A stretch of 64,000 bases of DNA from Zygnema cylindricum (lineage: Eukaryota > Streptophyta > Zygnematophyceae > Zygnematales > Zygnemataceae), in assembly GCA_037447655.1 (NCBI GenBank), contig JBBHKE010001592.1, forward strand, positions 33,481 to 97,480, written 5' to 3'. Below the pieces are notes generated by a model. That model made no database searches and had not been told where the DNA came from. It saw only the letters and a list, made by a program, of their open reading frames with translations. This document shows, piece after piece, positions 1 through 64,000 of the stretch. The stretch's first letter is position 1. Each line of letters begins with the position of its first letter. The translations under genes and the position numbers were made by a program.

Positions 1-483
1 AAGTTACTGTACAGTACAGTACTGTAGTATACTGCTGAAAGCCACGTGTAGTTCTTAGGTTGCAGTTAGTACAAGCGTATCAAGATTTGTACTTTTGTAT
101 AACGTTTTGTTACCGCCATCAACAGTACTTACGATGCCACGACGGGAAACAGCACGCGACATACACGTGAAACTTCTCCCTTACGTTAACCGTACATTCA
201 AATCTGTGGAAAGTACAATGCCGGCTATGCAAAGCTTGTCCTTTTGTATGTAATACGAAAGTATACAGTTCAATACTGTACTAACTACAGTACAGTAGTG
301 CAATGCTGGAGTACACCGTATGGCATGATACGGTATTTACAGAACTGTGGTGAAGTGTACTTTTACTGTAATTTTATATACCACTGTACTGTACAGTACA
401 GTACATTTATGTATATTCCGACGTTCATACTTGCAAACTTATCTTTGGTTTGAATTTCTTTTCAACCACCCAGGGAGGCAGCC
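1..483. other. Upstream region of the aspartic protease gene with TACTGTA palindromes
   Basis: No gene was recognised here. The stretch carries repeated short palindromic strings of the GTACAGTAC/TACTGTA type near 5-35, 262-300 and 382-405. The protease start codon follows at 484 in a favourable context (purine at -3, G at +4). The region probably holds the promoter and 5' leader, but no clear TATA element stands out. Confidence 0.4.
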
Positions 484-3400
484 ATGGAAACCCTAAAACC
501 TCCTTTTTTCTCTCTCACTTCCTCTCTCTTCCTTTCCCTCTTCTCCATAGTTTCTCTTCCCTCTTATTCTACACTTGTTTATTCGTACGATTATGTCTCA
601 GATTCCCGCACAGATCCTTTTTCCAACTCGAAAAATTCAAATTTTAACCCTAACCCTAACCCTAATTCTGATTTAACTTCTGGTCTTTCCCTCGAACTCT
701 CTCACGTTTTTAACGACAAAACTCTCAGAAAGCTTGGACTTAACAGAACAGATTTTCGTTTCCATGATCTTCTCGCCTTACGGGATTTTGAACGACATAG
801 AAACATGGAAACTGTCAATAAGAGAAGGGAAATGACTGAAGAAGAAAGGGAAATGTATTCTAAATTTCCAGAAATTGTTAAAAGAGAAATTCTTGCCACT
901 GGAACATCGAGCGCAACTTCAAACTTTCCGTTATTCCATTTCCATTCCATTCCTCTTCCTTTCCACCTCCTCCTTCCTTCCTTCTTTCCATTTCTCTTTC
1001 CATTCCTCATTTTCTCTCTTTCTTTCCTCTCTCCTCCCTCCTTCCCCCCTCCCTTTCCTCCCTTCCCTCTCTCCCTCTCCCCCTCTCCCCTTCTCTCTCT
1101 CTTTCTCTTTCTCTTTCTCTTTCTGCATTTCCTTCTCTGTCATTTCCGTTTCTCCCAGTATTTTTCTGTGTAGGAAAACAAAACAGGAACCTCTAAACAA
1201 AGGTTAAACAAATACTTCACATAATTTTTTTCTCTAAATATAGAGTAAACAAATATTTGTACTTTGGTTTCTGACCAGACTCTACCATACGCTTATTATT
1301 ACATTGGTCTCTCTCTCCCTCTCCCTCTTCCCCCTTGCTCTCTCTCCCTCTCCTCCTCTCTCTTTCTCCCCCTCCTCTTCTCCCCACTCTATCTCTGGAC
1401 CAGACTCCACACCAATATTGACCTTACATTCCTCTCCTCCCCCCTCTCCCTCCTCTCTCTCTCTCTCACCCAGCCTCTACCGCACCACTATCGGTATTGG
1501 GACTCCGGAACAAACTTTTAATGTGGTCATTGACACGGGAAGTGTGTTGACTTGGGTCAACTGTCAGCCTTGCGATTCTTGTATTACTTCCCGGTTTCAG
1601 GTATACACAGTTTTTGTTGTTTCAGTTTTAACTCTTTTGCCCTCCCTCTTTATTTTTGTTTTTAGGTTTTGCTGTTTCCTGTGTGAATTCTGCTTTGTTT
1701 TGGTTTGAAGCTTTTCCTCTCCCTTTGTTTTTGTTTTTTTTTCCAAGTTTTTGTTGATGTTCCTATTTGTGTTATTTGTGTCAGTTTGAAGCTTTTTCTC
1801 TCCATTTCTGTTTTGTTCTTTTTTGTTTTTTTCTAAATTTTGTCCTATGTTCTTACCCTGTTTTGTTTTTTTTGACACCGTGAATCAAATTCTCACAAAA
1901 TTCTCATCTTCTTTTCATTTTCTACCACAGCAATTAAGTAGTCCATTTGATTCATCCTTATCTTCGACTGCATCTTTAGTGAGATGCAATACTCCTGCAT
2001 GTAATATGTCGTTTGTCCCTCCAACTGGATCTACGGACGATTGTCTCTCCGTAAATGTTGAATATTGTACCTATGGTATTCTTTACAATGACGGGTCCTC
2101 TACCAATGGACTTATAATTGACGACCAATTCTGGTTAACATTATATAATTCCTCACGACGAGTTTCTATTCCGTTCAATTTTGGGTAAGTTCCGTTTTGC
2201 ATTTAAGTTTCTATTGCAATTCTTATTGTTCTTCTCTACTTGTTGGAGTTTATTTTTAGGTTTATATGCCAATTTTTTTTGAGTCAGTTGCTGGCATTTG
2301 TTTTGGTGTTTCTATTCCAATTCTTTAAGTAGGTTGTTGATTTTTTTTTTCAAGTTTCTCAACCCGTGGTTGATAAGTTGTTGGAGTTTACTTTATGTTT
2401 CTATTTCTAATCATTTTGAGTAAGTTGGGATTTCTTTTTACTGGTTGTAGAGTTTAAAATTGGCCATATCTTTCTTTTTGTTATTTTTACTAATCGTGTT
2501 GAGAGAGTATCTACATTCTTATTTTTTCAAGAGTGCAGAAGGAGAGGGAGGGAGAGAGTGAGAGGATGGGGCAAGAGGGGGGATTGGGGAAAGCGGGGCA
2601 GGAGAGGGAGTGGGGGAGAGAGAGAGAAAGGGCTGTGGCAAACGGTGGAGAGGATATGGGGGGAGAGAGAGGGAACAGGGGGAGGAATAGGGGATGGGGC
2701 GTATGTTGATTGAGATGATTGTATGAGGGTCTTATTGTTTTTGAATTTTTAAGTGATTTTGGACACTGCTTGTTAATTTCGGACATTGTTCATTGATATT
2801 TGGACATTGAATATTGTGTAGTTGAACATTGTATATTGATTATTGGTCATTGTTAATTGATCTTCGGATATTGTTAATGGATATCTGGACATTGCTAATT
2901 GCTAGCTGTAAATTGTATTTTGACATTGTTATCTGATGTTTGGACGTTGTTAATCATGCCAATTGATATTTTGGACATTCTTAATTGATATTTGGGCATT
3001 GCTATGATATTTGGACATTGTTAATTGATAGCTGGACATTTTTAGTTGATATTTCAAGTGTTGATTGATACTTGAACCTTGTTCATTGGCATTTGCACAT
3101 TTTCATTGGTATTTGGACATTGTTTTGAACATAGTTAAGTGATATTTGGACATTGTTAGTTCATATTTTTACATGTTAACTGATATTTGGGCATTGTTTA
3201 TTGTATTTTGGACAGATGTGGGATATCTCAAAAAGGGCCTCTTTTGACTAGTGCCGGTTGGACGGTCCTTGATGCAGTGGACGGTCTTTTGGGACTTGGA
3301 AGATCTAACGCGACCGTTCCATATTTTATTGCCAAAAATAGTACAACTGGTATCCGGTACGTTTTAACTTTCAATTAAGTTGAATTCCAATTATGAATTC

Positions 3401-4468
3401 GATTTTTGAGTTTTGAATTTAAATTTTGGATTTGAGTTCGAATGCTGAATTTGAGAGGGAGGGTTATTACACCACCCGTCGCTATTCGAGTTAATCACTC
3501 CAATCGTAGGTAGTGTTTTTTTGAACCATTCATAAATCAGTAGTGTTAATAACACTATTTACGAAGGTGGCCCACAACAAGCTGCGTTATCAAACATAAT
3601 TTAGCGTATTTAATTATAATAAAGTGTTAACGCTGATATTTCATCAACTCTAATAGCGATGGATGGTTCAGTGTTACATATCGGCCGGCATTTTTCTGAT
3701 AAACCCGAGATATGTTTTTCGGTTTGACTTTCTTCCGATCATTATTTTTGTTCTCATTGTTGGATGCAAAAATCTTAAGTGCAATAAATTTATTGAGTAA
3801 CGCATGTCAGACTATGACTGATCATCTGTATTAAAGTCTGTAAGTCCAATTTTACCGTACTTTACCGTGAATCACTACTAGAGGTGCATAGAAAAAATTA
3901 GACATTAAAAATCATCAGTGCGGGGGTTTGGTTTTGACTTTGAATTATTATCAATGTGGATGATTGCTAACCACTAATAGAATTTGTTTTATAAGAAAAT
4001 TATCTAGTACTATTAGCGTTTTTTTGTGGTCAAGAGTTCGAAAAAACGGCGCCAAATTAGACCTTGCATTGCTATAAGTGTTTTTGAATAACTGGGGTGT
4101 GAGTATTAACTACACTGAAGTATTTACTGCGATGTCGCTAATTCCAGGCCATCTACTTCAGCAGTGTTATTGGCACTATTTTATGATTTTGGGGTAAGAA
4201 AAACCCACAGTCAAATTAGAGTCATAAACCCGAATAGCAATTCAAAGTGTGCTGCATATTTTTCAGTAGCTCCTGACCATCGGTAATTGTTCCTTTCAGA
4301 TTACCGGTGCACAAAGCTTTCCAAAGATTAACTTGTCAATGAGGATTAATTCTGTTTCATGTTTGTCTTTCTCTGTCTCTATCCCTCGACCTCTACCCCC
4401 TGGATATTATATGTGTGTGTATATATATATATATATATATAACCTTCCCTGACTCAAAACAAATTCTG

Positions 4469-4517
<49 letters not shown>

Positions 4518-7500
4518 GTGTATAAGTATTCTTGTATATATGTATTATGTATTGTATGTATGTACCTTCTGTAACCTTCCCTGATTCGAAACATAGTTCA
4601 ACAACCAGAGGAGATATCAGCAGTGATATCTATGGAGGAAAAACGTATGATATTCGATACAGGGGCAAAAACATCTGCAATAGTCGATACGGACCTTTAA
4701 AAAAGATTGAAAACTATAGTGTTCTACGATACAAAAAAAATAATTACATGGAACATCCTAAATCGGAAACAGAAATTCGTAAGTACACCTTTTACAGTGT
4801 TGTGATTTGCATTACATAATGTTTTTATAATAATATTTGGTGCTGTTTTTGGAGTACCTGCGTATGTTACTGACCTGTAGCGAATCGCAAGATAAAATAT
4901 CGGGCAAAAAACGATGCGCTAGTATCACTAAATGTTATATATTGGGGCACCCTGTTTATATTTATTGTATATATGCTTCAAATCCAGTTGATTATTTTGA
5001 GGCCGATTGTTGTAAGCTCGATGAAGGGTTTATGGGGAACCGGAGAAAAAGAAGGGGGACAAGAACTTGGAAAACTGAGTTCAAACCTTGTCAGACCTTC
5101 TCATATACTTTCCTCTTTCATGTATTCTTGTCGTAGGAATACTAAAAAATTATTATCCGCTCCTCCCCATCTCCTTCTTCTCCCCCTCCCTCTCTTTCTT
5201 AAAACTTAATTTTGCTTAGATAAGATGAAATAAACCCTAAAGTTTATGACTCCTCTGGTCACAGAGTTTCCAAATCTTTCTCTCCCATCTCCCCCTCCGC
5301 CCTCTTGACTGTTTTTATAACTGTTTTTATTACCGATTTGAATATATATTTTTGTGCAGTAATGTTTTTACTCTTTGTTTACGAACGGGGAATGGAGGAG
5401 GATTGTTGGCATTTGGGGACAAACATGTTCCAAAAAGCGCAATTTATACAGATTTAATCGCAGACAGCAAGTCAGTATTATCGTTTTTTTCCCACCGTGT
5501 TTGCGATGATGGAAACACGCTTCTTTAAATTGATTAAAGTGGCATAAACTTTTCCTGTGCTTAACATCAATTATAACTGCTTGGAAATTGCTCAAATTTG
5601 TCGCTTAAGTTTGCCTGAAATTGCGTAAAATTGCTTTAACTGCTTAAAATTGCTTACAGTTTTGCTTAGGATTTGCTTAAAAATTTCCAAAGCCGGTCAA
5701 TATTTGAACAAAGTTGGCTAAATTTTGCTTACAATTTCTCTTATGACAACAGTTTTCGCCTTATTAGAACACTTTTTGCCTTATGGAAACTTGCCATTTT
5801 TATGTTTTCTTTTTTTCCAGATATTATCATGTGAAGTTAGCGAGGATTTTTGTGGGTGGTCGCTCTCTCTCTGTCCCCCAAAAAGCATATGGGGATATCG
5901 AAAGTGGAAATGCGGTATTTGATAGTGGCACAACATATACTTGGTTACATCCAACACTACAAAAAGCCATTATGAATATGGTATATCTTTTTTTTCTCTC
6001 TTTCTCCTTGGTTTTTTCATCCCGGTCTTGTTCAACTCGATTTTGGTTTTTTCGTCCCGATTCTGGTTTTTTCGTCCCGATTTTGATTTTGTCTCGATTT
6101 TGGTTTTTTTATTTTGTTTTTGATTTTTTCTTCTCGATTTTGGTTTTTTCGTCTCGATTTTAATTTTTTCATCTTGATTTTGGTTTTTTCGTCCTGGTTT
6201 TGCTTTTTTCGTCTCGATTCTGGTTTTTTGATCTCGATTTTAGTTTTTTCATCGCGATTTTGGTTTATTCATCATTTTTTCATCTGGTTTTTGGTTTTTT
6301 CACCTCCATTTTAATTATTACATCTTGATTTTGGTTTTCTCGTCTCGATCTTGGTTTTTTCACCTCCATTTTGGTATTTTCCACCGCGGTTTTGGTATTT
6401 TCCACCGCGGTTTTGGTATTTTCCACCGCAGTTTTGATATATATATATTTTTTTGTTGGGTAACTTATTGCCAGGTTCAAACCGTTTTTTAGGTCATTAA
6501 AAGTATATTTTAGGCTAAACTTGAAGAAAAGGAAAGAAGAAAGATGAAGCAAGAAAGAAAAAACGTGAGGAAAAGAAAAGAAAAAAGGAAAAAAAGAGAA
6601 CAGGAATAAACTGAAGAATATTGAAGGGGATCAAAGACGAGAAGAAAAGAAGAGAAGGGAAGGAGGAAAGAGAAGAAAAAGTGGAAAGAAAAAAATTTCT
6701 TCTTTTTAAATTTTGTTTATTTTTACTATTATTATGTTTGTAATTTGTCTGTTTTTTTTTTTTTTCAGATAAAATTGAGAGTGGGATTGCAGCCTTCTGC
6801 AGATAATTCTCCCCCAAATACGACGACAGCTGGATACCTCTGTTATAGGGAAACTGACAGGTAAAATTACCTTTTCTTTAACCCCTTTTTTTAACCCCTT
6901 TTTTTCTCCTTTAAACACATTTCCTGCTTTTTTTACACTTTTCCTGATATTTTGTACCCTTTCTGTTTTTTTACCCTTATCTTTCTTTCTAGCAAAAGCC
7001 AGGAGGTGAAATTTGAAATTTTGACATTTTTTTCTTTATCCATGTTTAGTTTTTTAGGGCTCTCCCGCTTTTCCTGTCTCTCTCTCTCTCTCTCTCTCCC
7101 TCTTTCTCTCTTGGTAGGAAGTTCTTGTTTGCTGTTAATTTGAAACATTATATTTCTAAAATCCTGTGTGGGTCATTCTGTCTTTCCCTCCCCCCCTCTC
7201 TCTATGTGTGTGTGTCTCTCTCTCTCTCTCCCTCTCTCTCTCTTTACCTCTCTCTCTTCCTCTCTCTCTACCTCTCCTTTCTCTTCTTTTCTCTCTTGCC
7301 CTCTCACTCTCTCACTTCCTCCTCTCCCTTCCCCCCTCGGATTTTCTTTTTCAATATGACTTTTTCCAAACATAAAATTGAATCATTTTTTCAATCACCT
7401 CCTTGTTTCTCCCTCTCTTTCTCCCTCTCTCTCCCTCCCTCTCTCCCTCTATCCCTCTCTTCCTCTCTTCCTCCCTCTCTCTCAGCCTATCCCTTGAGTC

Positions 7501-9146
7501 CATTGCTGCTCGTTTTCCGACGATTTCGCTCCAATTTGCCTCAAAGGGCGCCTTCCTCAATATTCCCCCGGAGGCCTACACCTTTATTGCGGTGGGTTGT
7601 CTCCCCCTCCTGCTCCCTCGCCCTCTCCCTCTCTCTATCTCTCCCTCTCCCTCTCCCTCGCCCTCTTCCTGGCCCTCTTCCTCACCCTCTCCCTCTCTCA
7701 CTCCCTCGCCCTCGCTCTCCCTCGCCCTCCCTCTCCCTCGCCCTCCCTCTCCCTCGCCCTCCCTCTCCCTCTCCCTTGCCCTCACCCTCTCCCACGCCCT
7801 CGCCCTCTCTCTCGCCCTCGCCCTCTCCCTCGCCCATTCCCTCTCCCTCGCCCTCTCCCTCGCCCTCGCTCTCTTTCTCTCCCTCTCCCTATCCCTCCCT
7901 TTCCCTCTAACTCTCCCTCTCCCTCGCCTCTCCCTCTCCCTCTCCCCTCTCCCTCTCCCTCTCCCTCTCCCTCTCCCTCTCCCTCTCCCTCTCCCTCTCC
8001 CTCTCCCTCTCCCTCGCCCTTGCCCTTGCCCTCTCTGTCCCTCGCCCTCTCCCTCTCCCTCTCCCTCTCCCCCTCCCTCTCCCTCGCCCTCGCCCTCTCT
8101 CTCCCTTGCCCTCCCTCTCCCTTTCTATCTCACCCCCCATCTGTTTTTTTCTCTCTTCCCCTCTGTGACTTCTATCCCACTCAATTTGTGGAAAGAACTA
8201 AAGGACGAATCAATTTATTGCTGAATTAGTGCATTGACAGAATTATTGAATTAATTAAACTAATTTGTCTGTTTAAATTTAATTGAATTATTTTAAATTT
8301 AAATAGAAACTACTCAAATTTAATCGAATGTCAACATTGCTGAGTCCTTTTTTTAGCTTTTCTTTTTCAAATTTTTTTGTTTTTCTGTTTTTTTTTTTTT
8401 TTTAGTGTATACGGCCTCGCTCTTGTCTTTTTCTTTTGTACGATTTGTGCCCTTTTTGATGCCCTTCTTTTTTCCTTTTTTTGATTTTTCTTATCCCTTT
8501 GAAACCCCTCCCTCCCCCCCCTAATATTTATTTATTTCCAGAATACTGATTATCGCGAGATTTGTACCCGTTTAGTCGCTTGGGAGACAAAAGTTCCTGC
8601 GGTCCACTTTATTATAGGAGGTAAGGCTAGTTATGTCCCTTTGTTAAATATATATATATCTATTAGTTATTGTATCCATCTCTCTCCCTCCCTTTCTTTT
8701 TCTTCCTCTCCCTCTCCCTCTCTCTCTCTTTTGGAGCAGATATTCATAGCTTATTATGCCCCTTTAGTTAAATATTTCTGTTAGTCATTATGTCCATTAG
8801 TTTTTATGTCTGTTAGTTATTATATCCATTCACTTATACCCTTCCTCTTCCTCCCTCTCCCTCTCTCTCGCCCTCTCGCTATTACTCTTTTTCTCCCTCT
8901 CCTTCTCCCTCTCCCTCTCCCTCTCCCTCTCCCTCTCCCTCCCGCCCTCTCTCGCTTACTCCCCCTCTCCCTCTCCCTCGCCCTCTCTCGCTTACTCTCC
9001 TTCTCCCTCTCCCTCTCCCTCCCTCTCTCTCCCTCTCCGTCTTTGGACCAGATATTTGGATGCGAAACATTGCCCTCATTCACGACCTCGAAAAAAATCG
9101 AATTGGATGGGCTCCAAGTCTTTGTGAGATTTGTTTATTTATTTAG
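484..9146 (+). CDS. A1-family (nepenthesin-type) aspartic protease, 10 exons
   Basis: Predicted exons: 484-~1169 (donor uncertain), 1474-1600, 1931-2184, 3216-3356, 5360-5470, 5821-5980, 6769-6860, 7486-7591, 8542-8620, 9052-9146 (stop TAG). From exon 2 onward all intron phases agree. The first catalytic motif DTGS is at 1532-1543 (context VVIDTGSVLTWV) and the second, DSGT, at 5921-5932 (context AVFDSGTTYTWL). Exons 2-3 have the cysteine-rich CQPCDSC segment and the flap YGILYNDGSSTNG typical of nepenthesin-like A1B enzymes; the end, DIWMRN...RIGWAPSLC, is also typical. There is no plant-specific saposin insert. The N terminus is hydrophobic and fits a secretory signal, so an acid endopeptidase of vacuole, wall or secretory route is inferred. 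If exon 1 runs to 1169 it adds about 60 F/P/S/L-rich low-complexity residues; an alternative donor near 854 keeps the same phase. Identification is firm; exon 1 is not. Confidence 0.9.
645..665 (+). repeat. Telomere-like CCCTAA repeat inside exon 1
   Basis: Three tandem CCCTAA units lie in the predicted coding exon of the aspartic protease and translate as an Asn-Pro repeat. They could be chance, a short interstitial telomeric insertion, or a telo-box-like element near the gene start. Confidence 0.5.
940..1135 (+). repeat. Pyrimidine-rich CT tract at the end of protease exon 1
   Basis: Almost pure C/T sequence is read as Phe/Pro/Ser/Leu if coding. It resembles the CT tracts of the introns, so part of it may really be intronic. 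Confidence 0.7.
1303..1473 (+). repeat. CT-rich tract ending at the intron 1 splice acceptor
   Basis: CTCTCC-type repeats run directly into the acceptor CAG at 1471-1473 and form an oversized polypyrimidine tract. Confidence 0.75.
2527..2700 (+). repeat. GA-rich tract in protease intron 3
   Basis: Purine-rich GAGAGGG-type sequence on the sense strand, opposite in sense to most tracts of this gene. It stops about 50 bp before an AT-rich minisatellite. Confidence 0.7.
2755..3210 (+). repeat. Degenerate AT-rich minisatellite in protease intron 3
   Basis: About twenty diverged copies of a unit close to TTGTTAATTGATATTTGGACA run up to the acceptor of exon 4 (acceptor at 3212-3215). No coding potential is seen. 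Confidence 0.75.
3470..3674. mobile_element. MITE of the CACCGTGAATCGC family (intron 4)
   Basis: Inverted ends carry the shared TCGCTATT(A/C)GAGTT core, with TA on both outer sides (3468-3469 and 3675-3676). About 205 bp long, without an ORF. It lies in the intron between exons 4 and 5 of the aspartic protease. Confidence 0.65.
3865..4250. mobile_element. Second MITE of the same family (intron 4)
   Basis: The left end reads ACCGTGAATCACTACTAG and the right end, reversed, ACACTTTGAATTGCTATTCG. This matches the family's terminal pattern with drift. About 390 bp, non-coding. Confidence 0.55.
4411..4520. repeat. (TA)n and (CA)n microsatellites
   Basis: TA dinucleotides at 4420-4440 and CA dinucleotides at about 4471-4507. 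The short sequence AACCTTCCCTGA(C/T)TC flanks them as a direct repeat near 4441 and 4571. Confidence 0.85.
4632..4700 (+). other. Short open frame with a DTGA motif, possible retropepsin fragment
   Basis: A 22-codon frame inside protease intron 4 reads MIFDTGAKTSAIV and then hits a stop. The hydrophobic-DTGA-x-x-S context resembles retroelement aspartic proteases rather than the host A1 gene. It is too short to be sure and no flanking gag or RT was recognised. Confidence 0.25.
5990..6430 (+). repeat. About 21-bp T-rich minisatellite in protease intron 6
   Basis: Many imperfect copies of GATTTTGGTTTTTTCGTCTC begin just after the exon 6 donor at 5980 and are non-coding. Confidence 0.8.
7075..8130 (+). 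repeat. Extended CTCCCT/CTCCCTCGC microsatellite around protease exon 8
   Basis: About 1 kb of C/T-rich repeat is interrupted by exon 8 (7486-7591). The part before the exon forms the polypyrimidine tract of its acceptor; the part after (about 7605-8130) is largely CCCTCT hexamers. The long frames through it (Ser/Leu/Pro repeats) are artefacts of stop-free composition. Confidence 0.9.
8690..9050 (+). repeat. CT-rich tract before the last protease exon
   Basis: CCCTCT repeats at about 8690-8730 and 8840-9040 lead to the acceptor CAG at 9049-9051. Confidence 0.85.
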
Positions 9147-9256
9147 TTATTTTTTTATTTTTCCTTAATTTGTTTTTATCTTAGCCTTCAATTGTTTTTG
9201 AAGTTTCAAATTATATTTCATTTAAAACTTTAAATTGTTTTCGAAACCTGGAATTG

Positions 9257-9362
9257 ATATTGAGAGAGGGAGAGGATGAGGGAGAAGGAGAGGGAGAGGA
9301 TGAGGGAGAAGGAGAGGGAGAGGATGAGGGAGAAGGAGAGGGAGGGGAAGAGGAGAGGGAGA
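9257..9362 (+). repeat. GAGGGAGAAGGA tandem repeat downstream of the protease
   Basis: A roughly 30-bp unit (GAGGATGAGGGAGAAGGAGAGG) occurs about three times, some 110 bp after the protease stop codon, probably in the 3' UTR. Confidence 0.8.
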
Positions 9363-10913
9363 ACACACTCCTCTTTTCTTGGGATGATTTTTTTTTTTGT
9401 TCTTAACTTTTTTTGCATGTGATATAAAAATCAATCGGCGAATTGTTCTTACTTTGTTAAAACATTTTTTTTATTTCCTTTTTGTTTTTCCGCCTTTTTT
9501 TTGTGTCTTTTTTCTCATACAGGTTCAAGTTTATGAGATTCCTTAATTTTCTTCAAATTTATTGTTATGTATTCAAAAAAAGAAAGTAAAAGTGAAACCG
9601 CTAATTATTGTGAGGAACCGAAAAATTTCGCCTTGAAATTTCGATAACAAAAAGGGTTCTTTTCAACATCCCTTTTTCCTCCCGAAAATAAAAAATGTCC
9701 AATTTTTTTCACGGGATAAGTTAAGATATTTTATGGTATTATCGAAAAGAAACATCCGGAAAAATAAGGCTGTGAAAATAAAACCTGATTTTCGGGTTTT
9801 ATATGTGAATATTATACCCACTTTTTGCTAATGACTTTTGTAGTTTACAAAGAGAAGGAGGAAAAGAGAGAGGAAGAGGGAGAAAAAAGGAGAAGCGCGC
9901 GAGTGAGTTTTCAAATTTATTATTTCATTTTTTCCTTTTTCTTTTTAGTCTCTTTTTTTTTTGTTTTTTGGAGGGGCGGTCCTTTACTGTTGCAACTTTA
10001 CCTTATTTTTATAATTTATTTTTATTTTTTTGGTTCAATTTTTTTTTTGAAAGTTTTTTTCTTTCTTGTCCGTTTGGTTAAAAAGCTTGTGACGTTTCGG
10101 GGGAGAGAATTTGAAGAAAAAGATCCGCAAAAGTGAAATCATCTCTATAATTTTTTTTTCATTTTTTAGTTTTTTAGTTATTTTTTTAGTTGTATATGTC
10201 GATGGGAATTTTTTTATTGATGACTACTGTGACTTTTTTTCAAGAGGCTGATAAAAAGGCAACTGTTGTCTATTATTCCTTCAGATGTTTTGTGGTCTTG
10301 TTTGCAATGGAAAATATAACATTTTTTTCATTTTTGTGTTTTTCTTTTTTTTCTTCCTCCCTAATTTTTGTTTTCTGCTTTTTTGTCATTTTTTTTTCGC
10401 GTGAAAAATCTTTTGATTCGTGATTGTACTAAATGCCGGAGAGGACTCCGACTCAACCCGCAGGCGTAGAGCACCGAAAGCTTGCAATTGGGCCAAGCAT
10501 TCTTCTTAGTAATTTGATGTAGCCGAAAAATTCAGTGGCAAAACGTCCTGTGAGTTTAATCTATCTTGGAAGACTGGGAACTCTTACCTAAAGGACTACT
10601 ACAAATCTCAATTGCCATCTCCTTTGTTTAGTGAATCTTTTCCTGCACTTTTGCACTTGAGTTAGGATTCTTGTGCACTTGTAATTGAAAGCTAAAGGTT
10701 AAACATTAAGTGATAGGCAAGTGATCGACTGAGGTGGAACCCGTCAATGTTTGGATACGATTTCAATAAGTTCCTTTCCCCTTGATTCTCCTTGCAGTAA
10801 GTCTTTATGCGAGTGTTTTGGTGACACTTTTGAGGGATCTAAATCTAATCAGGACGATGGCTGGTGGCTGGTCAATCTTTATTCCTTGAATCTTTCTTAA
10901 TCGAGTCTCTATA
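9363..10913. other. T-rich intergenic sequence, no gene recognised
   Basis: The stretch is dominated by T-runs on the plus strand with short incidental frames. It probably contains the protease 3' end and the start of the convergent interval. At 10,848-10,914 a segment with the core CGATGGCTGGTGGCTGGTCA occurs that recurs at about 11,342, so this interval has been locally duplicated. Confidence 0.5.
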
Positions 10914-11160
10914 AGATGGAAGGGGAGGCTAAATTAAAAAGCACGATGGTAAACCATCTGAGTCCGAGGGTACAAAAGGGATGGCATGGCCGAAATTGAA
11001 AAACTACCAGCAGGGGAATAAAATAACAGCACCCAAGTGCTAAAAGAAAACAACAAGGAAAATAAAGGCACCCAAACGCAAAATGAAAAGCACGGCAACT
11101 GACAAAACCAAAACTACAACCCCAACCCCAACCCAATTAAATAACTACGAAAAGCAACCC
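10914..11160 (-). mobile_element. 3' tail of a retroelement (minus orientation)
   Basis: Read on the minus strand it contains GGACTCAGATGGTTTACCAT. The same block recurs at about 53,885-53,925 and, more diverged, near 34,630-34,660, where it follows the end of a reverse-transcriptase relic. It interrupts one copy of a local direct repeat (10,848 and 11,342), which suggests insertion there. Non-coding. Confidence 0.45.
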
Positions 11161-11212
11161 CGTAAGTCCCCCCATCCTGGGTGATATCGCCAAATCTCGA
11201 AAGCCAACACTA

Positions 11213-12001
11213 CACCGTGAATCGCTATTAGCATTGATATCGCTATTGGCGTCCTTGAATTTTTACCTCAAACCTAAAACAGAATTAATAACTCTAATTG
11301 TTTTTTTACTTTAATATAGGTACTGTTTAATTAGCATTAGTTAATCAGGACGATGGCTGGTGGCTGGTCAAGCCTTATTCCTTGATACTTTCTTAATCGA
11401 GTCTCTATAAGATTGATATCGTTAAATCTCGAAAGCCAACACTACACCGCGAATCGCTATTAGCGTGAATATCGCTTTCGGCGTCCTTGAATTTTTACCT
11501 CAAACCTAAAACAGAGTTAATAACTCTAATTGTTTTTTTACTTTAATATAGGTATTGTTTAATTAGCGTTAGTTACTCTTTTTTAGACAGTTTTTAAATA
11601 CTGTTCTGTACGAAATGTATCATTCAGTACTAAAATTGCTCAATACTTCGTACAATAGAAAGTGTGTTAGATGAAAGCGTCGACACTCGAAAGTGAGTGC
11701 GTCGACACGAGAAAGCACACTCAAATTCACTTCCTAGTGATTAAGACAACGGAAAATCATGCGAACTTGTTCTCGCAATTCAAACCCCGACCATGTGGAC
11801 ACAGGCTATACCGGCTACACTACAGGAAAAATGTACCCAATTTAGGGTTATGCATAAATTATACTTATGCATAAATTAAAGTTATGCGTGAATTAGAGTT
11901 AGTTTTTCTTAGCGAAAGACTTCGAACCTAAATTAGAGTTATTAACACCAATTGTTTTCTTACATCAATTCTTTCTTAAGCGCTAATAGCGATTCACGGT
12001 G
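11213..12001. mobile_element. Composite MITE region with duplicated left end
   Basis: Left terminal repeat CACCGTGAATCGCTATTAGC at 11,213 and again at 11,445. A matching right end (GCTAATAGCGATTCACGGTG) stops at 12,001 with TA outside. The two left parts (about 11,183-11,340 and 11,410-11,575) are near-identical, so part of the element and its flank was tandemly duplicated. Confidence 0.65.
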
Positions 12002-12709
12002 TACTGTCCTAAATAGTGTTCAAGGGCTCGTCCCAACTCTTCATTGGCCCTTACTGTCGACCGAGAACCGGGGCATAGTGAAGCTCACTTTGAGGGAAGT
12101 AAACATATGAGAGGGCAAAACTAAAAGAGACATAGAGGGCAATGGGGATAAAATAACACTACTATCTTTTCCAGATTGAAATGGATATTACAAAAGAAAG
12201 CGAAGTAATGTTGAGAATGGTTTGACAGAGCCTTAAAAAGTGCTCCAGTAGCCTCGATATCAACTAGTGGTTCATGATAACTCAAGTCATTTCGATCTTC
12301 TAGGACATAATACAAGAAAATTGATTGACACTAACAAAATTGACAAACATGAGACCGTTCAAAACGTATTTTGACATGTGAAATAAAACTTGTATACTAT
12401 GGTCGAGTCACATACTAGGAAACGGGATATCTGATCATCACTATTAAAACAAATAGACTCCAAGAAGAAAAATATCGTTCCAAAATTCTAGTCCTAACCA
12501 GTACACAGAATCAGTACTGGATTGATTCTGGGTTTCAAGAAGTACTAGCCCAAAATCAAAACAACTAAAACTACTTTGTGAAGGACTTTTCTTGTTTTCT
12601 AAAAAAGTTGCATATGGAATATTCGGCATAACAACGCCCTATTTTGCAATAAAAACGACAAAAAACGGGCGAAAGACGAGTATAAAGACAGGCACAAAAC
12701 GGTAAAGCT
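12002..12709. other. Interval downstream of the RecG stop, nothing recognised
   Basis: Presumably the RecG 3' UTR (gene on the minus strand) plus a little intergenic DNA. No convincing ORF on either strand. Confidence 0.4.
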
Positions 12710-15700
12710 CTAAGATCGTGATAAACTTGGACGACGAATTGCGAGCTCTCTCCTTAGTTGAGGAGAATGTTGTAGACCCCTATCTGCCTTCATAACTTCC
12801 TGCAGAAAAAAATGTAAAGAAATGAAAAATTACAAGTTAAAAAAGATTGAATGAAGGTAGAATTAAGATAAACACACTCAAAGCACTGTTGACCCACCCT
12901 TTTTGTTAACATAGAACCTACATATGGTATACACATCAAATATATGTTATTATAATATCCAACCCAAGAACCGACAAAAAGTCAGGTTTTTGCCTAAAAC
13001 TGTCTTAATATTGTTTGACGCAAATAGTACATTGGAAAACGTTGAAAAGTACACACAATATTTCAAAATACCGAAAAATCAGTATAGTCATAAACACCGA
13101 GGTTCAAACTCGTGTCCTACACAGTACAAACCAACAGTCACTTCTTAATACTCCATCGTCCACACTATTAGTACTCTACATTGTGAATCGCTATTAGCCT
13201 GAAGAAATAATCAGTATGAGGACTGTTTGAGAGTTCATAAACCTATTTCCGGTCCAAATGACGTGTACGTTTTTGAACCGAAAAAAGGACTAGCATTAAA
13301 AAACAACAGTTGGTATTAATAATACTAATTCGTGTTCACAGGGCAAAAAAGAACGGGAACAGAATTGGTGTTATTGACGCTAATAGCAATTCACAGTGTA
13401 CCGTTGTACAAATTCTCAGAAATTTAGTCGACTCCAGTTCAAATGCCGTAAATGTCAGCTATAAAAAGTTCAATATCTAAAATGCAAAAAAATAACTAGT
13501 GAACCGATCTTGAGTTCGTCATGTCGGATGTTACAGTATTGCATTATTAGTAGGTATACTTATGCAAAAAATATCCACTCAACTAAAAACCTTTAACTAA
13601 TGGATAAATCATTAAATCTTGAATCCAGATTTGATTATATTTAAAGAAATTAAGTATGTCAAAAGATAACCGACAATTTAACTACTTAGTGATCCCATTT
13701 TTGGCAATTCTAATAGTATTTCAGTAACCGGATTGTAATACAACAGTTTTCGACTGTAAATGTGAGGAATGGCTGTAATCATTGAGAGATTGTGTCTTTA
13801 ACATGTGTATAAATCATCAAAGAAAGGTACTTTTTTTCAATTATGTTTCTGGTTTTTCGCATTTTCTTCCCTCCTCACCTCTGCAGCCTCCCTGGCTTGT
13901 AGCAAAACATCGCTGTCAGTTTCATATCGCGCGAGATGAAACTCTGGAAGATGTCCAGACTGCTTTTTCCCGAGAAGCTCACCATGGCCTCGAAACCGCA
14001 TATCCATTTCCGCCACGAAAAAACCATCCTGAATTCACGAAACAGTAGATAAAAAAAAAAGTTTTGAGTTGAGTCATTGTCGAGTTATTTCTTAGAGTTT
14101 GTTAAGTCTAATTCTGCAAAACGTCGGACACAGAATACGTAGTGAAAAGGGTAAAATGTAAGTCTATTTGATGAAACTGAAGATGTATATATTACATAAT
14201 GCACAAATGCACAGATGTTCGAGTATAAACAACACCTTGAAGGTGAAAAAATGTTCTTTGTCAGCAAAATGCTTCATATACCCTGCAACTGTTCCAAAGA
14301 TTTATGTATAATGCGCAAGAATATACATACGATTTAGTATAAGCTATAAATTAAAAGCTGACCAAAAGCTCCCTGTCCAAGTACGGCGGAAAAATGTGAA
14401 ACAGAAAAAGGGAAAACATAATAAAAAATAGGAAAAGCGGTTCGTGTACCTGCGACTGTTCCAAAGTTTTCATTCGCCCTAATGAGTTTTGAGTGCTTGT
14501 GATGAGTAAACATAGAGCCTGTCTCTTCCCTCTTCCCACCCTCCCTCGTAGTTGATGAAGCTGAGCCATTCCATACCGTTCCGCATGTTCCACCAACATA
14601 ACTGTGGCCTCCGGGATATCAATTCCCACTTCAATTACAGTTGTGGAGACCAATACCTGCAAGATTCATCATTTTTTCACTTTTTACTTCAATTTTTTTT
14701 TCTTTTACTTCAAAGATTTTCACTTTTTACAAAGTAAAAGAAATTTCTTTCCTAGGATGGTTCTAAAAAAGCTGATTGCCCACTTCATTGCAGTTGTAGA
14801 GACCAAAAAACCTATGATTAAAAATATGATCATGTATTACGAGTTTGTTTGAGAGATTGGTTAGAATGAATAAAATATGATAAGTGCGCAGGACCAAACC
14901 ATGCAAGGAATCATCATTTTTCACTGATTTCTTCAGAATCAAAAATGTTCTCCCTCTCAGAACCCTTCTAAAAAGAGCTAAAACAATAATGGGACGTAAA
15001 TTTCTTCAGTTCCAAAACAAATCAATTGTACAACATTGTAAGCAAACTCAAAACCACTGACATCGATTTAAATCTTTGTTTACAGCCAAAATAGAATGGT
15101 TTAACAGCATGAAATTGAATTTGAAAATCGATAAAAGCATCGCAATGCTAGAACTGCCTTTCTCCAATTGCCACTCTCATATAAAGGGCAAAAAACATAA
15201 ACTATCAACTATTCCCTGATACCATTTCCCACTTCCGTTCCTTCCTCCTTCATGCGATCCCTGCCTGAACCATCCCGCTCCAATCCTTTCCTTGCCCCTG
15301 TTGCAAGAATTCATATTCCTTTTCCATCTTCCACCATTCCATTCTTCCATTCCTTGTTTCCCCCTCCACCCTTCCTTCCCTCCTCCCTCCTCTCCTCTCC
15401 TCTCCTCTCTCTCTCCCTCTCTCTCCTCTCCTCTCCTCTCCTCTCCACCACTTCCTTCACCTACACCTGCCACCTCGCCCCTCTCCCTCTCCTCTCCTCT
15501 CCTCTCCTCTCCTCTCCTCTCCTCTCCTCTCCTCTCCCCTCCTCTCCTCTCCTCCCTCCCTCCCTCACTCTCTATCCTTTATCCCCCCCGCCCCCTCTCC
15601 CTCTTCCTCTCCCTCTCCCTCTTTAATTTTCTCGGTAAAGAGCAGTATAAACAAGGGTTTTAAGGGGAGAATAAAATATGCAGGAGAGGTTGGTGATAAA

Positions 15701-18646
15701 GAAAAATTAACAAGTAGGCATTTCAAAATGGCAATTGAACAGAACGAGGAACAAGTAGTCCCCCCTTTCCTTTTAAGGGGAAAGAAATGCCATTCTTTTG
15801 GAAAACATCGACCCATTGAGCCTTGTGAGGGACTCACAAAAGAAACTTTAACTTTACCCACATTACTGTTGGGTAAGGTGAGGAAACCTACCTTTTTCCC
15901 AAAAAAAATTGCACACTACCTTACATTACTGGCGTGCCTTTTAGTTATCTAAGAAAATATTCACATTTTCTTGTGCTAGCCTTACCAGTGATAAAGAGAG
16001 AAGTTAAAAAAAAAACGAATTCTGCTTGACAGTAAATAGATTTTGTAGGTGGTTAATCAACTATTAAAGAAAGTACGTCAAATTATTCAAGAGATTACAT
16101 AGAACACATATTCTTTGCCACTCCACGAACCAAAAGAATTGAATCAAAACTCTAAAGAAACCAAAAAAAACCACCTCTGTTTCTCACCCTGTACGCCTCT
16201 GCTCGTTTCTCCGGCTCATCAACAAAAAGTTTCGTAATAATGGGGCTTCTCCCGGGAGGGAGTTCGTTGATTTGACTCAAACTCATATCCCCATGAAGGG
16301 CCAAAGCGAGAGTTCGAGGAATTGGAGTTGCAGACATTGCTAAAACATGTGGAGAGGGAAGAAAGGGAGAAGAAGAAGAGAAAGAGTCGCTTTCTACCCC
16401 ACTTTTAGAAGCAGATTCCAAAGCTTCAGACAGGCACAAGCGGCCCTGAAATCAGAAAAATAAGGAATGAAGAAGAAAGGAATAAATAAGGAATGAAACG
16501 GAAAGAAGAATTAGAAACAAAACAAAAATAGGGAAATATGCAAGAAAAGGAAACGACATAAAATGGAAGAAAGAGAAGAATGCAAACTTGGGGAATGCGC
16601 GAAAAAGCGGAATGAGAACAAATGGAAGAAATTAGATTACAGGAAAAGGACAGGCCTGGTTTGAATATAACTCCTTTCTGTTCAATTGAGGTTTAAACTG
16701 ACCAACCATTTCTTTGCAATTTCAAAAGAAAACAAAAACAAAAAAAAATGCTCCAACACTTCAGACAGTTTCAGCTTTTTTAGAAAAATCAGGTCAAATT
16801 GATCTTAAACCAAACCGCAATCTTTTTGCCTCATCAAGTATAACTTGGATATATTCAACAATCAAAAAACACATATGATGATGTATATACATATATTGAT
16901 TTGATTACAAAAAATATATATTCATAGCTTTTCAAAAATCAAATCTCTTCTCCATACATAATATAGAGATAGAGATAAACGTAGACAGTCGAGGCTTTTC
17001 CGTCACAACTCCAGCATTTCATCGAGAAGATTCCATTTTCATCTGCAACATTACCTTTTCATCAAGACGAGTCCGTTGTTGTACTCCAAACCTATGTTGT
17101 TCATCGATAACTGCCAGGCCCAATCGTGAAAATGTCGTACTCTCTGAAATAAGCGCATGGGTCCCCACCACAATTTTCGTTTCCCCTGTTTGTATGTTCT
17201 GTTTTTTCATCAGCCCAACGATCGAATAATGTCAATTATTCCATATAAAACGATACACCGCAAATTCTGAAGAGTCGAGGGTACAATTTATGAAATAGGA
17301 AATTTCAAGAAAAAAAAACGTATTTTTTATTCAGGCTTCGATGGGTAAGCCGAGTAAATGTGGAGCTTTGTCTGGAAAAGTTGTATATATGAATTACGCC
17401 AGAGTGCTATGAGACTCGCGAATAGTTACAGATATATATACATTTTTCTTTCTTTTTGCAGATAGCTTTAAATTTTTGAATCTTTCGAGAAACACTTGAC
17501 CCAACAACTAATATATAAAAAAGAATATAATATATATATAATTATATCATATGTATGTCCATTTGTCCCAGTTTTAAACTACCTGAATACAGCGGTATTG
17601 CGGAAAAGGAAAAAAACAGTGATATCCCAAAGATACCAACAACACCCTCCACATTTAAAACAAGCGAATTCTTACCTGCCAATCCGTAAAACAACTCAAA
17701 AAAGAACAAAAAAAAGGGATTCACAAAAACCCACCAAACGAACATTCTTCGCCCTTTTTGTCGATCCCGTGAGAAGTTCGATACGAGGGCGATCAATTTC
17801 TGGCAAACGCTCCAAAAGCTCCGATATTCGTTGAAAATGCTGTTGGGCCAAAAATTCGGTAGGAGCCATAATTGCCCCTTGGTACCCTCTCCCTACTGCC
17901 TCCATAATGGCCAAAACTGCCACCACTGTTTTTCCACATCCTACATCGCCCTACAGGAGGGACAACAGAATACCCAAATGAATATATTAAACCAATTTTT
18001 AACCAATTTCTAAACACATACAAAGAGGAACCAAAGTTTCCTTAATTCACATAAGGCAGTAACAATCACACTCACTTTCCTGTCTAATGATTGTCTCCTT
18101 TCCTCTCCCCTCTCATATCTATACTCTATATCCCCTCTCATAGATATACATATATATACATATACATATACATATGCATATACATATACATATATATACA
18201 TATATATATGTTTATATACATATATATACATATACATATATATATATATGTATATGTATATGTATGTAAATAACCTCCTCTGTCTCTCCCCCTCCATATC
18301 TTCTCTATATATATGTATATATATGTATACATATAATAATATAATATATGTATGTATGTATATTGTGTATGTATGTAATATATATGCATGTATGTCACAA
18401 AATATTGTGTAATGTATTATCTTGTGTAATGCATGTAAGGTATGTGTGTGTATTATTATGTGTGTGTGTGTGTCTTTGTGTTTATATTTTTGTATGTATG
18501 TATGTATTATGTCCCCATGCCTGTGTATGTGTTAATGTTGTGTAATAATGTGTGGGTTATATGTGTGTGTGTGTGTCTTAAATGTGTGTGTGTGTGTGTG
18601 TAATAATATGTGCATGTGCATTAATGTGTGTATATGTGTAGAAGTA

Positions 18647-18720
<74 letters not shown>

Positions 18721-21700
18721 TCCCAGTTAGATATATCAGGCCCCCTTCCCGTTCAAGAACCGATAATATTGATTATCGGAGTTATCGCAATAGGAAATTA
18801 ACCGATACACAACACTATATTTTACATACACGTGTCTCTCCCTCTCCTACTGTCTATTCCCCTTTTTCTATCCCTGATTATTATATTTCTATCACCCTCA
18901 ATATCATTTCGCTAGCCTGACACCTAACAAAAACTTTTCAGCTCAGTGAACAAAAAATAGCAATTAAGAAAAAAACACAAACTCACCTGCAGTAAACGGC
19001 TCATAGGGATGGGCCTCCTCATATCAAACATGATCTCAGAAGCAGCATATTCTTGACTCATTGTCAACTTGTACGGTAGAGAAGTCAACAATTTAATAGA
19101 TAATTCACTCCATTTTTCCACAGGAAGGGCACCTGGGCCGACAACAGAATTAGGGTTTAAACCCAAATGTTTTAACTGACTATCTTCTGATAATTGTTTG
19201 CTGTGGAGTAAGCCAAGCTGTTGAAAGACAAAAAAAAAGACGAAAGACACAAATATATAAGAGAGAGAAAACGTGAAGTCATATTGAAAAAAAAGACGAA
19301 AAGAAACACCAAGAGGGAGAACTGTCAGAGTTCCTGCTCTTTTGACATAATGAATAATTTACATTATGGGATACGATTTTTCCAATGTCAAGCGACACAT
19401 AGATGGCGAAGTAATCAGAAAAATGGCTCCAGACAAGGTAAAAATACCAAATTACATTAGACGCAATATAACGGCTCCAGAAAAGGTAGAAAAGCCCAAA
19501 TATTTTTTCGTGCAATATCACAAAGGACCACTTACTTCTAGTCACAAAAAACCAAGAGTTGGGTGTCAGAAATGACTTTGGAGGTAAAAAACAATTATCA
19601 AAACCAATACACATCTAGAGTAAGTAAATTATTAGCCTTAACACCTATATTTAATCAACTATACCAAATTATGTTTTTCCATGTGACTCATTAAGAGTCA
19701 CTTAACTAATATGTGTTATTAACACTACTTAATGATTTTGAGTTAAAAAACAGTCACTCGAATTAGAGTATAGCGATGGGCAGCATACTGAATTAAAGAG
19801 GAAGTTAAATCTGAATCAGAAATGTGACATTTTGAACCTGGTGAAAGAAAAACTCGTCAAATACAAGTCGGCGACGACCCTTCTCAACTACTGAGGCATC
19901 GTTAGGATTATGTATGGCCAAATATGCCTGCAGGAATCGGGAACAAAAAGCTGAAGTAAGATCAACGGCAAAAAAAAAAAACCAAGATCCCAAAAAAACA
20001 GCTTTAAAACACTCCACAAATGCCTTATTCCTTACCAAGAACAGCAACGACTACAAAAGAAAAAACTGACAGTGTTTCTACTCGCCACTTGTGAAATTCT
20101 TGCATGAGAATACAAAAACAGGTTGTACATCACAATTTTATGGACAAAAGTTGCCCTCTAACACACATACTGACTTCTAAAGCCAGACTAAAAAGGATGG
20201 GAAGGTCAAATACTACTGTCAATAATTGATCCAAAAAAAGCTCAACAAGACGACTTTTCACAAGAAGAAAATACGTCTTACCTGTCGAAGATCAATGAGA
20301 CCATACTTTTCCCTAAGTTCTTCAGGTAGAGGATCCACATCGTCCTTAACTATTGGTAGTAAACTGGCTCCATAAAACAAACCCTACGTGAGATTAGAAC
20401 TACTGTAAATTCCAAAACCTTCACTTTCACAGGCTTCAAGAAGGTTTCGTGTAAGGCATGTTAGTTTCCAAGGGATTATTTAAAAACCTTGACATGATGC
20501 CATCCCCATTTGCAGAAATTTTGTCTATAGAAAATTATAGTGCAATGGAAGTCGCTATCGCTTTTTTTTTTCTGAAGTCAATCTGTGAAGAATTGGGCTT
20601 GCCAAGTTCTTACTGACATACTTCACCATCTATTCATATCCAGACTGTGCAAAATTTACAGCTCTCACATTCCTCCAAATTTCAAATGTTCCTATAAAGT
20701 GTAACTGCTTAGTAACGGAAATTATTACTGAACAAGTCAATCTCACCGTTGTATTAACTGTTGAAACATTTTCGGTTGAATACTCCCACAAGAAGGGTAC
20801 ACAGGAACAGGCTTTCCTGTAGAGGGCAGCTCGACTTCTTCATTTGGAACCTCTTTTAAAGGGGTTACTTCTCCTGAATTATGGAGTTCAAATTGGTTTG
20901 TTCCTATCTGCTTCACCTGTAACAGTCAAAAATCAAACTATACGATTACAGTAACAAGGAAGAACACCCTACATTACTAATCACTATAATGTTACATAAA
21001 ACCAGTGTTGTCTTCTCAAATTTGGAAGACTGCCTGGCAAGAAGTTATGCAAATGGTGACTAATGTCTCATAAACATCCTGCTTCAAAGGTTTTCTTTTT
21101 TCTTGCTTAAAAATACATCTTATCACATAATCCTGGCCTCTAAAACGTAATAACTTGCATAAGGTCTAATTTTTCTCTAGGGTAAAAACTCATATGTGTC
21201 AATTATATAGCTTCTGTTGTTTAAATCAAGTGCATGGCTCCGATGGTCTAAAACAACACTGAGTGTAAGGAGTTTCTCAAAGGAGTTTAAGACGTTTTTG
21301 TTTGGAATTCGAACAGCATTCAGGGTTTTGTAGCGTTTAAATCTTGTGACCGCATTAGTACCCACCTTACCGCTAACTGATACACAAAGTCCTTCAGGAT
21401 ACAAGTTCCCAAGATAGGCCATAAGAGACGAAGGCGCTCCACCTTTCCTTCCTCTCATGAACCTTCTCCAGTTTAAAGTATAATCTTGTGACTCAAGATA
21501 TTCGTCTCCCTCCGGAGATGAAGGCCCCATATAGTTTGACTGGTTTGAACTACAATGGATCACAAGGTCTAAAATCGCTAATCCCGTTGATGTTCTTCGG
21601 GGACTGAAGAGCCCAAAAACCCCATTTTACCAAACACCATCAGGATGAAACAAAACTGGAGAAAAAAAAAAACCTCTAGAACTCGGTTCTTTTACACGAC

Positions 21701-21946
21701 AACAAGCCTCAGGAAAGAGCAATCTGATTTGGATTTATATGCACAAGCAGAAGAGTAAGCCGCCCATTGCAATTTACTGACAATTGCCAGGCAGTCAAAG
21801 GCGTATAACTTCATGACCAACTGCTGGAATTATTTCTGAGAAAAGCAATCAGAAGATAACGGCCTTTATTTGACCGTAATGACAAGATTAAAAATCCAAA
21901 AAATGTGATTAGAAAACGTACTTTGCGTGCCCCCGAGAGAGAGAGG

Positions 21947-22005
<59 letters not shown>

Positions 22006-25000
22006 CTTTCCACTACAATACCACCCAAATATGGACATGCAATTAATCAGCCTCATATATAAAACAAGAAAAACCAAAAAGTGAAAAAAGACAAATGTTC
22101 CTCGTCATTTTACAATATGAATGAACGATCCAATAAGAAGATAAAGAGTCATTCAGATAAAGAACAATTTTAATCTTATAAATCAGAAGAAATGACTTTT
22201 AATGACACAAAATTAAGGAATGAAAATGTGCTCCAGGCACAAAGAATGCACAGTTTTGAAAATAATTTGCAGGAACTTGACCTGCTGCTTATGACAGTTC
22301 CCACCACCGCTATGTGAGCTCCATCAGAAGGACTTTGTAAAGAATTGGAGTAATCCACATATGTTTTCGGATAATACTCTAGAAGTTGTCTTACCTGCAA
22401 AAAAACCAACAAAATATCCTTTAAGTTCAACTTGGGTATTATCGACCGTAATTAGTGAGGCCAGACAAATGTATGGAGTATCAGTATGTGTGGCCATTAT
22501 GGTGGATGCTAATTAAAAAAAAAACACTAGTTAAAAGATTTAGGGTCTCAAACAAATGTGAGCTTCAAAAAATTTGACACCTCAGGACCCATAATAATTG
22601 CTGAACACAAATATGAATGGAAAAGGAACTGAATTTGAAGGTAAAGGGGCAGGAGTTTTCAAAATAACTTCTAATCAAGTATCAGAACAATGCCTTCAAA
22701 TTTTACATGCAAAGACTTAACATGATGTGACTTCAGCAGGCAATAACTCTTTTGTGTAGCACAATGAAGAAAGGTAAACAAAAGCAAATGAAAATCTGAG
22801 CTTTAAGACACAGACTCAATTGGCTATCATGGTTAGTGTTGTAAAAGGGGAAAAAAAAAAATGCCAACAAAACATAAACATAACCCATTACCACCTGCTT
22901 AGGGAACTCACTGTGTAAAGTTTTTCTGAATTCAGCCGTCGTTTCTGAGACGGGGTAAAACACTTTGTTGATTGCAAGGGAATTTCCAGACCTGTCTCTA
23001 AATCTTGACTAATTTCACCTTGCCGACCTCTCTTTCGAATCTTCCGTTTACCTAAAAGATCCAGCATTCCTTTATTCTCTCCCTCCATTTCATCATCAGT
23101 TTGGTCGGAATCACTCCCACTCTCTGAGCCAAAAACTATGTCAGTCTCCATTCCGGATTCCTCACCTCCCCATTCTGTGTTCCCATTCGAACCTTCAAGG
23201 TTTTCTGATCCTAAAAGTGGCCCAGAATACCCAGAAAATCTCTGGTTTGAGGCAATATCTGGAGTCAGACTGTCGGCAAAGTTTGAAACATTCACATCAT
23301 CTCTTGAGGAAATTGATGTGGATGAAAAGTCCATTGGCCCTTCTCTTCCACCACCTTTCCTGAACTCCATCTGTTGATTAAAAGAGGTAGTGAAGGTTTC
23401 CTTAACTCCTGTCGCATCACGTCCTATTTGATAGTCTTTCTCCGATTGAGCTACTTCTGTTAAGGTCGTACTTAAAGTACTGTCTGAAGAAGTTTGATGT
23501 AACTGAAACTCTTGAGAATCAAATGAGATAGTCGGGTACTCGTTACTCCACCACAATAGTCTCTCTTTTGCTGTGGTTTCAGGTGGGGGAGGTTTCAGTG
23601 AAGGTCCTTCGGCATATAACCTTACTGAACCTAACAAAGGTGATTTCGCAGAGACGGGACTATAAGCTCTATTCTGAAAAGATTTCTGCTGATCCCCAAA
23701 AGAAAATGAAAACCGTGTCTTGTTGAAGACGTCCTGAGTAGGTTCTTCTTCCAAAGAACTTGATTCCTCGTCCACCATCACTGATATATTCTCTGATAAA
23801 AGACTCATTTCTTGACTGTTGCCACGATCAGAATCTAAGCCCAAAGAACTTAATTCCTCATCAACTATATTTGATATACTTTCTGATGAAAGACTCGTTT
23901 CTTTGTCGAAGACTACATGGGCAGTTCTTTTTTCCTGAAAACTTGTGTGCCCATCCACTATCAATGATGTAAAGACCGTTGACAGATTCCTTACAGAACT
24001 GGATTCAGGACCTTGATCTATTGGGGAAAAATCCGAATTAAGGGAAGGCTCCAAATTAAGGGACGCCATGGCTGCCTCCTGTGCATCATAGTCTTCTACG
24101 AGCTCTTCCGGAGTACCAAGTTTTAGGATATTTTTTGTCACCTAGGATCCAATCAACATCCCCAAATGCAATACAATGATTTGTCATTTTTGTTGTGAAG
24201 GTTTCATATAATTTAATCGATACCATACACCCTTTTGTGCCCTTCTTTCGCATGCGAAACAAGGTTCCTAACCTACGCAACCTTCAGCAAGGCTATAAAA
24301 ATTATGAAGCCTTGCAAGGATCCAAATGTATGTCACTTCCCCAGCTAAGTAGTGAGTAATTGTGTATTGATTACACAAAATCAAACATAATAATTTAAAA
24401 TTCTAATAATGATAGCCATATATGCTAGACTTGTAACACTTCCTTAATTAAACAAAATTAGAAATCAGCTCATAACATCCTACATATGATGGCCCGAAAG
24501 GATTTTTCAAGGCACAGAAACATCGACCTCCTGAGATTGCTTAACAATTTTCTGGGTTGTACATAAACAATTCACTTCTCTTTTAAAGAAGAAAAAAGAA
24601 AAAAAAAACGTTTTAACAAACAGAGGGATTTCACAGGGTTTTCTCCACATGAGTGTCCTCTTGAAAGGGAAAACGAGTTTGAGCAAGTATACCAGCATGG
24701 TAACTAAGATGCAACCAGAAAACGTCAGCCAGACTCTTCAAATATGCACTCTGTAAAGAAGTTTTCTTTATGATTCAAAATGTCCATCTTTAATGAAAAC
24801 CACAATAGAAATAAAAATGTACATGGATTTACAGACTGCAAAACAGACCAGAAAACAGATGACATAAGATGAGAAAAGTAAGCACCTGAGAGAGGAGGGT
24901 TTTCCTACTCCGGGGAGTTTTCCCACTGTATTGTATCGCTAAGTTTGAGAGTTCCCAGGTAGACGGTACCCGACTTCTTAATAAATCATTGGTCTGGAGT

Positions 25001-28000
25001 TCCCTCGCAAGGATCTCACCAAAATGACTGCCCAGAAAATCCAAAAACAGTTTTAGTAAGATTAGATAATTCCCATTAAGATGTGTGGAAACTGGTCCCA
25101 AAAAAGTTAAAAGTAGAAACAAACAATTTCTCATTGAAATGCAAGGAAACTGGCCCAAAAATAGGTAAAAGTAAAATCAGACATTTCCCATTGAGACGTA
25201 TAGAAACTAATCCAAAATTACTTTAAAGTAGAAACAGATAATTTCCCATGGGGATGTATACAGACTGGATCCCTCTCGTTTCCTACCTCCTTTTAAGTAA
25301 GTCTAACATGAAGCACTAGTTACATAGATCCGATAAAACATGCCCAGCGGTCCCTATTCTCTGTGATAAATGATGAACGTGTTTGTTTTTAAAATATTCG
25401 ATCACACATAACAGAATTGGCCATTCACCGTGAAAGAAGATTTTCCAAAAAAAGGGACTGATATGATACAAAAACAGAATGAACGACAAAAAGCAGTCCA
25501 CAAACTCCAATCATCTAGTATTCACTACACTTGATATTTGCTTGTGAGACAACACAGAAAAACCTGTTACCCATAAACAAATGCTTTTATATTTACAAAT
25601 TCTTCACAAGCAAGCAATGCACACACCGAAAACGAAGTCATGACAGGAAAAGGACTGACAAAGAGATAAACAAAAAACATGAAAATATCTTAGTCTTTAT
25701 ACATGTAATATATAGACATAAAAATACATACTGGACATGTGTACATACATAAATATGTACAATATAAAAAAAAAGTATTTTCCAGCAGCACATTGTTCAT
25801 ACAACGACGGGCAAAGAAAATCTACCTGGTAGACCAGCTAACACTGAGCCAAACAAACCTTCATAAGATCATTTTCTTCTGCCCATTTTTTTTCATGTTG
25901 AAACTTTTAGCAAATATTTGATACAAAGCTGTTCGTCAATTTACTACACTGTGAATCGCTAGTAGTGTTGAGAATATAAAACCTGGAACTTATTTAAGTG
26001 ATATTAAATACAATTTAGGCCCAAGCAATGTGGATGTTTTTTAACCACTTACCAAATAATCGCTAAAAAAAAAAACTAGTAGCTATAAAATGGTCAAGGG
26101 CTAAAGAAAACCGGCAGCTGATTAGTGTTGCTACGCCAATAGTGATTCATAGTGTAGTATAGCCAACACTTTTTCAGCAAAAACACTAAACCTTCTAAAA
26201 CTGCCTCAACAGACTCGAAAGTGCACAATGACTACTTGTTCACTTCTACTTTCTTCCTGAAGTACAGGTCATTTCAAGGAAAACGAAAACACTGATGTCA
26301 CAGCCAAACCAGCAAATGAATAAATTTTGGATGCTTTGACAAATGTGAATACCAATTGTTGATACCAGTTGCAACAATCACTGCATTAAAAACATTTCTT
26401 TCACCAAATATAGCACTGTGAAAAAAAATCCACACACACAGGAATATTTGTCAGACCTGCCTGATTTGCCAACTATGTTGCAATAGCCATGTCGAACCTC
26501 CCACACAATCGCCTTTTCTATTATCTCCATGTTGGTCCCAATTTTCATAGAAGAAGTTACTTCCAATTGGGTCGGTAATTCCTTGATACTCTCCTCGCGC
26601 AGGCCAATAAACTCCCCATTTTCAGATTCACCGTAAGAAACCCCAGTTTCTGATTTGGCCAAACTCAATTCAACATGGGCGTTTGAAACCGCAGGAAGTG
26701 GTCCTCCTGAGTGAGGCTTTTCTCCCACTGCATGACCATTTAGACTTATGTCCACTCCAAGTTCCTGAGGCGGCTCAGACTCTTTAAGTAATGCAGATTT
26801 TTTTGGCCTTCCCCTTGTTTGCCGCTCCTTTTTCACTACTGGAAGGAGATCCTTGATAACAAATACATGACCAGGCATATCTAATTGGGTTCCTGGCAAA
26901 TCAGAACTGGCAATCTGCAGGAACAGAAAGATTGAAACATAAAGTCTTTCTCCCGTGAAGTTGAATGAGAGATATTTGAATGAAAAGGATACAAGATGTG
27001 AAAGCTTCTTAAATACGTGATTGTGCATTATCTTCACTATCAATTGTGATATTAGCAATGCTAATTTTACATGAAAACCGACCAAGAGAAAATGGAGCCA
27101 TGCACAGATAAAACATTGACAAGTCACTTATACTAAGCCACAATCCCATGTTTTGTCAAAAGACAATTCTACTGCAAAACTGACCCCATGCTAGGCAAGA
27201 TCGTATTTTAGATGTGATTTACGAATCTTTATGGAGAATATTTGATTTTATTCAGATCTGCAGATAGTAGCCGGTATGGTTAAACTTTACAACTTACCTG
27301 TCACAAATTTACATCTCTTCCCATCGATGGTACCAATTCAGCCCGAAATAAGTGATACAGAAAATTTATTGCCAGATGATCATTTGTTGAAATATTTAAG
27401 AGTCCATCTGATTTGATTCGTAATATATCTACATAGAGCTCATTATTTGATACATATTTTTTAGATATAGTGGTCAAGACACTACATGGGACTATACCCT
27501 AATACTCACATCAATTTCTGAACCTTTAGAAGAGAGCTCCTGTGAGAATGCCTTTTCAGCAGCAGCTCCTTCGTTAGGTTCTTTATGGCTTATTTCCACA
27601 TGTCCAACAAAAGAGCTGTTATTGGCCACTGCAAAATTCACCAGCCAACGCCACAATACAACATACACCCCTTCTCAGACTTGCGAGTACAGAGGTAGAG
27701 TAAGAGAAATTAAGAGAAACAGACGAAAACCATAGAAAAAAGGGGGAAAGACTTATTCTTGGAAGAGTTTTAAAAGAAAAGGATGCTGCCTGTTGATAAG
27801 AAGCTCGGTTTGAGACGCTGTACTCATGATTCCCTGTGCTCTAAAAAGACTTAGTCAACTCATTCCTCGCAAGAAAATCTTACACTAAAAAAACAGAACA
27901 TCTAATTATCAGATACAAATATGCAGAGGCACATACACACCAGAGATTAGTCAAATCATTCCTCGCAAGAAAATCTTACACTAAAAAAACAGAACATCTA

Positions 28001-30518
28001 ATTATCAGATACCAATATGCGGAGGCACATACACACCAGGATACACCTTTCGTTACTATTAGAGTTAATGATACTAAATTGCTCACGGGTTTCTGAAACC
28101 CAAAATCATAAAATAGTTGATAATCGCACTACTTAAGTAACCAACCATAAACTAATGCAGTTAATGCTAATACTGCCTTAAAATAATTCAGTTCCTAATA
28201 ACAATGGGACGTGTACTCCTTTAATTATTGGTACAGTCAGGTAACTCCAGGGTTTGTGGAAATTAGCTTGTAGACAAAAACGCTGCTTACTACTATGAAT
28301 ACCTTTAACTAGTGCTGCGTATCGAGAGCCTCTATATTTGAAATGCATCATTTTTTTCCCTATCGATAATCGATATATTGGCCCAGCGTATCAAGAAGGC
28401 TAATATCGCGATAAAATTACGATGTATTGCGATAAGTTATCAGGTCGATGACTATCCCTATACCTCTTTACACTGGTTTGCCAAAAAAAAATCAAAAGCC
28501 AACCTCCCCCCCTTCATCCCCCCCGCCGACGCCCCCTCCCCGGAGAAGGGGGAGAAGGGAGGGAGGGGGGGAGATTCCTTCGTACGTCTTTCCATACATT
28601 TTTCCATACTGCAGCTGTACGGACCCCCACCTCCCACCAAATATATCGCGACAAATTTTCTTGGTCCCGGAGCGATATATCGGGCCCCTCTGACCGTTCA
28701 ATATTCAATATATTGAATTTATCGCAATAAGAAATTTTCCCGATACACAACACTACTTTTAACAGTGCAAAAAAAAAAAAAAAAGAGGGCAGGCAAATGA
28801 GAAAGTCAGTTTACTCAAGCAGTGACTGTGGCTGGAGCGTATCGACGGGAAACGTTAAAGAAAAACGAAAGCACGATACTGTGAAACGATACCGTGTTTA
28901 CGTACTATGAAAGAACTGGGGGTAACTTGAAAATCAAATGCCCAGCATAGATGGCATTAATTGAAGACAAGTACCTTACAACGAAGTAAAACATTTCCCA
29001 AATCTTTGAGGGCAAACACCCGTTTGGACCAAGTTCAATACTTTTGCTGACCACATATTGGAAAATCATAGAGTAAAAAAATGTGAGCAACAAACGTCCT
29101 CCTTCATGGATTCACACCTCCTAACAGCACAAGTTCAAACTGCCAACTATAGTAAAAAATTAAAAACTTGAAATGAGGTAGTGTAATGTGACTAAACTGT
29201 CCATTGCTATGAACTTTTTTGACCAGAAATCATAAAATATGTTAATAACAATATTCAAAGGAGTGAACGTACGCCAGACTTCGCAGTAGAAGTAGTATTA
29301 TGATATAAATTCGCTTTCATACTGATAGTCTCCTTACACTGATAAATATGGGCGGTGTAGCATCCTCCAAATTAAGCCAATCGGGACTTCCAAGATGCTG
29401 ACTGAGATTTGTATCTTCTGGGACCAAATCGTCCCATAAAGTTCCAAAAAAGTACCAAAAAGGTATGAACCACAGTCAAAATCCCCAGATTTCCCCTTAG
29501 CCTGGATAGGCTTAGTGTATGAGAATATTGAAACAAACTGATTCTCCAAATCCCATCTGTCCAATAAACAACTATGGCCAGAACTAATTATTCAACACGC
29601 ACCTTGAAATCTGCAATGGCTTGGAAGATAGGCAGGTGAGGTAGCAGTAAGAGTTGAGGCAGTCTCCCATACACTCCTCCTTGAGGATACGGTCCAGCAT
29701 CCTTCCATTTTTTGGGAAAATGTGCTATTCTTCCGAAACATAAGTCTAGTCCCCCCATTCCTAAATTTGGCAGTCCTAAATTCGGGAATAGGGTTAATTT
29801 TTGTTAAGGTAGCAGTTGATCGTCGAACATCCCATGATCCATGACAAAGGAATTTTGTAAAGACATCTTTAACACGTCCATTCTTTGGTATATAAGAATC
29901 TGAACAACCCACTTCACTTCCTCCATGCCCAGGTGTGCATCTGAAACATCTTTCTTTTGCAAAAAAAAACTGTTTTGACTGGCATTTGATATCAAAAAAG
30001 GAATGTGTGATTGAAGCCATTTTCCCACATTGAATACTGTCTACAGAAGCAATAACAAAATTGTTTAGAGTAATACTTTGGGGAACAAGAAAGAATTGCC
30101 AGTCAACCAGAGAATTGCCTAAAGATCGAGCCCATGGGTGTTTGCTGACAATAGATGTTGACGGGGTTATAGCTCGAACTATTTGAGAGAAATTTGTGAC
30201 AGCCCCTCCACACGAACACAGAGATGTGGAGAAACTTGAATGATTTCTTGAAAGAAAAAGTGGAAATTGACAAATAGAGTGAAATTGGTGGAGAGTTGAA
30301 TGAGAGGCCGAGAATGTTGCAACTATCGGCTGTTTGATGGTCACACAAATCATACTACAGGTTTCTCCTGCAGGTGATAATAAATGGGGCATACGTAATG
30401 AAACGGTTAAGAATTTCGGACGAATTGCACCGACTGGGAAATTATCAGAGTCAACATCTATAGGCGTTTGAATCAACATCTGCAAATGAAGTCCCCACTT
30501 TTTTGCCAGCATATCCAT
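12710..30518 (-). CDS. RECG: Plant-type ATP-dependent DNA helicase RecG homolog, with unresolved or missing segments
   Basis: RecG remodels stalled forks and branched DNA; plant copies act in plastids and mitochondria. Exons (minus order): 30518-29603 (start uncertain), 27628-27510, 26914-26457, 25027-24886, 24750-24649, 24141-22912, 22394-22282, unresolved wedge exons ~21820-21696 and ~21570-21367, 20916-20747, 20383-20282, 19927-19838, 19217-18987, 17950-17735, 17198-17055, 16445-16188, 14656-14450, 14028-13879, 12799-12710. Visible: wedge start ([21 protein letters not shown]), Walker A GDVGCGKT at 17,950, [23 protein letters not shown] at 17,094-17,105, [38 protein letters not shown], and the C-terminal [15 protein letters not shown]. 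Two joins fail: phases disagree between the exons ending 20747 and starting 20383, and the motif IV block (LLHGR region) between 16188 and 14656 was not found. The roughly 990 residues before the wedge are far longer than usual and include an AT-hook-like TRGRPKK. It may be a divergent functional gene, an assembly-damaged one, or a decaying one. Confidence 0.85.
13177..13400. mobile_element. MITE in the last RecG intron
   Basis: Ends TACATTGTGAATCGCTATTAG and, reversed from the right, TACACTGTGAATTGCTATTAG. TA occurs at both outer borders. About 224 bp, no ORF. This is one of the clearest family members. Confidence 0.8.
14776..14935 (-). pseudogene. Shadow copies of a RecG exon boundary
   Basis: At 14,780-14,812 the sequence CACTTCATTGCAGTTGTAGA repeats, with changes, the intron/exon junction of the RecG motif V exon (14,627-14,660). 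At about 14,900-14,935 a second stretch resembles the adjoining intron. Neither is an intact exon. Confidence 0.5.
15360..15625 (+). repeat. CTCTC microsatellite inside a RecG intron
   Basis: Mostly CTCTC pentamers (CCTCT) and CCCTCT hexamers on the plus strand, hence GA-rich on the RecG sense strand. It lies in the interval where the RecG motif IV block should be encoded, so a collapsed or misassembled repeat could hide an exon. Confidence 0.85.
18125..18718. repeat. TA/CA/TG-rich microsatellite cluster in a RecG intron
   Basis: ATACAT-type repeats (18,140-18,330), TGTG-rich sequence (18,430-18,680) and a final (TA)n. Confidence 0.85.
18719..18815. mobile_element. Fragment of a hAT-like MITE
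   Basis: Ends in CCGATACACAACACTA like the complete element at 28,310-28,755 and shares the internal TATCGCAATA(A/G)GAAATT block. The left end has been replaced by the neighbouring (TA)n microsatellite. Confidence 0.55.
21932..22002 (+). repeat. (GA)n microsatellite in a RecG intron
   Basis: Pure GA on plus is CT on the RecG sense strand. It lies roughly 110 bp upstream of a probable wedge-domain exon. Confidence 0.9.
25945..26156. mobile_element. MITE in RecG intron 3
   Basis: Ends TACACTGTGAATCGCTAGTAG and, reversed, TACACTATGAATCACTATTGG. The outer three bases TAC/GTA continue the palindrome. About 212 bp, non-coding. Confidence 0.75.
27851..28039. repeat. Tandem duplication of a 96-bp unit
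   Basis: The unit beginning TTAGTCAA at 27,851 is repeated from 27,947 with only a few changes, in the first RecG intron. The high identity suggests a recent event. Confidence 0.9.
28310..28755. mobile_element. hAT-like non-autonomous element with 8-bp target duplication
   Basis: Terminal inverted repeats TAGTGCTGCGTATCG (left) and TAGTGTTGTGTATCGG (right, reversed). Flanking octamers CCTTTAAC and CTTTTAAC match at 7 of 8 positions, as expected for hAT insertions. 446 bp, no transposase; lies in the first RecG intron. Confidence 0.7.
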
Positions 30519-31486
30519 TCTCCTCCCTCCCCCTCTCCCCCTCTCCCTTTCTCCCTCCATCCATCCCTCCCTCCCCCCCTCTCCCTCCCCCTGCCCCTCG
30601 CCCTCCCTCTCCCTCTCTAGAAGTCCTACAGCAATATTAAGCTACCATCACAAATGTTTTGTAAAACAAAAAAAAACAAAAAAAAGCGAAGAGTGTACCG
30701 CGGATTTAGTTTCATCAAGACAGACACAATAATAACTACAAAACAAAATAAAATCTATAAAATAAAAAGTATGTGTTCTTTTTCTTCTAGTTATAATTAA
30801 GCTATACAAAGATGCTCGTTACACTTCTAAACCTATACTTTTAGTGGTGTGCACATAGTGCAAAAAAATACTACTTCACTTATGCACATTGTTTTAAAAC
30901 TAAAAGGTTGTAAAAAATACTACGTTTTTCGTATGCGATTGTTTTAAAATATACTAATGTTTTAGCAAAGCATATTGTTTTAAAAAAATATTCTTGTTAT
31001 CATGTTCAGTGGGCCAAAGAAATCCCCCTAGCAATTGGCAATCCGAAAAAAGACAACAAAAAATTGGTAGTAATCACATAAAAACTATAGCTTCATGAGC
31101 AACTGGACTTCTTTCACTTAAACTAAGATGCTACAATTAGTACTTGGCTTAAATCTAGCTATTCGATGCAAATTACCATCAGAAGTAAACTGAAAACAGA
31201 TTTCTTTTGAGCTGCAAGCTTGGCAAGTGGGTGATGTGCTTATATACATATCGTGTATGCCACATTTCATATAAAAGAAAGAATCCAGCATGATACATAT
31301 ATTACATTACATAAATATGTAAGCATGTACATATGTATGTATGTACGTATGTATGCATGTATGTATACATGTACATGAATATGTATATGCATACATGTAA
31401 ATGTAAATGTAAATGTAAATTATGTGAATGTATATGTATATGTATGTAAATGTATATGTGTATGTATATGTATATGTGTATATGTA

Positions 31487-31523
<37 letters not shown>

Positions 31524-31525
31524 GT

Positions 31526-31558
<33 letters not shown>

Positions 31559-31946
31559 GTATATGTATATGTTGATGTATATGTATATGCATATGTATAT
31601 GTATATGTAAATGTATCTATATGCATATGTGTGTAACATGTCACATGTGTCACATTTCATTCATAAAAAACATCGAGCTGGACCATAATTTGTGTGGGTT
31701 CCCCCCATCTGTTTGACCAGATTACACGCATCCCATGTGAAATGTGAAGATCAATAAATCCCAGAACAACTGTTGCCTGACGTTAATGATTCCAAACGAG
31801 TGGGCACAAACATATCAAATTTCAAGATTTACACTTTTTCCACTTTTTTCTAAAAAATTATATTCAATTGCATTCCCACCTTCAGTTAATCTGTCTGACA
31901 AATTAAAAGCTTGAGAAGTAATGCCCTAGTCTCGAAGAATCCAGGT
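30519..31946. other. RecG upstream region / intergenic
   Basis: From about 30,520 to 30,620 there is CT-rich sequence on plus (GA on the RecG sense strand), probably in its 5' leader. After that come AT-rich sequence and TATGTG microsatellites. No gene recognised. Confidence 0.5.
31295..31640. repeat. TATGTA/TGTATG microsatellite
   Basis: About 350 bp of alternating purine-pyrimidine repeats. Long frames in it (Tyr/Ile/His/Val repeats) are compositional. Confidence 0.9.
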
Positions 31947-32175
31947 TCACTGAGAAGCTTTGCCACTATGATCTTCTTCACTGGCTTCTTTAACATAAAG
32001 AAATGGAACTGCTGGTTCTTGCCTGATCGTATCACCCCAAACCCAAAATAAAACAATAGCATATTAACTAAAATCGCTATAAGAAAGGTAAGAGTTTTAC
32101 TGCAGAGTATAATTTGCTGCCCCAAAAAAGGGTCTTCTGCCCCTCTTATAGACTCCAATTACAGCACTTGGAAAG

Positions 32176-32238
<63 letters not shown>

Positions 32239-33596
32239 AAGAGAGAGAGAGAGGCAGCTCTCCTCGTTCTTAAAAAAAAAAAAACGGAACAAATTGTTGG
32301 TGACTTTCCGGATAAGCTGGAAACCTGACGAGTGCAAAAACTCTAAAATTTCAGACTCTTCCTTACCCATATGGAGAACATATTTGTAGAAACATATACA
32401 GAAATCTTACAGAATTTTTAATAAAGAGACAGCAACGATAAAAGTAGAGACTCTGCCTTACCCAGATGGAGAACGCATGCACTCCCTAAAGATGCGCCAG
32501 CGAGTAGGAACTGTTGTAAATGGATCAGAATCAAACAATGCCTGTTAAGCAAGATAAGACAAAAGACACGGATATCAGAATCAAATTATGTCAAAACTCT
32601 TTAACAACTACACAGTCAAGGTGATAGTCAAAGTGAGGCCAAGTCAGTAACCTCCAGCTCATTCTCATAAGAAATAAAAGTAGAAAAAACCGGGCATTAC
32701 AAGATTTAAAGGTTTTGGAGGAATCCGTCACAGTTTATGCATAATATTGCTAAGTTTATCCAACAGATTTAGGGTTTTTCAAAAAAGTGTCCCATACGTG
32801 CGAGAAAAATAACATACTCCATGCAGTGATGACATGGAAAGATACACTATGAAAAAGGATGTTTATTTACAAAAGAGGTCGAATATGCTAAGGTTATAAA
32901 GACTTAAAAAACAGCAAAATCCATAAGGACCAAATTTTCCAAGTTGAAAATATTACTTCAACGAAATAACCAATGACAAATTAATCACAAATAAAAACCT
33001 GGAAGTTTATAAAGTAAAAAACTTCCAGGCTTTAGATCTCAGTTGATCAAAAGAAAAGATAATTGTTGACGTTAAACCAAAGTCCGTCAGCATTACAGGG
33101 ATACTCTTAGAGTAAAAAACATTTTCTGCTACAGCGACATCAGCTTATGAGTCCACAGAACTTGAAGACCGAAATAGGTTTATATTTCTACTTTTGATTA
33201 GGTTGACCGAAATGTGTCAGCATTACAGAAAATTTTCAAAAATTACGTCCTTTTTTTGCAGCAATAACGACAGCTTATATTCAAATTTACAAAAAATGCA
33301 GACCTGAATAGATAAAAATCGCCATTGCTCAAAATAAGGAGTTTTTGTTTCGTTAACCAAAATACAACAGCATCACACAGATGTTTTCAAAATGTACTTA
33401 TTTTTTCTGCAAGAATCAAGCCAGCTTAGGTTGAAGTCTACAGAAATTTTGATTTGCAAACCTGAATCACATCCTCCAAGCGATCGTTGCAACGATGAGG
33501 GCGAATTCTAGGTATCCTGCTATCGGCTAAATCTGCCACGTGTGAACCAGCACCAGCCGTACTATCTCCAGGAGATGATTTTGGTGTGTCGGCCAT
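31947..33596 (-). CDS. Small protein of unknown function, 3 exons, 96 residues
   Basis: Exons in minus order: 33,596-33,462 (start ATG), 32,541-32,462, 32,022-31,947 (stop TGA). Phases 0 and 2 agree at both joins. The product begins MADTPKSSPGDSTAG, continues with RCNDRLEDVIQALFDSDPF and RWRIFRECMRSPSG, and ends in a charged tail (KEASEEDHSGKASQ). There is no signal peptide or membrane segment. I do not recognise the family; the central LEDVIQALFDSDPF...RWRIFREC block has the look of a conserved small eukaryotic protein. The first two exons are convincing; the third has a poor polypyrimidine tract and is less certain. It precedes RecG on the same strand. Confidence 0.55.
32190..32252 (+). repeat. 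(CA)n/(GA)n microsatellite in the small gene's intron 2
   Basis: A short CA run, then GA repeats on plus, giving CT on the sense strand upstream of the last exon. Confidence 0.9.
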
Positions 33597-33964
33597 TGAT
33601 ATGGATGAGATAGCAAGCTACAAAATGGCCATGGAACTTTTTCTTTTCCTTGCTCTCCGTTAAGTATGCCACGTTGACAACATGATGAAAATTTTGTTGC
33701 GCGTCCGTTGGCATTCACAGCATGGAACACTCCAAAAGTTCAGAAATTAAGAGCTCTGCGGCAATGACTTAGGGTACGTCTCCATGTGCCAAAGTAAGGG
33801 TTTTTTCCTGTCGTTTTCCTCTTAAACTTAGCGCCGTACCGCGTAAGTTTCCACCGTACACAAAAATCGAAAAAAAGAGAAGTACATTTTGCGTCATCGT
33901 CGAAATTAGAATGTACTACAGTATATACCTCACGCGGCGCATGATCGTCCATGCCTGCAAGTCT

Positions 33965-34310
33965 GTAACGAAGCGGCAGTTCAGGATACCGTACGATGCT
34001 GCAGTTAAGGACATCACTCCGTTTACATGTCGTACAATAAGATTCTATGCTCTGTAGTTCAGGAAATGATTGCTCAGCACATCACGTCGTTTACATGTCG
34101 TAATTTAAAGTTCTATGCTTCGCTGTTCATGTCATTATAACTCAGGACATCGCGTCGTTTACATGCCATAAAAACGCGTTTAGATTCTCAGCAGTTCAGA
34201 ATATGGTTTCTCGGGGTCATCATGTCGTTTACGTGTCACATGATAGCATTCTATGTTTTCAACAGCGTCGCCGTTCAGTGCTTCTCCAAAACATCACGTC
34301 ATTGAATCGT
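33965..34310. repeat. Tandem array, about 66-75-bp unit, upstream of the small gene
   Basis: Diverged copies centred on ACATCACGTCGTTTACATGTC occur near 34,008, 34,074, 34,143, 34,213 and 34,288. Each has an ACGT-type core, a TTACATG block and a TTCTATG block. The array starts about 370 bp upstream of the minus-strand gene at 33,596, so it may be promoter-proximal. Confidence 0.7.
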
Positions 34311-34586
34311 ATATCGGGGCTGGATCGCCCCCAACAAAGCTGCACTCTGATATCCTTTTAAAAGCGTTAACCTTTGCCTTCGCATGTACATATTCGTTCT
34401 CATTCTACTCCAAAAATCAAAAGAGTACATTTCGAATCCAAAAAAAATCCATTGAGTTCAGAAAATTTCCACTTCACATTGACAGTGAGCAATTTGTTAC
34501 TTTGCAACATATATTGCAAAATTTCATAATAACATTAATACTTTGTTAGTGCTTTTACCACCACTGATTTCTGTGTAGTCGACTTT

Positions 34587-36090
34587 TTTTTTTAACTGGA
34601 GGAAGAAGACTTTATTGTCAAATGCGATTGTTAAACCATCCAAGTACAAAATGTGATTGAAATGGGAAAAAAATTACTGCCATTAAAGGTTCCACTTGGA
34701 AAACCCAAAAGTACGAAAAAGATCCACAAAATCTAAGTAACACTAAGAGCAAAATATTAGAAGCAAGAAAAACAAATACAAATACAAAAACCAAACTATA
34801 AGAGCACTAAAAACAACCCTACACATTAACTCCAAAGGACAATGTGGGTCGTCTACCCAAAACCAAAAACAAGTCCACGCTAAACGCCAGAAAGACAAAT
34901 ATCGTCAATGTGTACCAATGTCACGGAGGTAAATCTCTCAGTCTGCGACCATCATTTACTAGCGTGCTCTGTCCGACTAGGGCCGATGCTTAACAACGTT
35001 GAAGGGCGACAGTGGTACGTTGGCGGTAAAAAGTTGACACGAAAGTTGGGGAAGGGTTATCGGGTCCTCTAACTTCAAAAGAACGCCGAGCGCAATCACG
35101 TATGAAATTGTCAAAGGAAGAGTCCAAGGTTCCAAATATCTCCAAAGCAAATAGGAGGAAGTTGTCACTTGGGTCTAGGTGAGCGGTCAGGCGTTTTTTA
35201 AAGGTCGCTGCATCCCACGATGCAACACCAATATATAATGTCGCACACATAAAAACACGGGATCCCGTATGGTCGATGAGACCTACACTGTGTATCGATA
35301 TTGAAGTTAGAGTAAATAAAAATTTATTGTTATTAACTCAAATTTTGGATGAAGGGCCTATCCCAAACAAAAATTAACGTTAAATTATACACCTGGATAC
35401 ACATTCTGATATTAACAGTAGCAACGGTAGAAGATGCTCGTACTGCTTTTCATTTGGTGAGAGCAAATAGAGCGGTTCCCAAAAGGTCGCCTTGACGAGT
35501 AACCGTTATTGAGACCAAAGTGGTAACATCTCTTAAAGGGCAACCAAAGGAATAAACGAGAGAAGTGAATGCCGAGTAATTTTTTTGAACAAAATGAAAA
35601 GTTGGTTGATGGGACAGGGAACGTGTCGAAGATCCCGAAATACGACATTACAATTGACGATGTTGAAAGCATTAACAATGTAAACTTGGAAATCGGTTGA
35701 ATCTGGGTGCAAGCAAAAGTCGCGCGTAAACTATGGACGATTGCCTCACAACCGCCCTTTGTGGCAACACAAAACTTATGTGTGGAGAAGCAATTGTGGA
35801 AATCCCTTTAGTGGTAAACACCTTTATCGATCACAGGATGATATAAGACTTGCCCCACAGCGATCGAACAAACACCACTGGTATGCTTTGACATGGTAGT
35901 AAGGTGTGTTGCTCCCATACAGGGTAGTAGAATGGTTGGCACATTTCATTGAGCAAATTGACAAGCCACCTTAAACAAAAAATCAAAATAACCTTCCAAA
36001 AGGTCCATCGGCCGAGAGACGAGGTAACCGGCCCAAAGCTTTAGTAAAGGTCTTTTGGTCAAGCTCAAATAGGAAAAGGGGGGCATGTGA
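34587..36090 (-). pseudogene. Decayed non-LTR-type reverse transcriptase element (relic A)
   Basis: Fragments in different minus frames, in order: FTKALGRLPRLSADGPFG (about 36,060-36,010) like an RT N-terminal block; NAFNIVNCNVVFRDLR (about 35,670) like the RT AFN motif; TRQGDLLGTALFAL (about 35,495-35,455) like the QGDPLG motif; and an end ALEIFG...FYRQRTTVALQRC with stop near 34,990. A 400-bp tail follows to an A-run (T-run on plus at 34,587-34,596). Frames are broken and a partial MITE sits at 35,286. Not functional. Confidence 0.65.
35286..35396. mobile_element. Partial MITE inside relic A
   Basis: The left end CACTGTGTATCGATATT follows TA; the right end is not well preserved. Short and non-coding. 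Confidence 0.35.
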
Positions 36091-36290
36091 TTAAAAAAAT
36101 GGCAAAAGTTCATCAATTACAGAGGGGTGTAGGGCTCAGAGGAATTCAACATTTCTCTTTATAATTGGCGATGGTGAAAAAAGGCACAGCGTATGATTCA
36201 AAAAAATGGCAAAAGTCCATCAGCTACGGGGGGTGTAGGACACAAAGGGCTTCAACATTGATATCTGTAGTTGGCGATGGTGCGATGGTG
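36083..36290. repeat. Tandem duplication of about 100 bp
   Basis: The segment AAAAAAATGGCAAAAGT(T/C)CATCA and its flank occurs twice (about 36,094 and 36,200). The 152-codon plus-strand frame across it is antisense to the retroelement relic and has no recognisable product. Confidence 0.7.
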
Positions 36291-36630
36291 AAAAAAGGTT
36301 CAGTGCTTGAGCAACCCGAGAGAGTTCACCAAATCGTTGGTGCACGGCACGACGCACGCAAGACGTGGAGGCAAGAAATGGAGCTTGACATCAAGGAGTC
36401 ATCGCGCAAAGGGAAACGACTATATACGTATGCCCTTGTTGAAGGGATTCCCAATTTCGATGCAGGAATCGTTGACATCTATAACATGTTTCTCATGCCC
36501 CACTATCACCCGCACGGGAAGGTAAGACTAGACACAAAGCGGAAACAAAAAGAAATGGTGTTAGGCTGCCTGCTTATTAACGACGTCAACCAAAATCCGA
36601 GTGGGAAACAAAGTGCTTCTTAGACGGCTT

Positions 36631-37489
36631 CTAGGAGATGAGGAGGAATGTGAGAGTAAATACGAGGCCGTAGGTAACCGAGATGGTAAAAACCCAACAC
36701 GTTAAGGTTACGAATGAACTTCCAATCCCTAAGAGAGGGGTTTCGTTGAACAGGAGGCTGTTAAGAGGTGCCCCGCAGAATATGAAGGAGCCAAAAAAGT
36801 TTTTGGACAGGTATCTCGCTTGTATCGCTAAGCCGACACCCACAATGAAAGGCTTCCCACAGCATGGATAAGGTATCGGAGGAGTCTTAACATTACAATA
36901 AGGGTTTATGATCAAAGGAGGATGAGGAGGAAGGTTGAGAGGTAAAAGCAAGAACTTGAGGGAAGAATGCAACAAGTGAGGTGGTGGGAGGGTTATTCGG
37001 CGGAGGGGTTGGCACTGGTGGGGGAACCCACGTGGGAAGGGTTAGATGAAGGGTTAATAATGTGATCAATAGTGGTTGTGAACGGGGAGGGTTTGGGATA
37101 GTGGCCGAGGACAGATTGTTGATGACTCGACAATGAGGGAGACAATATCGTGGTGTAGAAGTAGAGAGAGGATTATTCATCACAGGTCGGGGAGAGAGGA
37201 TGAGGTTGGGGGGAGCGTTGGTGTTCGAGAGTTGGGGAGAGGGCGATAGTGGTTGGTTGAGGAGCTAACACAAGAGGTTAAGACGACCTTAAGAAGGAGT
37301 TACACAGTCTGGAGTTACACAATCCCAATCGTGTGGGAGATGACGGGGAAGGGGACCGTGATGCGCGTTGTTATTGAGGGGCCATAGGGAGAGGTGCGAT
37401 TGAAGATACCAAACCAAATATGGAGTCTATGCACCTTGGTAAACAGAACCCATTGCGAGCTTTGGGCACCTATTTTACCATTTCTAATA
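36631..37489. other. Intergenic, possibly the upstream part of relic A
   Basis: Open minus-strand frames include PCCGKPFIVGVGLAI, which looks like a degraded zinc finger such as precedes the RT in related elements. Otherwise low-complexity Pro/Thr-rich frames without a recognisable product. Confidence 0.3.
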
Positions 37490-37785
37490 ATATGCCACAA
37501 ATCATATGCCTATATGTATACATATACACATCACATATACCTATGCATAGACATACATATATATATACATATAATAATATACATATAATATATACATATA
37601 TATATATATACATATATATATATACATATATATATACATATATATACACATGTGTATATATATATGTGTATATATGTATATGCATGTGCATATATGTGTA
37701 TATATATGTATATATGTGTATATATATATATATATATGAGCATACATATATATGTGCATATACATATATATGTACCACTCCTAGT
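37490..37785. repeat. TATACA/TATGTG microsatellite
   Basis: About 300 bp of ATACAT-type repeats at the 5' edge of relic B. Confidence 0.9.
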
Positions 37786-39149
37786 TTTCAAAACCCTTCT
37801 CCCTCTGATGGCATTTGTGTGCTTGGTTGCCCCCTTGGTTCGGATACTTTCGTGACCCAATTTCTTCATGATGCTTTACAAAGAGATTTGACCCAAGTGG
37901 ACGACCGTCCTCATCTTCTTGATTCCCAAGATGCTTTTGTATCAAGTTGCTTTTGCTATGTTAACCAGGTGTTTTCCCCACCACCTTTCTTACCTTACTC
38001 GTACTTCCCCTCCTACCTCGACGTTTGTCTCCTCTCTCTCGGCTTTTGGCGACCACCTCATGGACGTCCTCCACACTCTGTTAGGTCGTGGGGCATTTGA
38101 TCGCGATTCTTGGCCATCGACCCCTATTCAAGCATCCCTCCTTGTCTCTACTTGGGGGTTGGGTCTATTATCGACTGCTCGTGTTTCCCCGCTGCCTATT
38201 TGGGAAGTTAGTGTCTTATTGCCTCTACTCTTGTTTCCCGTTTCTTTGTTGGGGACACCCTCGTTCTAGATACTGTTGTCCCCCGAGTGTCAAACGATGT
38301 GTACGTCTTCCAACGATCTCTATTGGGCGCGTCAAGTTCTCTTCCTCCCCATGCCCTAGTGGATGTGCTGATTTTCTCCACCCTTGTTACAAAATCTGTT
38401 GAACGTGTCCGTAAATCGATTTCCGATCAGGTTGTCGCCGCTATTAAATCCGAGCTTTTCAAGGCGCTTCTCTCCAATTCTTCGCGTGCGCGTCTTCTCT
38501 CTTGTGGTGGACCTGGTTGTGGGTCTTAGCTTTTCGCCACTCCTATTTTGTCCACTCTCCGATTTTCACCTGCTCTATTCACCACCGCCCTCCGGTTTCG
38601 CCTTTGCCTCTCCCATCCTCTTTTACTTGGCTCTCTTGTTTGTGCATGTGGTTGAGTCTTATCGCCCGATGGTGTCAATTTGCTTCGTTGCTCCCATGGG
38701 GGAGATTTGATCCAAGCGCAAAACACTATTCGCCACGCTGTTGGGACTATCGATTCGGAAGAGGGCTTTTCTGTGCGTCGAGAGGCTTCTCATATTTTTC
38801 CCTCCGGTCGGATCGATGTTGTTTTGCTTGATGGTGCCCGTCGTACCTTCGGTGATATAGTTATGGCGAACCCTACTTCACCCTACTTCACCTACATTTG
38901 CTGGTCAGACGGCATGACATGCTGGGATGGCTGCTCGTGATGCCGCTAAAGCGAAGGAGCGTGATTATGCCCCTATGGATGACTATTCCAATGACTGTCG
39001 AGATCTTTGGTTGTTTTGGTGTTGCACTGGAAGAGTTTCTCTGTACTTGTGCTCGACGTGCTTTCGAGCGTCGAGGACCTCGGAGCCCTCCTCCTTCGAT
39101 CTTTACTTCTTTTAGTCGTCAACGCTTACTGTCTTTACAGCGAGTGTAG
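37786..39149 (+). pseudogene. Decayed reverse transcriptase element (relic B)
   Basis: Broken plus frames in the order expected for an RT polyprotein C-terminal half: [16 protein letters not shown] (37,806), PHLLDSQDAF (about 37,910), VSNDVYVFQRSLLGASS (38,287), LIQAQNTIRHAVGTIDSEEG then RIDVVLLDGARRTFGDIVM (38,700-38,870), AARDAAKAKERDYAPM (38,930), and ARRAFERRGPR...SRQRLLSLQRV with stop near 39,149. The R-DVV...D-V block may be a restriction-like endonuclease core (inference). Several frameshifts and stops; inactive. Confidence 0.65.
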
Positions 39150-39640
39150 GCTTCTATTATTTATACACTCTATATATACACTCTATATATATACAAAAGC
39201 TAGGTTTTCTTTTGCCCATATCCAATCAATTTAACCGCCTTAGCTTTTGGCACAAAGGGAATACGAACAGAAAAACAGTTGTTAAATATTCGTAAATACC
39301 ACCTTCTTTGCTATAAACACAGTTAACTATACAATCCTCATCCTCATCCTCACTCTTGAAATCATTATCTAGTCCTTATCCTCCTGAAAACACGTAACCG
39401 TCGTAATAAGTAAGCTCAGGTGTCTGAGAAAGCCTTTCAATAGTCCCTAAAATCCTAAAAAAAACCGTTCCTGAGAATTTTTTCCATTGCATTAGACAAA
39501 CCTAGAGGTTGGCTTGTATACCTTAAAAGCCTAACTTAACCTGATTATGGAAGCTGTGTTAATAAAATAAGTACCACACATACATAGATAAGAAAACCAG
39601 CCATAAAGAATACTCAAATAACACACAACAATACTGAATA
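39150..39640. other. Intergenic tail between relic B and DRP5B, nothing recognised
   Basis: AT-rich, short incidental frames only. It may hold the DRP5B 3' UTR or polyadenylation region. Confidence 0.35.
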
Positions 39641-39825
39641 AACTTGACAAGTTGAGACTAAAAAAGACTTGACAAGACCAAAAAGACTTGACAAGACTAA
39701 AAAGAAAGACTTGACAAGTACTAAAAAGACTCGACAAGACTAAAAAGACTCAACAAGAACTTTAAAAAGACGTGAAAAGAACTTACGAGACCTGACAAAA
39801 CCTGACTTGACAAGACATGACAGCA
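39640..39825. repeat. AAAAAGACTTGACAAGAC minisatellite at the 3' end of DRP5B
   Basis: Around nine imperfect 18-20-bp copies immediately downstream of the DRP5B stop codon, so likely within its 3' UTR. Confidence 0.8.
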
Positions 39826-39829
39826 GGTC

Positions 39830-49974
<10,145 letters not shown>

Positions 49975-50699
49975 CTCTCCTGCAAATATTTCCAGGACAT
50001 TAACTTTTAACTTTATTTTGAAAACAAATTCTTCATTTTGTTGCTACTTATTTTGTTGCTATTCTGTTGTTAGAAGTTGATGAAGAGCGAAAGGGACGAT
50101 GGATGTTTCCTAGAGGCGCCATGGCCGGTGGAACCAGGTCTTCTGTAAATATTTTCAAAACATCAACTTTTTAACTTTATATTGAAAAAATATTTTGTTT
50201 CTTTTATATTTTGTTGCTATTGTTGCTATTGTTGCTTTTCCTCTGCAAAACTTTCAGAAAAAATAACTATATTTTGAAGAAATGGTTTGCATTGAGTTGC
50301 TATTAGTGTGACGTTTGTTGCTGGTATTATGTTTGTCGCTATTCTAGTGCATTATGTTGCTAAGCTCGAAATCACTGACAATAGTGAAATTGAGTGCTAT
50401 TTATATACACTCAAAATCTAACTGCAACTTAATTTGCTTTTACCTGTTTCTATATGGCAATAAAATCTCAAGAGTTTATTAAAAAGAACTGCATTTGCTC
50501 CATTTTGACAACTACAAATAACACCATGAGTCTCCGGTTTGTTAGAACCAACTATCAGCTATAAAAAACATTCACTAATATCTAGTATCATTCCCTGACG
50601 TTCCTAATACTAGGATTACCAATACTATACTTGTTCACTAATATAAATTCAGCTATGATTATCAAAAAAATAATAATACAAATACGTTGATTGATGAAA
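49975..50699. other. DRP5B upstream region with a duplicated first-exon segment
   Basis: From about 50,072 to 50,230 lies a diverged copy (offset 166 bp) of the exon 1 N-terminal half and its upstream flank. The copy keeps an ATG and would read MAPLGNIHRPFRSSS where the gene reads EDIHRPFRSSSSS, then reaches a stop. It may be an inactive duplicate or an alternative first exon. Confidence 0.55.
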
Positions 50700-50739
50700 T
50701 CAAAATGTCAGAGATAAGTCGTGTAAGACCAGAGACCAG

Positions 50740-50945
50740 AGAAAAAGAATACGAGAAGAACAGAGAGGAATGAAAGGATGTGGGGAGAGGAGGAGAAAAC
50801 AGAGAGGAGAGGGAAATGTGGAGGAAAGGGAAGGCAGGAGAGACGGAAAGAACAGAGAGGAATTAGAGGATATGAGGAGATAGAGAGAGAGAAAATAGAG
50901 AGAAAAGGATAGATAAGTGGCAAAGTAGAAAGAAAACAAGAGGAG
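50740..50945 (+). repeat. GA-rich tract upstream of DRP5B
   Basis: AGAGAGGA-type purine repeats, CT-rich on the DRP5B sense strand, about 770 bp before the predicted start codon. Confidence 0.8.
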
Positions 50946-52270
50946 AGTGCTTGAAAATCCAAAATAGATCTCCAAAAAACTGTGAAATAAATTAGAAAGA
51001 ACTGTTAGTATAGAAAAAACAAAATAAGATAAATACCTGAGGAACTGGTTGCTTGGGAGAGGAAGAAAAAAACAAATCAAAAAATTCAGCTAAGAAAAAA
51101 GAGTGAGTAAATAGAATAGCAATAAATTGTACCCAAAGAGGTTTGGTAGAAAAGAGAATAGATCAAATGTCAAAGTGTAACAGTAAAAGTATACAAAAGT
51201 ATGAAAAAGATTGCAAAAGCTTATGAAAAGTTAGAAAAAGGTTAGAAACAGGTTGGAAAAAGGTTGGAAAATGGTTGGAAATTGTTGAGAAATGGTTGAA
51301 AAAAGTATGTGGAAAATAGGACTAAGGATTGGCAAAAGGAAAAGGAAACTTTTCGGCTTGAATCCTGCAATGAGACTTTTCTTTAGCTGATTAGGACTGT
51401 TGAATCAGTGAAGAAGAGGAGCAAAGTTTACACGTGCAAATACGCACGGTCATTGGTTTGGTAGATGAGTGGTTCTGGACCTAGGGTTTCTTGGAGCAAT
51501 TGCGTGCGTTGTTTCAAAAAAAGGGCCAAAAGCAAATAGCCTTTGTAGACTCTTAATAGTATGGAATATCGAACATTCAATAGACCGTGTTGCAGGTCCC
51601 CGTAGTGAATACTGTGCACTAAAATAAATTATTTGTCCACGGCTACAATGCATAGAGTGGATCTACGTGTATATATATATGTGCTTGTGTGATTTTTATT
51701 ATATTTGTAATAAAAAAACCACACTAATTTTTATGATTCGTACGACAGATTACCGTTGGTGAGGTTTGAAAATTTTGAGATCCCGCCATCCGGTTGTGGC
51801 GGTGCGCCAGCTTTTCTCGCCGTTGGAGCTATGAAGGGACAGAATAGGAAAAGTATATTTCGTACAGTATATGAAAAAATCTGTGCGAAGACTAGACGAC
51901 ATGTTTTCACTTTTCAAATAGATCCTCGTGGTTTTAAAGATTCGTTTTTGAAAAGGAGAATGTTGTATCTCCGCGGTCATATCTCACATCTACCAATACC
52001 TTAAAGAGAACAAAACCTGAAAAAAGTGAGAGACTTCCGTACATAAAAGAAGTCTACAGTACTAAAAAAGTTATACGGCATTCAGTGCATGCCGTACATA
52101 CAATAGAAAAGTAAGATTCGACACGAGATGGTGACAAGTCATGCTAGAACAACAGACAAAAAGTGTACGTCCGTGAAGCGTCGACAGACGAGTCACCATA
52201 TTTCGTGCGATCAAACACGTAGAACGGTAGAAATAACGTTTCACTCATTTTCGTACAGAATTTCGTACTA
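50946..52270. other. Intergenic, no gene recognised
   Basis: AT-rich sequence with a short GGTTGGAAAAAGGTTGGAAA repeat near 51,235-51,300. The 82-codon plus-strand frame at 51,756-52,004 has no recognisable product. Confidence 0.4.
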
Positions 52271-52519
52271 CACCGTGAATCGCTATTAGCGTGAATAACC
52301 CTGATTCGGCGCCCCCAAATTTTGACCCTCGAACTTAAAAAAAAAATAATAGCTCTAATTGTTTTTTTTACGTTAATATAGGTAACTTGTTTAATTAGCG
52401 TTAATGCATAAATTAGAGTTATTTTTTCTTGGCGAAAAGCCTTGAACCCAAAATAGAATGAATAACACTATTTTTTTAAACACTAATTATTTCTTAACAC
52501 TAATAGCGATTCACGCTGC
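52271..52519. mobile_element. MITE of the CACCGTGAATCGC family (intergenic)
   Basis: Left end CACCGTGAATCGCTATTAGC after TA. The right end, reversed, is CAGCGTGAATCGCTATTAG, with TG in place of the outer TA. Interior shared with the copies at 11,213 and 11,445 (ACTCTAATTGTTTTTTTAC-type block). Confidence 0.8.
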
Positions 52520-52559
52520 ATTATATTGTACCTTTCTAGGTATTCCGTACTAGGTTAGG

Positions 52560-53513
52560 AATAATTGTCTGTTAGGTTTGTCTGTCAGCGTCTTGGCTTC
52601 CCTCATCCGCCTCAACTCGGCTCTCTCATTGGCTCCTGCAACGATTGCTCTCGAGCCTCTTCGCATCCATTGGCTCTTCCACGAGGGAGAGTCGGTTGAA
52701 GCTCATGACAATGTTCGCGACACTAATGTGAAATCGATTTTGAGGGGCGTATTCTGTTCGACATGAGGTTTTACATATTTTACCTTCGCGACCGATTGCT
52801 GCTGTTTTTGTCGATGTTGCCCGTCCTATTTTTTTGTGACATTGTTTTGGGGAACCATGCCTTTGTTTCAACTGTTTTTCATGCGACTCACCATATTAGT
52901 GTGACAACGTGTGACATAAGTAGGAAGAAGGAGCGTGCTTGTGAGCGTCGCGATGCTACTAATGACTTTACTCCGATTACCTTTGCTTGTTTGGGCGTTG
53001 CGGTGGGAGACCTCCTCCGTCCCCGAACGTTCTTTTGAACGAAGGGACTTGCGTTCTCGTGTCTTTTTATTGCCATCCTTTATTTGTGGATTTATAGCAT
53101 GTGCAAGCTTATTACCTCATTCAAATACAACAGGAAAGATAATTAAACCCAAACTGTTACTAGTGTGGATCGACGACGAGTTCCAGACCGAATATAGTGT
53201 GCTCAGCCTAGCCTTGGGGGATTTGTGAGGCTAATTTCAGGGATTTTATCAGTCATGTTTTGGCTCGGTTGAGCTGGTTTTGTGACGGTGCGTTCTTTTG
53301 TTGTCGCTTTGGTGCTTCTTGTTCTTTTCCTCGTCTTTTGTTAGTTTGCCCTTTTGCCTTTTTTGGTGTGTTAGTTTCCTTCGCATTGTTTTCCATTTTA
53401 ATTTTCATCATCGTGTGTTCGATTTTCGAATTTTGTTTTGGCTTTTCATTTCCTTTGTTCTATTTCCTATTGTGCTTTCTTACTAAAGCTCAGGATTTGT
53501 TAACAATGTCATA
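52560..53513 (+). pseudogene. Decayed reverse transcriptase element C-terminal part (relic C)
   Basis: Broken frames parallel relic B in order: YSVRHEVLHILPSRPI (about 52,750), FVDVARPIF then DIVLGNHAFVSTVFH (52,815-52,890), KKERACERRDATNDFTPITF (about 52,925-52,985) and DLLRPRTFFERRDLRSR (53,010-53,060). Frameshifts and stops throughout. T-rich sequence to about 53,513 may be its 3' tail. Confidence 0.55.
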
Positions 53514-53869
53514 AAAATCACCAGAGGACGGATGCTTGAGTATGGCATAATTTCATTTAATGCGTTTACATTGATGTGAGAAGTCACATACACTCTATGG
53601 AAAAAAAGTATTTAGGAAAACCTTTTGAATGTATGAAAAGGAAAAAGATACGAAGGCCAATGAGAAGGAAGGCCAATGAAAAGGTCATTGAGAAGGCCAA
53701 TGAGTTGAACCGAGAGCCCAGCCAAAAAAAAAACAAAGAATCGAATAATATACATTTTTAATTAGCAGGGGAATCACCTTTTGACGAAGTGATGAACAAG
53801 TATTTTATTTCAGCCATGCTGCCAGAATTTTGATCAATGTGAAGACTCGGTAGGCAGTTAGGATCCACA

Positions 53870-54110
53870 GTTAATTAAAAACAAGCGATATGGTAAGCCG
53901 TCTGAGTCCATGGGAACAAATAATAAAGGGAAAGGGCAAACGGAAAAAGACAAAACGGTATATAAAAGAATCAATGAAAGGGCAATTACTAAATGTGATA
54001 TGAAACATTCAACAATGTAGACTTGTCCGTTCAATTCTGGCAACATCTCAAGTTTACATACAAACCACAAAAAACAAACCTTGAATACCAAATGTTAACT
54101 AATGGTGATA
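53870..54110 (-). mobile_element. Retroelement 3' tail (minus orientation)
   Basis: On the minus strand it reads GGACTCAGACGGCTTACCAT followed by an AT-rich end, matching the tail at 10,914-11,160. No RT frame is attached, so it is a 5'-truncated copy. Confidence 0.45.
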
Positions 54111-54915
54111 TTGTCTCTACAAATAAACTACATTGGAATGTTAAAAGTTAAATATTGGAGTGAAACAAAGAACTCCCACAATGATACCTCGAGTAATAAC
54201 AGAAAGAAAAAGAACGAACGAATAAATGGAAATAAGAATGATTGACAATGGGAATACTTGCACAGAATACAAACAAACTCTTAATTGTTTTACCGAAACA
54301 TATGTACACGAAATTCCACAAAAGAATGTTACATGGAACTACTACACAGTTCCAAACAACAGAACTGAGGCCTTTCTTTTGTTCATGATGTCAAATTGCA
54401 CCCATACCAAAGCCATACTTTTGAAGCCATCTCAAAACAAAGCATAAATAGGAACACGTAAGAGATAAAAAAACAAAAAAGAGATTGACAAAACAAAAAA
54501 AAATTAAGACACAAAAAAAGATTAAAAAACACAAAAATAAATAAAAACACAAAAGAGACAAAATTTGCCAAGGAGCGCTCAATCCTTCCCAGACGATCCG
54601 AGCACCTGCCTACAACTGTAGCTTTCCAGCAAAAAATTGCAAAACATACCCCAAGAAAATTAAAAATGTACCGGAACTTATTTTCGCTGCGGTACAAGAA
54701 AAACATCCAAATGCTCTATGGCGATCTCCTAAGCCGAGCTGACCCAAAAAAAAAAAAACTTGAAGGGTTCAGGAACCTATAGCGAGCTATACTCATAAAC
54801 CTTACTGTAAACGACGCAGTGAAAGACTTAAAGACAAACTGTAAGACTTTAAAAAACGACTTGAAAAGAATTTTAAATAGCTAAAAAACGTCCTAAACCC
54901 ATTATCCTTGTTATT
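54111..54915. other. Intergenic A-rich sequence, no gene recognised
   Basis: Short incidental frames only. A-rich direct repeats around 54,460-54,560. Confidence 0.4.
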
Positions 54916-54924
54916 TTTGAACGC

Positions 54925-56150
54925 GGGAGAGAGAGAGAGGAGATGGAGCAGGGAAAGGAGCTAGAGGGAGAGGGAGAGGGAGAGGGAGAGAGAGAGGGAG
55001 AGGGAGAGGGAGAGGGAGAGGGAGAGGGAGAGGGAGAGGGAGAGGGAGAGGGAGAGGGAGAGGGAGAGGGAGAGAGAGAGGGAGAGAGAGGGAGAGGGAG
55101 AGGGAGAGGGAGAGGGAGAGGGAGAGGGGAGAGGGAGAGGGGGAGAGGGGAGAGGGGAGAGGGGAGAGGGGAGAGGGGAGAGGGGAGAGGGGAGAGGGGA
55201 GAGGGGAGAGGGGAGAGGGGAGAGGGGAGAGGGGAGAGGGGAGAGGGGAGAGGGGAGAGGGGAGAGGGGAGAGGGGAGAGGGGAGAGGGGAGAGGGGAGA
55301 GGGGAGAGGGGAGAGGGGAGAGGGGAGAGGGGAGAGGGGAGAGGGGAGAGGGGAGAGGGGAGAGGGGAGAGGGGAGAGGGGAGAGGGGAGAGGGGAGAGG
55401 GGAGAGGGGAGAGGGGAGAGGGGAGAGGGGAGAGGGGAGAGGGGAGAGGGGAGAGGGGAGAGGGGAGAGGGGAGAGGGGAGAGGGGAGAGGGGAGAGGGG
55501 AGAGGGGAGAGGGGAGAGGGGAGAGGGGAGAGAGGGGAGAGGGGAGAGGGGAGAGGGGAGAGGGGAGAGGGGAGAGGGGAGAGGGGAGAGGGGAGAGGGG
55601 AGAGGGGAGAGGGGAGAGGGGAGAGGGGAGAGGGGAGAGGGGAGAGGGGAGAGGGGAGAGGGGAGAGGGGAGAGGGGAGAGGGGAGAGGGGAGAGGGGAG
55701 AGGGGAGAGGGGAGAGGGGAGAGGGGAGAGGGGGAGAGGGGAGAGGGGAGAGGGGAGAGGGGAGAGGGGAGAGGGGAGAGGGGAGAGGGGAGAGGGGAGA
55801 GGGGAGAGGGGAGAGGGGAGAGGGGAGAGGGGAGAGGGGAGAGGGGAGAGGGGAGAGGGGAGAGGGGAGAGGGGAGAGGGGAGAGGGGAGAGGGGAGAGG
55901 GGAGAGGGGAGAGGGGAGAGGGGAGAGGGGAGAGGGGAGAGGGGAGAGGGGAGAGGGGAGAGGGGAGAGGGGAGAGGGGAGAGGGGAGAGGGGAGAGGGG
56001 AGAGGGGAGAGGGGAGAGGGGAGAGGGAGAGGGGCGAGGGGCGAGGGAAGAGGGAGAGGGAGAGGGGCGAGGGAAGAGGGAGAGGGAGAGAGAGAGGAAG
56101 AGGGGAGAGGGAAGAGGAAGAGGGAGAGGGAGAGAGAGAGGGAGTCAAGT
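54925..56150 (+). repeat. Purine minisatellite: GAGAGG hexamers then AGAGGGG heptamers
   Basis: Hexameric (GAGGGA)n at 54,965-55,130 gives way to about 125 copies of the 7-bp unit AGAGGGG (55,140-56,025), with rare one- or two-base slips, then mixed units to 56,150. Neither strand of the unit can form a stop codon, so the 400-codon frames on both strands are artefacts. G4 tracts spaced by AGA could fold as G-quadruplexes, and the strand asymmetry allows triplex DNA. It lies about 240 bp past the 3' end of the CH-LysM gene. Confidence 0.95.
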
Positions 56151-56393
56151 GATGGTGATCGAGCTTGCGCTTCTGCAAAATCTTAAAAAAATAACTTCCA
56201 CGAACCGTATTTCAAAAATTTGGGAAGGCGGGTGTCACCCCAAAAAACCGATGGAAAGAAGTGAAAGCACCATTCCAGTACTGAAATTCTGCCCAAAACC
56301 ACTGTAAATAAAGTAATCTGGAGAGCTTTCCGGGTCCCATAAAATAAATCAGGAGGAAAAGCTTGAAATAGGGAAACAATAATAAGACCCTTT

Positions 56394-59300
56394 TTACCGC
56401 TTCAATCGGATTGTCTGTTCAGGATATATTAGGTCTGGATTTAGAAGTTCGGGGTTGCTCTGATGAAGTTTTCGCCAATTCTCAACCCTCGTTTTCTTGG
56501 AAATATCATACAATGTGTCTCCTTCTTTTACTCGGTAGGTTTGATATCTGTGACATAGAACGATTTCTTAACACAACAAAGTATCCTCTCTCCCAATGGA
56601 ATATTTGACAGTAACCAGAAAACTTGGACAGTTGTATCAAAAAGAAAAAAGAAGAGCATATGCATTCTAGATAAAATTAACCAAAACCGGCCCATTTGTT
56701 ATTATTCTCAAGGAAGCAAATGAAATGCAATCGTTGGAGTGATATGATAAAAATACCTTCAGGCTGAGGCGAATATACTTGACATAAAAGTCGCCCTATC
56801 CCTTATTAAGTGTAACTGTAATCTAGTTTAACAATGCTTGCAAAAAGAACTACCATAACATACTTCATTCTGTTTTGATAGACCGGCGAGGTCAAGCATA
56901 ATAGTAACGCAAGGGCCTACCCACAAGATTCAGCATGTGAGGCTGCTGTACAGTATAAAGTTCGGATATTGGACAAAAAAATCGGTTCAGCTTTTCCTAG
57001 TAAATTGAATTGAATAGTTATTGACCCGTCATTTAACTAAAGGTTTTCCAATTGAATTTGACATATTATTTCTAGGTTGTTTGTTTGTAGTTCAACAGTT
57101 TCTGAATATGTAAATATGTTTTAATCAATTGTGCCATTTCAAAATTACTTGATGACAACAAAAACAATGCATTTCAAATTTTATGTTTAAGTCGTGGACA
57201 AGATAAAATTTTTACTGCATTGCATTTCAGGGGTTGAAAACTCGGGATTGAGACTGTATTTGTGATCTCATTACGGATTCTATAAGTTCGTGAAAGTAAG
57301 GAAAGTTTCTTAGGGTGAGAAACTAACAAGTCAGTTATTTAAGTTTCTTAGGGTGCTGATATTTGCTGCTTGATTCTTGTACAGTTTGTTGTTAAGTGCT
57401 CTTTCGTTTACCGTAACTGAATCAGAGCAGACAACTTTCAAAATTGTGTACTATTTTGTTTACACAAATATGTACAAAATTCAAGTATAACATTTGATTA
57501 TTATTCTTAGCACATCATCAATCACGATCAATTTAATTTACCATTTCTTATTACCACTATTAATGCTTCTATTATCTATTGGAAAGAGTTCATACTAAAA
57601 CAACATATATGCTAACTGTTTGCATTAGATTTACGAAGTTTTTGTTAAAGTCAATTTGTTCAATGAAAAAATGGACACAGGTATATATTACATATAGGCA
57701 CACACACACACACACACACACACATAATTTTGCAACAACTAAAAAGAGCACAGAATTATAGAAGCTTATTCCCACTATTCTTGACACACAGTGTGCCGGT
57801 TTTCACAAATGAGTGTACCTTTGCCTTCTTGAAAACAAAAACATGCCACTTCCGAAAATGAAGGCGACTCCGAACCCAAGAACCGCCCACTTTGACCCAC
57901 GACGTGTTTTCTCATCATTAAAAGGCGCCTTTGCCACTTCATTGTCTTTGTTCCACCTTGCTTCCTGCAATATCCAATCCCTGATCAGTAAATTTGCAAA
58001 GGTTTCATGGAGCATTAGAAAAGAAAAGACGGAAGGAAGAGAAAGAAAGATGCACAACGATTAATAATACAGGAAATAAATTGACAAAAAACAAACACTT
58101 ATGAAGGTACATACACCAAATTTTTGGAACCATGAAACATGAACAGACTAACAACAAAGATGTACTTCAAGAACAAAATGGTTTGCCACTCTGGAAACGA
58201 GCTACGATGCTGCTTTACACAGACATAAATTAAAAGAAAAGGGTGAAATAAAATAGAGTACAAACATGTAATATTTGCAAGGACAGGGGCCAACCTTATT
58301 CCCTTCCGTTGGAGAATCTTTTGTCTAATAAGGCCGCCTTACATGTTACTACAGAGTAAGATTTATATACTACCCCGAGCTCTTTAATGGTAAGCCACAT
58401 GTACTCCTAAAACATGCATGCAAAAAGACTTAATGTTTAGGAAAATGGTTTGCATGCAATGCATTGATACCGAGCAAAAACATATTTTGAACTTCTTTCC
58501 TTTTGCAAGCATAACTGTTTTGGTATCGAGTCGAGCTAAATGAGAGACATGCCTCAGCTTTCCAAATTGAATATGGTTTATCCCATGTTTGGGAAATGTG
58601 CCTACCGAGTTCTTAGCACATGGATTTCTCCCTAGACTGGACATAAAGCAAAGCAAAATGCCATTGCCAAGAATATCACAGCCAAACAGTAGCATCTAAT
58701 TGAGCCAAAACTCTCAAAAGGCATCACAACAATAGTCAGACCTGTTAGACGTGCTTTTGCAACAGAAAGATAAATCTGACCAATTCCTTGCCCACAAATT
58801 AATACACATACACAAAGGCGATATCCAACATCATACAGTTGTTAAGAACCTAAAAAATTATCTGCTCTCTTTATAAATTCTGCACCTTATTTCCAGGAGT
58901 ATCAGGGGATGCTGGAAGTCCCCGATGTCTCCCAAAATCTACTGTCTTGTAATTGGATCCCTGGAAGAAATTGTTTGCAAACCAAATGTCAATTGTGAAT
59001 AATGGTAAAGCACTTTCAGTCGCAGTGATTTCAACATCTTAAATTGTAACACCAAAAACTGATTATTTGACCTTGAAGGTTAATAAACTAGGGACAGGAT
59101 AACCTCTTCAAGACATGAAACCAACGAGGCACTCTAAAAACCAAGCATTTCATAATGGATCTAATAGTGAATCTACCTGGCAGTTTCTGCAACTCTGGTT
59201 TAAGGACTCTTTCATAACAAAGACAAGAGCAGCATTGTTAACCAGACCTTTGCTTCCAAAAACGTCTTTGCCTTACTAGTTTGATGAAACATTTAGAGCA

Positions 59301-62300
59301 AAAAGAGTAGCTCAAAAAAGCAAGATATCAAATCAAATCTACTTAATAACGACCAAAGGTAACAACAAGCAATCCATGGAAATGCTTCCTGAAAGGGGAA
59401 TTACACTGTCGGGATTTACCCACGATTTATGGGTAACACGAGTATTTGTAAAATCATACAAAATTTTGATAATTGTAAGTTACAGGGTACAGACAAAACT
59501 GTATAACTACCCAGAAAACGAGGGTAGACAGTGCAATTCCTTTATGATATCAAACAAGTCACCTGCTCTTTTAGAAGCTCCTCCGGAATTGCAACTTTGC
59601 CAACGGTAACATCAACATCGACGGTAATGGCCTTTTCAGAAGCAGCTGCTGATTCTAGAAGATCCTTTTTGACAGACTCTACTCGCCCTTTGGACCGTAT
59701 TTGAACAGGCATAGATAATGCGTCATCGAAACTTGGTACCTGCAAACAAAAAAAAAAAAAAGATAATCATGCTTGGAATCATGCCTTCCTATGAGAGTTG
59801 TAACTAAAAGAGAGTAAGGCCGTGAAAGCAAAAATAAATCATCGAACAGGTCAAGCCTTCCCAGAATGCAAAGAGCTTTAATACATAGGAGGTCATTAAT
59901 CTAAGCGCAGATTGCAGTACAGGTCGCAGTAACCAGGGCCGGTAACAGGCATTTTAGCACCTTGCTGACCTAGTTCAGTAAATGAATTATTGAATGCAAT
60001 CATCAAAAACTTCACGCTTCTGGTTCCTATTTGAACACTTATAACCGGTGGCTGCAGATAACATACTCAAAAGCACTAACAAACAACCAATATTTCCATT
60101 GTGTTGCTAATGCAAATAAAAACACAGTCTTTTAGTGTTGTCCTTGCATGTAAAACTAGACTTGACATCTATCATTCTCTTGCATGAAAGTCCGCTATGC
60201 ACATCTGTAACCTTATCATCGGTTTAAGTAAAGATATAAGTCAAAAAAAACATACCGCTGGATTTGCTGCCCTAGCCTTTTTTGCTAAAGCACGAAAGCA
60301 CAGACACACCCTCTTTATGTCCTTTTCTTGCACCACATCCGTGGATGAAAACAAATCAAGTGAAGGCACTCCAATATCTTTGCACATCTACACACCAGAA
60401 GGAATAAAACATCGTTAGTGTGCTACTTAAGTGGTGAAATAATTTTATTAGAGGGCCATTCATTAGCCTGAAGAACTTGACAGCCTTCAATGAAATTATT
60501 ACTAGTGCAAGCTGTGACATTGAGACCGGCGAAAAGCTCACACAGGATTGAAATGAGAGGAGCGACACCATGGCTCTACAAAACTGCATGCCCCTGTTCT
60601 CTGTTTTCATTTTCAGGAAGCAGTTTTCTACTTGGTCATCTCAGTGCTTCCACAAAAATTACAAGTACTTTTCTTCTTATATTTCCTGGGTTGCTGGTTT
60701 TCCTCCTCAAACATCACTTACCTTTTCTCCACTGCACCTACATCGCTATTAGAGTTGATGAATTACAAGCGTTTAAGCGGATTTAGTATAATGCTTTGCA
60801 CGTGGCTCATTATAGGTCACTCAAAACTATTTAGTGTTATTAACACAAATTTATAAACTTGGGTCAAACAAGCACGCTCTAATTAGAGTTGTCAACTCTA
60901 TGTTTAACACTTTACAGGGCGATTATTCTGGCACAATCTTCAAGTAACTTTTCTCCGCTGCACTTCTGCGACTAGCAACTGCCCAAGTGTTTGTTGTTCT
61001 TTAAAGACTTTAACGGGCTTTTCACCTTTAAAAACCTCTCCACATTAGCCAAGCAGGACCAACCCGTAGCAGCTCGAGATGGGCTTCCTGAGGCTCCAGA
61101 CCCTGACCCAACACCTCCTTCACCGGGACTTTGAACCAGCTTCCCAATCTTTGCTGCTACATTTGACCTGTCAGTCGAACAACAAATCTCGACACAAGGT
61201 GTCACCATAACCAATGGATTTTTCCTTTAGCAACAACATCATCAGTAACAAAACAGTACCACCCTGAAGTTGCTAAATTCAAAATTAGAATCACATTTTC
61301 ATGAAAGATCAAGACACTATTGAAAAGCAACGGATCGACCTCCAGTGACGCCAATTGGTCCTTTCATCAGCCTATCCCCAGACAATTGATGTGATCTGAC
61401 CAACATTGTCCAACCTTCCTACCAGAATTACAAGGATTCAAATGAAACAATTCAGATTTCAACATATCAAATTTCTGGCGCTGGCAAACCTTCCCCCTCG
61501 ATTTTGCAATTATTGTCATCAGATGTTGAACAAAACACAAGGCTAAAAATCTAGGAAATGCCCAAAAGAAGAATTCAACTAACCCAACTAGCTCATTTTT
61601 AGGCAAGTAACCACATAAATCACCCAAGGGACAGCGCAAATAACCCATGGACAGGAAAAGTCACTCCGGGAAAAAAGAAAAACCGAGAGAGAGAAAGGAC
61701 AAGACTAAAGTTTGTTAACATAGAACATAAGAAGCTATGAGGACGGCAATTTTTCAACCAACTGCTCCTTTACCTGACAGTTGGATAGTGTAAGGCTCCA
61801 CATTTAAGATTGGGTACTACACAGTAACAAATGTAGGATATCTTTAGATTCTTATGGATACTCACAGAATCTGGCCATCGGCAAGAATTGCTGACAAGCT
61901 CTTGTCACTTGGTAATGGCTGTTGAACAACTGCCTCCAACCATATTCTGGCCCGAGCCTGTCCACCAGGAATACTATCCAGCAATGTGAATCATACAGAA
62001 ATAACCTCGACATTGGTTGCATGATCAAGGAGGGATCAAGTTAGGAATCCTTCACATTCCACACCAATTATGATAGTCAAGTGAAATTTTATTCTGCTAT
62101 AATTATTAAGTATGACTGCAGTACTTGGTCTATGAGTGGTCCCCATGTATTAACCTATTTCATGAATTTCGTTAAAACATTATGGGGTAATGACAATTGT
62201 ACGACTGAAGAGCTAGGTAAATTGTCGATGGCATGGTAAAAAGGCTAGGATTGCAAACACTTCACTAGTATAACAATATCTTCCCTAATACTAAAACAGT

Positions 62301-62498
62301 GTATATTCCTTAGTCTAAAACGGTGACTTTCACGAGCCCCATTAACTAAAAACTGAAATTGAGAAATTGCCACCATTGTGACGTGGAAATGATAATAGAA
62401 ATTAATTATTGTGACTGAAAGAATGCTGAATTTCAAGACAAGAATGTCGTTTTACAAACCTGAAGAAAATCAAGGTCTTCTTGAACGAACGTGGCCAT
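56394..62498 (-). CDS. Calponin-homology + transmembrane + LysM protein, 8 exons, 318 aa
   Basis: Exons, minus order: 62498-62460, 61957-61866, 61167-61026, 60387-60256, 59739-59563, 58960-58886, 57964-57819, 56547-56394 (stop TAA). All GT-AG sites and phases (0,2,0,0,0,0,2) agree. Residues about 14-135 form one calponin-homology domain: ARIWLEAVVQQPLPSDKSLS, AILADGQIL, ANVERFLKMCKDIGVPSLDL, VVQEKDIKRVCLCFRALAKK, with a Gly/Ser insert (GVGSGSGASGSPS). Residues 136-244 are a linker without recognised domain. Residues 245-263 (WAVLGFGVAFIFGSGMFLF) are a hydrophobic membrane segment with basic residues on both sides. Residues 272-318 are a LysM domain (YRVKEGDTLYDIS ... LHQSNPELLNPDLIYPEQ). No N-terminal signal peptide. 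CH domains bind actin or microtubules and LysM binds GlcNAc polymers, so a cytoskeleton-to-glycan linker is an inference. The first exon (13 codons) is the least certain. Confidence 0.75.
57700..57723. repeat. (CA)n microsatellite
   Basis: Short CA run in the intron before the LysM exon. Confidence 0.9.
60734..60915. mobile_element. Possible diverged MITE in the CH-LysM gene intron 3
   Basis: Left part CACCTACATCGCTATTAGAG resembles the inner terminus of the copy at 3,470-3,674. The right end is poorly conserved. Confidence 0.35.
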
Positions 62499-63400
62499 CT
62501 TTCAATCCAAATGGATACTATATTTTAACTTTTTGTCAAATGCTCATGTATTTTCAACCTATCCGTTTGGCTATGCATTGGCTTTTAGCTGTTTTGCCTC
62601 CGGATTTCCTTTTTTGCATATAGAAAAAAAAGCAACAACAAAAAAAACAAACACTCGAAGGTTTTCCTAGCTTATTATCCGCCGAGGACACTCGCAAAGA
62701 TTTGTAAGGATGGAAAACGTCAAGTAAAAAACTGAAATGACAAATTCAAAATTAATATGTAAAGAACTGATCGAAAGTTGTGAGCCTCCTAAAAGGAAAT
62801 CAACCGAGCAAGAATATAAAAGAGACGATCTTACTGGATCTCAAACAGAAGTAATATTATTTTAACAAAAGTAAATTATTTGGAGAGTACATTTATAAAT
62901 GACGACTGGACTGAAATGGCTAAACAACAATTTTTCTTGCCAGTCATTTTACTATTGATTATAAAAGAAACTTTGGAAAACATGTAACTGCTTCTCATTT
63001 GTTGCAATTATGCGGCGAAATATGCTTCCTCAATCAGTTTAATAATTGTTACAATTAAAAGGAAATTTTATAACACTGCTTACACCAGCCTATTCTTCTC
63101 AACCATCAGCAAAATAACATTAATTTCATATTTTTCATATTTTATAATGGTTTTTTATCACTTTCTCTCACTGAGCAGCTACAGTACTGTACTGTAGCTT
63201 GGCCTTCCTCTCCAAAGAGTGATGTGACATTTCCCTGCAGCAAAGTTCAATCGTGCGAGAACAAACGTGCGAAAAACAATTGTAAACGACTAAACGCCTT
63301 AAGCTCGTATTATTAGCGTATTATAATAGAAATACGGTTCAAATACAGATAACAAGATATAGCGTTGCCAGTTCTTTTCGCACTTTCGAACCATGCTCAG
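62499..63400. other. Upstream region of the CH-LysM gene, nothing recognised
   Basis: AT-rich, no convincing ORF. A TACAGTACTGTACTGTAG palindrome occurs near 63,180-63,197, like those at the start of the window. Confidence 0.4.
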
Positions 63401-63459
63401 CAGCACCGCACTATGAATGGATAGGTTCCTGATTCTCTTTCTGCCAACTCAGCATTCCA

Positions 63460-63640
63460 GCAGCCACGTCCGACCGCCAGCCAGAGGTCGCAAACGGTCA
63501 ACCGAAACCGTGACCGACCGTTAACCGACCGCCCGCGCCGGATCCGGAACGGATTCGGTTGCCAAATTTTGGGGGTCGGGCGGTTACGGTCGGTTGACTC
63601 ACCATAGAAAAAAAAACGGTCAGTTACGGTCGGTCAAACA
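63460..63640. repeat. GACCG/CGGTC-rich inverted repeat region
   Basis: Repeated ACCGACCGTTAACCGACCG on one side and GGTCGGGCGGTTACGGTCGG on the other form an imperfect inverted repeat. It is much more GC-rich than its surroundings and may be the end of a transposable element. Confidence 0.55.
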
Positions 63641-63659
63641 AAAAACCAAAAAAAAAGAA

Positions 63660-64000
63660 AATTTTGTACTTTTTTTTTCCAACATTATTGTTCTTTGTAC
63701 TTTTGGCATTGTGGAAGTACGTGGCATCATGATTAGCGTCGCAAATCTGTCACGGTACTAACACTATTCATTCCGCGAATCTTACAAAAAGATAATCCAA
63801 CATTCATGTACTTTGTACTCTTTGGCATCGTGGAAATACGTGACATCATGATTAGCGTCGCAAATCTGACACGGTACTGTCGTAAGCTATTTATTTCGCA
63901 AATCAAAGGGAACGCGACATAGCGTCGCAAATCTGACACGGTAGTACACTATTCATTTCGAAAATCTTAGGGAACGCGACAAAGCGTCGCAAATCTGACA
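63660..64000. repeat. Tandem repeat with AGCGTCGCAAATCTGACACGG core
   Basis: The core AGCGTCGCAAATCTG occurs at about 63,735, 63,854, 63,921 and 63,983 (spacing 119, 67 and 62 bp), with flanks GTACTTTGGCAT(T/C)GTGGAA and AACGCGACA. It runs to the window edge, so the array is probably longer. Confidence 0.75.

Follow-up and report, generated by a model that had tools for sequence, protein, structure and literature searches.

In the 64,000-nt stretch of Zygnema cylindricum DNA analysed here (the window), a gene on the minus strand (62498..56394) encodes a predicted protein in which a calponin-homology (CH) domain, a membrane segment and a LysM domain follow each other in this order. At the level of sequence, the presence of CH and LysM in one gene is confirmed as real, since it was encountered in two sources. 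The order of the three elements had been proposed in an initial annotation and is borne out by the rebuilt splice model as well as by a relative, P0001, that displays the same layout in one frame.

Structure of the CH-LysM gene

Rebuilding of the splice model led to eight exons, all on the minus strand, that form a CDS of 957 nt coding for 318 amino acid residues plus stop codon. Exon 1 (62460..62498) has its start codon at 62498 and encodes residues 1-13. The CH domain begins in exon 2 (61866..61957), continues through exon 3 (61026..61167), which contains a Gly/Ser-rich loop of different length in P0001, and ends in exon 4 (60256..60387). Exons 5 (59563..59739) and 6 (58886..58960) encode a linker, exon 7 (57819..57964) encodes the end of this linker, the membrane segment and its basic flank, and exon 8 (56394..56547) encodes the LysM domain and contains the stop codon. 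The initial annotation had derived 318 residues from eight exons with consistent phases, and indeed the rebuilt CDS is open and GT..AG borders are present at 7/7 introns; the join of exon 7, which has a phase-2 end, to exon 8 (57,819/56,547) again proved to be in frame. An in-frame TGA is located two codons upstream of the ATG. When any of exons 1-7 is read through into the following intron, a stop is encountered within 90 bases (7/7). G+C content amounts to 0.40-0.53 in the exons versus 0.33-0.39 in the introns. The gene spans 6.1 kb, and intron 7 is the longest of its seven introns (1,271 bases). If intron 7 were retained, a CH-membrane protein lacking the LysM domain and ending in SRRQRYTHL would be formed, possibly a short tail-anchored isoform.

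A relative with the same architecture

When the 318-residue protein was used as query in a protein search, two of 2,542 candidates were reported, P0001 (320 aa), with 83% identity over 100% of the query, and P0002, with a coverage of 14%. P0001 carries the whole architecture in a single frame and was found on seven contigs, the longest of which has 2,310 bases. An uninterrupted frame on at most 2.3 kb, when compared to the 6.1 kb and seven introns of the window gene, indicates that P0001 is probably the sequence of a spliced transcript, which is the simplest reading, an intronless copy being possible. In a tblastn comparison, P0001 matched all eight exons in order, with identities of 77, 81, 72, 93, 88, 56, 84, and 92% for exons 1-8, exon 6 being the least conserved. 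Gap columns occur only in exon 3 (3 columns) and exon 5 (1 column), and the exon junctions are gap-free. Identical columns amount to 102/125 for the CH domain, 89/109 for the linker, 15/19 for the membrane segment and 45/49 for LysM, the highest share among these four parts. As P0001 aligns throughout and without gaps at the junctions, the joining of CH and LysM is conserved and no accident of splice prediction; a chance joining of open reading frames was rejected in view of P0001. In the database, P0001 is annotated with PF01476 only.

Wider searches were performed for further relatives. Among 7,995 scored proteins, 11 matched at E values up to 10 and 10 of them cover 13-15% of the query, and when residues 1-142 of P0001 served as query, only P0001 was reported out of 230. 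No relative beyond P0001 covering more than the LysM part was found, in a database that apparently holds few plant proteins, so that this result does not speak for rarity. Scans of genome contigs (60 stretches) and viral contigs (159 stretches), both non-plant collections, with two short patterns taken only from the first 100 residues yielded no relative. In the literature searched by title or start of abstract, no protein combining CH or calponin with LysM is described, and literature on LysM, cytoskeleton, transmembrane and streptophyte likewise contained no such protein.

The N-terminal CH domain

When residues 1-142 were scanned alone, CH (PF00307) was detected at residues 16-130 with 37.3 bits (Pfam cut-off 26), in agreement with the initial call at about 14-135, and the N-terminal part of P0001 alone scored 31.8 bits, also above the cut-off. 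The PF00307 search suggested along with that call was thus positive for the N-terminal part, whereas PF00307 was unlisted in full-length Pfam scans of the window protein and of P0001, so that the outcome of this refuting check varies with the length of sequence scanned. With CH being clear only in the N-terminal scan, automatic annotation may label such proteins as LysM only.

In a sequence comparison to PDB chains, the nearest solved CH domain was that of GAS2 in the F-actin-bound structure 9kbx; 2 of the 12 chains matched by the CH part belong to OSR1 kinase (E 0.19 and 0.23), which is not a CH protein, and were rejected. Fold prediction with P0001 alone gave a pLDDT of 36.4, too low to be of use. 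With P0001 and window exons 2, 4, 5, 7, and 8 supplied as rows (exons 3 and 6 were dropped as misaligned and exon 1 was not supplied), the gain was mainly in the CH part, and the best structural row for the predicted fold of this part was again GAS2 9kbx. GAS2 itself, which we take to have a GAR domain and neither a membrane segment nor LysM, differs from the window protein in this respect. From its sequence, the N-terminal domain is inferred to be a CH domain of the GAS2/IQGAP type and a candidate F-actin binder.

The linker and the membrane segment

A linker of about 110 residues separates the CH domain from the hydrophobic segment, and the linker-to-membrane piece has no Pfam match. A Kyte-Doolittle scan singled out the segment of the initial annotation, residues 245-263 (57833..57889, minus strand; coordinates derived by hand from the exon positions), as the sole strongly hydrophobic stretch, with a mean of 1.93; the best 19-residue window is 246-264 (1.94), and the best one outside the hydrophobic region reaches 1.03. 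An N-terminal signal peptide was not recognized by eye. By the usual definition, the 55 residues that follow the segment are too many for a tail-anchored protein, and this class was rejected.

The 20-residue flanks of the segment are net positive (+2/+2; +1/+2 in P0001), so that, just as noted in the initial annotation, charge leaves the topology ambiguous. With one spanning segment between them, a cytosolic CH domain would place LysM on the opposite side of the membrane. The earlier interpretation as a cytoskeleton-to-wall linker is partly supported. Three of the five residues directly after the segment are basic, and a basic flank is common to plastid and mitochondrial outer-membrane signal anchors according to PMC4010795. 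The same source states a hydrophobicity limit of 0.4, reported to be exceeded by >85% of ER signal anchors, and the segment lies at or above it. As pointers to the type of membrane, both features are suggestive at most.

The C-terminal LysM domain

LysM (PF01476) passes the Pfam cut-off of 20.9 at residues 272-316 (56403..56537, minus strand; coordinates derived by hand), with 29 bits in the full-length scan and 34.1 bits when scanned alone, and the earlier assignment of a LysM to residues 272-318 therefore holds. Among 23 PDB matches at E values up to 10, LytE was first (E 1.2e-9, several stretches), followed by 6ve2, SafA, Kbp, and TsaP. The NCBIfam model for SafA matched with 38.9 bits, which is under its family cut-off of 67.85. 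The two models of plant receptor LysM domains among the listed matches scored below their cut-offs, with 20.5 versus 36 for LysM2_NFP and 14.1 versus 29.3 for LysM3_LYK4_5. Judged by sequence, the domain is thus nearest to bacterial LysM domains rather than to these plant receptor models. SafA and LytE, which are among the best PDB or NCBIfam matches, share a sequence pattern with it, but they and similar proteins are bacterial coat or wall proteins, unlike the window protein. The 55-residue tail after the membrane segment has a net charge of +6 and a pI of 10.1, with no cysteine and no sequon.

Neighbourhood of the gene

About 260 bases beyond the stop codon of the gene, some 171 copies of the 7-base unit GGGAGAG (plus strand) occupy positions 54966-56136. 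Exons of a dynamin-family gene, presumably resembling plant DRP5A in sequence, extend over about 39830-49011 on the minus strand, with PF00350 scoring 34.2 bits at 48053-48553 and 25.4 bits, below cut-off, at 48565-49011; the assignment of open frames as far as 39830 to this gene is a guess. Exons of a plant-type aspartic protease are located at 1244-6160 of the plus strand (matches to TAXi_N and Asp; TAXi_C slightly below cut-off). Neither a tRNA nor an Rfam match reaching the gathering score was found in the window.

Discussion

Compared by description, PPASP is the closest described protein. It has one hydrophobic segment and a C-terminal PF01476 LysM, each present in 17/18 members of the family, and no apparent transit peptide (PMC4815162). 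According to the same study, its occurrence is limited to streptophytes in which the peptidoglycan pathway is nearly complete, including all embryophytes with such a synthesis pathway, and taxa that have only a four-gene remnant lack it. As a speculation, the authors of this study place PPASP in the outer chloroplast membrane in contact with GlcNAc of a peptidoglycan intermediate, an idea repeated in a review (PMC7432710). The window protein resembles PPASP in its membrane-LysM half, with segment 245-263 followed by a C-terminal LysM at 272-316. However, PPASP is described as consisting of two domains, with its membrane segment at the N-terminus, and the word 'calponin' does not appear in the main text (PMC4815162), whereas in the window protein 244 residues (CH and linker) precede the segment. 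A further LysM protein linked to plastid peptidoglycan is DipM, a LysM-LytM protein from moss and a glaucophyte with peptidoglycan hydrolase activity (PMC4015805).

From gene structure, domains, one hydrophobic segment and conservation in a second source, we infer actin binding, topology, membrane, ligand and role of the window protein as follows. The GAS2/IQGAP-type CH domain would bind F-actin in the cytosol, the linker would lead to a single membrane helix, and the bacterial-type LysM across the membrane would bind a GlcNAc-containing glycan. Our first choice of membrane, a tentative one, is the plastid outer envelope, where LysM in the intermembrane space would hold plastid peptidoglycan, and such a single-pass linker would connect the wall of the plastid with the actin cytoskeleton, so that chloroplasts can be positioned or divided. 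CHUP1, which we take to be an outer-envelope actin link without CH or LysM, would likewise tie F-actin to this membrane. A further reading, which we hold to be less likely than not, is a direct actin-peptidoglycan bridge across this envelope that arose by addition of a CH domain to a PPASP-like membrane-LysM protein.

The second choice of membrane, which we consider unlikely, is the plasma membrane, with CH on cortical actin and an apoplastic LysM on chitin-like or other GlcNAc glycans of cell wall or microbes. Plant LysM proteins are well known as sensors of peptidoglycan and chitin (PMC4815162), and the hydrophobicity of the segment would suit an ER signal anchor (PMC4010795), but the more bacterial-like LysM without cysteines or sequons and the lack of a signal peptide visible by eye argue against this localization. 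Somewhat less likely still is that LysM serves as a protein-binding or non-wall module and the segment only as an anchor. Cytosolic eukaryotic LysM proteins of the LYSMD and OXR1 types exist, the PDB matches include Kbp, whose name refers to potassium binding, and the topology stays open given the basic residues that flank the segment on either side; however, with a single membrane passage CH and LysM come to lie on opposite sides, LysM is better conserved than CH, and it matches bacterial wall or coat proteins best. We find it more improbable again that a protein of this topology resides in the mitochondrial outer membrane or in a different endomembrane and binds some other ligand. The basic flank would be compatible with mitochondrial signal anchors, as it is with plastid ones (PMC4010795), but LysM is not known to have a glycan ligand in those spaces. 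Finally, an error of the gene model, by which CH part and LysM exon belong to different transcripts, might be suspected from the length of intron 7 and from a read-through product (CH-membrane) that ends four residues past the junction codon, but is very improbable in view of the single frame, overall identity and gap-free junctions of P0001.

A protein with actin-type and peptidoglycan-type domains across one membrane would be a concrete, directly testable candidate for the grip of the host cell on the plastid wall. There is evidence for synthesis of plastid peptidoglycan in many photosynthetic eukaryotes, ranging from glaucophytes up to ferns (PMC9434261), and in moss, chloroplast division is disturbed when peptidoglycan genes are knocked out (PMC4815162). 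If located in the plasma membrane instead, the protein would still connect the cytoskeleton with the wall in a single molecule. In the reading of a CH domain added to a PPASP-like protein of the plastid outer envelope, it would be a eukaryotic means of gripping a wall of bacterial type, reaching from actin across this membrane.
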